Source: Anaerolineae bacterium (GTDB lineage: Bacteria > Chloroflexota > Anaerolineae > Aggregatilineales > Phototrophicaceae). Taken from it: a DNA stretch of 56,002 nucleotides. Position 1 is the stretch's first letter; each line of letters opens with the position of its first letter. Location: the NCBI GenBank assembly GCA_022843745.1, contig JALHNB010000024.1:1-56002 (forward strand). Direction: 5' to 3'. Position numbers and translations under genes: made by a program. Under the pieces are notes generated by a model. The model did not search any database. It was not told where the DNA came from and worked only from the letters and a program-made list of their open reading frames with translations. This document shows positions 1 to 56,002 of the stretch, in pieces.

Positions 1-50
1 AAGAACCTACTGTCGAGGCAACAACTGAAGCGACAGCCGAAAGCAGCTAG
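1..50 (+). CDS. 3' end of an upstream gene (low-complexity Thr/Glu/Ala tail)
   Basis: In the frame starting at base 3 the window opens with 15 codons reading EPTVEATTEATAESS and then TAG at 48-50. This looks like the Pro/Thr/Glu-rich C-terminal tail of a protein that begins outside the window. Similar Thr/Pro-rich stretches occur in secreted proteins of this window. A palindromic repeat follows at once, which fits a gene end. Function cannot be told. Confidence 0.45.
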   Translation, partial: EPTVEATTEATAESS

Positions 51-62
51 GATTTTGATAGG

Positions 63-94
63 TTGTAGGGGCGACACATGCGTCGCCCCTACAA
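63..94. repeat. GTAGGGGCG-type palindromic repeat, copy 1
   Basis: TTGTAGGGGCGAC at 63-75 is perfectly complementary to GTCGCCCCTACAA at 82-94 (13 bp stem, 6-nt loop). No U-tract follows, so it is better called a dispersed palindrome than a terminator. Related palindromes lie at 13052-13080 and 26813-26840, always between genes. Confidence 0.8.
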
Positions 95-125
95 ACCATT
101 TTCGCATTTCGATCCGCCAAGCCTC

Positions 126-476
126 TTAATCCTTTTGCGCCAGCATCGGCCCCAGCCTACGTCCGCCCAGCAAGTGCATGTGCAAATGATAAACTTCCTG
201 CCCGCCGTCACTGCGACAATTGATGATGAGGCGATAGCCGTTTTCGGCGATCCCCTGCTCACGCGCAATCTGTTTGGCGACGATGAGCATATGCCCTAAA
301 ACCGCTTCGTCTTCTGGTGTCACATCATCAATTGTGGGAATTTCTTTATTCGGCACAATCAGGATATGCACGGGTGCTGAAGGATTGATGTCCTTAAACG
401 CCGTCACCCGATCATCCTGAAAAACCATCTGAGATGGGATTTCTTTGGCGATAATTTTTGAAAAGATCGTACTCAT
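126..476 (-). CDS. HIT family (histidine triad) nucleotide-binding protein
   Basis: A 116-residue protein of the HIT superfamily, HINT/protein kinase C inhibitor-like branch. These are cytosolic purine nucleotide phosphoramidases, homodimeric in known cases. The diagnostic HLHMHLL motif is at residues 97-103 and the length is typical. The ATG at 474-476 was chosen because the family homology starts there and it is preceded by an AAGGGA ribosome site; an in-frame ATG 14 codons upstream lies in repeat-like spacer and is unlikely. It follows fabG on the same strand and may be cotranscribed with it. Confidence 0.9.
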
Positions 477-484
477 AAGTGTCC

Positions 485-519
485 CTTCGCTGCAATCTTC
501 GAACTTTTCACTCAGCACT
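485..519 (-). repeat. Heptameric tandem repeat in fabG-HIT spacer
   Basis: Read on the minus strand this is five 7-mers in phase: AGTGCTG, AGTGAAA, AGTTCGA, AGATTGC, AGCGAAG, each starting AG. The 17-mer TTTTCACTCAGCACTTT at 505-521 is repeated exactly at 17826-17842. The last heptamers run into the ribosome site of the HIT gene. Confidence 0.6.
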
Positions 520-529
520 TTTTACGGAG

Positions 530-1276
530 CTACATGCTCATGCCGCCGTCCACTGTCAGCACTTGCCCGGTGATCGACGCTGCCTCGTCCGAAGCCAGGA
601 ATGCAACCGCGAACGCGACTTCTTCAACAGTTGCCAACCGTCCCAGTGGAGTCATCTGAACGCCCTGGTTAATCAGTTCTTCCGGCAGGTCTTTGGTCAA
701 ATCGGTCATGATAAAACCCGGCGCGACGGCGTTAACCGTGATGTTGCGTGAGCCAACTTCTTTCGCCAGCGCCTTCGTCAGGCCAATGATCCCGGCTTTG
801 CTGGCGCTGTAATTGGTCTGCCCGCCCTGTCCATGCTCACCGCTGATGCTGGTCAGATTGATGACGCGCCCATAACGCTTGCGCATCATGCCGCGTACCG
901 CCGCTTTCGAACACAGCCAGGTGCTGCGCAGATTGGTCTGAATCACGCTGTCAAAATCCTCCGCTTTCATCATCATAATGATGTTATCGCGTGTTGTTCC
1001 AGCGTTATTGACGAGAATATCCAGCTTGCCATACGTATCGTTGGCAGCTTTGATAAGCGCGTTCGCGCCGTCTTCCGTACCGACATCTGCCTGAAATGCC
1101 AGCGCCTCACCACCAGCGGCCTTGATCTGCTCGACGACTTCATTCGCAGCGTCGGGGCTGCTGTTAAAATTGATGACAACCTTCGCGCCGCGCTTCGCCA
1201 ATTCCAGCGCAATTCCGCGTCCGATGCCGCGACTCGCGCCCGTAACAACCGCAACACGATCCATTAATTGAGACAT
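530..1276 (-). CDS. fabG: 3-oxoacyl-[acyl-carrier-protein] reductase (SDR family)
   Basis: A 248-residue classical short-chain dehydrogenase. It carries the NADP-binding TGASRGIG motif at residues 12-19, NNAG at about 90-93, and the catalytic set S143, Y156, K160 (YSASK). The C-terminal TGQVLTVDGG is typical of FabG, which reduces 3-oxoacyl-ACP in fatty-acid elongation in the cytoplasm. Many FabG-like SDRs act on other substrates, and no other fatty-acid genes are nearby, so the exact substrate is inferred. The ATG at 1276 follows a strong AGGGGG ribosome site. The HIT gene lies 53 bp downstream. Confidence 0.88.
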   Translation of the reverse strand: MSQLMDRVAVVTGASRGIGRGIALELAKRGAKVVINFNSSPDAANEVVEQIKAAGGEALAFQADVGTEDGANALIKAANDTYGKLDILVNNAGTTRDNIIMMMKAEDFDSVIQTNLRSTWLCSKAAVRGMMRKRYGRVINLTSISGEHGQGGQTNYSASKAGIIGLTKALAKEVGSRNITVNAVAPGFIMTDLTKDLPEELINQGVQMTPLGRLATVEEVAFAVAFLASDEAASITGQVLTVDGGMSM

Positions 1277-1301
1277 ATGTCCCCCTTTTACTGTACCCGC
1301 G

Positions 1302-1351
1302 AGGCAACAGCCCCACTCTTTATATATACTGGTAAGGCAACAGCCCCACTC
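1302..1351. repeat. Two direct copies of a 17-mer
   Basis: AGGCAACAGCCCCACTC occurs at 1302-1318 and again at 1335-1351 (period 33), in the spacer between fabG and the pqqD-like gene. The copies sit just upstream of fabG on its minus strand, so they could belong to its promoter region, but no consensus promoter was recognised there. Confidence 0.6.
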
Positions 1352-1450
1352 CCAATTTTATGCGCCCAAATATACCGTGACTTGCCCATGCAAGGCCAAA
1401 TTTGCACAAATCCAGGCGATTATGAAAGGTTCTTAATGAAAGCACGTTCG

Positions 1451-1481
1451 ATTCTTAGCAAGAATTTACAATAAATTGTGA
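1451..1481. promoter_or_regulatory. Two adjacent palindromes upstream of the pqqD-like gene
   Basis: ATTCTT-AGC-AAGAAT (1451-1465) is followed directly by TTACAAT-AA-ATTGTGA (1466-1481, one wobble). They lie about 95 bp upstream of the PqqD-like start. An AT-rich GATAAT at 1480-1485 could be a -10 element. Side-by-side inverted repeats of this size resemble operators; the cognate regulator is unknown. Confidence 0.4.
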
Positions 1482-1575
1482 TAATATGTCGTGAGGTTAC
1501 GTTTAGCTTTTTGCAATGAAAAGCCGTTACCATATCATTTAGTTTTAGGAGCATAAGCATTTGAGGTTAGACCAC

Positions 1576-1839
1576 ATGCAAAGAACCATCCTCAACTTCG
1601 AACACGTGACACACCAGGACGGTGTCACAATTTTCAACCCTGTCAGCCGCCGCTACTACACGCTGGATGCTGTCGCCACGCTCGTATGGCGATTGATTCA
1701 GCAGCCCATGTCGCTTAGTGAAATTTGTGATGCGATCATGGACGTGTTCGATGTCGAAGAAGACTACTGCGAACACGATGTGCTGAGGTTACTTGAGGAA
1801 ATGGAAGCCGAAGGGCTGATCGAAGAAAAAGCGTCTTAG
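1576..1839 (+). CDS. PqqD-like protein (RiPP recognition element fold), orphan
   Basis: An 87-residue protein resembling the PqqD family: a small winged-helix domain that, in RiPP pathways, presents the precursor peptide to its modifying enzyme. The core NPVSRRYYTLDAVATLVW, then a Leu-rich helix and a C-terminal LLEEMEAEGLIEE, match the family pattern in length and order. No radical SAM enzyme, precursor peptide or PQQ gene is adjacent. The ATG at 1576 follows GAGGT; an in-frame TTG at 1561 follows AGGAG and would add five residues. It may act with partners elsewhere, or be a stand-alone regulator. Confidence 0.75.
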   Translation: MQRTILNFEHVTHQDGVTIFNPVSRRYYTLDAVATLVWRLIQQPMSLSEICDAIMDVFDVEEDYCEHDVLRLLEEMEAEGLIEEKAS

Positions 1840-1841
1840 TT

Positions 1842-1999
1842 GTAGCCTTTATTGGCTACGGTGCGCCAGTTTCAGACTGCGCACAACCGCCTGTGAAACT
1901 TGATCGAACAAGTACGTGACTACAAGACGGCGTTTTACCGTGCCGTTGCAAGTCACATCACAAGGCGGCTGTCACCTGCCGGGCAAATCCCCGCCCGCA
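1842..1999 (+). ncRNA. Candidate structured RNA with a tight three-way junction
   Basis: Nearly every segment of this 158-nt stretch pairs. There are hairpins GTAGCC/GGCTAC (1842-1847 with 1854-1859) and GTGCGC/GCGCAC (1861-1866 with 1879-1884, extended by AGT/ACT). A closing helix CCGCCTGTG (1887-1895) pairs with 1959-1968 around one bulged A. It encloses two hairpins, ACTTG/CAAGT (1898-1902 with 1909-1913) and GTGACT/AGTCAC (1916-1921 with 1951-1956, with an inner ACGGC/GCCGT), joined by 2-nt linkers. A last hairpin CGGGC/GCCCG (1980-1984 with 1993-1997) follows. It lies right after the pqqD-like stop, and no family was recognised. The strand is assumed from that gene. Confidence 0.45.
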
Positions 2000-2095
2000 G
2001 TATCATTTTCCTGCGACGACTAAGAATCATTGTTTAAGACAATCGCGTACACAACGCGATCATCACACTTCGGTTACTCAAACTCAGGATAATTC

Positions 2096-3640
2096 TCAGC
2101 TTCCCACCCAACCGAGCAGTTCAATTGTCCCTCGCAGTGTCCCGGTCATGCTAATCGCGCCAAGGCCAGTTGAGTTCGCGACATATACATCCACACGCCC
2201 ATCCACACGCGGGTTGACCCCCGTAAACGCCAGCAATGAGCCATCCGGCGAGAAAATCGGATCGCACATGCTCGGCGGTGGATTGCCGCGCGTCAGGAAA
2301 TTTAACTGACGGTCAACAACGCGCGAGCCGTAGGGACACTGCCCCGCAGTCCCGCCAATCGCAACGCGCGAACCATCCGGCGACCAGGATGCGGTCATGC
2401 CATAGCGGGCGAAATTGAGTTCGGCGGTACGTGCAATCGGGTTGCCGTTCGCGTCCATCATAACGACTTCTGTGTCATTACTGGCACTCTGGAAAAGCAC
2501 GACATTGCCATCCGGCGACCATGATTCTGCCAGATTCAACTGATTTGCAGCGCCGCCAGCCAGTCGCGCCTGTCGTGACTGCCCAGTTGCGACATTGGCT
2601 AACCACAGCGTGCGTTCAGGGTCGCCAAAAGCGGGGTCGCCACTGGAAAACGCGACCATACGCGAATTGACCCAGCGCGGTGGCTCTGTCACCCACTGCT
2701 CGGAAAGCTGCGTGACCTCAAGGGTCTCAACATCGACAACAAATGGATTGCCACCATTCGGCGGCGGTGACACCATTGCGTCGCAACCATCGGACGCGCC
2801 GGGAATCCAACTTGGGCAGCGCACACGATCTGAGACGAACAAAATGTAGCGGCCATCCGGCGACCAGGACGGCCATACATCATATGAGCCGTTGTTGGTC
2901 ATATTCACGACATTCGATCCATCACGACCAACGATGAAGATGTCGACGTCATAGCCTGTCGCAATTGCAACCGCCAGCCGTGAGCCATCAGGATTCCAGC
3001 TCGGCTCGTTGAAAAAACCACGCTGGTTGAGGGATTCAATCGCCAGAATGCGGGCGCTAACACCAACCGAGAAATCCAGCACATACAATCCCGTTTGCGA
3101 AGATGTCACGCCCTGCAACATATAGGCGATGGCGTTACCCGGCGGTGCGATAAAAATATCATCTTCGCTGGATGCGGGAAGTTGGAGAACAGCAACACGT
3201 CCGGCAGGGTTATCCGGCGAGGCAAAATACAGCGTTTCGACATTGGTCGCAGGCTGCGGCGTGAGTGGGTTGCCGATGCCATCGCGGTCATTGACATTGA
3301 TAAAAGCTATACGCGCTCCTGAAAAACCCGTGCGCAGCGCATCTGGCAGGTCGATCAGCGTCCAATTATCGAAAATAAAGTTGAGCGCTGGCCCCGGTGT
3401 CAGCGATGGGGTTGGCGATGTAGTTGCTGTAGCCGTGTTGGTCGGGGTCGGCGTAATCGTCGGCGTGTCCGTAGGAGTTGGCGTATCCGTAGGAGTCGGC
3501 GTGATCGTCGGTGTTTCCGTTGATGTTGTCGTCGCGGTAAGTGTTGCAGTCGGTGTAGGAGTGGCAGTCGGGCCAGCCAACGCTTGGCAAGCTGTGGCAC
3601 TTAAGACTATACAAAGCAAAAATATTCGGCGTAATGACAT
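2096..3640 (-). CDS. Secreted TolB-like beta-propeller protein (PD40 repeats), probable lipoprotein
   Basis: 514 residues. An N-terminal signal segment ends at a lipobox-like LSATAC (Cys18), followed by a long TPTPT/TDTPT linker to about residue 85 that spaces the domain from the membrane. The rest carries repeated PD40/WD40-like blades with SWNPDG, SWSPDG (three times) and FSPDG motifs, as in TolB and related propellers. Such domains bind proteins or glycans outside the membrane; no enzyme motif is visible. It is transcribed alone, converging on the structured region at about 1.9 kb. The exact role is unknown. Confidence 0.8.
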   Translation of the reverse strand: MSLRRIFLLCIVLSATACQALAGPTATPTPTATLTATTTSTETPTITPTPTDTPTPTDTPTITPTPTNTATATTSPTPSLTPGPALNFIFDNWTLIDLPDALRTGFSGARIAFINVNDRDGIGNPLTPQPATNVETLYFASPDNPAGRVAVLQLPASSEDDIFIAPPGNAIAYMLQGVTSSQTGLYVLDFSVGVSARILAIESLNQRGFFNEPSWNPDGSRLAVAIATGYDVDIFIVGRDGSNVVNMTNNGSYDVWPSWSPDGRYILFVSDRVRCPSWIPGASDGCDAMVSPPPNGGNPFVVDVETLEVTQLSEQWVTEPPRWVNSRMVAFSSGDPAFGDPERTLWLANVATGQSRQARLAGGAANQLNLAESWSPDGNVVLFQSASNDTEVVMMDANGNPIARTAELNFARYGMTASWSPDGSRVAIGGTAGQCPYGSRVVDRQLNFLTRGNPPPSMCDPIFSPDGSLLAFTGVNPRVDGRVDVYVANSTGLGAISMTGTLRGTIELLGWVGS

Positions 3641-3733
3641 CGCAAATTCCCGTTTTTTCTCAGCAAATGGGTTCTAGGATACCATGCGCACGGGGTGTAT
3701 AACAGGCGCTTTGCCTACGATTCCGCATTCATA

Positions 3734-3862
3734 TCATCGATAATTTTTGCCTAATTCTTTTTCGGTTAAATCTTGCCTGAATTCTTCAACTGCTGCATCT
3801 AGTGCGTTCATCCAAGAATCGACAGCGCTCACTGACGATTCGCATCTGCAAAACTTCGCCAC
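3734..3862 (-). CDS. Possible small ORF or gene remnant in spacer
   Basis: A 42-codon frame opens with GTG at 3860-3862 directly after a stop and ends with TGA at 3734-3736. Its C-terminal half, including WMNALDAAVEEFRQDLTEKE, would form an amphipathic helix and looks protein-like. No ribosome site is evident. It may be the tail of a decayed gene or chance; no family was recognised. The remainder of the 3641-3903 spacer shows nothing else. Confidence 0.2.
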   Translation of the reverse strand: MAKFCRCESSVSAVDSWMNALDAAVEEFRQDLTEKELGKNYR

Positions 3863-3903
3863 CTAGCAGAAAATGGATTTAGCAACCGGAGTTCAAAGTA
3901 AAT

Positions 3904-5316
3904 TTAAGACAGAACGCAGCGAAACCCGATGTTCTTGTAGCTGAAATTCGAGAGATCGCCATAGCGATTGGCGGTACGCAGGAAATCAGGGATTGTAGTC
4001 CAAGAACCGCCACCCAGCACACGTTTCCTATTATCGTTAGTGCCACTAACATTTTCACGGCTAGCATCATAAGGATATTCCAGGTACAGCGAACTCATCC
4101 ACTCCCAAACATTACCACTCATATCGAGCGCACCGACCCAGGAAGCACCATCCAGATAAGTGCCAACAGGTGCTGTTGTCTCATAACCATCGTCAAAATC
4201 TTCATCGCGCCAGCTATATCCACAGTTCGTATCACAAAAATTCAGCAATTTCCCATCAAAGGTATTTCCCCAGGGATAAATCAAGCCATCAGGGCCGCGT
4301 GCAGCATATTCCCATTCGGCCTCTGTTGGTAGCCGCATCCCCGCCCAGGTCGCATAATCATTCGCCTGAAACCAAGTCACATAAACTACCGGGTGATTAT
4401 CATAGAAAGGATCATCATAATAAGTGCGTTCACTTGGGGGCGCACATACCCCGGCACCCTCACATTTCCTATACTGATTGTTCGTCACTTCATGGCGACT
4501 GATCCAGAACGACTCCGTAAATATGATGGGCGTTTGAGGCCCTTCAGCCTCAAACTCTGTGCGCTCACACTGTGCTGCGTCACGATTCGCTTGACACTCC
4601 TGAAACGCATCATCAATCTGCTCCTGTGTGCTGCCCATTGTGAAACTGCCAGCCGGGACAAGCACCATTTCCATACCTCTAATTACCTGTGTATAGGGTG
4701 AATAAGGCACCCAGTCAACATTGCTCGACACTCCTTGTTGGGCGATTTCCAGCGCCGGGGCAAGGGTTGGTGTAGGAGTGATTTCCGGCATCCGTGTGGA
4801 AGTGAAAGGTACAGTGGCGGTGTTGGCAGGCAAATTTGGGGATCGTGTTGGTGGCGTAAAAATGACATCGCAGCGTGGGTTTCCTGATGGGCAGATACCC
4901 TGCGAGGTCTCACCTTGCACAATGGTGATTAAGTGGCTGATGTTAGTGGTCGCGTCATACCAGAACACATCGGCAGCGGCCAATTTCTGAATCAACAACG
5001 TCTTGTTCTGACAATCCTGCGGCGCAACACGATTGCTGGTATCTCGCAACAACCGGAAACAGATAGGTGCGGGCACACTATCATATGGAAGACCGCGAAA
5101 TGAGGGATAGCTTTCGAGGCTATAGGTTTTCGGCCCACTGCCGTCATCCACTCTGAACGTCAATCCTTGCAATGAAACTAAGCCTGAGTCGGAAACATAG
5201 AGGGTAAGGCTGTCTTCATCGACAAAAATCGCCAGATTTACGGGCATTTGTGCGAGGGCATCGCCGTATGTCACCACAAAGAAAATGAACAGAAGGAGCA
5301 GCCAATGCCGATTCAT
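3904..5316 (-). CDS. Secreted protein with formylglycine-generating enzyme (SUMF1/FGE-sulfatase) domain
   Basis: 470 residues. A signal peptide of about 22 residues (MNRHWLLLLFIFFVVTYGDA) leads to a 180-residue unassigned region and a short Thr/Pro linker. The FGE-sulfatase fold then runs from about 210 to the end, marked by MVLVPAGSFTMGS, EVTNNQY, RLPTEAEWEYAARG, YPWGN, GNVWEW and the terminal GFRCVLS. Family members convert sulfatase Cys to formylglycine or act as binding or EgtB-like domains. No sulfatase is near, so the activity is open. The ATG at 5314-5316 has a GAGG site; an in-frame start 6 codons upstream lacks one. Confidence 0.85.
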   Translation of the reverse strand: MNRHWLLLLFIFFVVTYGDALAQMPVNLAIFVDEDSLTLYVSDSGLVSLQGLTFRVDDGSGPKTYSLESYPSFRGLPYDSVPAPICFRLLRDTSNRVAPQDCQNKTLLIQKLAAADVFWYDATTNISHLITIVQGETSQGICPSGNPRCDVIFTPPTRSPNLPANTATVPFTSTRMPEITPTPTLAPALEIAQQGVSSNVDWVPYSPYTQVIRGMEMVLVPAGSFTMGSTQEQIDDAFQECQANRDAAQCERTEFEAEGPQTPIIFTESFWISRHEVTNNQYRKCEGAGVCAPPSERTYYDDPFYDNHPVVYVTWFQANDYATWAGMRLPTEAEWEYAARGPDGLIYPWGNTFDGKLLNFCDTNCGYSWRDEDFDDGYETTAPVGTYLDGASWVGALDMSGNVWEWMSSLYLEYPYDASRENVSGTNDNRKRVLGGGSWTTIPDFLRTANRYGDLSNFSYKNIGFRCVLS

Positions 5317-5376
5317 AAATCCTCGCCAGACCAAAACATTTATTGAAAAAATTTAGTATAACTCAAAAGCCATTCT

Positions 5377-6513
5377 TCACCCCAGCGCCCGCTGCAAATC
5401 AGCAATGAGATCATCCACATGCTCGATGCCAACACTTAAGCGCACCAGCGCCGGATCAACCGAAATCGGGCTGGCGGCGGTACTGGCGTGAGTCATGCTG
5501 TAGGGATGCTCGATCAGGCTTTCGACTCCGCCCAGGCTTTCAGCAAGCGCAAATAATTTCGTCTGCATGACCATGCGCTTGGCGGCTTCTTCATTTTCGA
5601 GGATGATGCTCACCATACCGCCGAAATCAGACATCTGGCGTTTCGCAAGTTCGTGCTGCGGGTGGCTTTCCAGGCCGGGATACATCACTTTTTTGACGGC
5701 GGGATGATCTTCCAGAAAACGCGCGATTTGCAACGCATTCTGGCTGTGGCGCTCCATGCGGATTCCGAGCGTCTTGATTCCGCGCAGCACGAGAAAGCAG
5801 TCCATCGGCGCGGGGACAGCACCCACCGCATTCTGCAAAAATTTCAGGTCGTTGTACAGCTTTTCGTCGTTCAGCGCCAGCAAGCCGCCAACAACATCGC
5901 TGTGACCACCGAGGTATTTGGTGCTGCTGTGCATCACGATGTCGGCGCCCATCGTCAACGGCTGCTGCAAAGCCGGACTCGCGAAAGTATTATCGACAGC
6001 AACCAGCACTTCCTGCGGCGCGGATTTCGCCAATGCCGCAATATCAGCCAGCGCCAGCAGCGGATTGGTCGGGGTTTCCAGCCAGAGCAGCTTTGTTTGT
6101 GGCGTAAAAGCCCCGCGAACATTATCGAGATTAGTCAGATCGACCCAGCTAAATTTCACGCCAAAACGCGCAAAGACGCGCTCGTATAAGCGATATGTGC
6201 CGCCGTAGACATCATTCCCCACGATGACATGATCGCCAGGGTTGAGCAGCCGGATCACCGTATCAATGGCGGCGAGTCCGCTGGCGAACGCTAATCCATA
6301 ACGCCCCTTTTCGAGCGCCGCGATCAATTCTTCGAGCGCAGTACGGGTCGGATTTCCGCTGCGGCTGTAGTCATAACCTTTGTGTTCCGCCGGAGCGCTC
6401 TGAACATACGTCGAAGTCTGGTAGATCGGTGTCATAATCGCGCCTGTCGTCGGGTCAGGCTCCTGTCCGGCATGAATCGCAAGCGTGTCGAGATGATAAT
6501 CAGGGTCTGTCAT
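5377..6513 (-). CDS. Cys/Met metabolism PLP-dependent enzyme (cystathionine gamma-synthase/lyase type)
   Basis: 378 residues, full length for the trans-sulfuration family. It shows the N-terminal AIHAGQEPD and PIYQTSTY, YSRSGNPT, the PLP-phosphate region, and the Schiff-base lysine K199 in HSSTKYLGGHSDVVGG. These homotetrameric cytosolic enzymes interconvert cysteine, homocysteine and cystathionine. Sequence alone does not separate MetB (synthase) from gamma-lyase. The ATG at 6511-6513 follows AGAGG and matches the family start; the upstream in-frame extension overlaps the divergent gene and was rejected. Divergent promoters must lie within the short gap to 6598. Confidence 0.87.
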   Translation of the reverse strand: MTDPDYHLDTLAIHAGQEPDPTTGAIMTPIYQTSTYVQSAPAEHKGYDYSRSGNPTRTALEELIAALEKGRYGLAFASGLAAIDTVIRLLNPGDHVIVGNDVYGGTYRLYERVFARFGVKFSWVDLTNLDNVRGAFTPQTKLLWLETPTNPLLALADIAALAKSAPQEVLVAVDNTFASPALQQPLTMGADIVMHSSTKYLGGHSDVVGGLLALNDEKLYNDLKFLQNAVGAVPAPMDCFLVLRGIKTLGIRMERHSQNALQIARFLEDHPAVKKVMYPGLESHPQHELAKRQMSDFGGMVSIILENEEAAKRMVMQTKLFALAESLGGVESLIEHPYSMTHASTAASPISVDPALVRLSVGIEHVDDLIADLQRALG

Positions 6514-6597
6514 GATTTTTAACCTCTTACAATCTGGCAGGTAAACCATTATCAGTATAACATGATGCGCTCGACGTTCCGTTTTCCGAGGATTGAT

Positions 6598-7746
6598 ATG
6601 CAATTAGCGCTCCCTTTTCCAGCTCAGGCAGCATCGCGATTTTTCAGACTCATCTGGTTTTTCTGGATCGCGTTAGGGCTGGCGCTCGGCAGCGTTTACC
6701 TCTTTTTGTCCAGTGTTTATTATCCGGTGTCGGATTCGCCACGCTCCGAAAAGCGCGTCCTGGCGATGGGTAATGGTGTACTGCCTCTCCAGGATATGGT
6801 CGATTCGATTGATTCCTTCCAACAAACACCCTTCGATGGGCTGATCCTCGGCATAGCGACATCGAAGGATACGCGCGGGGTCGCCTGGACAGTTTTCGGC
6901 GATCAGCGCATCGACCAGCCACAATTTGATCGGCTGGCGGATCGGTTCAGCGGCTTTAACTGGGGACGGCTAACCGACAATTTCCTGCGCGTCAATGTCT
7001 ACCCCGCGACAGTCGATTGGTTCGATAATTTTGACACGATTCTGGCGAACTTTGAAGCAATCGCGCGTTTAGCCCATCAGTTGGGATTCACGGGAATCAT
7101 GCTGGACACAGAGCAGTACCCTGGCATCGAGATTTTTGACTATCCGAAGCAAAAATATGCAGATCAGTACGACTATGCAGCCTATGACACGCAGGTCTTT
7201 TTGCGTGGGCAGGAGATCATGCGGGCGTTGAATCGCGGCTACCCTGGCATCACCGTCCTCTATACTTTTGGCCTCTCGATTGGCTCACAATTCGGCGGCG
7301 GACGTGATCTCCTGCCCCACACGCGCTCTGGCCTGCTGACACCCTTCATCGAAGGCATGATCGACGCGGCTGGCGAAATGACAGCGCTGGTAGATGCTTT
7401 TGAAGCTTCATACACCTACAGCCAGGAAGCCGAATTTCTCGCGGCATACAAGCTCATCAAGGGCTTCACGCGCGATATTTATGCCCGCAATCCAGCCGCA
7501 TATGGTGAAGTCGTAGAAGCTGGTTTTGGGTTGTGGCTCGATCAAGGCTGCGGCGACGCGGGATTATCTTCAACAACCTGCAGATTCAGGCCGGAAACAT
7601 TTCAGAATGCGGTTGATCTGGCGTTAAAATATAGTGATCGCTACGTCTGGATTTACAACCAGAGCGTGAATTGGGTAGCGGGCGAAGGCATCCCGCCGGA
7701 GTGGGAAGCCGCGCTTGATTCATTCCGGCGAGAAAATAGCCCTTGA
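6598..7746 (+). CDS. Membrane-anchored protein, TIM-barrel glycoside-hydrolase-like, unknown function
   Basis: 382 residues with one N-terminal transmembrane segment (about 15-38, WFFWIALGLALGSVYLFLS) and a large extracytoplasmic part. Alternating strand and helix segments and the acidic strand end GIMLDTEQYPG suggest a TIM-barrel glycosidase-like fold. No family was recognised with certainty. The ATG at 6598 follows CGAGG; an in-frame ATG at 6562 lacks a ribosome site. The next lipoprotein gene begins 50 bp after it, so the two may form a cell-envelope operon. Confidence 0.6.
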   Translation: MQLALPFPAQAASRFFRLIWFFWIALGLALGSVYLFLSSVYYPVSDSPRSEKRVLAMGNGVLPLQDMVDSIDSFQQTPFDGLILGIATSKDTRGVAWTVFGDQRIDQPQFDRLADRFSGFNWGRLTDNFLRVNVYPATVDWFDNFDTILANFEAIARLAHQLGFTGIMLDTEQYPGIEIFDYPKQKYADQYDYAAYDTQVFLRGQEIMRALNRGYPGITVLYTFGLSIGSQFGGGRDLLPHTRSGLLTPFIEGMIDAAGEMTALVDAFEASYTYSQEAEFLAAYKLIKGFTRDIYARNPAAYGEVVEAGFGLWLDQGCGDAGLSSTTCRFRPETFQNAVDLALKYSDRYVWIYNQSVNWVAGEGIPPEWEAALDSFRRENSP

Positions 7747-7796
7747 CACATTCGCACAAATATTCGATGATTTTCGATACACTTTGGACAACATTT

Positions 7797-8492
7797 ATGC
7801 GCCACATTATTCTGGCATTTTTATTATTTGCATCCGCGTGCAGCCCTGCCATGCCGCTGCCAACAATGACCCCTGCTGTCGCCACGCTAGAGGGCAATGT
7901 TGATATTCTGTATCCACAAGACAGCTCGGTCATCTATTCTGAGGCGCTGACAATTTCCGGCACAGCCACCACAGCCGATTTCGCGCTCAAAATGATTGGG
8001 CCTGACGAGAAGATCATCGCGCAAACAACGGTGCAAGCTCAATCAAGTGATTGGAAAGTCGAACTCGTTCACGGTTACAGTGGTGAACCTATCGAGGTCA
8101 ATATTCTCGCTGTGCCTATTGACGCGGCTTCCGATCTCGATTATGACATCGCCACGATTCTCATAGCACCGCTTGACAGTCGTCCAGAAGGCTTATTTGG
8201 CAGCATCACTATGCCCTCCGAGGATGACAGCGTTGGCGGCGAGGCCATTCAGGTCAGCGGCACGGCATCCGGGCTGCCGGAGAATTTGCTCTCCATCGCG
8301 CTCATCAGCTCTGATAGCGCAATTATTGATTCGCGCGACATCACTGTGTATAACCCTTATGGGATTGACGATATGCCCTGGACAGCCGAACTCGCGACAA
8401 ACGGGTATATCGGGACAGCCGAAATACGCATTACAAGCGCGGAAAATATCATCAGTTCTGTGAATGTTACTGTTACCGCAGAAGCCGGTTAG
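7797..8492 (+). CDS. Lipoprotein with two Ig-like (Gmad2-type) domains
   Basis: 231 residues. The signal MRHIILAFLLFASAC ends in a lipobox with Cys15, then a short Pro/Thr linker. Two repeated beta-sandwich modules follow, each opening with a [I/V]xxP-x6-[I/V]-x9-SG(T)A pattern (ILYPQDSSVIYSEALTISGT and ITMPSEDDSVGGEAIQVSGT). This resembles the Gmad2/Big-type domains found in surface and spore-associated proteins. It is probably anchored on the outer face of the membrane next to the preceding gene product. The start at 7797 was picked for the signal peptide; earlier in-frame starts (7743 TTG, 7767 ATG) lack ribosome sites. Confidence 0.65.
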   Translation: MRHIILAFLLFASACSPAMPLPTMTPAVATLEGNVDILYPQDSSVIYSEALTISGTATTADFALKMIGPDEKIIAQTTVQAQSSDWKVELVHGYSGEPIEVNILAVPIDAASDLDYDIATILIAPLDSRPEGLFGSITMPSEDDSVGGEAIQVSGTASGLPENLLSIALISSDSAIIDSRDITVYNPYGIDDMPWTAELATNGYIGTAEIRITSAENIISSVNVTVTAEAG

Positions 8493-8500
8493 GATCAAAA

Positions 8501-8535
8501 AGCTGATGGCTGACCACTGAAAGCTGATAGCGTTT
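8501..8535 (+). repeat. Heptameric tandem repeat before the deoxynucleoside kinase gene
   Basis: Five in-phase 7-mers: AGCTGAT, GGCTGAC, CACTGAA, AGCTGAT, AGCGTTT. The flanks repeat TTAGGATCA, once at the preceding stop codon and once as the ribosome site of the next gene, so the whole spacer looks duplicated. Confidence 0.6.
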
Positions 8536-8544
8536 AGGATCATC

Positions 8545-9180
8545 ATGAATTCAACGCCTAAATATTTCATCGCCATCGCAGGCAACATCGGCGCGGGCAA
8601 AAGTACGCTCACCCGTTTACTGGCCGAGTCATTTGGTTGGCAGCCATTTTACGAAGCCAACGCCGAAAACCCTTATCTGGTCGATTTTTATGCCGATATG
8701 GAGCGCTGGAGTTTTCATTCACAGGTATTTTTCCTGGGCAAACGCCTGGAACACCACCGCCAACTACTCGATCACCGCGGCAGCGTGGTTCAGGATCGCA
8801 CCGTGTACGAGGATGCGGAAATTTTCGCGCGTAATCTCTACGAACAAGGGCGTATGTCCGAGCGTGATTATGATGCCTATCGCCGTCTCTACCAAGCTGT
8901 GAGCGCTTTTGTGCCACCGCCCAATCTCATCGTCTATTTGCAGGGCAGCGTGACGACCTTACTGAAGCATATCGATCAGCGTGGACGCGATTACGAGCGC
9001 AGCATGAGCGCGGATTATATGGAACAGCTCAATCGTCTGTATGACCGTTGGATTGATGGCTGGACAGCCTGCCCTGTGCTGCATGTGCCGATGGATGGCA
9101 TCGATTTCTACAACAACCCACTCGATCTGGAAAACATCAAACACAGCGTCGAAAACGCGCTTCTTATGAAAATCCCCTAA
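8545..9180 (+). CDS. Deoxynucleoside kinase (dCK/dGK family)
   Basis: 211 residues, typical length. It carries the Walker A GNIGAGKS at 13-20, the DRTVYED segment at 84-90 (the DRS-type motif with the base-discriminating region), and the lid RGRDYERS near 146-153. The enzyme phosphorylates deoxyadenosine, deoxyguanosine or deoxycytidine with ATP for dNTP salvage in the cytosol; which one cannot be read from sequence. The start ATG follows the TTAGGAT site. It stands alone between the lipoprotein and the GntR regulator. Confidence 0.9.
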   Translation: MNSTPKYFIAIAGNIGAGKSTLTRLLAESFGWQPFYEANAENPYLVDFYADMERWSFHSQVFFLGKRLEHHRQLLDHRGSVVQDRTVYEDAEIFARNLYEQGRMSERDYDAYRRLYQAVSAFVPPPNLIVYLQGSVTTLLKHIDQRGRDYERSMSADYMEQLNRLYDRWIDGWTACPVLHVPMDGIDFYNNPLDLENIKHSVENALLMKIP

Positions 9181-9243
9181 AAAAACGCCAAAGCTCAATA
9201 GACAGAATAACCAAATCGTGATAGTATAAAAGCTCATTAGTCT

Positions 9244-9269
9244 GATTAATCATATTCATCATATTAATC
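9244..9269. promoter_or_regulatory. Palindrome upstream of the GntR regulator gene (possible autoregulatory operator)
   Basis: GATTAAT (9244-9250) and ATTAATC (9263-9269) form a 7-bp inverted repeat with a 12-bp centre, 25 bp before the regulator start. A TATAAA at 9225-9230 could be its -10. GntR/FCD regulators commonly bind palindromes at their own promoter; the assignment is inferred. Confidence 0.4.
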
Positions 9270-9293
9270 GGATAAAAGAGGCTTTCTATAACT

Positions 9294-9971
9294 ATGTCGC
9301 ACATCGATCTAGACTCTGAGCTTCTCAATTATCTTGCTGCAAACCAATTTGCGCCGGGGGATCGGCTTCCGACGATTGCGGAATTGCAGAGCGATCAGCT
9401 TTTGGGCGTCAGCACCAGCAAGATTCGTGAACAGCTTGAAGTAGCCCGCGCTTTGGGGTTGGTTGAAGTCCGCTCCAAAACCGGGATGCGGATGAAGCCC
9501 TACACCTTCGCCCCAGCAGTACGCCTCAGTCTGTTTTTTGCGTTGGCGCACGATATGAGCCAGTTTGAACACTTCAGTGAGCTGCGGACACATGTGGAAA
9601 TCACTTTCTGGCATGAAGCCTGTGCGCTGCTGACATCGGAAGACAAAGCGCTCATGCGGAACTGCATTGATGTCGCCCGCGCGAAATTGAATGACCGCTG
9701 GATCAGCATCCCCAACCCGGAACACCGCACCTTTCATATGACGATTTTCACGCATTTACGCAATCCATTCGTCCAGGGAATTCTGGAAGCCTATTGGGAT
9801 GCTTACAGCGCCGTCGAACCGAGTCGCTATGCCGATTACGACTATCATCAGAAGGTATGGGACTACCACGAGCAAATCCTGAACCACATATGCGCAGGTA
9901 ACTTTGATGCCGCACAAGCCGCTTTTATCGAACATACCAAGCTGCTGCGCTACCAACGGCAGAGCGAATAA
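9294..9971 (+). CDS. GntR-family transcriptional regulator (FCD/FadR subfamily)
   Basis: 225 residues. The N-terminal winged helix-turn-helix (about 5-75) has the GntR pattern FAPGDRLPTIAELQ, STSKIREQLEVARALGLVEV and RSKTGMR. The C-terminal all-helical FCD-like effector domain (about 85-215) contains E, H and H residues (RTHVEITFWHE, HRTFHMTIF, YHEQILNHI) that bind a metal and a carboxylate ligand in relatives. It probably senses an organic acid. The korAB operon starts 168 bp downstream in the same direction and is a plausible target. The spacer 9972-10139 shows only simple AGCGAT-like repetition. Confidence 0.85.
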   Translation: MSHIDLDSELLNYLAANQFAPGDRLPTIAELQSDQLLGVSTSKIREQLEVARALGLVEVRSKTGMRMKPYTFAPAVRLSLFFALAHDMSQFEHFSELRTHVEITFWHEACALLTSEDKALMRNCIDVARAKLNDRWISIPNPEHRTFHMTIFTHLRNPFVQGILEAYWDAYSAVEPSRYADYDYHQKVWDYHEQILNHICAGNFDAAQAAFIEHTKLLRYQRQSE

Positions 9972-10139
9972 TTTTTTTTAAGGAGCATCATTTATTTATA
10001 GAAATACTGGCAGCGACAGCGGTGGTAATAGCGATAACGACAACGATAGCAAAGCGATAGAGTAAGTAGCCTGCCAGAGGCTGAAATTTCTGGCACTATC
10101 TCAGAAAGGAGAAACGCGCGGTTCAACTGCGCATCGAAA

Positions 10140-11987
10140 ATGACTATTGCACAACCTCAGGCAAATTTACAACCACAAACCGGGGATAATGGGCGGATTG
10201 TAAACGACTTCGCCTTTACAGTAGCGACGAAAAACGGCTCTGGCAGCCAGACTTCCAATAACGTCCTGGTACGCGCCTTATTCAAGATGGGTATCCCGGT
10301 CAACGGCAAGAATTTATTTCCATCGAATATTAAAGGCCTCCCGACCTGGTATACGATCCGGGTGAGCAAGGACGGCTATACAGCACGACGTGCCACGACA
10401 GAAATCGCCGTCGTGTTTAATGAATTGACCGCCGCAGAAGACATTCTCAACCTGCCTCCTGGCGGCGTGTGCATCATCCCACAGGAGTGGAGCTGGGGGC
10501 AAAGCCGTCAGGATATCACCTATTACGAAGTCCCGGTTAAAGACATCATCAAGCAGTTCGACATCCCCAGTGAACGTCGCGAACAGGTCGGCAATATGGT
10601 CTATGTGGGTGTTGTCGCGAAAATGTTCGAGATTCCGCTCAATCTGATCCACGACGCGTTAATGGACAACTTCAAGCGCAAAGAAAAGCCCGTCAAGATG
10701 AATTACGATATTGTCGAGGCGGCTTACAACTGGTCAACCGAGAATCTGGCGAAAAATGACCCCTTCTATTTCGCGCCGCTGGGCATGACCGAAGGTAAGA
10801 TCATCATCACGGGCAACGAAGCAGCGGCGCTGGGCGCACTGTTCGGCGGCCTGACAGTGGCGGCGTGGTATCCGATTACCCCCTCGACCAGCCTGATCGA
10901 CGCGGTGATGGAGTATCAGCACATCCGTAAAGACCCTGATACCGGAAAAAATACCGTTGCCGTTGTCCAGGCTGAAGATGAAATCGCTGCCATTGGTATG
11001 CTCGTGGGCGCGGGCTGGGCAGGCGCACGTGCCATGACCTCGACCAGCGGCCCCGGCATCAGCCTGATGTCCGAGTTCACAGGTCTGGCCTATTTCGCCG
11101 AAGTGCCGATTGTCATCTGGGACATCACCCGTATGGGCCCAAGCACCGGAATGCCGACACGTACCAGCCAGGGCGATTTACTTTTTGCCTACTTCCTGGG
11201 ACATGGCGACAGCCGCCAGGTGTGCCTGCTGCCGGGCAGCGTCGAGGAATGCTTTGAATATGGCTGGCGGGCGCTCGATCTGGCTGAAGAACTGCAAACA
11301 CCCGTTTTTGTCCTCAGCGACCTTGACCTGGGTATGAATAACTGGATGGCTGATCCTTTCACCTATCCTGACCAGCCCATTCAACATGGCAAGACACTCA
11401 ACAAAGTCGGCCTGGAAGAATTATTCGCGGAAAAAGGTGAGTGGTATCGTTACCGTGACTATGATCAGGACGGCGTTGCCTACCGCACTGTACCCGGCAC
11501 CGATCATCCCCGCTCGGCCTATTTCTCACGCGGAACAGGCCACAACGATAAAGCAATTTACAGCGAACGCAGCGACGATTGGGTTCAGAATATGCAGCGC
11601 CTGCGCCGCAAATTTGAAACCGCACGCGCCAAAGTACCTGCCGCGGTCATCGACTATGACGCCAGCAAGAAAATCGGCATCATTTCCTTCGGCTCAAACG
11701 ATCCCGCGATCAAAGAAGCGCAGGATAAACTGGCGGCAGATGGCGTTGAGGTGAACTATCTGCGCGTCCGTGCGCTGCCACTGAAGGAAGAAGTACGCGA
11801 TTTTGTCCTCAACCATGAGCATATTTATGTTGTGGAAAACAACTTTGACGGTCAATTATTCCAACTGCTGCGCATGGAAATCGCTCAGGACACGACACAC
11901 ATGAAATCATTGGCGCTGGGCGATGGCCTCCCAATGACACCGCGCTGGGTTTATAACAACATCTTGGAAGAGGAGCAAAACAAGTGA
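10140..11987 (+). CDS. korA: 2-oxoacid:ferredoxin oxidoreductase, fused gamma-alpha subunit
   Basis: 615 residues. The N-terminal gamma-type domain (about 25-190, RALFKMGIPVNGKNLFPSNI) is fused to the alpha domain (about 210-605) with GNEAAALGALFGG, AWYPITPSTSL, QAEDEIAAIGM and TSTSGPGISLM. With KorB it oxidises a 2-oxoacid (probably 2-oxoglutarate, possibly pyruvate or a branched-chain oxoacid) to acyl-CoA and reduces ferredoxin. It is cytosolic. The gene overlaps korB by 4 nt, so translation is coupled. A strong AGAAAGGAG lies about 20 nt upstream of the chosen ATG. The substrate is not fixed by visible motifs. Confidence 0.9.
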   Translation: MTIAQPQANLQPQTGDNGRIVNDFAFTVATKNGSGSQTSNNVLVRALFKMGIPVNGKNLFPSNIKGLPTWYTIRVSKDGYTARRATTEIAVVFNELTAAEDILNLPPGGVCIIPQEWSWGQSRQDITYYEVPVKDIIKQFDIPSERREQVGNMVYVGVVAKMFEIPLNLIHDALMDNFKRKEKPVKMNYDIVEAAYNWSTENLAKNDPFYFAPLGMTEGKIIITGNEAAALGALFGGLTVAAWYPITPSTSLIDAVMEYQHIRKDPDTGKNTVAVVQAEDEIAAIGMLVGAGWAGARAMTSTSGPGISLMSEFTGLAYFAEVPIVIWDITRMGPSTGMPTRTSQGDLLFAYFLGHGDSRQVCLLPGSVEECFEYGWRALDLAEELQTPVFVLSDLDLGMNNWMADPFTYPDQPIQHGKTLNKVGLEELFAEKGEWYRYRDYDQDGVAYRTVPGTDHPRSAYFSRGTGHNDKAIYSERSDDWVQNMQRLRRKFETARAKVPAAVIDYDASKKIGIISFGSNDPAIKEAQDKLAADGVEVNYLRVRALPLKEEVRDFVLNHEHIYVVENNFDGQLFQLLRMEIAQDTTHMKSLALGDGLPMTPRWVYNNILEEEQNK

Positions 11988-13036
11988 CCACCAACAAGAC
12001 AAATCTGAAGACAAACGCTCTGGGTCTGACTCGCGAAGATTATAAGGGCGCAAAAAGTACGCTCTGCCCCGGCTGCGGTCACGATTCGATTTCGAACCAG
12101 ATTATCAGCATCGCTTATGAAATGGGTCTGGAGCAATATAAGGTCATCAAGCTCAGTGGTATCGGCTGCTCCAGCAAAACCCCCGCCTATTTCATGGGCG
12201 GCGGACATGCTTTCAACAGCATTCACGGGCGTATGCCTTCAGTCGCAACAGGCGCGACACTGGCAAACAGCGAACTGGTCGCGATTGGTGTCAGTGGTGA
12301 TGGTGACACGGGCAGCATCGGCCTGGGGCAGTATAAACACCTGATCCGGCGCAACGTGCCGATGGTCTACATCATCGAAAACAACGGCGTTTATGGACTC
12401 ACCAAAGGTCAGTTTTCCGCCACTGCCGACGAAGGTCAAGTCTTGAAGTATTACGGCAAGAACGAACTTCCGGCGATTGATCTGGCACTGGAAGCGATTA
12501 TCGGCGGATGCACTTTCGTCGCCCGCAGCTTCTCTGGCGATTCAAAACAGGTGCAAACGCTGCTGAAGGCGGCTATCGGACACAAAGGCACGGCGGTGAT
12601 CGACATCGTTAGCCCCTGCGTCACATTCAACAACTCGCCGGAATCGACCAAGAGCTATCCTTACGGCAAAGAACACGAAATTGCGCTGCACGACATTCAG
12701 TATTTCGCGCCGGATTATGTGATGCCGCGTGAGGAAATCACCGCCGATTACGAAGAAGGTACGCTGATTGAAGTCGAAATGCACGATGGTTCGCACATCC
12801 GCTTACAAAAAGTGGGCGAGGAATATGACCCACGCAGCCGCGCGCAAGCGATCCAAATGCTGGAAAAATCCCAGCGTGAACAGCTTTTCCTGACAGGTCT
12901 GCTGTACTATGAAGAACCACGGATGACCCTGGGGGAGACAGTCTCCCTGACGGATACACCGCTGGCCCGTCTGCCTGATGCGAAACTGCGCCCGCCGCGT
13001 GAGGCGCTCGACAAGCTCATGCAGAGCATGATGTAG
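11984..13036 (+). CDS. korB: 2-oxoacid:ferredoxin oxidoreductase, beta subunit (TPP-binding)
   Basis: 350 residues, starting with GTG inside the korA stop (GTGA overlap), with AGAGGAG upstream. The CPGCGHD motif lies near 28-34. The TPP/Mg2+ motif GDGDTGSIG follows near 105-113, then the matching ENNGVYGLTKGQ. No ferredoxin-type 4Fe-4S cluster domain is present; the single CxxC plus later cysteines would hold the usual cluster of two-subunit enzymes. It pairs with KorA for oxidative decarboxylation of 2-oxoacids. The C-terminal region past residue 290 is longer than the catalytic core. Confidence 0.9.
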   Translation: MTTNKTNLKTNALGLTREDYKGAKSTLCPGCGHDSISNQIISIAYEMGLEQYKVIKLSGIGCSSKTPAYFMGGGHAFNSIHGRMPSVATGATLANSELVAIGVSGDGDTGSIGLGQYKHLIRRNVPMVYIIENNGVYGLTKGQFSATADEGQVLKYYGKNELPAIDLALEAIIGGCTFVARSFSGDSKQVQTLLKAAIGHKGTAVIDIVSPCVTFNNSPESTKSYPYGKEHEIALHDIQYFAPDYVMPREEITADYEEGTLIEVEMHDGSHIRLQKVGEEYDPRSRAQAIQMLEKSQREQLFLTGLLYYEEPRMTLGETVSLTDTPLARLPDAKLRPPREALDKLMQSMM

Positions 13037-13051
13037 CCCATTGAAATATCT

Positions 13052-13080
13052 GTAGGGGCGGCTCGGCGAGTCGTCCCTAC
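13052..13080. repeat. GTAGGGGCG-type palindromic repeat, copy 2
   Basis: GTAGGGGCG (13052-13060) faces CGTCCCTAC (13072-13080), 8 of 9 paired, with an inner CTCG/CGAG. It sits 16 bp after korB and could double as a transcript end, but no U-tract follows. Confidence 0.7.
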
Positions 13081-13085
13081 TATTT

Positions 13086-13214
13086 CCCCCTAATTTCTAG
13101 GGGTCGCATCTCTCAATATCTTCGCTAAGATAATCTCTTGATATTGGCACCATAAGAGTCATAATCCACCAATCATGCCTCCATAATCCCCAATCCCCCC
13201 TAATTTCTAGGGGT
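13086..13214. repeat. Duplicated 19-mer with palindromic arms
   Basis: CCCCCTAATTTCTAGGGGT occurs at 13086-13104 and 13196-13214, 110 bp apart. Each copy has arms CCCCTA and TAGGGG around a 5-bp centre. They lie in the 300-bp spacer before the Ca2+ ATPase gene and could be paired operators or remnants of a mobile palindrome. Confidence 0.6.
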
Positions 13215-13253
13215 TTATAATACGTTACTTGACCTAAAATCAGCTTGTTCTGC

Positions 13254-13305
13254 ATGTAATCATCGAATTACATCAAGTTGCCGCCCCAACATTTCGCTAT
13301 ATTAT
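13254..13305 (+). promoter_or_regulatory. Promoter and palindromic operator candidate of the P-type ATPase gene
   Basis: A perfect 7-bp inverted repeat ATGTAAT-CATCGA-ATTACAT (13254-13273) lies directly upstream of TTGCCG (13278-13283). A TATTAT follows at 13300-13305 with 16-bp spacing. The gene begins 33 bp later with an AAGGAG ribosome site. The palindrome touching the -35 suggests regulated transcription. Confidence 0.45.
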
Positions 13306-13337
13306 AGTGATAACAACAAAATAAGGAGCAAAGGTAA

Positions 13338-16268
13338 ATGCCAGATTTTTACAGGCTTGACGTTGATAAAGCCCTATCAGAGCTAAACACGAAACCCCAA
13401 ACAGGCCTGGATGAACCTGAAGTCCAGAAACGTCTGGCACAATTTGGTAAAAATGCTCTACCCACTGACAGCGGTACCAATTGGGTTCAGTTGATTATCG
13501 GCCAGTTCACCGATCTGATGGTCATTATTCTGATCGGTGCTGCCGTGATTTCGTTTTTTCTTGGTGACTCAAAAGATGTCGTGGTTATCCTGGCGATTGT
13601 CATTCTAAACGCCATCCTCGGTATCTATCAGGAATATCGTGCCGAACAGGCATTGGCGGCATTGAACGCGATGCAAGTGCCATTGGTACGTGTCCGGCGA
13701 ACAAGCAGTGTACAGGAAATCAGCGCTGAGGAGCTCGTTCCTGGCGACATTGTACTTTTGCAGGAAGGAGATCGAATTCCTGCGGACGGACGCTTGATTG
13801 AAAGCATCAATCTGCAAATTGATGAATCGCCGCTAACGGGTGAATCCGTTCCCGTTGAGAAAAATATCCTGCCGCTTATCGGTCAGGAGGCGGTTGCCGT
13901 CGGTGATCGCAGTAATATGGCTTTCATGGGTACAGCGGTCAATTATGGTCGTGGTGAAATGGCTGTCACCAATACGGGTTTGAAAACTGAGCTGGGCAAT
14001 ATTGCTGCCCTGCTGCTCCAGGTGGAGCAAGGTATCACCCCATTGCAACGACGTTTGAATAGCCTGGGTCGGGTTTTAGCAATTGGCGCTGGTGTGATTG
14101 TAGCGATTGTTTTCGCCGCAGGTGTTATCCGGGGCATCCCCATCCAGGAAATGTTCCTGACCTCGATCAGCCTTGCTGTAGCCGCTGTGCCAGAAGGCTT
14201 GCCAGCGTTGATTACCATCAGCCTCTCATTGGGCGCAGCGCGTATGGTACGCCGTCACGCGCTCATCCGGCGTTTACCTGCTGTGGAAACGCTCGGCTCG
14301 GTCACGGTGATTTGCTCGGATAAAACCGGGACTCTCACGAAAAACGAAATGACCGCTACCCACATCGCCCTCCCCGGTCATCCAGACATCAATATTACGG
14401 GTGTTGGCTATCATCCTGAAGGCAAATTCCGCCGCTCAGATGAGACATTCCATCCGAGTAGTGACCAGACGGTTGGGCGCTTTATACGGACGATTGCGCT
14501 CTCGACCAATGCCTACTTGCAGCAAAATGGCCTCAGCAGTGTAAAAGTCGTCGGCGATACCACAGAAGCGGCACTGCTTGTCGCGGCGCAAAAAGGTGGC
14601 TGGACACGGGAAGCACTTGAAAAAGACCTCCCTCGTGTGTCTGAACTCCCTTTCAGCAGCGAACGCAAAGCCATGACGACAATCCACAAAGTTGTCGGCA
14701 CTGAAGCGCTTGAATTGTTCCCCAACACGTCATTCATCTCGATTACCAAAGGCGCACCCGATCAACTGGTTGAATGGGCGACTTATGAAACCACCAGCGA
14801 AGGTTCGCAGGAATTAACAGATGAACGTCGCAAAGCCTGGTTTGACGAAATCAACAAAATGGCGAAACAAGGGCTGCGGGTATTAGGAATCGCCTATCGT
14901 CCATTGGAAAGCGTTCCCAATACCGTTACACCAGAGATTGAGCGCGAACTCCACTTGCTGGGGCTGGTTGGTATCCTCGATCCTGCGCGACCTGAAGCCA
15001 AAGAAGCGGTCAAAACCGCGCGGGCGGCTGGCATTCGCAGCATCATGATTACGGGCGACCATGCCCTGACTGCCGAAGCCATCGCTCGTGATCTGGGTAT
15101 CATCCAGCAAAGTGAGAATGCAATCACAGGCGCACAGCTTGATAAAATGGATGACACTGAGCTGCTGAAAAAGCTTGAGCAGACATCAGTTTTTGCGCGT
15201 GTCTCCCCGGAACATAAACTGCGATTGGTGCGAGTCCTGCAAAGCAAAGATGAAATCGTCGCGATGACAGGTGACGGCGTGAACGATGCCCCGGCGCTGA
15301 AACAAGCCGATATTGGTGTAGCGATGGGAATCACCGGCACGGATGTCAGCAAAGGCGCGGCAGCGATGGTGTTGACGGACGATAATTTCGCGTCAATCGT
15401 CAGCGCTGTCGAAGAAGGTCGCGTGATTTACGACAATATCCGCAAGTTCATCAAGTATTTGCTCAGTTCGAACGTCGGCGAAATTCTGGTGATGTTTGTT
15501 GCACTGTTGATTGGCCTCAAAATTCCGCTGCTGGCGATTCAGATTTTGTGGATTAACCTGGTGACGGATGGCCTTCCGGCTATCGCGATGGGCTTTGAGC
15601 CTGCCGAAAAAGGTGTTATGAAGCGCAAGCCGCGTCCCATCCGAGAAAGTATTTTCGCGGGAGGGATGGGACGGCACATCATCTGGGTGTCGATCCTCCT
15701 GACCACCATTACCCTCATTGCATATGTTTATGGCTACACATCGCATAATATGGATCCATTCAGCGACACACTCGGCGTAGAAACGCTGGATCGTGCCGCG
15801 CTGGTAGAGTTAGTCCCCGAAGAATTGGCCCCACAAGACTGGGACACGCTTTCAATCGAAGAACGTACTACCCTTTTATTGGAGCACGAAAATGACGAAG
15901 CCAGCGCTGAAGGTGGAAGCGGCGGCTTATTAGGCGCGGCTGAAAGTGTGCCACGCACGCTATCATTCATGGTGTTAGCGCTCGGCCAGATTTTCCATGT
16001 CATGGCGATTCACGCAGGTGATAAGGTTTCGTTCTTCACCAGTTGGTTCAGCAAAAACTATCTGCTGTTGGTAGCGGTCATTTCAACATTTATCCTGCAA
16101 CTGGGTGTGATATATGTGCCATTCTTGCAGGCAACTTTTGAAACCACGCCTCTGACAGCAACAGAATTGATTATCAGTATCGGGTTGGCATCCATCATTC
16201 TATTCGCGGTGGAAATCGAAAAAGTGCTGCGCCGAAACTGGGACCAAAACCCCGAACCAGCAGCCTAA
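13338..16268 (+). CDS. P-type cation ATPase, P2A (Ca2+-transporting) type
   Basis: 976 residues, ten predicted membrane helices. It has the actuator TGES (about 167-170), M4 PEGLPA (about 284-289), the phosphorylated Asp328 in DKTGT, and the hinge [10 protein letters not shown] (about 644-653). M5 [11 protein letters not shown] and M6 NLVTDGLPA match the Ca2+-site helices of SERCA-like pumps, so Ca2+ export is likely, though Mn2+ cannot be excluded. An acidic loop of about 70 residues (about 800-870) lies between M7 and M8. It is transcribed alone between its own promoter candidate and an intrinsic terminator. Confidence 0.92.
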
Positions 16269-16280
16269 GATTCATCATTC

Positions 16281-16320
16281 GAGCCGCCAGAGCATCCCAC
16301 GTTTTGGCGGTTCGTTTTTA
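16281..16320 (+). terminator. Intrinsic terminator after the Ca2+ ATPase gene
   Basis: GAGCCGCCA (16281-16289) pairs with TGGCGGTTC (16305-16313, one G-U pair), followed by GTTTTTA. It stands 12 bp after the stop and faces the convergent gene ending at 16342. Confidence 0.8.
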
Positions 16321-16341
16321 TCCTCTGTAACCCTGCCTGAT

Positions 16342-17751
16342 TTATCCCTTGATGACCTTGCCCTGCATCTCGGACGGGATTGCGATCCCCATACGGTCAA
16401 GAAGTGTTGGCGCAATGTCCATCAGTTGATGCCCGGTTACGCGCCCTGCTCCCCGCCGTCCGGGTTCATGCAGCACGAACATCCCACGACGGGCGTGATT
16501 CGCATCGTCCGGGCCAGTGTCATTTTCCAGCGTATAATGCCGACCATGCCCCAGACTCCCCACCGCCCGCCAATGTAAATCGCCAAAATACACCAGCAAA
16601 TCCGGCGCAACGCCGCGCACCTGCTCATAAATAGCATCTGGCTTAAAAACGGTTGTGTTCAGACTTTCTCCGTCTGCACCGGGGATCGCCGCCAACGCAA
16701 GCGCTAATTCATCGCGTACCTGTTGATAATGCGACGCGGGAATCATGCCCTGCGGTTCGCGCCCCTCGACGTTGAGGAAAATACGACCATAATATCCGCC
16801 GCTTGCCCAGGCTTTTGTGCGCGACCAATCGACATCCAGATTTTCGAAGGGTGTAATTTTGCCGTCCGGGGGCGGCGTTCTCAGGCTCAGCCAGCCGTTG
16901 CGCCACAACCACTCGTTAACGCAGATGCCGCCGTCCATGCGTGTGATGCCGTGATCGCTGACCACCAGCACGGTCACATCATCTCCCGCAGCTTCAATCA
17001 ACTGCCCGGCCATCCCATCCACCATGCGATAGTAATCAAAAATCGCGGATTCGAACGGATTTCCACGCTCATACAGGCGATGTTCGGGGTCGTGATAGCG
17101 CCAGAAGCCGTGATGGATGCGATCAACACCCATGTTGACGTGCATGAAGAAATCCCAGGGCTTTTCGGTGATGCAATAGCGCAGCAGCTTAAACTGAATT
17201 TCCGTCATGTCGATGATTTGCTGCAAGAGACGTGCTTTATCCATCGTGCGGAAATCTTTGACATCGAACGCATAATTGGGCGCGACCTTCAAAACTTCCT
17301 GCTTGAAAATAGCGGGGTAAGTGAATGCATTTTCGGTGCCGGGGGTTAAAAAGCAGCTCACCATATGACCGCTGATTGGGCGTACCGGGTAGGTCTGCGG
17401 AACGCCGATCACCACCGACTGCCGTCCGGCCTCGCCCGCATAATCCCAGACACGCTTGACTTTAATCGACGCGGAGTTTGCGGTTGTCATTTGACTATAC
17501 GAATGGTCGGCACGATTTCGAAATCCGTATATGCCCAAAACGCCCGGATCACGACTGCTCAACATGCTGGCCCACGCCGGAACGGTGATGCAGGGGATTG
17601 AAGACTCTAATTCACCCCACGTCCCTTGGCTCATCAGGCTGCTGAGGACGGGCATATCCGCTTTAAAATGGTCAAAAGCTAACTTTGGGCTGGCACAATC
17701 CCAACCGAGGACGAGAATGCGGTTTTTCTTTTTGCGACGTAACCAGGACAT
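16342..17751 (-). CDS. Alkaline-phosphatase-superfamily phosphodiesterase/nucleotide pyrophosphatase-like protein
   Basis: 469 residues without a signal peptide, so probably cytosolic. Metal-binding landmarks of type I phosphodiesterases are present: D18 in LVLGWDCAS, the nucleophile region PCITVPAWASM with Thr, NMGVDRIHHGFW, VVSDHGI, and a late GHGRHY. Relatives hydrolyse phosphodiester, pyrophosphate or phosphonate substrates with two metals; the substrate is unknown. The start matches the N-terminal basic run and the first beta-strand. Arginase is upstream on the same strand, separated by about 105 bp of repeat-rich spacer. Confidence 0.8.
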   Translation of the reverse strand: MSWLRRKKKNRILVLGWDCASPKLAFDHFKADMPVLSSLMSQGTWGELESSIPCITVPAWASMLSSRDPGVLGIYGFRNRADHSYSQMTTANSASIKVKRVWDYAGEAGRQSVVIGVPQTYPVRPISGHMVSCFLTPGTENAFTYPAIFKQEVLKVAPNYAFDVKDFRTMDKARLLQQIIDMTEIQFKLLRYCITEKPWDFFMHVNMGVDRIHHGFWRYHDPEHRLYERGNPFESAIFDYYRMVDGMAGQLIEAAGDDVTVLVVSDHGITRMDGGICVNEWLWRNGWLSLRTPPPDGKITPFENLDVDWSRTKAWASGGYYGRIFLNVEGREPQGMIPASHYQQVRDELALALAAIPGADGESLNTTVFKPDAIYEQVRGVAPDLLVYFGDLHWRAVGSLGHGRHYTLENDTGPDDANHARRGMFVLHEPGRRGAGRVTGHQLMDIAPTLLDRMGIAIPSEMQGKVIKG

Positions 17752-17761
17752 AGGAAATTAG

Positions 17762-17842
17762 TGATGAGGGGTGAGTGGTGAGTGACGAGTAAAAAGTTTC
17801 TTCGCGCTATATTGGATTGCCATATTTTTCACTCAGCACTTT
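17762..17842. repeat. Heptamer run plus the shared 17-mer in the arginase-phosphodiesterase spacer
   Basis: 17762-17789 is four 7-mers: TGATGAG, GGGTGAG, TGGTGAG, TGACGAG. At 17826-17842 lies TTTTCACTCAGCACTTT, identical to 505-521. On the minus strand it reads as further heptamers AGTTGAA, AGTGCTG, AGTGAAA. Confidence 0.65.
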
Positions 17843-17856
17843 CAACTTTGCGCTTG

Positions 17857-18765
17857 TCAGATGATGCGCTGACCGAACAGGCTGGCAGCAAGGCCAACAG
17901 CGATCTCCGCCGTGTAATTAAAGGTATCGAGAATAGGGTTTACCTCGACAATATCCATCGAGCGCACACGCCCGTCATCCGCCAGCATTTCCAGTAACAG
18001 GTGGGCTTCGCGATAATTCAGGCCGCCCTGAACAGGTGTACCGACACCAGGTGCAACCGTCGGATCGAGCGAATCCATATCAAAACTGACGTGTATAGCC
18101 TCAACATCGCCAAGCGTCTCTAAAGCGCTTCGGACGACATTCGCCATGCCATCCTCATCAATGTCGCGCATGGTCATGACTTTGATGCCACTTTCGCGCA
18201 GCGCGATACGTTCTTCAAAATCCAGGTCGCGCGTACCAATCATGACGATCTGGTCAGGCTTGAGACGACGCTCGCCAATCGACAATATACTTGGCCCTTG
18301 CCCCATCAATGAAGTTACGACCATACCGTGAATATTGCCGGATGGAGATGTTTTTGGGGTATTAAAATCACCGTGAGCATCGACCCAGATCACGCCTACT
18401 TTGTCACCACGATGGAGCGCACCCGATATGCTGCCTATGGAGATGCTGTGATCGCCGCCCAGGAAAATCGCATCTTCATTGGCGCGAACACTTTTGAGCA
18501 TCGCGTCGTGGATTTCCTGCGCGACAGCCGCAATCGCCGACATGTGATGCGTGGAATGCCCCTCAAACGTCTCGTCAGCCGCGATCTGTTCACTCACAGG
18601 CGCATTGATATTACCCGCGTCATAGACCGTCCAGCCCAGATTTTCCAGGCGGCTTTGCAGACCCGCGTAACGGATGGCGCTTGGCCCCATATCGACACCG
18701 CGCCGACTCTGCCCCAAATCCATCGGCACGCCGTAAATCCGCACCGGGCAGGCGGTTCTCGTCAT
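17857..18765 (-). CDS. rocF: Arginase (ureohydrolase family)
   Basis: 302 residues, usual arginase length. Mn2+ ligands are visible in [29 protein letters not shown] and SFDMDSLDP. The [10 protein letters not shown] segment is typical of arginase rather than agmatinase, so it probably splits arginine to ornithine and urea in the cytosol. The start ATG lies 5 nt after the tatC stop, so it is the distal gene of a nusB-tatB-tatC-arginase operon on the minus strand. No urease or ornithine aminotransferase is nearby. Confidence 0.88.
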
Positions 18766-18770
18766 ATCCG

Positions 18771-19661
18771 TTAGCCTACCGGCTCGTCTTCGATACGAGC
18801 GATACGGCGGGCAATAAACACCAGCACAATACTGAGGGCGTACAAAACCATCAACGGCCCCATCACCAGAAACATATTGACCGGGTCAATCGTCGGCGTA
18901 ATCAAAGCCGCGGCTATCGCTGCGCCAATGACAGCGATTCGCCAGTTGCGAATCAACGGCCACACACTGACGACACCAATCAAACCCAGTACAAAAAAGA
19001 CCAGCGGCGTCTCGAACGCCGCGCCCATCCAGAAAATCAGCGAGGTGATAAAGCTCAGATACAGATCAGCCGTCCATTCAGGCTTAAACAATGTTGCCTG
19101 GAAACCTTCCAGAAAGCCGAGCGCGGGTGGCATCAAAACAAACCAGGCGAACGCTACACCGATCAAGAACAAGAGCATGACTGCCGGGAGCGACAGCATG
19201 ACGAGTCGCTTTTCCTTGCGCGTCAGCCCAGGGAAAATGAACATCAACAGTTGATAGGTCACGGTTGGAACAGCGATAATCGCGCCAATCGTCAAGGCCA
19301 CACGGAAATAGGCGACAACGCCGCCCGTTGGCCCCAGACTCACCAGACGGCAGTCATTATCGCTGACAACCGCGCTATTGGACTCATCTGTCTGGATGAC
19401 ATTATCCCGCACAGCCTCGCAGTACGGCTGAACCAGATATTCAAGTGCAGGCTGCGCGGCGGCAATACCGATTAAAGTGCCAATAACTAACGCGATAGCG
19501 GCGCGTGTGATTCGCTTTCTAAGTTCGTCGAGATGATCGAAGAAGCCCATCCGGGCGCCTTCGCCATCATCGTCTGGCAGCAGATTTTCAAGTTCGTCCT
19601 CGATAGGGCCAGGGGGCGGAGGAGATTTCGCTGAACTTCCTGGTAAACGTAGTTTTGCCAC
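18771..19661 (-). CDS. tatC: Sec-independent protein translocase TatC
   Basis: 296 residues with six membrane segments. The core starts at [17 protein letters not shown] (about residue 38) with the conserved E of the first periplasmic/cytoplasmic transition, and ends with two tightly spaced helices and an Arg-rich tail. An extra N-terminal Pro/Asp/Glu-rich extension of about 37 residues precedes it. TatC binds the twin-arginine signal and forms the export site with TatA/B. It begins with GTG 2 nt after the tatB-like stop, preceded by GGGGAAG. Confidence 0.92.
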
Positions 19662-19663
19662 AG

Positions 19664-20308
19664 TTAATTCTTCCCCTGGTCATCTTTCTTTTTGCCAGAC
19701 CACGTGCCAAAATCCGGCTTGTCGTTATTCTGAGCGCCTGACCATGTACCAAAACTCGGCGTATTTCCAGCAGGCGGCTTGGGCTTTGTGACGGATGGCG
19801 GCGTAAATGTTTTCGGCTTGCTGGCAACCGGTGTCGTTTTCGGCTTGGCAACTGGAGTTGTCGTCGTTTTTGGTTTAGCAACCGGAGTCGTGGTCGTTGC
19901 AGGCTTGGCAACCGTGTCAAGTTTCTCTTTAACCGCAGCGCCATTACTCTTGACGGTTGAATTGGCTGCTGTCGCGGCGGCGGTAGTGGTTGACTTAATC
20001 TGGTTGACCTCGGTTGTGGCCTTATCCATCGTCTCTTTAACCGGGCGGGTGACGCTTTCCATCGCCTTTCCGATTTGTTGATTCAGATTGCCGCGTGTCG
20101 GAATATCTTTGGGTATCTGAATCCCAACCCCAGCGTCATCAAATTCCTTCTGAATCACATCCACCGTCTCTGACCACATCGCCCGGAACTTGGCGACATA
20201 CTGCCCCAGGATATACGCCCAGTGAATCATACGCTTCGGCCCGGCAACCAGGAGCATAATCAGCAAAATTGCCAATAATTCCCAGCCACCTATTCCCAGA
20301 ATATTCAT
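19664..20308 (-). CDS. TatA/TatB-like translocase subunit with long Lys/Pro/Thr tail
   Basis: 214 residues. The N-terminal hydrophobic helix and following amphipathic helix (MNILGIGGWELLAILLIMLL, VAGPKRM, VAKFRAMW) define the TatA/B family. The tail is unusual: a long Ala/Thr/Lys/Pro-rich stretch with tandem PVAKPKTTTT units and two FGTWSG repeats near the C-terminus. Adjacency to tatC supports a TatB role, though Chloroflexota may use one protein for both. It overlaps nusB by 4 nt and is membrane-anchored with a cytosolic tail. Confidence 0.85.
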   Translation of the reverse strand: MNILGIGGWELLAILLIMLLVAGPKRMIHWAYILGQYVAKFRAMWSETVDVIQKEFDDAGVGIQIPKDIPTRGNLNQQIGKAMESVTRPVKETMDKATTEVNQIKSTTTAAATAANSTVKSNGAAVKEKLDTVAKPATTTTPVAKPKTTTTPVAKPKTTPVASKPKTFTPPSVTKPKPPAGNTPSFGTWSGAQNNDKPDFGTWSGKKKDDQGKN

Positions 20309-20838
20309 TCGGCTGCCTCCTGGCCTTCAGTAAGCATTTTTCGCAGCACATCAATATTGGCTGCCAGTTTACCGAGAACCCCATTTACAAACGTTGTCGA
20401 GTTATCTGCGCCGAACAGCTTTGCCAGACTCACGGCTTCATCAACCGCCGCGCCTGTCGGAGTCGATGGCACATGCGCCAATTCATAGATCGCCATGCGC
20501 AAAATATTTCGGTCAATAATCGCCACCTGGTCAAGCGGCCACTCCGTAGCGTACAACCGTATAACACGATCCATACGCTCACGATTTGCGAGGACACCAT
20601 TCACCAGTAAGCGCACAAAACGCGCTGGTTTGTTCTCTAGTTCCTGCGCCATTAAACGCGCCTCAATTACCATCTCGGCATTATGGTTGGTGCAATCCAA
20701 TTCATAGAGGATTTGCAACGCGATACGCCGGGCAAGGCTACGCTCTGTCATCGGTGCTTCGTGCTCAATCACCTCGACAGTTACTTCATCCTCTGGATTC
20801 ATGTTTGGCAGATCGATCACAACACTCTTCCGTAACAT
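20305..20838 (-). CDS. nusB: Transcription antitermination factor NusB
   Basis: 177 residues. The all-helical NusB fold is recognised by RRIALQILYELD, IDRNILRMAIYEL, VDEAVSLAKLFGADNSTTFVNGVLGKL. NusB with NusE (S10) binds boxA RNA and promotes antitermination in rRNA operons. An N-terminal extension of about 35 residues precedes the usual start; internal ATG codons (residues 13 and 30) are alternatives because no clear ribosome site marks the first ATG. It heads the tat-arginase operon and is divergent from the small-gene operon. Confidence 0.9.
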   Translation of the reverse strand: MLRKSVVIDLPNMNPEDEVTVEVIEHEAPMTERSLARRIALQILYELDCTNHNAEMVIEARLMAQELENKPARFVRLLVNGVLANRERMDRVIRLYATEWPLDQVAIIDRNILRMAIYELAHVPSTPTGAAVDEAVSLAKLFGADNSTTFVNGVLGKLAANIDVLRKMLTEGQEAAE

Positions 20839-20883
20839 ACATACGCGTCACAAGTTTACTTCAGATTTCATCGTTTGACTACG

Positions 20884-20968
20884 GAAAAGGCAATTTCGCT
20901 AGAGAAAAGGCAAACGGAATTCAACCCCTAAAAAAAGGGGAGTTGACATACAACCTGTAATTATGATA
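20884..20968 (+). promoter_or_regulatory. Promoter region of the small-gene operon
   Basis: A consensus -35 TTGACA lies at 20943-20948, with -10 candidates ATAAAG or TAAAGT 17-18 bp later. Upstream are two direct copies of GAAAAGGCAA (20884-20893 and 20904-20913), exactly 20 bp apart, and a CCCCT/AGGGG inverted repeat (20925-20940) touching the -35. Same-face spacing of the direct repeats suggests activator sites; this is inferred. Confidence 0.55.
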
Positions 20969-21022
20969 AAGTGTTCAACGTTGTATGAAATTCAAACCCC
21001 TTTAGAAAGGAGAAGACGCAAT

Positions 21023-21103
21023 ATGTTGATTTATCCCGTTATCGGAATCGCACCCGCTACTGCCCGTCGTGTTTCCGGTTTTATTGCGTCTGCTCGCTGC
21101 TAA
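21023..21103 (+). CDS. 26-residue leader peptide or small protein
   Basis: ATG at 21023 follows AAAGGAG with about 10-nt spacing. It opens 26 codons (MLIYPVIGIAPATARR... ending SARC) before TAA. The promoter lies about 60 bp upstream and an intrinsic terminator 28 bp downstream. This arrangement is typical of a leader peptide controlling attenuation of the genes that follow, or of an independent micro-protein. The final CTCGCTG of the coding region can pair with parts of the terminator arm, which would permit attenuation. No family was recognised. Confidence 0.55.
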   Translation: MLIYPVIGIAPATARRVSGFIASARC

Positions 21104-21131
21104 CGACCCGTTTTTTAACAGGTAAACCAGC

Positions 21132-21162
21132 GCCGCGAGTGGACATCCCTCGCGGCTTTTTA
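21132..21162 (+). terminator. Terminator/attenuator after the leader peptide
   Basis: GCCGCGAG (21132-21139) pairs perfectly with CTCGCGGC (21149-21156), followed by TTTTTATT. It separates the leader peptide from the three small genes, so full-length transcripts need read-through. Confidence 0.8.
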
Positions 21163-21314
21163 TTGTGCTAACCGTGAGGATTGCTTACCAGCTCATGGTT
21201 TTTTTGTGCCTACATGAAAAGGCCAGAACAAACCAGGAGATGGCATTAGGGGGCAAAGTGCAAATTCTTTGCCAACGGAAAACAGCCGTCATTGATCTAT
21301 GAAAGAAAAAGCAA

Positions 21315-21542
21315 ATGTCACACCTACAGTCGATGGATTTCCAGTTTAACCAGCAGCACCGCGCCGAGCTTATCCGAGAAGCCGAACAACGCCACCTTGC
21401 GAATATTGCGATGGCCGACAACTCACGAACCAACAGCACTTTACAAATACTGTTGAACAAAGCAGGTCGCGGCCTCGTAGTAATTGGTGAGCGCTTGCAG
21501 GAACAATCCGCCGAGATGAATCCGGCATTCAAACAAAACTGA
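21315..21542 (+). CDS. Small protein, paralogue A of a tandem pair (unknown function)
   Basis: 75 residues, charged and helical, without signal peptide or membrane segment. Its core REAEQRHL...STLQILLNKAG...VIGERLQEQ aligns with REAKNNRL...NPVLHSVLAALG...ELGSRLQES of the next gene, so the two arose by duplication. A weak purine-rich ribosome site precedes ATG 21315; an internal ATG at 21333 is possible. Conservation between the paralogues supports real coding. No family was recognised. Confidence 0.65.
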   Translation: MSHLQSMDFQFNQQHRAELIREAEQRHLANIAMADNSRTNSTLQILLNKAGRGLVVIGERLQEQSAEMNPAFKQN

Positions 21543-21563
21543 TCGAAGCACAGGGGCAATATC

Positions 21564-21788
21564 ATGAACAATAACAATTTCGAACTCAGCAAATACCGTA
21601 TGCAGCAGTTCGAACGTGAAGCAAAAAATAACCGGCTGGTGCGTGAAGCACGCTCCGGCAACCAATCAACGAATCCCGTTTTACATTCCGTCCTGGCGGC
21701 GCTAGGCGAACAACTCGTCGAACTGGGTTCACGTCTGCAAGAAAGCAACGAGCAAAACGCTCGTGTGCCAAAATTTGAAGTGCGCTAA
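21564..21788 (+). CDS. Small protein, paralogue B of a tandem pair (unknown function)
   Basis: 74 residues, starting at ATG 21564 after an AGGGG site. It is 21 bp downstream of paralogue A and similar to it over the central 45 residues: a basic helix, a short polar break, then a Leu-rich amphipathic helix ending RLQES. The pattern would suit a small nucleic-acid- or membrane-associated factor, but no function can be named. It is the middle gene of the three-gene operon. Confidence 0.68.
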   Translation: MNNNNFELSKYRMQQFEREAKNNRLVREARSGNQSTNPVLHSVLAALGEQLVELGSRLQESNEQNARVPKFEVR

Positions 21789-21828
21789 CCTGCGCCTGAA
21801 GTAACAAAGTCTGGAGCAACAAAGAACT

Positions 21829-21981
21829 ATGAATATGTATCTGAACACCATCAATCCAAACCAGGATGCAGAAAATCCGCGCAAAGCGGAGAAGCAGCGG
21901 CTCGTCCATGTGAAGGCGCGGAAACGGCAGACACCGCGCCTCATCAAGACCATCGCGATGTTTCTAACATCACATCGCTAA
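21829..21981 (+). CDS. Very basic 50-residue protein, last gene of the small-gene operon
   Basis: ATG at 21829, with GGAG about 12 nt upstream. The 50-residue product has a polar N-terminal third and a strongly basic remainder (KQRLVHVKARKRQTPRLIK), suggesting RNA, DNA or phosphate binding. It ends 3 bp before a strong terminator, which supports expression as part of the operon. No family was recognised. Confidence 0.5.
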   Translation: MNMYLNTINPNQDAENPRKAEKQRLVHVKARKRQTPRLIKTIAMFLTSHR

Positions 21982-21984
21982 GAT

Positions 21985-22026
21985 CACAGCGGAGTGGGGA
22001 TTTCCCCACCCCTGTGGTTTTTTTAT
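21985..22026 (+). terminator. Intrinsic terminator of the small-gene operon
   Basis: CACAG pairs with CTGTG and, inside it, GTGGGG (21994-21999) pairs with CCCCAC. The stem is followed by GTTTTTTTA at 22017-22025. Confidence 0.85.
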
Positions 22027-22131
22027 TGATCCCATAATCAAACCATCTCCTATCCCTACCCGCTGGCACAGTATTCCGCAATCAGGCTAAACTAGAAAAC
22101 CGTCATTTTCCACAAGGGTGCTGCTCGATTC

Positions 22132-24486
22132 ATGCGCCTCGTTTACATCGCCCTCGGCTGGGCAGCGGGCGTTATCCTGGCTGCCAACAATACCAGCGGC
22201 TCTCCCACCATTTCGCTAATCTGGTTGGTGCTGTTTGGTTTGTCGCTGATAAGCCTGTGGCTAGCAGACTCCACGCAGCGCTGGCTCATGATCGTGCTGG
22301 TGGCATTGACGTTAGGCGGGCTGCGCATGTCGTTTGTCTCTGTGACCAGCGATGTCGCGCAATACAATAATCTGGGCGGTTTGACCATTGAGGGAATCGT
22401 GACTGCCGAGCCGGACGTGCGCGATGATCGAATTTTGCTGCGCGTGGATGCCGAAACGGTCACTCGTGTCGGGCAGACATTTCTCACAAGCGGCTCAGTA
22501 TTGGTACAAGCACCGCCTACATCCGATGTGCGCTTCGGAGATCGTGTCGCCGCGACAGGTATGCTCATTACGCCCGCAGAATCCGACACGTTTTCATATG
22601 CCGATTTTCTCGCACGTGGCGGCGTGTTCAGCATCATGACCAACACAGCCATTGAGACACTTTCCAGCGGTCACGGAAACCCTTTTTACACGACATTGAT
22701 TGACTTCAAAATGCAGGCACAGAATTTCATCGCTCAAAATCTGCCGGAGCCGAGTGCTGCCCTGCTCACCGGAATTCTACTTGGCAACCAACGCGGCATC
22801 GCGCCGGAAGTCGATGATGCCTTCAGCGCTGTCGGCGCATCGCACGTCGTCGCCATCAGCGGTTTCAATATGGCGATCCTCAGCGGCGTGATCGTCGGCA
22901 CACTGGAACGACTGCGGGTGCGCAGAAGCTGGGCAGCGCTGATCGCCATCGGCTTTATCGGCGTTTACACGCTGCTGGTGGGCGCGAATGCTGCTGTGGT
23001 ACGCGCCGCGATTATGAGCAGTATGCTGGTAATCGGCGCGTTGATCCGGCGCAAAACCTATGTCCCGGCATCACTGGCGTTTGTCGCCCTGCTCCTGTCC
23101 ATGCAAAATCCCCTCGTGCTATGGGATGTCAGTTTTCAATTGAGTTTTTTCGCTACGATGGGACTCGCGCTCTTTGCTGATCCACTTTCCAGGCGCTTCA
23201 ATAAATTCCTGACACGCATTTTTACGCGAAACATCGCCGCGCGGTTAAGTGATTTTCTGACTGAGCCGCTGATCGTGTCGATTGCGGCGCAAATCACGAC
23301 TCTGCCGCTGATCCTCATTTATTTCGGGCGTTTGTCGCCAGTCTCGCTCCTGGTCAATTTATTGATTATTCCCATACAGGCTGCCCTCTTGATTCTGGGG
23401 ATTGTAGCGACTCTCGTGGCATTCGTGGCACCCGTTATCGCGCAAATCATCTACTGGTTCGACCTGATCCTGTTATCGTGGACGATTGGGGTCGTGCGCC
23501 TGTTCGCGCGGCTGCCGTTTGCGAATGTCGAATTTCACGTTGATCCGCGACTGATTATCCTGTTTTTCGCAGTCTTGATAGGAGGAGCGATGATACAGGC
23601 GACTCAACCGACCTGGGCGCAGTGGCTGGCGCGGCAAATCCGGCGACGTGCGGTACTCAGCGCGACGGCTTTTAGCGGTGTTTCGATCTTCGTTCTTATG
23701 GGCGCTCTTATCACCAGCCGACCAGACGGAAATCTGCACGTCTGGTTTCTGGATATGGGCCACAGCAACGCGATTCTGGTACAAACCCCACGCGGGGCGC
23801 ATATTCTGGTTGATGGCGGACGTTTCCCATCGCGCCTGTTGACCGCGCTCGGCGAAAGACTGCCTTTTACGGATCGTGAGATCGAAATGCTGATCATTAC
23901 GCAGCCAGACGAATTTGATACAGGCGCATTGGCCTCGGTTCTGGAGCGCTATGATGTGAATGTCGTCCTGACCAACGGGCAGCCGAATCTGAGCGAAGCC
24001 TATGCCAATCTACAGGCGCGACTCGTAGAATCCGAGGTTGTCACCGTGCGGGCTGGCTCCAGCGTCGAATTTGACGATGGTGTGGGACTGGAAATTTTGC
24101 ATCCTCAGCGACAGCCGGAAATCAGCGACTCGCTCAACGATCAGGCGCTTGTGCTGCGTTTAAACTATGGCGATGCTTCATTTTTGCTCACCGCCGACCT
24201 CAGCCGCGAAGCCCAATCCGAATTAATAATCGAGGGTCAGTGGCCGCTGGCAACTGTTTTCCAGCTACCGCTGCATGGTGCAGCACGTTCGCTTGGCGAA
24301 GGATTTCTCAGTGCTGTGCAGCCACAAGTCGTTGTACTCGAAAGCGATCGCGCAAACCGCAATGGCGATCCCGATGGCGACATTCTGACGATGATCGAAA
24401 ATATCCCGCTTTTCCGAACTGACCAGGGTGGGACAATTCATATGTGGACAGATGGGCATGAATTGCAGATCGCGCAGCAATCGTAA
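22132..24486 (+). CDS. comEC: ComEC/Rec2-family competence protein with degenerate metallo-beta-lactamase domain
   Basis: 784 residues in ComEC order: N-terminal OB-like DUF4131 region (to about 200), the multi-helix competence channel with VVAISGFNMAIL (about 240), and a C-terminal metallo-beta-lactamase-like domain (about 530-784). ComEC carries single-stranded DNA across the membrane during transformation. The nuclease-type HxHxDH motif is lost: the matching site near 587-597 reads ITQPDEFDTGA, and later His positions are also changed (PLHGA, NRNGDPDG). The protein may transport DNA without cutting it. No other competence genes are nearby. Confidence 0.88.
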   Translation: MRLVYIALGWAAGVILAANNTSGSPTISLIWLVLFGLSLISLWLADSTQRWLMIVLVALTLGGLRMSFVSVTSDVAQYNNLGGLTIEGIVTAEPDVRDDRILLRVDAETVTRVGQTFLTSGSVLVQAPPTSDVRFGDRVAATGMLITPAESDTFSYADFLARGGVFSIMTNTAIETLSSGHGNPFYTTLIDFKMQAQNFIAQNLPEPSAALLTGILLGNQRGIAPEVDDAFSAVGASHVVAISGFNMAILSGVIVGTLERLRVRRSWAALIAIGFIGVYTLLVGANAAVVRAAIMSSMLVIGALIRRKTYVPASLAFVALLLSMQNPLVLWDVSFQLSFFATMGLALFADPLSRRFNKFLTRIFTRNIAARLSDFLTEPLIVSIAAQITTLPLILIYFGRLSPVSLLVNLLIIPIQAALLILGIVATLVAFVAPVIAQIIYWFDLILLSWTIGVVRLFARLPFANVEFHVDPRLIILFFAVLIGGAMIQATQPTWAQWLARQIRRRAVLSATAFSGVSIFVLMGALITSRPDGNLHVWFLDMGHSNAILVQTPRGAHILVDGGRFPSRLLTALGERLPFTDREIEMLIITQPDEFDTGALASVLERYDVNVVLTNGQPNLSEAYANLQARLVESEVVTVRAGSSVEFDDGVGLEILHPQRQPEISDSLNDQALVLRLNYGDASFLLTADLSREAQSELIIEGQWPLATVFQLPLHGAARSLGEGFLSAVQPQVVVLESDRANRNGDPDGDILTMIENIPLFRTDQGGTIHMWTDGHELQIAQQS

Positions 24487-24664
24487 ACACGTTATGTCTT
24501 GTGCGAGTCCACTACAAAAGTCTCCAAGAATTCTGCAACAGGCAGCGGTTATTTCCTGCCCATTTTGCGTTTCTCATCACGTCACAATTGTTTAATTTCG
24601 GTTAAGATATAAGGATGTGCTATACTGAAATTCGGGTCTGTTTCCGTCCGTCAAGGAGTCCGAC

Positions 24665-25774
24665 ATGCGCGCCTTTTTCTATCGCTTTGGGAAATTAATC
24701 TGGCGTTTTATGGTGATTTTCTCGTTCATCGTGAATATCATTCTTTTAGTGGTGCTGTTAGTCCTGGGTTTGTTGATTTTCGACATCAAAAACAACATCG
24801 CCACACCCCTCATCGCCGGATTACACAGCAGCTTCGTCGGCCTCGACAAAGCCACGATTGACTGGACGATCCCGGTAGGCTTCAATCTGCCACTTGATCT
24901 GCCAGTGCCGATTAACGCCAATACGATCACCAGTCAGGTGACGCAGATTGGCGGCGTTCCGGTGTCACCCATCGCTGGTGAAACCGTCGTGCGTCTGACC
25001 CGTGATGTACCTATTCAAATTACCGGGGCGAACATTATTGCTCCTGGCTTGACTGTTAGCGGCGCGACGGTCAACATCTCGCTGCCAGCGGGTACGGAGC
25101 TTCCGGTTGCGCTTGATCTGGCGATACGTGTTACCAGCAGTGTGCCGATCAGCACCGATGTCCGCGCGGTCATTCCACTGAACCAGACCCAACTGCACGA
25201 TGTAGCCGAAAATCTGCGCTTGTTGTTCGAGCCACTGGCACGCATCATGACCAATTTGCCCAACGATTTTGGCGGCGCAGCGCAAATGGTTAGCAATGTA
25301 TTGGCGGGGCAGCAGCAGAATCTTTTGGCCGAAAATGCCTATACCGCCAATCCCTGGCCAGGCTTTTCACGCACTGCCGGGTTTGGTTATTCGCTGTACG
25401 GTGTCCCTGTTCCGGCGTCCAACCAGCCGATTGATACGGGCATCGTACCTATCGGCGGCATTCCCGCGCTCGATGCCCAGTTACCGGATCGCAGCCACTT
25501 GTATCAAAATGGCAGCACACCAGATCAGGTCAATGAACAGGCGATAGGTCAAATCAACAGCCAGACGGTCATCGCGCCCGCATTTTACAATGGTGGCGTA
25601 TCCGAAATTTATGAAGAAGCGCTGAACCCCTCAAGTGATAGCCAGGTTGTCCCGCCGGTCACAAATGACCAGACTAATACAGAATCACCACCTGCAAATG
25701 ACACCAGCCAGCAACCACCTCCATCATCCGGGGGTGATCTGGGTATTGTAGCAACTCCGCAGCCGGGCGGGTAA
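24665..25774 (+). CDS. Membrane-anchored protein of unknown function with Pro/Gln-rich tail
   Basis: 369 residues. A basic N-terminus and one long hydrophobic segment (about 12-42) anchor an extracytoplasmic region. The region from 60 to 200 holds repeated PVxI/PLxLP strand patterns suggestive of a beta-rich domain, then a helical stretch. The last 60 residues are Pro/Gln/Ser/Asp-rich and disordered. ATG 24665 follows AAGGAG. A possible -10 TATACT at 24621-24626 has no good -35. No family was recognised. Confidence 0.7.
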   Translation: MRAFFYRFGKLIWRFMVIFSFIVNIILLVVLLVLGLLIFDIKNNIATPLIAGLHSSFVGLDKATIDWTIPVGFNLPLDLPVPINANTITSQVTQIGGVPVSPIAGETVVRLTRDVPIQITGANIIAPGLTVSGATVNISLPAGTELPVALDLAIRVTSSVPISTDVRAVIPLNQTQLHDVAENLRLLFEPLARIMTNLPNDFGGAAQMVSNVLAGQQQNLLAENAYTANPWPGFSRTAGFGYSLYGVPVPASNQPIDTGIVPIGGIPALDAQLPDRSHLYQNGSTPDQVNEQAIGQINSQTVIAPAFYNGGVSEIYEEALNPSSDSQVVPPVTNDQTNTESPPANDTSQQPPPSSGGDLGIVATPQPGG

Positions 25775-25847
25775 GGTGCTTGAAACAGGCAAGAATTTGA
25801 ATTAGAATTTTCGCTGAACGAAGCGTGTTATTGTAAGGTAAAAAGTG

Positions 25848-26747
25848 ATGCCAAAACCAGAACCCCGGCCCAGAATTTGCGATTATGAAGGCTCGAATTA
25901 CCGGACGGAGTTCTGGGAAGGCAGAGATCGCGATTACGAAGATAAGGTCGAGCGAGTCGCGCTGCGTCGCCTGCTGCCTCCTGGAGGTCGCCGCCTGCTG
26001 GAGATCGGGGCGGGTTTCGGGCGGTTGACATCGGAATATGCTGCATATAAACAGGTCGTGCTGGTCGATTATTCGCTGTCGCAGCTCCAATATGCGCAGG
26101 AACATCTCGGCAGAACCGGGCGCTTTATCTATGTCGCCGCCGATGCTTATAAACTCCCCTTTCGCCCCGGTGTTTTCGATACCGCGACGATGATCCGTGT
26201 GATCCACCACATGGCCGATGTGCCAAAGGTGCTGGCGCAGGTTCGACGAGTCCTCGCGCCTAATTCGAGTTTCATCCTCGAACACGCCAACAAGCAAAAC
26301 CTCAAGGCAATGCTCCGTTTCGCGCTCAAAAAGCAAGCCTGGAGTCCTTACGACCTCAAGCCTGTGGAATTTGTCGAATTGAATTTTGATTTTCACCCGG
26401 AATATATGCAGCGTCAGTTGCAGTTAGCTGGATTTGCGGTTCAGCGCCGACTGCCCGTGTCATTTTTCCGCCTCGGTGCGCTCAAGAACAAACTCCCGAC
26501 TAATATGCTGGTGAGTGCGGATAGTTTGCTGCAATACACAGGTCTGCTTTACTCACCCAGCATATTTATCAAATCCAGCGCACAGCGCAGCACTGAAAAT
26601 AATGTGGATGACGCGACCATTTTCGCCTGTCCAGACACAGGTGCGCCCCTCGTCCAGCAAGGGGATACGCTTTTCTGTCGAGCAACAGGCACACGCTGGG
26701 CGATCCGCGATGGCATTTACGATTTTAAAGCGCCGCTGGAAGAGTGA
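25848..26747 (+). CDS. Class I SAM-dependent methyltransferase with Trm112-like C-terminal domain
   Basis: 299 residues. The Rossmann methyltransferase core (about 20-200) has motif I LLEIGAGFGRLT near 50-61, the acidic VDYS loop, the AADAYKLPFRPG segment and a MIRVIHHM post-motif. The last 45 residues (CPDTGAPL...LFCRATGTRWAIRDGIYDF) resemble a Trm112-type zinc-ribbon-like domain with two Cys. Such fusions methylate small molecules, proteins or RNA; the substrate is unknown. ATG 25848 is preceded by an in-frame GTG at 25845, closer to the AAGG site, so the start may be one codon earlier. Confidence 0.82.
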   Translation: MPKPEPRPRICDYEGSNYRTEFWEGRDRDYEDKVERVALRRLLPPGGRRLLEIGAGFGRLTSEYAAYKQVVLVDYSLSQLQYAQEHLGRTGRFIYVAADAYKLPFRPGVFDTATMIRVIHHMADVPKVLAQVRRVLAPNSSFILEHANKQNLKAMLRFALKKQAWSPYDLKPVEFVELNFDFHPEYMQRQLQLAGFAVQRRLPVSFFRLGALKNKLPTNMLVSADSLLQYTGLLYSPSIFIKSSAQRSTENNVDDATIFACPDTGAPLVQQGDTLFCRATGTRWAIRDGIYDFKAPLEE

Positions 26748-26750
26748 AAA

Positions 26751-26785
26751 TCAGCTTTTAGCGGTTAGCGATTAGCTTTTAGCGA
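26751..26785 (+). repeat. Heptameric tandem repeat after the methyltransferase gene
   Basis: Five in-phase 7-mers: TCAGCTT, TTAGCGG, TTAGCGA, TTAGCTT, TTAGCGA, starting three bases after the stop codon. Confidence 0.7.
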
Positions 26786-26812
26786 TTAAATCGGGCAAGG
26801 TAGCATCAGGCT

Positions 26813-26840
26813 TTGTAGGGGCGCAAGGCCTTGCTCCTAG
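26813..26840. repeat. GTAGGGGCG-type palindromic repeat, copy 3
   Basis: TAGGGGCGCAAGG (26816-26828) faces CCTTGCTCCTA, a two-base-deleted complement. It resembles copies 1 and 2 and lies between two convergent genes. Confidence 0.65.
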
Positions 26841-26854
26841 TGGCAAGCGACAAT

Positions 26855-27676
26855 CTATAATTCCTCAAGATGGTGCTCGACCCAGGCGTTATAAGCCTGA
26901 CGAATGGCTGAAGTCGATTGACCTGGTTTCCCATCGCCAATCAAAATCTGGTTAATCTCGACTATCGGAATCACGCCCCGGCTGCTGCTAGTGATAAACG
27001 CCTCGCTCAAACGTGGAATATCCGCTTCTCGTACAGCATCTTTCCGCAGCACCAAAATTTCCGGCGCAATGGTGAAAATAATTTGCTGCGCGACCCCCGG
27101 CAGCACACCTTCCCCGGCGGTACGCAGTTCTCCATTTAATAGGGCGTAAAAGTTGCTGCCAAACCCCTCAAGAATTTCGCCTGCATCATTGACCAAAAGC
27201 GCCTCATAGATTCCGGTGGGCAGCGTAAATTGGTCACGATTTTGCGCCCAGTCATTCGTTTTAGCGGCCGGATTGCGCCGCATCATACCGGGAGCCGTGA
27301 TACAACGCACACCTCCTTCAATGAGCGCCTTGCTGGGTGGGGCAAAAGGCTCAATCGACAGAATATATTGCTCAGGTTCGGCGCGTGGCACAGTAACCCG
27401 AAAGCGCACATCACCAAAACCAGCATCGAGAATCATCTGCCGTAGAGCACCCCGCAAGCGCTTGCGATCCAGTTGCAGCGTGATTCCTTCTCGCCGCGCT
27501 GAATCTTCCATGCGGTCAAGATGCGAGTCCAGCTTCAAAACCTGTGTCGCACGATAGGTGTTGGTAATGGTGTAGATACCTTCTGGCTCGAACTGCACCG
27601 CTTCCGCCAATGAATCGGCTCTATAGTCGGCATCGTGCAGGCCTTCAGACGTGAGAATTCTGATGATACAGGTCAC
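26855..27676 (-). CDS. PLP-dependent aminotransferase, class IV
   Basis: 273 residues, the length of D-amino-acid/branched-chain aminotransferases and aminodeoxychorismate lyases. It has the Schiff-base Lys139 in NPAAKTNDW, E170 with GFGSNF (170-176), GEGVLPGVAQQ for phosphate binding, and EAFITSSSRGVIPI near the end. The reaction is transamination or lyase chemistry on an amino acid; no motif separates the subfamilies, and the atypical start region argues against a standard IlvE. It begins with GTG inside a tandem repeat that also carries its ribosome site. It is divergent from aspartokinase. Confidence 0.82.
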   Translation of the reverse strand: MTCIIRILTSEGLHDADYRADSLAEAVQFEPEGIYTITNTYRATQVLKLDSHLDRMEDSARREGITLQLDRKRLRGALRQMILDAGFGDVRFRVTVPRAEPEQYILSIEPFAPPSKALIEGGVRCITAPGMMRRNPAAKTNDWAQNRDQFTLPTGIYEALLVNDAGEILEGFGSNFYALLNGELRTAGEGVLPGVAQQIIFTIAPEILVLRKDAVREADIPRLSEAFITSSSRGVIPIVEINQILIGDGKPGQSTSAIRQAYNAWVEHHLEEL

Positions 27677-27678
27677 GG

Positions 27679-27740
27679 GTTAGCTGTCCTCATATCAGGG
27701 TTCGCTATGCTCATATCGGGGGTTCGCTTTCCTATTACTT
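27679..27740 (-). repeat. 21-22 bp tandem repeat at the aminotransferase start
   Basis: Units beginning at 27679, 27700 and 27722 on the plus strand share GTT(A/C)GCT. The first two, GTTAGCTGTCCTCATATCAG and GTTCGCTATGCTCATATCGG, align over their whole length. On the minus strand the repeat carries the AGGA ribosome site and abuts the GTG start. Confidence 0.65.
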
Positions 27741-27819
27741 GATCGCCACGATTATACGCCAAGAAAAAACATGCGCCATGAGAATGATAATTTGGCCTCA
27801 AATTCGTGATCCAGGTATC

Positions 27820-27848
27820 TTGACACCTTCCGCTAAACACGCTAACAT
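27820..27848 (+). promoter_or_regulatory. Promoter of the aspartokinase leader
   Basis: A consensus -35 TTGACA (27820-27825), 17-bp spacer and -10 TAACAT (27843-27848). Transcription would start near 27855, leaving a leader of about 200 nt that contains the leader peptide and terminator before lysC. Confidence 0.75.
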
Positions 27849-27882
27849 ATTGATCGACAATACAAATTCAGTAGGTTTTTCG

Positions 27883-27969
27883 ATGAAATCTGGCGCAGTT
27901 TTTTCCACTTCCACTATGGGTACTGGAACCTCACATAAAATAATGCGGGGAGATTTCCGTTTGCCCTAA
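27883..27969 (+). CDS. Thr-rich leader peptide of the aspartokinase gene
   Basis: 28 codons from ATG 27883 to TAA 27967-27969. The core reads FSTSTMGTGTS, with four Thr codons among eight positions (residues 9-16), flanked by Ser and Gly; Met occurs at 12 and 21. AGG lies about 8 nt upstream of the ATG. In thrA-type leaders such runs stall the ribosome when charged tRNA-Thr is scarce. Here the downstream gene makes the first committed intermediate of Thr, Met and Lys. The peptide itself needs no other function. Confidence 0.7.
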   Translation: MKSGAVFSTSTMGTGTSHKIMRGDFRLP

Positions 27970-28035
27970 GAAGGGTCGCCAGAACTGAGCATGAAACTCA
28001 AAAGCGTGTAGGAAATCTCCCACACGCTTTTTTAT
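27935..28035 (+). promoter_or_regulatory. Transcription attenuator upstream of lysC
   Basis: Terminator: AAAAGCGTGT (28000-28009) pairs with ACACGCTTTT (28022-28031), plus 3 bp near the loop, then TTATTTTA. Antiterminator: GGGAGATTTCC (27948-27958) is fully complementary to GGAAATCTCCC (28011-28021). Imperfect pairing extends outward from 27935-27947 onto the terminator 3' arm and U-tract (28023-28035). A ribosome stalled on the last Thr codon (27928-27930) would leave the antiterminator strand free. One reaching the stop (27969) would cover it and let the terminator form. Confidence 0.75.
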
Positions 28036-28057
28036 TTTATAGGCCAAGGAGTGAAAC

Positions 28058-29476
28058 ATGAGTCTGATAACGATGAAATTTGGGGGGACATCGGTTGGCA
28101 GCCCAGAGGCGATCACCAATGTCGTGAACATCGTCCAGCGAGAACTGGAAAGCGGCAATCAAGTAATTGTCGTCGTCTCGGCGATGTCGGGTGTGACGGA
28201 TGCCCTTTTAGCAGCCGCCAGCAAAGCAGTACACGGCAATAAATGGGGATACCTCTCCAACGCGCAGAATTTGCGTGACCGCCACGAAGAAACCATTAAC
28301 CGCCTGATTCCCCCCGGCAGCAACCGCGAAAAAACCGTCTCACAAATCAGCAGCCTGCTCGATGAATATGTCCAGCTTTGTCAGGCGATCAATATATTGG
28401 GCGAATTGACACCGCGCATCATGGACGCGATTGTGTCATTTGGGGAGCGCTTGAGCAGCCGCGTCGTGGCCGCAGTGATGCGTGAACGGCATATCAGCGC
28501 AGAGGCTTATGACGCGGGCGAATTTATCATCACCGACAATTCCTTCCAAAACGCCAATCCTCAATGGGACGAAATACAAGTACGTGTGACCAAAAAGCTC
28601 ATTCCTGTGATTGAACGTGGCGAAACACCCGTCATCACAGGCTTTATCGGCGCAACACGTGAAGGCGCGTATACGACACTGGGGCGCGGCGGCAGCGATT
28701 ATAGTGGCGCGATTTTGGCGGCGGCGACGGACAGCGAGGAGTTAATTGTCTGGACGGATGTCGATGGTGTGATGACCACTGACCCGCGCCTGGATGATCG
28801 TGCGCAGGTGTTGCCATACGTCTCATATCAGGAAGTTGGAGAACTTGCCTTCTACGGCGCGAAAGTCCTCCATCCCAAAACCGTGCAGCCCATTCTCGAC
28901 AAAAATATCCCCATGCGTGTGCGCAATACATTTAATCCCGATCACCCTGGAACACTTATTGGCGCAACTGGCGAACCAAGCGCTACAGTTGTCAAAGCCG
29001 TGACGAGCGTGCGTAATGTCGGCCTGCTGACCGTCGGCGGCAGAGGCATGATCGGCGTCCCTGGAATCGCCGGACGCGCATTTTTAACAGCCGCGAAAGC
29101 CGGGGCAAATATTCTGATGATTTCGCAGGCATCGTCGGAGCAGAGTTTCTGCTTTGTCGTCATGGATGATCGGGCACGTGCGGTCAAAAATGCTATTGAA
29201 GACGAATTTGCTCAGGAAATAGAACGTCGCAACATTGATCGCGTCGAACTTATGGACGATGTGGTCATCGTCACCGTCGTCGGTGCGGGGATGCGTGGTA
29301 CGCCCGGTGTGGCTGGGCGCGTCTTCACCATTTTGGGCGAAAATAATGTCAACGTGGTTGCTATCGCCCAGGGCGCATCTGAATGCAGCATTTCGTTTGT
29401 CATTGACGAGGTGAACCTGGAACAAGCCGTCATGCGATTGCACGATCTGGCGTTGGAAACCGTAGAAGTTTTATGA
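28058..29476 (+). CDS. lysC: Aspartate kinase, probably threonine-sensitive
   Basis: 472 residues. The kinase domain (1-300) opens with TMKFGGTSVG (residues 4-13) and contains GERLSSRVVA, TLGRGGSDYSG and DVDGVMTTDPR. Two ACT domains follow (about 310-390 and 390-465) with ISQASSEQSF and IAQGASECSISF, patterns of the ThrA/Thr-sensitive class. It phosphorylates aspartate for Lys, Thr and Met synthesis in the cytosol. AAGGAG precedes the ATG. Expression appears to be set by the Thr-codon attenuator upstream, and activity probably by Thr binding to the ACT domains. Confidence 0.93.
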   Translation: MSLITMKFGGTSVGSPEAITNVVNIVQRELESGNQVIVVVSAMSGVTDALLAAASKAVHGNKWGYLSNAQNLRDRHEETINRLIPPGSNREKTVSQISSLLDEYVQLCQAINILGELTPRIMDAIVSFGERLSSRVVAAVMRERHISAEAYDAGEFIITDNSFQNANPQWDEIQVRVTKKLIPVIERGETPVITGFIGATREGAYTTLGRGGSDYSGAILAAATDSEELIVWTDVDGVMTTDPRLDDRAQVLPYVSYQEVGELAFYGAKVLHPKTVQPILDKNIPMRVRNTFNPDHPGTLIGATGEPSATVVKAVTSVRNVGLLTVGGRGMIGVPGIAGRAFLTAAKAGANILMISQASSEQSFCFVVMDDRARAVKNAIEDEFAQEIERRNIDRVELMDDVVIVTVVGAGMRGTPGVAGRVFTILGENNVNVVAIAQGASECSISFVIDEVNLEQAVMRLHDLALETVEVL

Positions 29477-29488
29477 AAACGCGATGTA

Positions 29489-29525
29489 TTCCAGAGATGT
29501 CGTGTGGCATCTCTGGAATTTGATT
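29489..29525. terminator. Terminator between lysC and the convergent STAS-like gene
   Basis: TTCCAGAGATG (29489-29499) pairs perfectly with CATCTCTGGAA (29508-29518) over an 8-nt loop, followed by TTTGATTT. The hairpin could serve both strands. Confidence 0.8.
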
Positions 29526-29945
29526 TCAGGCCGATACATCAATCGAGGCTAATAAATGCGGCAGCGAGGGGTCAATCGTTCGAAGAAAAACCAGCCCCTC
29601 ATCCGGTGATTTGGCACTATAGACTTGTAACCCTGTTAAGCGCGTCACAAGCGCAGTTAAAAACTCGACACTGCGCTCAACAAGTCCTGTCATCCCAAAG
29701 ATAACCACCATCCCCAGCGACGGGTGCTGAAGGTAATGAAGCTCGTTGCGAATCTGGATCACACTAAAAGTAATCCGTTCGATCTCTCTACAGTCAAGTA
29801 GCAAATGAATCGGAACGTGCTTTGATTCAGCAAGATATTGCGAAATAATCGCATTTCCCTTGCGGAGATCATCCTCGTTAATCGTGCCGGAAAGACGCGC
29901 ATAGACAATTCGGTCTTTTAGATGCCAGACATATTGTGAGGCCAT
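29526..29945 (-). CDS. SpoIIAA/STAS-like small protein
   Basis: 139 residues with the alternating strand/helix order of the STAS/SpoIIAA-like fold: YARLSGTINEDDL, HLLLDCREIERI, MVVIFGMTGLVERSVEFLTALVTRL and LVFLRTIDP. Such proteins act as anti-sigma antagonists or lipid-binding modules; no phosphorylatable Ser motif stands out, so the role is uncertain. It has no signal peptide. A TATACT 14 nt upstream of its start, inside a palindrome, suggests a very short mRNA leader. Confidence 0.6.
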   Translation of the reverse strand: MASQYVWHLKDRIVYARLSGTINEDDLRKGNAIISQYLAESKHVPIHLLLDCREIERITFSVIQIRNELHYLQHPSLGMVVIFGMTGLVERSVEFLTALVTRLTGLQVYSAKSPDEGLVFLRTIDPSLPHLLASIDVSA

Positions 29946-29946
29946 G

Positions 29947-29971
29947 TTTGATTCTCGTTAGTATAATCAAA
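29947..29971 (-). promoter_or_regulatory. Palindrome around a -10 element of the STAS-like gene
   Basis: TTTGATT (29947-29953) and AATCAAA (29965-29971) form a perfect 7-bp inverted repeat. On the minus strand TATACT sits in its centre, and the ATG follows 14 nt after it. A repressor bound here would block the promoter. Confidence 0.4.
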
Positions 29972-30039
29972 TCATAAGGCGAAAGCACTATACGATCAAT
30001 TAAGATAATCCGAGAATTAACAGGCCTCACAAGCCTTTA

Positions 30040-31410
30040 TTAACCCAGACTTGGGCCTTCCTCGACCTGCGCCACAAATGTATATTGCCCCACATTAATC
30101 GGGCTGGCAGTCAAAGTAAGCGTAATGCCCCAGACAGTTCCATTGCTATCCTCGATTCGCCAGATGCTCCAGGCAAAACCATCACCTTGATTACCACTCA
30201 CCTGCTGCCAACCTGCCGTCGCAAGCTGCTCATTGTAGCCAGTGAGAATGGCTTCAGTGGTCTGATTGCTGATAACAATCGAGGAGACAATACCCAGTGC
30301 CTGTCCATTTGCGTCGCCACTGCTTTCAATGGTCGTGTTTTCCCGAATGGATACGTCGGCAGGGGTAATGAATGCAGGAATCATTGATAAAGCAGTATCG
30401 TCGCCCACTGGCGGGATTGGCGTCGAATTTTGAGCAACTTCCTGCGGGGTCGCCGACGGCACTTCTGGCTCAGTCGTCGGAGGAATCTCAGTAGCTGGAG
30501 CAGCCTCACGAACCAGAAGTTCCTGGCCGATGCGAATGATGCGCGGGTCGCTGAGGTTGTTCAGCGCCATAATTTCGGTTCGCGATGTCCCGTAGGCAAC
30601 AGCGATACTGTCAATGGTGTCACCAGAACCGACAACGTGAATAATCGAGCCATCTGGTCGTTGATTTTGGGGAACGACAAACGGAACGGAGGGCAAAGGT
30701 GTCGGTGTTGGCGTTACCACAACCACTGTTGCTGCGGGGCCGCTGCCCGTACCGCCGCCTGTGAACGAAGTTTGATCCCAATAGGTTTTATTGATATTTG
30801 CTGTAGAACCCTGTGTCGAATACAGGAATAATGTAGCTGTCGTGCCGCTTGTTGTCGCGCTGACCTTCATCTCCAGCCATTGGTCATGCGGCTGTACAAA
30901 CGCTGACCATACAACATCTGAGTCATTCGGGTCAGTGCCGCCATTCGGGTCGATACCAATGCGCGTCTGTGAGCCGGATTCAACGGCTGAACCGCACGAG
31001 GTCGCATTTTGCGCGAGATTACAGGCCTTCACCTGCGCCCATGCACTGGCCTGAACATTCGTATTCTGCTGAACAGAGATTTGTTGGTAGATTGCCGCCG
31101 TACAAGTGACAAAACCGCAGCTAATGTTCACTGCACGTGTACCTTCTCGTGGGCTGGGGCCGGGGCCAGGGTGCGGTTGAATCGTCGTTCGATCAGAGCG
31201 GTTCGTAAAATCACCATTCTGCGGCGCGAACCAGGAATTCCAGCTTGTGGGGAGGTAAATCGGAAACTCACCACCGCGCCGGGTTGTGTATGGCCCAAAC
31301 GAACCTTCCTCAAGGCCAGGATTGACGAGTCGCTGGTCGGTCTGCGCACTCACCGATAATACGCCGATCAAAGTCAACAGGAGGAACAGCCATAACCATA
31401 TGCGACGCAT
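30040..31410 (-). CDS. Secreted LysM-domain protein
   Basis: 456 residues. The signal peptide MRRIWLWLFLLLTLIGVLSV ends at Ala-Gln. A beta-rich module (about 25-230) with GLEEGSFGP, FVTCTAAIYQQISVQ and WDQTSFTGG resembles carbohydrate-binding jelly rolls. After a Thr/Pro linker comes one LysM domain (about 260-305, HVVGSGDTIDSIAVAYGTS...IRIGQELLV), which binds peptidoglycan-type glycans. A second linker and an unassigned C-terminal domain follow. The ATG at 31408-31410 has GGAG and directly precedes the signal; upstream in-frame starts were rejected. Confidence 0.82.
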   Translation of the reverse strand: MRRIWLWLFLLLTLIGVLSVSAQTDQRLVNPGLEEGSFGPYTTRRGGEFPIYLPTSWNSWFAPQNGDFTNRSDRTTIQPHPGPGPSPREGTRAVNISCGFVTCTAAIYQQISVQQNTNVQASAWAQVKACNLAQNATSCGSAVESGSQTRIGIDPNGGTDPNDSDVVWSAFVQPHDQWLEMKVSATTSGTTATLFLYSTQGSTANINKTYWDQTSFTGGGTGSGPAATVVVVTPTPTPLPSVPFVVPQNQRPDGSIIHVVGSGDTIDSIAVAYGTSRTEIMALNNLSDPRIIRIGQELLVREAAPATEIPPTTEPEVPSATPQEVAQNSTPIPPVGDDTALSMIPAFITPADVSIRENTTIESSGDANGQALGIVSSIVISNQTTEAILTGYNEQLATAGWQQVSGNQGDGFAWSIWRIEDSNGTVWGITLTLTASPINVGQYTFVAQVEEGPSLG

Positions 31411-31499
31411 ATTTTGAACTCCATGAACAAGAAAGTTTATAGACATGCGGGAATTATAACATATGCGAAGATTAAGGGACAAAAGGCAGACAAAGAATC

Positions 31500-31613
31500 T
31501 TACAGTTTTTTCAACTCTTCCTGATAGTGTTCTGGGGTTAAATCAACATCCCGCAAGATTTTGCGAATCAAAGGGCGAGATAAATCCTTTTCAGAATGGG
31601 ACAAACGACTCAT
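31500..31613 (-). pseudogene. Truncated HicA-like toxin (C-terminal part only)
   Basis: A 37-codon frame from ATG (31611-31613) to TAA (31500-31502). The product MSRLSHSEKDLSRPLIRKIL... ending EELKKL matches the C-terminal third of HicA mRNA interferases (the H-x-K-D-L then L-R-x-I-L-x-x-x-x-L pattern). The N-terminal strands with the catalytic His are missing, so it should be inactive. Its ATG overlaps the hicB stop as TAATG, so it can still be translated by coupling. It could be a decayed toxin or a retained partner of HicB. Confidence 0.6.
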
Positions 31614-31828
31614 TAAGCAAGCTCAATTTGCTGGATACCAACGAAACGAGGAAGTTCTTCAGGATCACCATCATATTCTTCCAGACATAAAGTCAATACT
31701 TCTTTGAGATTTTCATGCAACTCGTCAAGTGTTTCTGCCTGAGTATGCGCACCCGGCACAGAGGGAATCATACCCACATACAGATTACTCTCAGGATCAA
31801 ACTCAATATAAGCCGTAAAGGTTTTCAT
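31613..31828 (-). CDS. HicB-family antitoxin-like protein
   Basis: 71 residues of the HicB partial RNase H-like fold: FTAYIEFDPESNLYVGMIPS, VPGAHTQAETLDELHENLKE and LTLCLEEY. It lacks the C-terminal DNA-binding domain of longer HicB proteins. HicB normally binds and silences HicA, an mRNA-cleaving toxin. Here the downstream HicA is reduced to a fragment, so the antitoxin may be orphaned or act on other HicA proteins. The start has GAGGTG as ribosome site inside a palindrome. Confidence 0.82.
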   Translation of the reverse strand: MKTFTAYIEFDPESNLYVGMIPSVPGAHTQAETLDELHENLKEVLTLCLEEYDGDPEELPRFVGIQQIELA

Positions 31829-31830
31829 CG

Positions 31831-31846
31831 TTTACACCTCTGTAAA
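31831..31846 (-). promoter_or_regulatory. Palindrome containing the hicB ribosome site
   Basis: TTTACA-CCTC-TGTAAA, a perfect 6-bp inverted repeat, lies 2-17 bp before hicB. The AGAGGTG ribosome site is inside it, so it could act as an operator or as an RNA hairpin that hides the site. Confidence 0.45.
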
Positions 31847-31878
31847 TTTCCACCCCTGGGTTGAATATGAAAACTGGA

Positions 31879-32883
31879 TTACTCGACATTCTTCTGATAG
31901 CGGATGTATTCCGTCAGAACACGGAAGCCGACACTTTCGTATAGGGTTCGTGCGCCAAACGGATCGTCCGCATCGGTGAAAATGCGAATCTGCTTGACAT
32001 CACGCGCTTTCAACGCATAGAGCGCATGAATAATCAATGCTCGTGCCAATCCCTCGCCGCGCCAGTGTTTGCGCACACTCAGATCAGTGATCTCACCCAC
32101 ACCGCGCTCAGTGATTTCAGACAGCGCGACCCCAGCTACTTCGTCATCGCGCCAAGCGATTTGCCACAGTGAGGGGTTGAAATTTGGGTTGCCGAGGAAT
32201 CGAATGTAATCGGTATCCGTCGTGCGGCGATGCCCCCATTCCTCCTCAAACGCTTCCTCGTTGGCCTGCCAGATTTTGCGGTAATCAACGGGCATTGCAG
32301 GCTTGAGGGTGAATGCTTCCGGCAGCCTTTTATCCGGCAGCGGATTCGCATCGTCAAACCCCAATTCGATAAAGCTGTGAATCGGCAAATAGCCTTCGGT
32401 GAGAAGAAGTTCGTTGTATTCTTTCTCATGGCTGGTGGTGTTGGCACGGAAAACAGCCTGCCCATTCGTCGGGTGAATCTTTGCGAGTTCGCGGATGCGG
32501 CGTTCTGCCCAGCGCAGGGTCGCGGTGCCAATCCCCTTACCACGCCAATCCGGGATAATCCGACCCCGATGATAATAAATCCATGTGCCATCGGCCTGTG
32601 TCCACCAGCGCACCCATTGAAAGCCGATCACGCGATTCTCAAGTGCCACGATCAGCATATCCTGATTAAGATCAATATTTTCCGCTGTCGCAAATGATTC
32701 GGTCAATTCAGCCACCGTCGGGATTCCGGCTTGCGACGAGAGCGGATCGACTTTATCGTATCCCTGGCACGCTTCAATCACCGCCACCATCGCGGTGAAG
32801 TCCGACTCATCGCGGAATTGATGAAAATTTAAGCCGGGAATTGCAGGCGCGTCCGGCAGAATTATGCTTTTGTCGTCACTCAT
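31879..32883 (-). CDS. GNAT-family acetyltransferase with two GNAT domains
   Basis: 334 residues with two tandem GNAT folds. The first (about 20-160) has RGRIIPDWRGKGIGTATLRWAE with the acetyl-CoA loop RGKGIG. The second (about 180-330) has DLSVRKHWRGEGLARALIIHAL and IFTDADDPFGARTLYESVGF. Double-GNAT proteins include mycothiol synthase-like enzymes and antibiotic acetyltransferases; the substrate here is unknown. The ATG at 32881-32883 with AGAGG was chosen; it overlaps the upstream hydrolase gene by 8 nt, so the two are cotranscribed. Confidence 0.82.
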   Translation of the reverse strand: MSDDKSIILPDAPAIPGLNFHQFRDESDFTAMVAVIEACQGYDKVDPLSSQAGIPTVAELTESFATAENIDLNQDMLIVALENRVIGFQWVRWWTQADGTWIYYHRGRIIPDWRGKGIGTATLRWAERRIRELAKIHPTNGQAVFRANTTSHEKEYNELLLTEGYLPIHSFIELGFDDANPLPDKRLPEAFTLKPAMPVDYRKIWQANEEAFEEEWGHRRTTDTDYIRFLGNPNFNPSLWQIAWRDDEVAGVALSEITERGVGEITDLSVRKHWRGEGLARALIIHALYALKARDVKQIRIFTDADDPFGARTLYESVGFRVLTEYIRYQKNVE

Positions 32884-33805
32884 GATGCCTCTCAAATTCT
32901 GAAACAAGCGTCGATAAAATTTCTGACCAGCGGCTAAAAATCAAGGCATGACCTTCGCCTGAAAAGAAATGTGCCTCACACGCCAGCAGCTCGTTCGCTA
33001 GATAATACCCCATCTGCGCGGGAGCGATCACATCATCTTCGCCGTGCCAGAGATGCGTCAGGATCGAAATATCACGCAAACGGAACCCCCATGGGCGTAC
33101 CAACAAAATCATCTCGTCGGAATAGGGTGTGCTGCCGATCCGAAAAGTCTCGTCAATACTTTCGACGGACATCGCGCGAACTGCTTCGTTTTGCAGAAGC
33201 CATGCCCGATCTGATGCTGGCAGCATCGGGTCATCGGTACGCGATAAATATTTTTCGGGATAATTCTGGGCTTCACGTGCGCCAAAATACATCGTCAGCC
33301 GCAGCAAAGTCGGCGCACGAAAGGCCATAATATATGAATTACGCAGCAGCGGGATCATATTTGTGCGCGCCCCTTGACGATTAAGTGGGCTAAGACTGCT
33401 CACCAATCCCACAGCGACCAGACGACGCGGGATCATATAAGCACAGGCCAGCGCGTGCGCTCCACCAGCTTCAATTCCCAGGATGCCAAAACGGTCAATA
33501 TTCAAAGCATCCGCCAGCTTGACCACATCATCCGGCCAATTCAGCAACTTACGGCCTGGATAAGGATCAGACATGCCAAAACCGGGGCGATCAATCGTAA
33601 TCAGACGTACTCCTAATGACGCAGCAATCAAGTCATCAGGATGGCGAAACAGCCGCGAACCCGGCAGCGGATGAAATAGAAAAACGGGCTTTCCAGCGGG
33701 GTCTCCCCATTCGGCAAAACCCAACCGTCGCCCATCGCGCAGCTGTATCTGCCTGCTTACAGCGATTTTGCCCAGTGTCGGCACAGCACCGATCTCCAAT
33801 CTCAT
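32876..33805 (-). CDS. Alpha/beta hydrolase-fold protein lacking the nucleophile serine
   Basis: 309 residues of the alpha/beta hydrolase superfamily: the oxyanion region FLFHPLPGSR, DRPGFGMSDP, then the nucleophile elbow. The elbow reads LGIEAGGAHAL with Glu112 where GxSxG has Ser. The candidate acid (HGEDDVIAP) and His (GEGHALIF) are kept. The DNA codon is GAA, two or more base changes from any Ser codon. It may be a non-catalytic binding protein or use altered chemistry. It is upstream of and overlaps the GNAT gene. Confidence 0.8.
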   Translation of the reverse strand: MRLEIGAVPTLGKIAVSRQIQLRDGRRLGFAEWGDPAGKPVFLFHPLPGSRLFRHPDDLIAASLGVRLITIDRPGFGMSDPYPGRKLLNWPDDVVKLADALNIDRFGILGIEAGGAHALACAYMIPRRLVAVGLVSSLSPLNRQGARTNMIPLLRNSYIMAFRAPTLLRLTMYFGAREAQNYPEKYLSRTDDPMLPASDRAWLLQNEAVRAMSVESIDETFRIGSTPYSDEMILLVRPWGFRLRDISILTHLWHGEDDVIAPAQMGYYLANELLACEAHFFSGEGHALIFSRWSEILSTLVSEFERHHE

Positions 33806-33839
33806 GGCTCATCACATTGATAATTATACTCACTTCCCG

Positions 33840-34652
33840 TCATCTGGTGTAAACGGCCAGAACCGCCGGAACAGGGTCAAGTGAAGGAAATATAAAGGGT
33901 GTCTGACTTTCTGGTGCGCGATAATACAACAGACTTGACCCACCGCCATCCAGATTGAGCGCGTTAACAATCTCCATATCGGCATCTGCCAAAAACGCGC
34001 TCAAATCACTCAGGCTTATGCCGATGAGGGGTGTCATCATCAATAAAATGCGCCCATTGCTATCCTGCGCGACAACCGTTCGTCGTGCTACTTGATTATC
34101 CTGGGTATTGGAATAGGCGATCTCGCCATCTAAAACCAGCATCGGAAAACCCTGTACGGCTTGTTCGAGCGCTTCCCCCTGATAAGGCTCCTGAATATTC
34201 GAGCGCACACGTGGGATTCCGTTCTGCATCGCAAATGTCCCGCCGCGATCCAAATAGGGCTGTCCATAAACGACTCCATCTGTCACAAGCAGACCAAGAA
34301 TCCGTGCTTCAAGGTCGAAAAAATTGGCGTTTACAAAAGCCACAGCCGACGATAGCGTTTCATCCCAACGGGCGATCCCCAGTGGTTCTCCAGGTCGATA
34401 ATGGGCGCGAAATGTGTAAATTGTCGGGTCAATACGTACTACGTGTACCTGTCCCAAAAAGTTGCCATCCGGCTGATAAACGCGCTGTTCCAGCCCTGGT
34501 GCAAGCAGATTCCAACCTGTTTCGGTTTCTACAGCAGGTGATGCGATCACTGGTTCAGACGTTGGTGAAACCGATGTTGGCGGAGCAGGTATTGGCACGA
34601 AGCAGCCCGCCAAAACCAGCATGAGATATATCAACTGCAAACATAGACGCAT
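33840..34652 (-). CDS. Lipoprotein with phosphodiester glycosidase (NAGPA/DUF2233) domain
   Basis: 270 residues. The signal ends at a clear lipobox LAGC (Cys16), followed by a Pro-rich linker. The catalytic domain (about 60-268) shows VNANFF, TDGVVYG, FPMLVLDGEI and the signature NLDGGGSS near 240. Relatives remove N-acetylglucosamine from phosphodiester-linked sugars or act on cell-wall glycans. It would work outside the membrane. AGGAGG lies just before the ATG at 34650-34652. Confidence 0.85.
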   Translation of the reverse strand: MRLCLQLIYLMLVLAGCFVPIPAPPTSVSPTSEPVIASPAVETETGWNLLAPGLEQRVYQPDGNFLGQVHVVRIDPTIYTFRAHYRPGEPLGIARWDETLSSAVAFVNANFFDLEARILGLLVTDGVVYGQPYLDRGGTFAMQNGIPRVRSNIQEPYQGEALEQAVQGFPMLVLDGEIAYSNTQDNQVARRTVVAQDSNGRILLMMTPLIGISLSDLSAFLADADMEIVNALNLDGGGSSLLYYRAPESQTPFIFPSLDPVPAVLAVYTR

Positions 34653-34679
34653 AAACCCTCCTGAGCCGTGTCTTGACTC

Positions 34680-34708
34680 TTGTCCGGTGTTTTGTTCCAT
34701 GCTATACT
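34680..34708 (+). promoter_or_regulatory. Promoter of tRNA-Val
   Basis: TTGTCC (34680-34685), 17-bp spacer, TATACT (34703-34708). The tRNA starts 28 bp after the -10. Confidence 0.6.
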
Positions 34709-34736
34709 TTTGGAGGTCAATTACAAGATCGAAAAA

Positions 34737-34810
<74 letters not shown>

Positions 34811-34833
34811 AGTGAACACAAAAATTCAAAACA

Positions 34834-34863
34834 AAATGCCTTCGTTTGAAAGGCATTTTTTAT
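34834..34863 (+). terminator. Terminator after tRNA-Val
   Basis: AAATGCCTT (34834-34842) pairs with AAGGCATTT (34850-34858), followed by TTTATT, 24 bp past the tRNA. Confidence 0.8.
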
Positions 34864-34969
34864 TCCGTAACTGAAGGCATTCAACATAGCTGTCGGTTAT
34901 CGCCTATGCAAGAACACATGACCTGTGTCCCGGCATTGAGAGCCGATTGTTGTGGCTATACCTCGCCTA

Positions 34970-36256
34970 TCATGTAAGAGCGAGGCCGGACATGCTGTTA
35001 TATTTTTGCCACATCCCCGCATAGGATGGCTCGTCAAAACGCAGATCGCTGCGCCCACCCACGCGGTTTATCCAGACTTCTGTGGCCTGTTCAGCTTTCT
35101 GGAAACAGTAGTCCATAAATTCTTTCTTTTGCGCCAGCGTACCCTTCATCACCGACGGCGCTTCCGCGAGAAATTCATCTTCGAGTGCATCAAAATCCTG
35201 ACGTATTTCCGGCACAAGGTGATGAAAATCGGCCATTGCGCGGCGGTGCAGCAGTTCGTGCTTCCACCATAACGCGCGAGGATCATACTGCTCAGTCGGC
35301 AGCGGCCCGATATTCGGCAGATCAACGCCGACGAAAACAGGCTTGAAAATCGAAACGCATGTGCCGGATGTCGCTGTGAACCAACCGATTACACCGTCCG
35401 CGCTCATCTCGGCAACCATCGCACCCACAGCCTGCCATTGGCGATACTGCGGTGCGCCCGCATGTACGCAGATATTCTGATGCACTTCGCCAGCCGCCGG
35501 GTGATAACCTTCGCCATGCTGCCGCAGCACGTCAAAAGCCGTTCTCACCGTGATATTGCCTTTGGCGGCAGCGAGTCCATTATAAGAGCAAGCCTGCCGT
35601 TCGCGTGAACCAATACGTGCGATAATTTCGGGTTCGCCATAGCTGCTTGCCCAATCCCTGCGCTCGGTGAGCGATGACAAATCCCAATCATCGCCAATCG
35701 AAAGGACATTTGAGATCGAGCCAATCGAATCGGTGACTTTTTTGGCAACCCACTGGCGGCCAGCCGTTTCAAGAATCCAGGCCTCCGTAGGATCGGCAAT
35801 CAGATATGAGCCATCGAAATGGGAGTTACCTGTCAGTTCACAATTTCCCCCCTGGCCGATTTGCTCAAGAGCTGTCGTGATCGCTCCAACAGCTTCGAGC
35901 GCTGTCCTGCCGCGTTCGAGTCCGATTCGCAGCATATCGATGACCATCAGACCCTCAGATTTTTCATCTTTTTGCAGTGTCGTAAAAACCGCTTCGTTGC
36001 CGATGGCGACACCATGCTCGTTGATGCCGATCTCCGCCCCCCATGTCCAGAAAGATTTGCCCAGAATCACTTCATAAGTTTCTGCAACCTGCGGGACGAC
36101 CAGATGCGTTGCCTTGAAAGCCGCCCCGGAGAGATGCTTCCGCCCCGGAAAACGCACGAGCGCGTGGGCTTCGTTGACCTGGCAATCGGCGCTCTTGCCG
36201 AGAATAACAGTATGATTTTGAGTTGCTGTGGGCAGAGCCACAAAAGAGTCGCACAT
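34970..36256 (-). CDS. C69-family (secernin-like) Ntn-hydrolase peptidase
   Basis: 428 residues. The N-terminus MCDSFVALP puts Cys2 at the mature N-terminus after Met removal, as in C69 dipeptidases and secernins; GINEHGVAIGNEAVFT and DPTEAWILETAGRQWVAKK follow the family. Other Ntn hydrolases such as acyl-CoA:6-APA acyltransferases are related. The ATG at 36254-36256 was chosen for Cys2; an in-frame start 23 codons upstream would bury it. It is divergent from the dppA-like gene, so peptide uptake and dipeptide cleavage may be linked. Confidence 0.83.
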   Translation of the reverse strand: MCDSFVALPTATQNHTVILGKSADCQVNEAHALVRFPGRKHLSGAAFKATHLVVPQVAETYEVILGKSFWTWGAEIGINEHGVAIGNEAVFTTLQKDEKSEGLMVIDMLRIGLERGRTALEAVGAITTALEQIGQGGNCELTGNSHFDGSYLIADPTEAWILETAGRQWVAKKVTDSIGSISNVLSIGDDWDLSSLTERRDWASSYGEPEIIARIGSRERQACSYNGLAAAKGNITVRTAFDVLRQHGEGYHPAAGEVHQNICVHAGAPQYRQWQAVGAMVAEMSADGVIGWFTATSGTCVSIFKPVFVGVDLPNIGPLPTEQYDPRALWWKHELLHRRAMADFHHLVPEIRQDFDALEDEFLAEAPSVMKGTLAQKKEFMDYCFQKAEQATEVWINRVGGRSDLRFDEPSYAGMWQKYNSMSGLALT

Positions 36257-36329
36257 AATCAATGGCCTCAGAATATTTCCAAAAATAACTCGTAAATTAT
36301 ATTGTCCGATGAAACGAGGTGTCAATAGA

Positions 36330-36419
36330 TTGACTCTTACAGATTTAGGTGTTAATTTTTGCCTGTTTTCACTATTTCACAGGGGTATATTGACCTATAT
36401 CCTCAATCAATGGATTGAG
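36330..36419 (+). promoter_or_regulatory. Promoter and palindrome upstream of dppA
   Basis: TTGACT (36330-36335), 17-bp spacer, TAATTT (36353-36358). A perfect inverted repeat CTCAATC-AATG-GATTGAG follows at 36402-36419, 30 bp before the gene. It could be an operator or a 5' mRNA hairpin. Confidence 0.5.
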
Positions 36420-36450
36420 CATATACGTTTTATTATTTGGGAGGAAGCCA

Positions 36451-38031
36451 ATGCGAAAGTCGTATCAAAAATTTGCCTTTTGTTCTGTGGTCGTTCTTCT
36501 GGTCATGCTGGGCTTGAGTTTGCAGGTGCTTGCTGCGCCGTCCACTCAAAGTGCTGACTGCACGCCAACAGGGGAAGTCAAGCGAGGCGGCGAACTGCGG
36601 TTTGCGCGTCCAGAAGAACCCGCCACCTTCGACCCGACAGTCCCCGGTGATAATGGCTCGATTTGGGCGATGACCCAGATTTATAGCACGCTCACCCGTG
36701 TTGATGACACCGGTACAGGCATCGTCCCAGACCTTGCTGAATCCTGGGATGTTTCTGAGGACACCCTGGTTTACACCTTCCATCTGCGTGAGGCCAAATT
36801 CAGTAATGGAAACACCGTCACCGCCGATGATGTGGTCTTTTCTTTAGGCCGCGCCCAGGTCGGCAGCTATGCTTTTATTTTCGAGCCGCTTGATACAATT
36901 GAAGCGCTCGACGCGAGCACCGTCCAGGTCACGCTCAAGCGCCCATATACCCCCTTCTTGTCGGTAGCTGCGTTGTTCCAGGCTTCTATCGTCCCCAAAG
37001 ATGTTTTTGAGGCCGACCCAGAAGCATTTGGAGATAACCCGATTGGCAGCGGCCCATTCATGCTGGAAGAATTTTCACGCAGCGAACAGGTCGTCCTGGT
37101 TCCGAATCCCAATTACTGGGAATTGGGCGCAGATTGCAATCCACTGCCGTATCTGGACAAGGTAACACTGCTGTTTATTCCAGACTCGAACTCGCGTGTA
37201 CTCGGTTTCCGCAATAATGATTATGACGTGATTCAAAGCGTACCGCCGAACGAAGCCCAAAACATTCAATCAACGGACGGCGTGACGCTGGAAGTCGCCC
37301 CCTTCTATGGGCTGGCTTATGTCTACTTCAATCATCAAAAACCGCTTCTGAGCAACGAAAGTTTCCGTCTGGCGCTGAATTACGCGGTAGATCGTCAGGT
37401 CATTCTCGATCTGGTCTACTTTGGCTACGGCGAAATTCCTAACAGCTATATGCCGAAAATGAATTTCTGGAGCGCGGATGTACCACTCATTCCCTATGAC
37501 GTGGACAAAGCAAAAGAACTGCTGACCGAAGCAGGTTACGCTGGTGAAGCACTCAATCTTCAGATTTCTGCCGGCGATGCGCCATCCAAGCAAATTGCCA
37601 CGATTTTGCAGCAGTTCTGGACGCAGGCTGGCATCAACGTGACCATTGTCGAGGTTGATCCTGGCTCGTCATTTAGTGCAATTGCGGAAGGAACTTATGA
37701 CACCGCGTTAGGCTATATCACCAGCGACATCAATGATGATGATGAACTGGCCTCATTGCAAGCGGATTTCCAGATGTCCGGTTTCAACTCATTCTTTAGC
37801 TGGTATCAGAGCGACGAAGTTTCAGCTCTGCTCAAACAGGCCCGCGAAACCGCCGATCCTGAAGAACGCGCAGCAATATACGCGCAGACACAGGAAATGG
37901 TCTATATGGACGGTTACAGCCTGCCCCTCAATTTTGTTCCGGCCCTCAATGCTTACTACAACTATGTCAAAGGGTGGAAGAATCTGACAACGGGCTGGTG
38001 GTGGCTCAAGTCGGTCTGGTTAGATCAATAG
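36451..38031 (+). CDS. dppA: ABC transporter substrate-binding protein, family 5 (peptide/nickel type)
   Basis: 526 residues. A signal peptide of about 30 residues (CSVVVLLVMLGLSLQVLAA) precedes the SBP family 5 fold: GGELRFARPEEPATFDP, IVPDLAESWDVSEDTLVYTFHLRE, DDVVFS, NPIGSGPFMLEEF, VDRQVILD. It captures oligopeptides or similar ligands outside the cell for the permease below. GGGAGG precedes the ATG at 36451. A terminator-like hairpin separates it from dppB, so it is probably made in excess over the membrane parts. Confidence 0.9.
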   Translation: MRKSYQKFAFCSVVVLLVMLGLSLQVLAAPSTQSADCTPTGEVKRGGELRFARPEEPATFDPTVPGDNGSIWAMTQIYSTLTRVDDTGTGIVPDLAESWDVSEDTLVYTFHLREAKFSNGNTVTADDVVFSLGRAQVGSYAFIFEPLDTIEALDASTVQVTLKRPYTPFLSVAALFQASIVPKDVFEADPEAFGDNPIGSGPFMLEEFSRSEQVVLVPNPNYWELGADCNPLPYLDKVTLLFIPDSNSRVLGFRNNDYDVIQSVPPNEAQNIQSTDGVTLEVAPFYGLAYVYFNHQKPLLSNESFRLALNYAVDRQVILDLVYFGYGEIPNSYMPKMNFWSADVPLIPYDVDKAKELLTEAGYAGEALNLQISAGDAPSKQIATILQQFWTQAGINVTIVEVDPGSSFSAIAEGTYDTALGYITSDINDDDELASLQADFQMSGFNSFFSWYQSDEVSALLKQARETADPEERAAIYAQTQEMVYMDGYSLPLNFVPALNAYYNYVKGWKNLTTGWWWLKSVWLDQ

Positions 38032-38042
38032 TAAATGTTGCG

Positions 38043-38082
38043 AATGGGGATGCAGTGTTAACCTGTGTCCCCATTGTTTTTT
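38043..38082 (+). terminator. Intercistronic terminator between dppA and dppB
   Basis: AATGGGGA (38043-38050) pairs with TCCCCATT (38068-38075), extended inward by CAG/CTG, then GTTTTTT. It lies inside the operon, 12 bp after dppA, so it should cause partial termination. Confidence 0.75.
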
Positions 38083-38101
38083 GAAAGGCTTGAGTGAATA
38101 A

Positions 38102-39043
38102 ATGCGGCTGGCGAGCTATATTCTGAGCAGGTTACTGCAAATGATTCCGGTCTTGATCGGCATCACGATATTTGCGTTTTTGTTCATTCAACTCCTCCCT
38201 GGCGACCCCATTCAAACGATGCTTGGGGGAAAAGCCTCGCCGGAAGCAATCGAGGCCGCACATCAAAAGTTTGGCCTCGATCAACCCTTACCGATCCAAT
38301 ACCTGTTATTTCTGCGTAACGCGCTTCAGGGTGATCTGGGAACGTCCATTACACAGCGAACGCTGGTTAGCGGCCTCATCGCCGAGCGCTTTGTTCCCTC
38401 AATTTTTCTGTTGATCTATGCGATGATTATTGCCATGCTGCTGGCACTTCCGCTGTCACTGATAGCGGCGCGGCGAAGTGACCGTCTGGTCGATCACACC
38501 ATTCGTATCTCCGGCATGATTACCATCTCAATGCCCGCATTCTGGCTAGGGCTGCTGCTCATTCTGTTGTTCGGCCTGACCCTCGATCTTTTTCCCATTT
38601 CAGGATGGGGCGATGATTTCTTAGGTCACATCCACTCTCTGTTTTTGCCTGCGGTGGTGATCGGCCTTGCCACTGCACCCGTTCTGATCCAATCCCTTCG
38701 CTCGTCACTGCTCGATACCATGCAAATGGATTTTATCGAAGCCGCCCGCGCTAAAGGCTTAAATCCAAATCGTATTATGATCCGGCACGTTCTACGAAAT
38801 GCGCTCATCCCGATGGTTACGGTTCTGGCTGTGAATGTGGGGTGGTTAATCGGTGGCAGCGTGGTTGTTGAAAATGTATTCTCAATTCCGGGGATTGGTC
38901 GCCTGCTCGTTCAAGCGGTTTTAACACGCGATTATCCGACCATTCAAGCGCTGACGCTGGTCTTTGGAATCCTGGTTCTGATCGTCAATCTGATCACCGA
39001 TCTGACTTATGCAGTGGTTGACCCACGAGTAACCTATCAATGA
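38102..39043 (+). CDS. dppB: ABC transporter permease, DppB/OppB type
   Basis: 313 residues with six membrane helices. It has the N-terminal FLFIQLLPGDPI of OppB/DppB and the EAA loop FIEAARAKGLNPNRIMIRHVLRNALIP that contacts the ATPase. It forms the peptide channel with DppC. It starts about 70 bp after dppA and overlaps dppC by 4 nt. Confidence 0.92.
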   Translation: MRLASYILSRLLQMIPVLIGITIFAFLFIQLLPGDPIQTMLGGKASPEAIEAAHQKFGLDQPLPIQYLLFLRNALQGDLGTSITQRTLVSGLIAERFVPSIFLLIYAMIIAMLLALPLSLIAARRSDRLVDHTIRISGMITISMPAFWLGLLLILLFGLTLDLFPISGWGDDFLGHIHSLFLPAVVIGLATAPVLIQSLRSSLLDTMQMDFIEAARAKGLNPNRIMIRHVLRNALIPMVTVLAVNVGWLIGGSVVVENVFSIPGIGRLLVQAVLTRDYPTIQALTLVFGILVLIVNLITDLTYAVVDPRVTYQ

Positions 39044-39927
39044 GCGTAAAATCTGTTGCTTTACCGATTCGAATCCGGCGATTCAATCCAGGCGCGTGGC
39101 GGAATGTCGTCGCCGGGTGGCCTCTAAACCTGAAAATCGGCCTCACGATGCTGATGACGATTGCGCTGGCTGGCATCTTCGCGCCTGTGCTAACGCCATA
39201 CGACCCCATCATCGGCGATTTTCAAAATGCTCTGGATCCACCGAGTTGGGAGCATCCGTTTGGGACAGATAATGTCGGGCGGGATGTGTTTTCGCGCGTA
39301 CTCTATGGCGCTCGGATTGACTTGCAAATCGGCTTCATCGCTACCTATGTCCCATTTATCTATGGTGTCGCGTTGGGCGCGATAGCGGGTTATGTCGGTG
39401 GCTGGTTTGATACACTGTTGATGCGTCTGGTTGACATTACCATTGCCTTTCCATTTTTGGTCATCATTATCGTCATCCTGGCGATTTTAGGCCCTGGCAT
39501 CCAGAATATGTATATCGCCGTGTTTGCCGCTGGTTGGACGATTTATACTCGGTTGGCGCGTGCTGAAATGCTGGTGATTCGCCAGCAGGAGTATATTCTG
39601 GCAGCGCAGGCGCTCGGATACAACCGGATGCGAATTATTTTTCGCCACGCTGTACCCAATCTGATTGGCTCGTCAATCGTATTTTCAATGTCTGACTTCG
39701 TGCTGAATATTTTGTTAGCATCTGCCTTAAGCTATTTCGGTATCGGCGTTCAACCACCTGCACCGGAGTGGGGTGCGATTGTGACCGATGGGCGCGATTG
39801 GCTGCTACAAGCATGGTGGATTTCAACACTTCCGGGATTCGCCATCATCTTTACAGGTGTAGCTGCCAGCCTCATTGGAGATGGCCTGTCGAAAATTATC
39901 AGCCAACGGAATACGCCTGTTTTATAA
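39040..39927 (+). CDS. dppC: ABC transporter permease, DppC/OppC type
   Basis: 295 residues. The N-terminal cytosolic segment and first helix (KIGLTMLMTIALAGIFAPVL) are followed by HPFGTDNVGRDVFSRVLYGARI, diagnostic of OppC/DppC, and the EAA-type loop YILAAQALGYNRMRIIFRHAVPN. It pairs with DppB in the membrane. Its ATG overlaps the dppB stop (ATGA). Confidence 0.92.
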   Translation: MSVKSVALPIRIRRFNPGAWRNVVAGWPLNLKIGLTMLMTIALAGIFAPVLTPYDPIIGDFQNALDPPSWEHPFGTDNVGRDVFSRVLYGARIDLQIGFIATYVPFIYGVALGAIAGYVGGWFDTLLMRLVDITIAFPFLVIIIVILAILGPGIQNMYIAVFAAGWTIYTRLARAEMLVIRQQEYILAAQALGYNRMRIIFRHAVPNLIGSSIVFSMSDFVLNILLASALSYFGIGVQPPAPEWGAIVTDGRDWLLQAWWISTLPGFAIIFTGVAASLIGDGLSKIISQRNTPVL

Positions 39928-39940
39928 CTCTGTGAGCGCT

Positions 39941-40933
39941 ATGCAATCATCAACACATCCGTCGCCTCTTTTAAGTATTCAAAATTTCACAACCGAATTT
40001 CGCTCCTCCGGCGGCAAGATTGTCGCCAATAAGAATGTTTCGCTCTCGATTGACCACAGGCGAATTCTGGGTATTGTCGGCGAGTCTGGCAGCGGAAAAT
40101 CTGTCCTCTGCCGTTCGATTTTGCGCTTAATTCCTTCTCCCCCAGCTTATGTTACGGAAGGGGAGATCACATTCAATGGTCGAAATTTATTGGCGCTCTC
40201 GGAAAGTGAGATGCAGGCAATCCGGGGTGTGGAAATTGGCATGATTTTTCAAGACCCCATGACCAGCCTGAATCCGGTTTGGCGCATTGGCGACCAGATT
40301 ACGGAAACACTGCGCGTACACAAGGGGATGGGTCGCCGGGAAGCCCGCGAAGTTGGCATTGATCTGCTGCGTCAGGTTGGGATCCCCAGCCCCGACACAC
40401 GCTTTGACGAATACCCGCATCGGCTGTCCGGCGGGATGCGCCAGCGGGTTGTGATTGCAATGGCGATGGCATGTAAGCCAAAACTGCTGCTTGCCGACGA
40501 GCCAACGACAGCGCTGGATGTAACCATACAGGATCAGATTCTTGCGCTGATGCTCCAGCTACAAGAGGAGGTCGGCATGTCCATTATTCTGGTTTCCCAT
40601 GATATGGGCGTGGTGGCTGAAACCAGTGATACGATTGCGGTGATGTATGCGGGGCAGGTTGTCGAAACCGCACCCACCGAGGCGATTTTTAACCGTCCCA
40701 AGCACCCCTATACACTGGGATTGTTGCAGTCCATCCCGCGCATTGAGTTTAAAGTGGATCGTTTAGTGCCGATGAAGGGCCAGCCCCCCAACCTCCTCAA
40801 GCTGCCAAAGGGCTGTCCATTTGCCGAAAGATGCGCGTTTGCCTCGCCGGATTGTATCGAGACACCTGTCGCCTTGCGTGAAGTAGAACCCGGCCATTTT
40901 AGTGCTTGCTTATACCCGGAAAGATTAGCATGA
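39941..40933 (+). CDS. dppD: Oligopeptide ABC transporter ATP-binding protein, DppD/OppD type
   Basis: 330 residues. Walker [10 protein letters not shown]-loop [10 protein letters not shown], signature LSGGMRQRV, Walker B LLLADEP and the switch His in VSHDMG are intact. The C-terminal oligopeptide-type extension has the Cys-rich [14 protein letters not shown] that in relatives binds an iron-sulfur cluster. It hydrolyses ATP to drive DppBC. ATG 39941 was chosen to fit homology; an in-frame start at 39875 would overlap dppC. Confidence 0.92.
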
Positions 40934-41940
40934 GCGATATTGTTCTTGAGGTTAAAGACCTGAGTAAAGCTTTTGAGATGCCGCGTTCATTATTCGATGC
41001 GCTGCGTGGACAACCTACTAGAAAACTCGTCGGGGTCGATCAGGTGTCGTTTAAAATTGAGCGACATGAAACACTCGGATTAGTCGGCGAAAGCGGCTGT
41101 GGCAAAACGACCTTGGGACGCTGTATTCTGCGGCTGCAACAGCCAACTGGCGGCAGCATTCTATTCGAAGGCCAGGATATTACACGCGCGAGTGAGCGCG
41201 ATTTACAGCCTGTTCGCCGCCGGATGCAGGTTGTTTTTCAAGACCCCTATTCATCCCTCAACCCCCGCATGACCGTTCGACAGATGATTGTCGAGGCTTT
41301 ACGATTTCACAAAATATGCTCACGCGCTGAAGAAGATGCTTATCTGGAAAGGCTTCTCAAAACTGTCGGCCTTAACATAGATGCCGCCGATAAGTTTCCC
41401 CGTGCCTTCAGCGGCGGGCAGCGACAACGCATTGGGTTGGCACGTGCGCTTGCCGTTCAGCCTGCGTTTCTGGTCGCCGACGAGCCTGTTTCCGCGCTGG
41501 ATGTCTCTATCCAAGCTCAGGTGTTAAACCTCCTGACTGATCTGCGTGATGAATTCGGGTTGACCATGCTGTTCATTGCGCATGAACTCTCCATTGTCCG
41601 GCACGTTTCAACACGTGTGGCGGTGATGTATCTGGGTCAAATTGTCGAGACAGGCACTACGGACGAGGTATTTGAAAATGCGCAACACCCTTACACCGAG
41701 GGGTTGCTGAGAGCGCTGCCCCGACCCGAACCGAAGCGCCGAGATCGCAAAATCGCCCTTGAAGGGGATATTCCCAGCCCAATGAATGTGCCGAAAGGGT
41801 GTCGCTTTCATACGCGCTGTCCGATTGCTCAGGAAATCTGCCGCACGAAAACACCTCCACTGCGCCAACTCAGCCCCACCCATCATGTCCTTTGCCACCT
41901 GCGTCCAACGCCAGATTGGAATCCCGCAATATTGGCTTAA
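40930..41940 (+). CDS. dppF: Oligopeptide ABC transporter ATP-binding protein, DppF/OppF type
   Basis: 336 residues. Walker [42 protein letters not shown] and the switch IAHELS are present, with the C-terminal [14 protein letters not shown] cluster motif. It forms the ATPase pair with DppD. The start overlaps the dppD stop by 4 nt (ATGA). It ends the plus-strand operon before a bidirectional terminator. Confidence 0.92.
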
Positions 41941-42017
41941 CTTTCTCGCTTTTTTCGCGACGAGTCCCACTCTAAAGGTGATTCGGTACACGCACGTATC
42001 CGAGACAACATGAAATT

Positions 42018-42053
42018 AAAAAGCGTTTAGGGCATTCACCTTAAACGCTTTTT
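42018..42053. terminator. Bidirectional terminator between dppF and the BMP operon
   Basis: AAAAAGCGTTTA (42018-42029) is complementary to TAAACGCTTTTT (42041-42052). The A-tract and T-tract on both sides let it act for both converging operons. Confidence 0.85.
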
Positions 42054-42082
42054 GTAGCGAAGTTTGACTCAGAAACGGATCG

Positions 42083-43255
42083 TTATTGTGGGATCGTGCC
42101 GACCACACCTTCGACGAGGTAATCAGTTGTCTCAAGAGTCGGCGTATCAGGCTTTTCGCCTTCGGCAATGGCGACGCTGCCATCCTGAGCCAGAATTGGG
42201 CCTTCGAAGGGATACAGTTCACCGCTGATGATGGCATCACGGGCTGCTTCGGCAGCTTCCTTGACCTCATCCGTCACACCGGGGCCAAATTCAGAAAGAG
42301 CGACTGCGCCTTCAGCAACACCAACGCGCAGCAGTTCCGGCACATAAGTACCGTCGAGCGCCTCAACAACCAACTGAGACATCAACGGCCCCCATACCCA
42401 GCGCGATCCGGTGATCCATTTTTCACCCGCAACTGAGCTGGCATCGGCGTGATAGCCCACTGACCAGATTCCGCGACGATCCGCCACTTCTAATACTGGC
42501 TTCGGGCAATCCTGATGCTGGGTGAGTACGTCGATGCCCTGATCGACCAGACTGTTAGCGGCTTCCGCCAGCACTGCCGGATCGCACCAGTTACCGGAGA
42601 ACACGACGGTAGTAGTCGCGTCTGGGTTAACCGATTTCGCGCCCAACTCAAAGGCATTGATATTCAAGAGAACCTGTGGGATTGGGAAAGCAGCGATGAA
42701 ACCCAACTTATTGCTTTCTGTCGTCAAGCCAGCCGCCACGCCAGAGGCATATTCCATCTGCCAGATTTCACCGAAGAACGAGCCGACTTTTTCGGTTGGT
42801 TCGAGGCCGCCCATATGAAAGAAAGTAACATCTGGAAATTTCTCGGATACGCTGAGTGCGGGGTCATAATGACCGTAGCTCGTCGGGAAGATCAGATTCG
42901 CGCCGCTGCGGATCATCTGCTCCATCGTGCGCTCGGCCTCTGCATTTTCCGGCACATTCTCGGCATAGATCGTCTCGACATTCGGCAGCAGCTTTTCGAT
43001 GCACAGCCGTCCCTGATTCGCGGCGTAGTTATAGCCGAAATCATCCACCGGGCCGACGAATATGAAGCCGATTTTGGCCGTGTAAGTGGAAAGATCGCCC
43101 GTTGCAGAGAGCGCCGTCAACATTTCTGCGGCTGCTTCACTCCCAAGAGGGCCGCAGGGATCGGGTTCTTCCGCATCCTGCGCGATAACCGCCTGACTAA
43201 ACAGCCCGATAATCAGCAAAAAAACCAAGAGATGGGTGCGCATAAATCGTTTCAT
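42083..43255 (-). CDS. BMP-family ABC transporter substrate-binding protein
   Basis: 390 residues. The signal peptide (THLLVFLLIIGLFSQAVIA) is followed by the BMP/PnrA-like fold: KIGFIFVGPVDDFGYNYAANQGR, ANLIFPTSYGHYDP, FPDVTFFHMGG, DVLTQHQDCPKPV. Known BMP proteins bind nucleosides, purines or autoinducer-like sugars. Being the last gene of an operon with biuret-hydrolase-type enzymes, this one may bind a ureide or nucleobase breakdown product. ATG 43255 with AAAGG was chosen. Confidence 0.88.
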   Translation of the reverse strand: MKRFMRTHLLVFLLIIGLFSQAVIAQDAEEPDPCGPLGSEAAAEMLTALSATGDLSTYTAKIGFIFVGPVDDFGYNYAANQGRLCIEKLLPNVETIYAENVPENAEAERTMEQMIRSGANLIFPTSYGHYDPALSVSEKFPDVTFFHMGGLEPTEKVGSFFGEIWQMEYASGVAAGLTTESNKLGFIAAFPIPQVLLNINAFELGAKSVNPDATTTVVFSGNWCDPAVLAEAANSLVDQGIDVLTQHQDCPKPVLEVADRRGIWSVGYHADASSVAGEKWITGSRWVWGPLMSQLVVEALDGTYVPELLRVGVAEGAVALSEFGPGVTDEVKEAAEAARDAIISGELYPFEGPILAQDGSVAIAEGEKPDTPTLETTDYLVEGVVGTIPQ

Positions 43256-43348
43256 GAAAATAGACCTTTCGTACATGAGTGTCTGTAGAGTTCGGATAAG
43301 CAATGACAAAAGAAAATGCTGCTCTGTATCAGATAACAGCCTCCTGGG

Positions 43349-44269
43349 TTATGTCTGTCGGGTAAATACGCGCCCAAGCTCGGCAGGCATGGCGCGATTG
43401 CTCGCCCGCGCCCACACCAGCAGGATCGCCAGCGTCAGCACGTAGGGAAGCATTTGTAAAAAGAAGGGCGAAATGCCGACACCGAGGGTTTGCAATTGAA
43501 GTTGCAGCGATACCGCGCCACCATACAGCAGCGCACCTGCCGCCGCCCGTACAGGATGCCACATGCCAAAGATCACCAGGGCCACAGCGATAAAACCAGC
43601 GCCCTGCGTCATACCTTCGACCCAAAAATGCGTATACGCCAGTGACAATTGCGCACCGCCCAACCCAGCCATCATCCCGCCGAAGAAAACCGCTGCATAG
43701 GCGATCAGGGCTGGATTGCGACCCGTCGAAAACGCGGCGATCCGGCTTTCGCCAACTGCCCTTAACGACAAACCCCAGCGAGTCCGGTAGAGAAAAAACC
43801 AGATTGCCGGGACGAGCAAATAGGCCAGATAGGTTAATACGTCATGTCGGAATAAAATTGGGCCGATAAACGGGATGTCGGACAATATGGGTATCGGCAC
43901 CACATCGAATCCGGTAATCTGCTGGCTGACATAAGGCCGTCCGATCAGTGCTGTGAGACCGAGGCCGAGAAACATCAGTGTCAGGCCGCTTGCCAGTTGG
44001 TTCGCGCCGCAGTTGATGACCAGATAACCGTGCAGCAGGCTTAGAACACCCCCTGCTAAGGCTCCGGCTATTGCGCCCAACCAGCCGCTTCCTGTCTGAA
44101 CCGTGACGATAAACCCCACGCAAGCGCCCATCAACATGCAGCCCTCTGCGCCCAGGTTCGCCACGCCCGTTTTTTCGTTTACGGTCTGGCCGAGCGTGGT
44201 AAACAAGACGGGGGTCGCAGAGCGAAATGCACCCGTCAGGACGAACTGAATAAACATAATGGGATCCAT
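43349..44269 (-). CDS. ABC transporter permease, nucleoside/BMP system (second permease)
   Basis: 306 residues, about ten hydrophobic segments, with TLGQTVNEKTGVANLGAEGCMLMG at the N-terminus and AGLGGAQLSLAY, typical of the YufQ/NupQ-like branch of the ribose-type permease family. It pairs with the preceding permease. The true ATG (44267-44269) has GAGG and lies 4 nt after the preceding stop; a longer in-frame extension upstream only overlaps that gene. Confidence 0.9.
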   Translation of the reverse strand: MDPIMFIQFVLTGAFRSATPVLFTTLGQTVNEKTGVANLGAEGCMLMGACVGFIVTVQTGSGWLGAIAGALAGGVLSLLHGYLVINCGANQLASGLTLMFLGLGLTALIGRPYVSQQITGFDVVPIPILSDIPFIGPILFRHDVLTYLAYLLVPAIWFFLYRTRWGLSLRAVGESRIAAFSTGRNPALIAYAAVFFGGMMAGLGGAQLSLAYTHFWVEGMTQGAGFIAVALVIFGMWHPVRAAAGALLYGGAVSLQLQLQTLGVGISPFFLQMLPYVLTLAILLVWARASNRAMPAELGRVFTRQT

Positions 44270-44273
44270 TGTG

Positions 44274-45353
44274 TTACGCCTCTTTCTTCTGCATTCCCTG
44301 ATTCCGAAGAATGAAGAACAGGATAAATGCCATGAGAATATTGACCGTAGAAGCAGGCAGATTGACACCGATCTGTAACCAATCGCCGCCGACAGAGATG
44401 ATGCCCAGAATCGCCGCGATGAGTAAAATGCCGACGGGACGTTGCAGCGCGATCCATGCGACCAGGAAGCCGATGTAGCCATAGCCGTTGGAAATACCGC
44501 CGCGCAGCCGTTCCTGGATCGCCGTGACTTCGACCATGCCCGCCAAACCAGCCATTGCGCCGCCAATAATCATGGTCATGATGATGTACTGCTTGATCTG
44601 GATGCCACTGCGCCGCGCTGCTTCGGCATTACCGCCAATCACGCGCATTTTGTAGCCCCATCGCGTGTAATTCAGCACCCAGAAGTACACGCCAACCGCG
44701 ACCAGCGCAAAAATAATGCCTAAGCTGATACGGGTATCGCCGAACATCGGCAAAATCGCGTTATCGGAAAAACGCGCCGAGTACGCCCAATTTGATCCAC
44801 CGGGGTCTTTCAGCGGGCCGTGAATGACATACTCGACAATCAGATTCGCGATATAGCTCAGAAGAAGTGAGCAAATCGTCTCGTTCAGGCTGATATAGGC
44901 CTTCAAAATCCCGACAATGCCTGCCCAAAGGCCGCCGCCGATCATTCCAGCGACGACAAGCAGAGGAATGAGAATCGGCGCGGGTAAATCGCCAAATGCC
45001 AGCGCTACGACTGAGGCGAACAGCGCACCGATATAGATTTGGCCTTCGCCGCCAACGTTCACTAACCCGACCTGAGCTGGAATAGCGACTGCCAGCGCAC
45101 ACAGGATGAACGGAATCATCTTGACGATCACTTCACTGCGTCCATAATCGTCAGCCAGCGCACCGAGATAAATCTGCTCATAAGCGGCAATCGGGTCTTT
45201 GCCGAGCGCCAGCAGCACCACCGAAAACAGAATCAGCGCCAGAGCAAATGCCCCTGCAAATCCTAAGAGGCGGCGTACAGGCTGCGGGATATTAGCTGTC
45301 CGTGCCTGCCAGGTTGCAAGCATCGGGAATGAAGGACTATTCGCTGTCTCCAT
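44274..45353 (-). CDS. ABC transporter permease, nucleoside/BMP system (first permease)
   Basis: 359 residues of the YufP/NupP-like branch: a long N-terminal part, then IPAQVGLVNVGGEGQIYIGALFASVVAL, SLNETICSLLLSYIANLIVEY and a C-terminal AIQERLRGGISNGYGYIGFLVAWIA. It forms the heterodimeric channel with the downstream permease. Its ATG and first codons are part of a 30-bp tandem repeat that fills the junction with the ATPase gene. Confidence 0.9.
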   Translation of the reverse strand: METANSPSFPMLATWQARTANIPQPVRRLLGFAGAFALALILFSVVLLALGKDPIAAYEQIYLGALADDYGRSEVIVKMIPFILCALAVAIPAQVGLVNVGGEGQIYIGALFASVVALAFGDLPAPILIPLLVVAGMIGGGLWAGIVGILKAYISLNETICSLLLSYIANLIVEYVIHGPLKDPGGSNWAYSARFSDNAILPMFGDTRISLGIIFALVAVGVYFWVLNYTRWGYKMRVIGGNAEAARRSGIQIKQYIIMTMIIGGAMAGLAGMVEVTAIQERLRGGISNGYGYIGFLVAWIALQRPVGILLIAAILGIISVGGDWLQIGVNLPASTVNILMAFILFFILRNQGMQKKEA

Positions 45354-45454
45354 GTTTCACCACCTGTTCTTTCGCTAACTGCGTGTTCCAATACTGTCTT
45401 TTAGCTGACCGCAGGTTCCGCCAATGTCTTTTAGCTAGCCACATGTTCCACCTC
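45335..45454 (-). repeat. Four 30-bp tandem repeats bridging two ABC genes
   Basis: Units start at 45335, 45365, 45395 and 45425. The last three share TGT(C/T)(T)TT(T)(A/C)GCT and GTTCC blocks at the same phase. The first includes the permease start codon and the last the ATPase stop codon, so the whole junction is repeat-derived. Confidence 0.7.
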
Positions 45455-46978
45455 TTGTTCCGGCGTATATTTACCATCGGTCATCAGGTAGCCAATTTGC
45501 TGAACATCGGCCTCGGCGGGCAGGCGTTCGCCCACATTCTGCCCGTGATACATCACCATAATGCGATCACTGATCGCGAATAATTCGTCCAAATCTTCGG
45601 AGATGAGCAAAATCGCCGCGCCCTGATCGCGATAATCCAGCAGTGCCAGACGCACGATTTCTGCGGCGTGAATGTCCAGGCCGCGAGTCGGGTAATAAGC
45701 CAGCAGCAGTTTGGCGGGCGCAGACAGCTCACGGGCGAAGACGATACGCTGGACGTTACCGCCGGACAAAGCCTCGATGGCGACATTCAGACGCGGCATT
45801 TTCAGCCCAAATTTTTCGGTAAACCAGCTTGCTCGGCTGCGGGCGGCTGACCAGTTCATGCGCTGCCAGTCGCGCTGTTGGGTGCTGCTGGCATCACTCA
45901 AGGCCAGGTTTTCCTCGACGGACATCACAGGTACAGCGCCCTGCCGCAGCGGGTCTTCCGGCACACATGTCACGCCAGTACGCCGGATTTGCGCGATACT
46001 GGTATGGATAATTTCTTGCCCAGCCAGCTTGATCGAGCCGGAGAGTGCCGGACGCACACCCTGGATAACTTCGCCCAATTCTTTCTGACCATTTCCCGAA
46101 ACTCCCGCGACACCCAGGATTTCACCCGGCAGAATATGCAGCGAAATATTTTCGAGTGCGGGGCGATTGCGATCATCTTTCGCGCACAAATCGCGAACTT
46201 GTAACACCGGCTCGACATTGGCCGGGATGGATTTCCGCGCATAGGTACTGCTGTCAGCGGTTTTATCACCGACAATCATCGAAACGAGCAGGCTTTCTGT
46301 CGCGTCCGCCCGCACGACGCTGCCAACGACACGCCCGCCGCGTAGAACGGTGATTTCGTCCGAACATGCTAAAACTTCATTGAGTTTGTGTGAGATAAAA
46401 ATGATGGTGTAGCCGTCTAAACGCAGCCGATTAAAAATATCGAATAAGCCTTCGACTTCATGCGGGGCGAGGACGCTGGTCGGCTCGTCAAAAATCAAAA
46501 GCCGTGCGCCCGCCATCACCAGCTTGATGATTTCAATCTTCTGCTGTGCGCCAAGCGGTAACTGCCAGACCTTCGCACGTGGCTCGATGCCAAAGCGATA
46601 TTTATCCGAAATTTCTCGAATGTCGTGTTCAATCTTTTTCTCGTCAACGACAATGCCCACATCGCGCAGACTGAGCGCGATATTTTCGATCACTGTGAAG
46701 GCCGGGATAAGCATAAAACTCTGAAATACCATGCCGATTCCGGCAGCGCGGGAGGCTTGCGGAGAGTGGATATTGAGCAGTTTTCCATCGAGGGTGATCG
46801 TTCCGGCATCGGGTTTGTACACACCGTAGAGGATTTTCATGAGTGTACTTTTGCCCGCGCCGTTCTCGCCCAGCAGCGCGTGGACATGCTGCTTTTGAAT
46901 ACGCAGCGAGATTTGGTCATTGGCGACCAGATTGCCGAAACGCTTGGTGATGCCATCTAACACCAGGAAATCGGTCAT
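45431..46978 (-). CDS. ABC transporter ATP-binding protein with two ATPase domains (BMP/nucleoside system)
   Basis: 515 residues with two fused nucleotide-binding domains. The first (1-240) has GENGAGKST, QKIEIIKLVMAGARLLIFDEPTS and the switch ISHKL. The second (about 255-500) has a degenerate P-loop GVSGNGQKEL, as usual in this family, with a modified signature ALSGGNVQRIV and YYPTRGLD. It powers the two permeases downstream. The C-terminal HVAS and stop lie in the junction repeat. Its start follows a spacer holding a decayed copy of the previous gene end. Confidence 0.92.
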   Translation of the reverse strand: MTDFLVLDGITKRFGNLVANDQISLRIQKQHVHALLGENGAGKSTLMKILYGVYKPDAGTITLDGKLLNIHSPQASRAAGIGMVFQSFMLIPAFTVIENIALSLRDVGIVVDEKKIEHDIREISDKYRFGIEPRAKVWQLPLGAQQKIEIIKLVMAGARLLIFDEPTSVLAPHEVEGLFDIFNRLRLDGYTIIFISHKLNEVLACSDEITVLRGGRVVGSVVRADATESLLVSMIVGDKTADSSTYARKSIPANVEPVLQVRDLCAKDDRNRPALENISLHILPGEILGVAGVSGNGQKELGEVIQGVRPALSGSIKLAGQEIIHTSIAQIRRTGVTCVPEDPLRQGAVPVMSVEENLALSDASSTQQRDWQRMNWSAARSRASWFTEKFGLKMPRLNVAIEALSGGNVQRIVFARELSAPAKLLLAYYPTRGLDIHAAEIVRLALLDYRDQGAAILLISEDLDELFAISDRIMVMYHGQNVGERLPAEADVQQIGYLMTDGKYTPEQEVEHVAS

Positions 46979-47022
46979 AGCGTTTTCCCCCTGCTACCGA
47001 AAGTCTATTTGAGTGAATTGCC

Positions 47023-47102
47023 GTGTTATCCGAGCCGCTTGCATGTTTTTCCAGCAAGTTGATGTGTTATCGAGCCGCGCCTGCCAGTGTTTCCAGCAAT
47101 TG
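47023..47102 (-). repeat. Duplicated gene tail between the biuret-hydrolase-type gene and the ATPase gene
   Basis: The last codons of the gene ending at 47067 (47064-47102) are repeated 41 bp further on at 47023-47061. Both have GTGTTAT-CGAGCCGC at one end and TTTCCAGCAA-TTG at the other. A third, more decayed copy may fill 46982-47022. Confidence 0.7.
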
Positions 47103-47765
47103 AGTGGACGGCGCAACCGTGCCAAAAACCCCACCTTGCATTTTAACCATCTTGATCGCGCTCAAATAATTGTTGAAGTCGGTTGCGCCTGTGCAGTCTT
47201 CAAGCAGCAGACATTCAATGCCCCGATCATTGGCCTCGCGCATGGTCGTATGGACGCAGACATCAGTGGTGATGCCTGTCAGGATCAGATGCGTGATGCC
47301 TTTACGATGGAGAATCAGTTCCAGATCGGTGGCGTAAAAACTGCCTTTACCGGGTTTGTCGATGATAATTTCGCCAGCAGCGGGGGCAAGATCAGGAATG
47401 ATGTCCCATCCGGCCTCGCCACGCACCAGAATGCGCCCCATCGGGCCAGCGTCACCGATACCCGCGCCGATTTGTTTGCTGCGCCACAGCTTGTTGGGTG
47501 GGCAGTCGGAGAGGTCAGGACGATGTCCCTCACGAGTATGAATGACGGTCATTCCAAACTCACGAATGACCTTCAGCACCCGTTGAATCGGCTCAATCGC
47601 GCAGGCCGTCAGCGAAATATCGTAGCCCATCTTATCGACATAGCCGCCCTTACCGCAGAAATCGGCCTGCATGTCGATAATGACAAACGCTGTGTGTTCG
47701 ATGTCAAAACTATAGTCATAGGGGTCAGCTTTGACGTGAAGATTACCCGGCATCGTCGCGCTCAT
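47067..47765 (-). CDS. biuH: Biuret hydrolase-type cysteine hydrolase (isochorismatase-like)
   Basis: 232 residues. Asp31 (VIIDMQADF), Lys137 (DKPGKGSF) and Cys170 (TTDVCVHTT) form the isochorismatase-family triad. Their spacing (106 and 139) equals that of the described biuret hydrolase triad Asp36/Lys142/Cys175. The segments [26 protein letters not shown] and [24 protein letters not shown] also fit that enzyme. The expected reaction is biuret to allophanate and ammonia in the cytosol. It overlaps its paralogue by 4 nt. The assignment is from recalled family features, not a search. Confidence 0.75.
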
Positions 47766-48448
47766 ATCGACACCTCATCTTTATTCGCCTGCAAAGCGCG
47801 GATCAATTTCTCAGAATCTGTCACCCAACCTAAAATTCCACCCTGCGCAGCGATCATCTTCAGCGCGGCGGCTTGAAAATCGGGAAAATATGAGCCTACA
47901 CAGTCGGAGAGGACAAGGCATTCATAGCCACGATCATTGGCTTCGCGCACGGTTGTATGGACGCAGACTTCGGTGGTTACGCCTGTGACCACGAGCGAAC
48001 GAATCCCTTTGGCTTTCAGTTGATCGTCAAGATCGGTGGCGTAGAAGCTGCCTTTGCCGGGTTTATCAATCACAGGTTCGCCGGGGAGTGGATATAGTTC
48101 AGGGATAATATCGTGACCGCGTTCGCCTTGAATCAGCACCCGCCCCATCGGGCCAGCGTCGCCAATTCCGCACGACAAGTTGCCGCGTTTGCGCTTACTC
48201 TCATAGAGGTCGCTCAGATCGGGCTTATGGCCTTCACGTGTATGGAAAACGGGCAGATTTTGAATCCGAAAAAATTCCAGCACCCGTTGAATCGGCTCAA
48301 TTGTCGAGCGCAGTTGCGATACGTCATTGCCGAGTAGTTCGCCAAACCCACCCGGCTCAACAAAGTCGCGCTGCATGTCGATAATGAGCAGTGCTGTGCT
48401 TTCAGAAGCGCATTCAAAATCATATGGCGCGGCGGGGATACTAATCAT
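47762..48448 (-). CDS. Biuret/triuret hydrolase-like cysteine hydrolase, paralogue
   Basis: 228 residues, same family as the next gene, with Asp24 (IIDMQRDF), Lys129 (DKPGKGSF) and Cys162 (TTEVCVHTT) at nearly the same spacing (105 and 138). It differs in the substrate-side segments: [30 protein letters not shown] and [24 protein letters not shown]. Tandem pairs of this sort are known as triuret plus biuret hydrolases, so this could act one step earlier (triuret to carboxybiuret) or on another ureide. ATG 48448 with AGGG was chosen. Confidence 0.72.
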
Positions 48449-48449
48449 G

Positions 48450-48836
48450 TCAGCCCTTTGATGCCCAATAAGCACGCCAACCGCCAAATTCGGTAATTTC
48501 GGGGTAATGACCTTCCGCTAATTCACGTGGGTACAGGATGCCGTATACCTGGCGGCTATCTTCTAATTCAATCATGCCGCGATACAGATTCGGTGGCTCA
48601 CCATCTTCAATGGCCTGCCACACAGAATCTTCAACCAGATAAAGCTCTCCCCAGATGCTTGCGCCGCCTTCTTCGCCATCATTCAGGCGATACATACCGG
48701 GATGCACATCGTTAATGGTATGGACGCGATAATAAGGCGCGGTACGGAATTCGCCGAGAAGTTTTGAATCCTTCATATTGGGATTCAATTTCAAGCCGCG
48801 CATCAATGTTCCGTTGACAAACAGTTCAAAAGCCAT
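48450..48836 (-). CDS. Allophanate hydrolase C-terminal-like protein (gamma-glutamylcyclotransferase fold)
   Basis: 128 residues. The opening ELFVNGTLMRG, the middle RTAPYYRVHTINDVHPGMY, ASIWGELYLVEDSVW and the end RQVYGILYPRELAEGHYPEITEFGGWRAYW match the GGCT/AIG2-like fold of the second domain of allophanate hydrolase, here as a separate protein. In known two-domain enzymes this domain works on the carboxylated product of allophanate. No amidase domain partner is in the window. It is the first gene of the operon and its stop abuts the next gene start. Confidence 0.72.
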   Translation of the reverse strand: MAFELFVNGTLMRGLKLNPNMKDSKLLGEFRTAPYYRVHTINDVHPGMYRLNDGEEGGASIWGELYLVEDSVWQAIEDGEPPNLYRGMIELEDSRQVYGILYPRELAEGHYPEITEFGGWRAYWASKG

Positions 48837-48936
48837 CTATAAACCTGTTTAGAGATGTGGACGCTAGTAGGGCTATTTGTAAATCGGCGGGGCTATTTTG
48901 ACACACGCCATTTGTGACTAAAACTGAGAGGAGTAT

Positions 48937-48955
48937 TTTGTTGTCATGTAACAAA
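48937..48955. promoter_or_regulatory. Operator candidate between the ureide operon and the DUF1116 gene
   Basis: TTTGTT-GTCATGT-AACAAA, a perfect 6-bp inverted repeat with a 7-bp centre, lies roughly midway in the 194-bp divergent spacer. It could control both directions. An AT-rich TATAAA at 48975-48980 may be the -10 for the plus-strand gene. Confidence 0.45.
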
Positions 48956-49030
48956 GTTTAATGTGTGAGGGCAATATAAATTTATAACAATCTATTGACT
49001 CGTACAATTCGCTCGAATCGAAATACCAAG

Positions 49031-50266
49031 ATGACTATTAATACAGCTAATACACGTGTGCTGGATATTTTCCGGCAAGCGGAACCCCGCATAGTCGATA
49101 TTCAGACTGCCCTCGACGTAATACCCGGAATGACTGAGGAAACCATCTTACACGCGGGTGCGCCGATCACGCCGGATCGGATGTGCGCGTCGATGCGTGG
49201 CGCGGTTGCAGGCGCTCTCGTTTATGAAAATCGTGCCGTCGATCTCGATGCGGCTTATTATTTGCTAGACAGCGGCGCGGTAAAAATCGATTCCTGCCAT
49301 AATCACGATGCGGTTGCGCCAATGGCGGGCATCATCTCGCCATCGATGCCCGTATGGGTCATCGAGAATGTCACCAACGGCGCACGTGCTTATAGTAATT
49401 TAAATGAAGGGCCAGGGCGCACCTTACGTTACGGCGCGAACGGCCCGGAAGTCATCGCACAGTTACGCTGGATGCAGACGACGCTTGCGCCGCGTTTACG
49501 AGAAGCCGTCCTGCGTCTCAACGGCCTGGCGATATTTCCGCTGGTCGCCGAAGCACTTGAAATGGGCGACGAATGCCACAGCCGTAATCATGCGGTCCTG
49601 CCCCTGCTCATTCAAAAATTGATCCCTGCCCTGCTGCAAAGTGAATACACCAGCATCGAAATCGACGAAGTGCTGAAATTCCTCATCGGGCGCGATTATT
49701 TTTTCCTCAATCTGACGATGGCGGCCTGTAAATCGGCCTGGTTGGAAGCCGAAAAAGTGCCTGATGCAAGTGTCGTTACCGCGTTTTCGCGAAATGGGGT
49801 CGAGTTCGCCATACGTGTACAAGGACAGTGGTTTACAGCGCAATCCCCCATTGTCGAGGGGCATTATTTCGCTGGATTTACGGCGAATGACGCGAACCGC
49901 GACATTGGCGACAGCGCGATTACCGAGGCAAGCGGATTAGGCGGCTTTGCAGTAGGTGGCGCTCCAGCGATCACCGGATTCATCGGTGGAACGGCAGCAT
50001 CACTGATGCAGGCACAACTCGAAATGTACGACATCGCGATTGCTGAAAATAATCATTTCCGTCTGCCTGTGCTTGAAAATCGGGGAACACCGCTCGGCGT
50101 TGATGTGCGGAAAGTATTGGAGACAGGCATTTGTCCCTTCATTACGACGGGCATCATCCATCGGGAAGCGGGTGTTGGGCAGGTCGGAGCAGGTCGGGTA
50201 CGCGCACCGATAGCCTGTTTTGAGTCAGCGGCACAAGCACTTGGATTAGTTGAAGTGACTTCTTAG
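49031..50266 (+). CDS. DUF1116 family protein (AllG/YlbE-like)
   Basis: 411 residues, the usual size for DUF1116. It shows ILHAGAPITPDRMCASMRGA, ALVYEN, FSPC-like CHNHDAVAPMAGIISPSMPVWVIEN, EALEMGDECHSRNHA and GGFAVGGAPAITGFIGGTA. In Escherichia coli the family member AllG (YlbE) is one part of the oxamate carbamoyltransferase that frees carbamoyl phosphate from oxalurate in allantoin breakdown. Its AllF and AllH partners are not in this window. Being divergent from a biuret-type operon suggests a ureide or carbamoyl-transfer role. ATG 49031 has no clear ribosome site; TTG 48995 is an alternative. Confidence 0.78.
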   Translation: MTINTANTRVLDIFRQAEPRIVDIQTALDVIPGMTEETILHAGAPITPDRMCASMRGAVAGALVYENRAVDLDAAYYLLDSGAVKIDSCHNHDAVAPMAGIISPSMPVWVIENVTNGARAYSNLNEGPGRTLRYGANGPEVIAQLRWMQTTLAPRLREAVLRLNGLAIFPLVAEALEMGDECHSRNHAVLPLLIQKLIPALLQSEYTSIEIDEVLKFLIGRDYFFLNLTMAACKSAWLEAEKVPDASVVTAFSRNGVEFAIRVQGQWFTAQSPIVEGHYFAGFTANDANRDIGDSAITEASGLGGFAVGGAPAITGFIGGTAASLMQAQLEMYDIAIAENNHFRLPVLENRGTPLGVDVRKVLETGICPFITTGIIHREAGVGQVGAGRVRAPIACFESAAQALGLVEVTS

Positions 50267-50319
50267 TCTGATTTTTCCAAAAGTTGATAGATAAACCTTT
50301 GTCGCCCATATGATCGAAA

Positions 50320-51168
50320 TCATGCCTTAATCGAACCAGCTAGTAAACCCCGAATAAAGTATCGGCTGAGTATCAGGTAAACGACAATCGGTGGTAACGC
50401 GGCAACGACTGCCCCCGCCATTGGCAAATTCCAATGAACGGCTTGCCCACCAGCCAGTTGCGCCAGCCCAACGGTAATTGGCTCAGATGCCCCTGTCGTC
50501 ATCGTGACGGCAAATAAAAATTCGTTCCAGATTTGCGTAAACTGCCAGATGATGACCACGACAAAGCCGGATACTGACAGTGGAAAAACGATCTGCGTAT
50601 AAATTTCCCAAAAACCAGCCCCATCAATCGCGGCTGCTTCCAACATTTCATCAGGAATCTCGACGTAGAAATTTCGAAAAATCAGCGTCGTAATCGGCAG
50701 GCCATATATCGTATGGATGATGATTAAGCCGGGGATGCCACCATACAGACGCGCATCCCGCATAAATTCAAATAACGGAATCAAAATGCCCTGATACGGG
50801 ATAAACATGCCCAGCAATATCAACGGAAAGAGAATGCGTTCACCCGCAATCCGCCACTTGGACAGGACGTAACCATTTAACGATCCGATAATCGCCGACA
50901 AAAGCGTGGCGTTCGTCACCAGCGTAATACTGTTCCAGATGCGCGGCCCAAATTCTTCAATCACTTCCACATAACTCTGCCAATGAAGCTGTGCAGGCAA
51001 AGCCCAGGTGGTCGCCAGATTAATCGCAGCGGGGTCTTTGAGGCTGGTGTTGATGACCACGAAAATCGGCAGCATAAAAATGAACATCCCCACGATCAAT
51101 GTGATGTAGAGCGCGGCACGAGTGATATAGTGCCAGAATTTTGTTCGGCTGAAGGGTATGTCAATCAT
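50320..51168 (-). CDS. Carbohydrate ABC transporter permease, MalG type (CUT1)
   Basis: 282 residues with six membrane segments. It has [12 protein letters not shown] after the first helix and the EAA motif [25 protein letters not shown]. It forms the sugar channel with the MalF-type permease. The ATG at 51166-51168 overlaps the upstream gene stop by 8 nt; longer in-frame upstream starts only overlap that gene. It is the last gene of its operon. Confidence 0.9.
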
Positions 51169-52300
51169 GACGGCGCAGTTGTATGTACAAATAGGGAACG
51201 ATAATGATGACCACGAACAGCAGGACAATCGTGGCGATAGCGCTTGCCTGCGCAAAGGAATTCTGGCGGAAACCTTTTGTGTAGACCAATATACCGGGCA
51301 TGACAGTACGCGCGTTATCCGGCCCGGACATCGCGAACACGAGGTCGAAAATCTTGAGTGAAGTATGTCCCAGTATGATGATGGTGCTAATCACGAAGGG
51401 TCGAAGCTGCGGCAGGATAATGTGCGTATAAACTTTGAGATTGCTGCATCCATCGACCTGGGCTGCCTCGCGCAAGTCTTCGGGGATGCCCCGCAATGCA
51501 GCGGTGAAGATTGCCATTACATAGCCCGACATCTGCCAGATAGCCGCGATGATGATGCCGACAAGCGCGGCATTAAATCCTTTTGGGGCGATACTGGGTT
51601 CGGCTTCCGCCACATCCAGCGGCAGCCAGATTCGATCCCACACGCCAGCAGCAAAAATAATCAGCATCATTACGGCTAACGTGCCCATGAAACCCACCGA
51701 ACGCCAATCCTGATGCAGCGCACGGCGTACCGCCAGGAATGCCAGAATTGCAAAGCCTACAAATGTCAGATATTGCGGCACCTTGTCCCAGGTGAATTGC
51801 AGCCAAATTTCCTGACTGTTCAGCCAGTTAAAGCGGAATGGCTCCAGACCAAACACCGTCGGCAGGGCATTCAAGCCGCCATCCGGCTGCAAAAGCCAGC
51901 GCCAGATCGTCCCCGTCACCACAAAAGAAAGTGCCATTGGCGACAAAAACACGGTTCGAAAAAAAGTCTCGCCAACGATTTTTTGATCCAGGATGATCGT
52001 CAGCAGTAGGCCAAGCGCGATGCTGCCGATGACAAAAAATACGAAAAAAAAGAACATGTTGGTGAGTGAGTTGCGAAACATGGCCTGGATAATATCTGTC
52101 ATCAGGTTCTGATAATTTTCAAAACCGATATTTTCGCGAATCACCGTTTCGGATAGCGCAGGTTGAGCCGGATTTTCGCCCCAATCCGTCGTGGAGTAGT
52201 AAATCGTTTTGCCGAGGAAAAAATAGACGAAGATGCCCAGGAGAATAAAGGTAGGCATCAGCATGAGGAAAGCGGTAAAACGATCGTGACGGTTTCTCAT
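51161..52300 (-). CDS. Carbohydrate ABC transporter permease, MalF type (CUT1)
   Basis: 379 residues, longer than most MalF-like permeases (about 300). The extra length is a periplasmic/membrane insertion (about 150-235) between the second and later helices, containing [25 protein letters not shown]-like hydrophobic sequence. The EAA loop [24 protein letters not shown] is intact. It lies 6 bp downstream of the substrate-binding gene and overlaps the MalG-type gene. Confidence 0.88.
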
Positions 52301-52306
52301 AATCGC

Positions 52307-53584
52307 TTAAAAGCCACAAGCGCCCGCTTGAATACACACCTCTTCCATTGCAGCGGCGGCTCCGGCACTACTACGGCTCTGGACATAAATATCGAGTACC
52401 TGATTAAAATCCCCCATGAAACGCTCGTTTGCGACAACACCGTGCATCATGCTCCCGATCAAGCGCTCATGCGCCCAATCATCGGCAGCAGCCTGCAAAT
52501 ACACATTATAAAGCTCCGGTACAGCACCAACTGCATCGACACGCGCCGGAATCGAGCCTTTCAGCGGATTAAAGGTATTCTGCCCTTCTACCGAGCCGAG
52601 TAAGCGCAGCCATGCAATTGCCGCCGATTCGTTCGGCGCATCGACAGGCAAACCAAACGTATCGGACAGCCAGGTGAATGTGCCTTCTGTATGCGGAAAA
52701 TCCGCCCAGCCATAGTCCTCACCTGGGGTTAACCCCAACGTGGTAGACAAATAACCCGCGACCCAATCGCCCATCACGTTAAATGCCGCATCCCCCGCGA
52801 CAAGAACATCCGTTGCCTGCTGCCATGACAAACCAGCCGCGTTATCGTGAATGTTGGTGCAGTCCAGCACCCTGCCAAACGCATCCCACACGGCGATCAT
52901 CTCGCTGCCAGAGGGTGATAAATCACCGTTCCATAAGTCTTCATAACCATCTGCACCCAATACGCTCAAGGCCACCTGATCCCATAGATGAATCACCGTC
53001 CAGGCTTCGCCAACGACAAGCGGCGTAATCCCCTGGCTTTGTAATGTTGAGCAGACGGCATAAAATTCATCAAGTGTTGTTGGCACCGAAATGCCCCATG
53101 AGTCTAAATTTTGGGGGATATACCACAGCACCCCCGCCCGATGAATATTGACCGGAACAGAGTAAATGCCGCCTTCATAGGATAATTGGTCGATGAGACC
53201 CTGCGGGAGGACATCAAACCAACCTTCTTCTTCATAAAGCCACGTCAAATCCTGCATTCGGTTTGCAATCACCCATGTTCCGATCAGCTCCTGTCCAGCG
53301 TGAACCTGAAAGCTGTCAGGCGGATTCCCACCTAACATCCGTGTCTTCAGGACTGCCCGGAAATTGATCCCAGCGCCGCCCGTGACGGTTGCATTGATGA
53401 CTTTGACCTGTGGATAGTGCAAATTATAGAGCGCGATTAAGGCTTCCAACGCCGGCCCTTCATCACCCGCCCACCAGGAAAAAATCTCCAGCACACCGCC
53501 TTCAGCTTGTTCCTGAGCAACCACACCGCCGATCATCAGTTGTAATGCCAGTATCGCAATAAACAAAATAAGGTGTCTTTTCAT
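52307..53584 (-). CDS. Extracellular solute-binding protein family 1 (sugar)
   Basis: 425 residues. The signal peptide (LILFIAILALQLMIGGVVA) precedes the family 1 fold: VLEIFSWWAGDEGPALEALIALY, QVKVINATVTGG, DSFQVHAGQEL, LWYIPQNLDSWGISVPTTLDEFYAVCSTL, AFNVMGDWVAGYL. It captures an oligosaccharide for the MalF/MalG-type pair. AGGAG precedes the ATG at 53582-53584. No CUT1 ATPase is in the window, so a shared MsmK-like ATPase elsewhere is likely. Confidence 0.9.
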   Translation of the reverse strand: MKRHLILFIAILALQLMIGGVVAQEQAEGGVLEIFSWWAGDEGPALEALIALYNLHYPQVKVINATVTGGAGINFRAVLKTRMLGGNPPDSFQVHAGQELIGTWVIANRMQDLTWLYEEEGWFDVLPQGLIDQLSYEGGIYSVPVNIHRAGVLWYIPQNLDSWGISVPTTLDEFYAVCSTLQSQGITPLVVGEAWTVIHLWDQVALSVLGADGYEDLWNGDLSPSGSEMIAVWDAFGRVLDCTNIHDNAAGLSWQQATDVLVAGDAAFNVMGDWVAGYLSTTLGLTPGEDYGWADFPHTEGTFTWLSDTFGLPVDAPNESAAIAWLRLLGSVEGQNTFNPLKGSIPARVDAVGAVPELYNVYLQAAADDWAHERLIGSMMHGVVANERFMGDFNQVLDIYVQSRSSAGAAAAMEEVCIQAGACGF

Positions 53585-53618
53585 CAAAAAACTCCTATTT
53601 TGTTGAACTGGCTTTACT

Positions 53619-54608
53619 TTACTCCCGCACTTTTTCACCACGTCCATAGAGGAAAAGCATGACCAGTATCACAAGTCCAAAAGTAATATCTTTTGCGGCG
53701 GGAGGCACTTGAACAATGTTCAGTGCGCCATCTAGCAGACGTACAATGATGACGCCCGCTATTGTACCCACATACTTCCCCGACCCGCCAAGAATAGACG
53801 TGCCGCCAACGACCACCGCAGCAATCGCAGGCAGCATGTAGGGATCACCCATCTCGTTAAAGCTGCGCCCCGCATTGCCCGCCAGCAGCAGTCCCGCCAA
53901 TGCATTGAGCACGCCACTGAGGATGAAAACCATAATCAAAACACGCGGTGTCCTGATGCCGGAGAGATAGGCCACGACCTCATTGTTGCCCACTGCGTAG
54001 GTTTTGCGACCTACGCCGCTTCGACTTAAAACAAGATATTGGATGACGGATACAAGACCCCAGATAATGACCGCAATCGGTAGAAATCCGAAAAGCACTT
54101 CGGTAGCGGCTTTGCTCAAAAATTCAGGCGTTTGCTGGAACTGAGGAGCCGATCCTGTATAGACAACCGTAATGCCCTTCAGCACCGCATTCACGCCGAG
54201 CGTCAGCACCATCGCAGGCACTCGCAAATAGGCGACACCGATCCCATTCACCAGCCCGACGAACAGGCCGACCCCCAGCGCAACACCAATCCCCGATGGG
54301 AGATTGCCATCCTGCCCCGCCATGATGGAGGTTGCGACAACCGCCGAGAGATTGAGCGTCCAGGGGATAGACAGGTCAATATTTCCGGTCAGGATCACAG
54401 CCATCTGCCCGGCAGCGATGATGCCCAGAAACGAAGCGATTCGTAACTGCTGTGTCAAAAATGTCGGCGAGGCGAAATTGGGCGTAATAAAAATTGAGCA
54501 GAAAACAATCAGCACAACAATCATGCTGTAAGAGATCACGACATTACGGTTTTCGCGATCCATATTTGTAAAGCGGCTTAACAAAGAATTTTTTTGCGTA
54601 TTTTCCAC
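53619..54608 (-). CDS. Sugar ABC transporter permease, RbsC type (CUT2), second copy
   Basis: 329 residues, ten hydrophobic segments. It contains TGNIDLSIPWTLNLSAVVATS, VNGIGVAYLRVPAMVLTLGVNAVLKG and PAIAAVVVGGTSILGGSGKYVGTIAGV, typical of ribose-type permeases. It begins with GTG after AAAGGA. With the following permease and the ATPase it forms a CUT2 importer for a pentose, hexose or autoinducer sugar. It ends 34 bp before the CUT1 binding-protein gene, so both systems may share a transcript. Confidence 0.9.
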   Translation of the reverse strand: MENTQKNSLLSRFTNMDRENRNVVISYSMIVVLIVFCSIFITPNFASPTFLTQQLRIASFLGIIAAGQMAVILTGNIDLSIPWTLNLSAVVATSIMAGQDGNLPSGIGVALGVGLFVGLVNGIGVAYLRVPAMVLTLGVNAVLKGITVVYTGSAPQFQQTPEFLSKAATEVLFGFLPIAVIIWGLVSVIQYLVLSRSGVGRKTYAVGNNEVVAYLSGIRTPRVLIMVFILSGVLNALAGLLLAGNAGRSFNEMGDPYMLPAIAAVVVGGTSILGGSGKYVGTIAGVIIVRLLDGALNIVQVPPAAKDITFGLVILVMLFLYGRGEKVRE

Positions 54609-54623
54609 GTTTGTCCTTTCGCT

Positions 54624-54667
54624 GCGTGGTTAGCGCACTTTTGTTGTGTGGTTAGCGCATGGTGTCC
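54624..54667 (-). repeat. 22-bp tandem repeat at a permease stop codon
   Basis: GTGGTTAGCGCA occurs at 54626-54637 and 54648-54659, period 22. The second copy contains the stop codon of the upstream permease gene (54652-54654). Confidence 0.6.
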
Positions 54668-55731
54668 AAGCGGCTGCGCACGGTGAAAATGCGACTGGCT
54701 CCCGCCGCTACCGCCAGCAAAATGACCACACCTTCCCAAAGCGGTTGTTGCAGCGGGTTAACACGCGCAAAGAATAAGATCGTCGGGATCAGACGCAGGG
54801 CTATCGCTCCGGCAATCGTTCCCGCCACGCCACCAGACCCGCCAAAGAGCGATGTGCCACCCAATACGACGACAGCAATGGATTGCAGTGTGAACACCGT
54901 CCCGGTGGTCGCATCGCCAGAGAGCGTTTGCGCGGTCAGGAATAGCCCGCCTATTCCCGCGAAAAAGCCGCCGAGGGCATAAGCGGATACCTTCGCCAGC
55001 TTCACATTGACCCCACTCATATAGGCAGCACCCTCATTGCTGCCAATCGCATAGACCCACATGCCTAGCTGAGAACGGCGGAAGGGAATCCATACGATCA
55101 ACACCACAACAATCAACAAAATAACGGAAGCGGGGATAAAATTGAACAGCGATTGAAAAAATGCGGCGATCCCGGCTGGTTCTTCACCAAACAGCGATTC
55201 CGGCAAAATTTGTGCCACGCGGCGGGTGAGTAAGTCACCGTAAATATCGGGCACATAACCGCCGGGTTGTGGTCGCAGAAACAGCGCGATCCCGCTGTAA
55301 ATGGATGCGGTTGCCAGCGTCACGATAATCGGTTGTAGTCGTCCATAGACCACGATTAAGCCATTGACGAGTCCAGCCAGCGCCGCCACCGCCAGTACAA
55401 TGACGACAACACCAATGATGCTGAGGGCGCTATCGGTTTCCGAGAAAATCGCCGATGCCAGTGAATTACTCAGGCTGATGATCGGCCCTACAGATAGGTC
55501 AATCCCACCCGTGATGACAACAGTCGTCTGAGCCATCCCCGCGAACACCAGCGTCATACTCTGGTTGGCCGTAGATGTAATCACAGGCGGCGTAAAAAAA
55601 CGCTCGTTCAGCGATACCGTGATAGCAAGCAGCGCAAAAAGAATGATGAAGGCTATCCCAACCCGAAAGTTCCGGAGGGCATAGCGCCAAAAACCCGGCA
55701 TGGTCTGATTCGTTGACCTGGTAGAAATCAT
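54652..55731 (-). CDS. Sugar ABC transporter permease, RbsC type (CUT2), first copy
   Basis: 359 residues. Hallmarks are VVITGGIDLSVGPIISLSNSLAS, VNGLIVVYGRLQPIIVTLATASIYSGIALFLRP, AIGSNEGAAYMSGVNVKLAKVSAYALGG and VVLGGTSLFGGSGGVAGTIAGA. It pairs with the downstream permease. Its ATG directly follows the ATPase stop (TAAATG), so translation is tightly coupled. Confidence 0.9.
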   Translation of the reverse strand: MISTRSTNQTMPGFWRYALRNFRVGIAFIILFALLAITVSLNERFFTPPVITSTANQSMTLVFAGMAQTTVVITGGIDLSVGPIISLSNSLASAIFSETDSALSIIGVVVIVLAVAALAGLVNGLIVVYGRLQPIIVTLATASIYSGIALFLRPQPGGYVPDIYGDLLTRRVAQILPESLFGEEPAGIAAFFQSLFNFIPASVILLIVVVLIVWIPFRRSQLGMWVYAIGSNEGAAYMSGVNVKLAKVSAYALGGFFAGIGGLFLTAQTLSGDATTGTVFTLQSIAVVVLGGTSLFGGSGGVAGTIAGAIALRLIPTILFFARVNPLQQPLWEGVVILLAVAAGASRIFTVRSRLDTMR

Positions 55732-56002
55732 TTATGTCTCTTGTCGTTCATGACTGGCTGAGTTGAGGCCCAACGCGGCGGAAACAATATTTTCTTCGTT
55801 AATTTGCGCACTGGTGAGTTCGCGAAAGATGCGCCCTTCGTACAGCACCAGCACACGATCACACATACCGACCAACTCGCTTAGTTCTGTCGAGAAAAAC
55901 AGAATTCCAGCGCCGTTGTCGGCCAATTTTCGAATAAGCTGATAAATTTCCTGCTTTGTACCGACATCAATACCGCGCGTGGGATCGTGCAGCAGGTAAA
56001 TT
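55732..56002 (-). CDS. Sugar ABC transporter ATP-binding protein, RbsA/MglA type (C-terminal part)
   Basis: The last 89 codons of a gene that starts beyond the window edge. It reads YLLHDPTRGIDVGTKQEIY (Walker B/D-loop of the second ATPase domain), then FSTELSELVGMCDRVLVLYEGRI and the C-terminal tail. In the second domain His stands where the Walker B Asp is usual, which fits the often inactive second site of this family. It powers the two CUT2 permeases that follow. Confidence 0.88.
   Translation of the reverse strand, partial: IYLLHDPTRGIDVGTKQEIYQLIRKLADNGAGILFFSTELSELVGMCDRVLVLYEGRIFRELTSAQINEENIVSAALGLNSASHERQET

Follow-up and report, generated by a model that had tools for sequence, protein, structure and literature searches.

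A stand-alone aspartokinase gene from the phylum Chloroflexota is preceded by a short open reading frame (ORF) and a terminator, which raises the question of how its transcription is controlled and which amino acids provide the signal. The gene was studied in Anaerolineae bacterium (GCA_022843745.1, contig JALHNB010000024.1). The window, that is the whole stretch of DNA that was analysed, comprises 56,002 nucleotides (positions 1 to 56,002, forward strand), and the genome carrying it (G000) has a size of 7.96 Mb. Judged from sequence, the region ahead of the gene is very likely a ribosome-mediated transcription attenuator that ties aspartokinase expression to the supply of threonine and methionine. 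The leader appears to sense threonine shortage and probably senses methionine shortage too. The methionine input is least certain in the window's own copy, where it depends on one well-placed codon (27916).

Elements upstream of the aspartokinase gene

A promoter-like site, a leader ORF, an antiterminator pairing and an intrinsic terminator were found between 27820 and 28060, all ahead of the aspartokinase gene. The features are given below.

27820-27848, plus strand: sigma-70-type promoter-like site, TTGACA (27820-27825), 17-nt spacer, TAACAT (27843-27848), 10 of 12 consensus matches
27870-27875, plus strand: weak Shine-Dalgarno-like AGTAGG, 7 nt 5' of the leader ATG, read in the sequence
27883-27969, plus strand: leader ORF of 28 codons plus TAA, MKSGAVFSTSTMGTGTSHKIMRGDFRLP, ATG at 27883, stop at 27967-27969
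27907-27930, plus strand: candidate control codons, Thr at 27907, 27913, 27922 and 27928, Met at 27916, read in the sequence
27935-27943, plus strand: possible antiterminator extension ATAAAATAA, able to pair with TTATTTTAT of the U-tract (28032-28040)
27948-27958, plus strand: antiterminator 5' arm GGGAGATTTCC, within the 3' part of the leader ORF, perfect 11-bp complement to 28011-28021
28000-28031, plus strand: intrinsic terminator hairpin, stem 28000-28009 with 28022-28031, MFE -16.6 kcal/mol, z -7.4
28011-28021, plus strand: antiterminator 3' arm GGAAATCTCCC, which is the terminator loop and apex, complement to 27948-27958
28028-28040, plus strand: U-tract TTTTTTATTTTAT, first four bases also closing the terminator stem, read in the sequence
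28046-28051, plus strand: Shine-Dalgarno sequence AAGGAG of the aspartokinase gene, read in the sequence
28058-29476, plus strand: the controlled gene, a monofunctional aspartate kinase of 472 aa with AA_kinase and ACT domains (TIGR00657, PF00696, PF22468)

The earlier note on this DNA had named a consensus promoter, a 28-codon leader, an 11-bp pairing and a strong terminator within 27820-28060, and all of them were recovered at the positions it gave (promoter 10/12, terminator z -7.4). The kinase scored above the TIGR00657 cut-off and slightly under that of PRK06291 (515.5 vs 528 bits). The same genome encodes a second aspartokinase (L106, G000:C7:76964-78358) that is 37% identical, and the region upstream of it was without terminator, Thr/Met leader or Rfam match.

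The Thr/Met cluster of the window leader consists of four Thr and one Met, i.e. five of 12 residues, and was reached by 11 of 2000 shuffles of the window's own region. The leader also has several Ser codons, and a second internal Met codon is found at 27943. The perfect 11-bp complement between the leader ORF and the downstream segment was reached by 10 of 5000 dinucleotide shuffles. The pairing was also stronger than in synonymous recodings (z -2.1), and the 202-nt window leader folded more stably than shuffles (z -2.9). A simple terminator scan called no terminator at the window leader, probably because it restricts loops to at most 8 nt.

Conservation in the window's own family

The window's own family (f1; class Anaerolineae, Chloroflexota) was represented by 98 genomes, 90 of which had an orthologue at E<=1e-120. 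As one match was without gene start, 89 upstream regions were usable. A terminator (score 15 or more) was present in 85 of them, and each of these 85 terminators was preceded by a short ORF ending 19-40 nt 5' of it. According to the earlier note, the proposal should be given up if relatives lacked the leader peptide or the complementary segments; terminator and leader ORF were found to be kept together in 85 of the 89 regions. The four regions without terminator were L007 and those of all three sampled members of genus g14 (L014, L072 and L092). By eye, another gene runs near the aspartokinase start in L007 and L014, and two g14 genomes (G013 and G058) have one TAG inside the aspartokinase match. 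The relatives belong to Anaerolineae, as L031-L034, from MAGs labelled Anaerolineae or Anaerolineaceae, have 150 bases of upstream DNA identical to the f1 loci L036, L002, L018 and L055.

The other signals of the region recurred as well. Among 83 testable leaders, 80 had a promoter-like site at most 120 nt from their start, with an exact TTGACA as -35 element in 76, compared with 77 of 1660 mononucleotide shuffles. Shine-Dalgarno-like 4-mers preceded 86 of the 89 aspartokinases. Before the leader a clear one was seen in just 26 of 83 cases, the majority being without.

A profile built from 30 leaders gave 73 matches in 67 of the 98 f1 genomes, 66 of them directly ahead of the aspartokinase gene. 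Among the seven matches elsewhere, six had E >0.001 and one lay at a contig edge in G054. G054 carries the usual leader as well, and this last match (L212, G054:C234:50-112) is its second, which may be an assembly duplicate. In the 8-Mb genome of the window, the window leader was the sole match at E<=0.1, its own row being part of the profile.

Amino acid composition of the leaders

The 85 f1 leaders contained 455 Thr (19.6%) and 305 Met (13.1%) among 2327 residues after the start, and Ile made up 4.6%. In the other two frames Thr and Met amounted to 2.5% and 0.8%, and to 2.7% and 0.2%, a comparison that does not repeat the choice by which the leader ORF had been taken as the most Thr/Met-rich candidate. 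The shuffles do repeat this choice: at least six Thr plus Met in the best 12 residues were found in 83 of 85 leaders and in 9 of 3400 dinucleotide shuffles. The two leaders below this threshold were the window's own (5) and L046 (4). When all 190 pairs of amino acids were ranked, Met plus Thr came first (8.4 of 12), followed by Gly plus Thr (6.3).

The enrichment is confined to one part of the leader. Thr and Met codons are interleaved 13-22 codons before the leader stop; counted back from the stop, they jointly made up 0.62-0.93 of codons 13-21 and no more than 0.19 of codons 1-12. Thr was encoded by ACT (212), ACC (141), ACG (67) and ACA (35), and the use of all four codons fits selection on the amino acid and not on a DNA motif. 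A DNA or RNA motif instead of codons was ruled out, as the Thr synonyms vary and Thr and Met are rare in the other frames.

The earlier note had described a Thr-codon attenuator. Thr is indeed enriched (455 of 2327 residues), but so is Met (305 of 2327), and threonine alone gives an incomplete description. The window copy is Thr-heavy and Met-poor, which explains why, taken by itself, it looks like a Thr leader. An attenuator that responds only to threonine, with Met codons that are incidental, e.g. filler tolerated between Thr codons, would agree with the four Thr and single Met of the window cluster, with Thr as the single most enriched residue of the f1 leaders, and with a leader from family f21 (L130) that has a Thr run free of Met. 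However, Met falls in the same codon window with up to 0.58 per position (the maximum for Thr being 0.64), every leader has at least one Met at codons 12-22 before the stop, 80 of 85 having two or more, and the Met-Thr pair exceeds the Gly-Thr pair by two residues. We therefore regard incidental Met codons as unlikely. Taken together, the enrichment of Met in this codon window and the SAM riboswitch found at the same gene in family f4 (see below) make threonine plus methionine the most likely signal.

Internal ATG codons could alternatively act as additional starts that keep the short ORF translated, the signal being threonine and Met reflecting initiation. Few leaders have a Shine-Dalgarno-like sequence (26/83), and extra starts might help there. 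Against this, Met is rare in the other frames, and the in-frame Met fraction does not exceed 0.02 per position at codons 23-28 before the stop, where extra starts would also be expected. This makes alternative starts a very improbable explanation, and reading of both Thr and Met codons by the ribosome is preferred.

Terminator and antiterminator

The terminator was analysed in an alignment of 62 of the 85 f1 members, comprising all members outside genus g18 and one third of g18. In this alignment 94.9% of the cells of the stem were paired and seven of 11 pairs had double changes; the covariation score was reached by none of 500 shuffles. The antiterminator was compared in 19 genus representatives. 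The duplex between the arm in the leader and the terminator was more stable within a genus than between genera (-20.7 vs -18.2 kcal/mol, 0 of 10,000 permutations). The antiterminator was also stronger than its own synonymous recodings (Stouffer z -5.98), with eight of 19 below -1.64 and four of 19 above zero; the pairing was no better than the recodings in L004, L012, L019 and L069. When the antiterminator was placed in a fixed register, 70% of the cells were paired and covariation was not significant by genus (476/5000). The register seems to slide between genera.

The earlier note had proposed that an alignment of related leaders should reveal covariation in both helices and conserved Thr codons. 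The terminator covaries and Thr codons are enriched in the f1 leaders, but covariation of the fixed-register antiterminator was not significant. Its suggestion that the antiterminator extends onto the U-tract is correct in terms of complementarity (27935-27943 with 28032-28040). The use of this 9-nt extension is nevertheless doubtful: given its footprint, a ribosome halted at the last Thr codon (27928-27930) would cover part of the segment, which may then be unavailable. To call the attenuator complete was generous, since the protector (1:2) hairpin, which would mask the antiterminator arm on ribosome-free RNA, had, compared with synonymous recodings, a Stouffer value of -3.06 over the 19 genera and is unsupported in the window copy (z +1.6).

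Folding was performed on the assumption that the ribosome covers the RNA up to 15 nt beyond the first A-site base. With a ribosome stalled at the last Thr/Met codon, the antiterminator was part of the predicted MFE structure in 78-81 of 85 leaders while the terminator 3' arm was 2-6 nt long, and this number fell to 10 of 85 once 12 nt of the 3' arm were made. At 4 nt of the 3' arm the early antiterminator was seen in 80 of 85 real leaders and in 592 of 850 synonymous recodings, which means that the peptide sequence by itself accounts for some of the pairing. In the full-length RNA at equilibrium with a stalled ribosome, the terminator was intact in 75 of 85 leaders and broken in nine, the window copy among them. 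A ribosome placed at the stop codon left it intact in 84 of 85. Since the terminator is favoured at equilibrium in most relatives, antitermination, if real, must be kinetic. Kinetic switching is commonly held for classical attenuators.

A terminator that is favoured in equilibrium folds would also suit a small riboswitch-like RNA element, or a protein-controlled terminator, with the ORF left untranslated. We give such readings hardly any weight, as no Rfam family matched (best 20.5 bits vs a gathering score of 59) and the amino acid composition of one frame is conserved while the nucleotides vary. A known Rfam element was ruled out for the window, which had no match at gathering score.

Least probable of all is an arrest peptide or small protein in place of codon-specific stalling. 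The common length of the f1 leaders (near 28-30) and a C-terminal tendency to G-x-FRL would be in line with a conserved peptide, but the mean column identity over 30 aligned leaders was 34%, and the C-terminal resemblance falls where the antiterminator arm lies and can be explained by the RNA. Attenuation by a stalling ribosome, as the earlier note had proposed for a stand-alone aspartokinase in Chloroflexota, is on the other hand well supported as a prediction by the leader ORF and terminator in 85 of 89 regions, the covariation of the terminator and the cognate pairing.

Predicted course of attenuation

The sequence shows the elements, their conservation, the Thr/Met enrichment in one frame and one codon window, the covarying terminator and the cognate pairing of the arms; translation of the leader, stalling, termination, kinetic antitermination and a response to both amino acids are inferred from them, in the following course. 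When tRNA-Thr and tRNA-Met are both charged, the ribosome would read the leader through to the stop codon. There it would cover the antiterminator arm, the terminator would form, and transcription would end near 28035. When either threonine or methionine is short, the ribosome would stall within the run of Thr and Met codons that lies 13-22 codons ahead of the stop. The stall would leave 27948-27958 free to pair with 28011-28021 before the terminator 3' arm exists, and with this pairing formed in the nascent RNA, transcription would continue into the aspartokinase gene. Aspartokinase synthesis would in this way answer to either end product of the homoserine branch, threonine or methionine.

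Occurrence in other families

Outside f1 we scanned 101 upstream regions, two of them repeats; the 99 distinct regions came from 41 families of Anaerolineae, most with one or two loci and a few with uncertain gene starts. Leader and terminator were detected together in 19 of the 99, namely in f3 (7/14), f34 (6/9), f28 (3/4), f18 (2/2) and f21 (1/2, L130, Thr only). No such combination was found among 20 regions from 11 families of the same phylum outside Anaerolineae. In a search of 251 genomes of the phylum the f1 leader profile matched two, both f1, a result that says little on absence because the profile missed f34 genomes with directly visible leaders.

Several loci had similar elements in part. 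In f3, the aspartokinase genes of L153, L155 and L156 have a similar terminator 101-105 nt upstream without a Thr/Met leader. In f61, the region ahead of the L179 aspartokinase has a short ORF ending in GTTTTTTTET and no suitably placed terminator. In the window itself, a short Thr/Met-rich ORF (TASTMTTTPMM) without terminator is found at 55364-55531 on the plus strand; it is the sole one in the window with at least seven Thr/Met of 12, and possibly due to chance.

Other genes of the pathway were searched for Thr/Met ORFs with at least four of 12 residues. None was found before a terminator upstream of the homoserine dehydrogenase gene of G000, and none in ten regions upstream of second aspartokinases, nine of which were without any terminator.

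In some families the orthologue is preceded by a SAM riboswitch (RF00162). By a pattern scan on all regions and Rfam on the pattern hits, it was detected in f4 (3/4; L020, L021 and L022), f42 (1/8; L163), f33 (1/1; L181) and f45 (1/2; L187, further upstream). All six loci lack the Thr/Met leader, and at several orthologue loci a terminator lies downstream of the riboswitch. The SAM riboswitches in these four families independently suggest methionine as a signal for this gene. A further SAM riboswitch (L024, 4275-4376, minus strand) lies about 1.4 kb upstream of an f2 aspartokinase on the same strand; by eye there appears to be a coding region in between, possibly as part of an operon.

In a tree of 37 aspartokinases, the f4 sequences together with one f7 sequence were sister to f1 (98/93), and f3 and f34 were placed elsewhere. 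The Thr/Met label needs one change when it is set against the SAM rows alone. Rows with neither device lie in between, however, and the pattern fits a single ancestral gain followed by losses as well as several gains. RF00162 was present in 41 of 41 genomes searched, G000 having three. An origin of the leader through genome-wide loss of SAM riboswitches was ruled out, as all 41 genomes keep them.

We consider it likely that in at least five families of Anaerolineae a single ribosome reads both Thr and Met codons. The leader would then be a Met-codon attenuator and a natural gate with two inputs where the aspartate pathway begins. Through tRNA charging it would do the job that a SAM riboswitch may perform at the same gene in the neighbouring family, in cells that keep SAM riboswitches elsewhere in the genome.

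Comparison with known systems

The E. coli thr leader, which precedes a gene encoding an aspartokinase, is among the closest known systems: in the thrL-thrABC attenuator, too, a short leader ORF combines Thr codons with codons for a second amino acid. Going by the title of Lynn et al. 1987, its specificity is for threonine and isoleucine. In the present case the second amino acid would be methionine instead of isoleucine, the phylum is a different one, and the controlled gene is a stand-alone aspartokinase and not thrA, which in E. coli encodes an aspartokinase with a fused homoserine dehydrogenase. The Rfam family Thr_leader, which we take to be RF00506, had no match in the window at gathering score and was absent from the five matches at E<=10. 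As this covariance model is unmatched, the window leader is kept apart from the enterobacterial Thr leader family.

For aspartokinase, methionine-related control is known to operate via repressors, SAM riboswitches and enzyme inhibition. The SAM-I riboswitch senses SAM directly, without translation and without a threonine input. Its occurrence in f4, f42, f33 and f45 concerns the same gene and a methionine-related signal, and the window leader itself gave no match to RF00162. A Thr/Met attenuator of aspartokinase might be described in a comparative attenuation survey of around 2010, reportedly by Lopatovskaya and co-workers.

Leader-peptide attenuators outside Proteobacteria have been described for His, Leu, Trp and Ilv, in Actinobacteria (PMC1262725) and for his in Firmicutes (PMC2965389, PMC9413887), as far as the accessible parts of these papers go. 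In the same parts of the actinobacterial study, no conserved RNA structures are reported for Thr or Met operons (PMC1262725). A Thr/Met attenuator of aspartokinase was not found in the accessible portions of the open-access literature, including PMC1262725, PMC4833913, PMC3766115, PMC2965389, PMC7041290, PMC1183508 and PMC9413887, nor was a Met-codon attenuator in the open-access texts searched, to the extent that these were available. The systems in the accessible descriptions represent the same kind of device, discovered by the same comparative logic, but the amino acids sensed are other than threonine and methionine. Leader-peptide attenuation is thus already known as a kind, and the predicted combination of threonine and methionine would be new. 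If the proposed control is correct, it extends leader-peptide attenuation to Chloroflexota, and two unrelated methionine-related devices control one gene in neighbouring families of one class, in which the exchange of RNA regulators becomes directly comparable.
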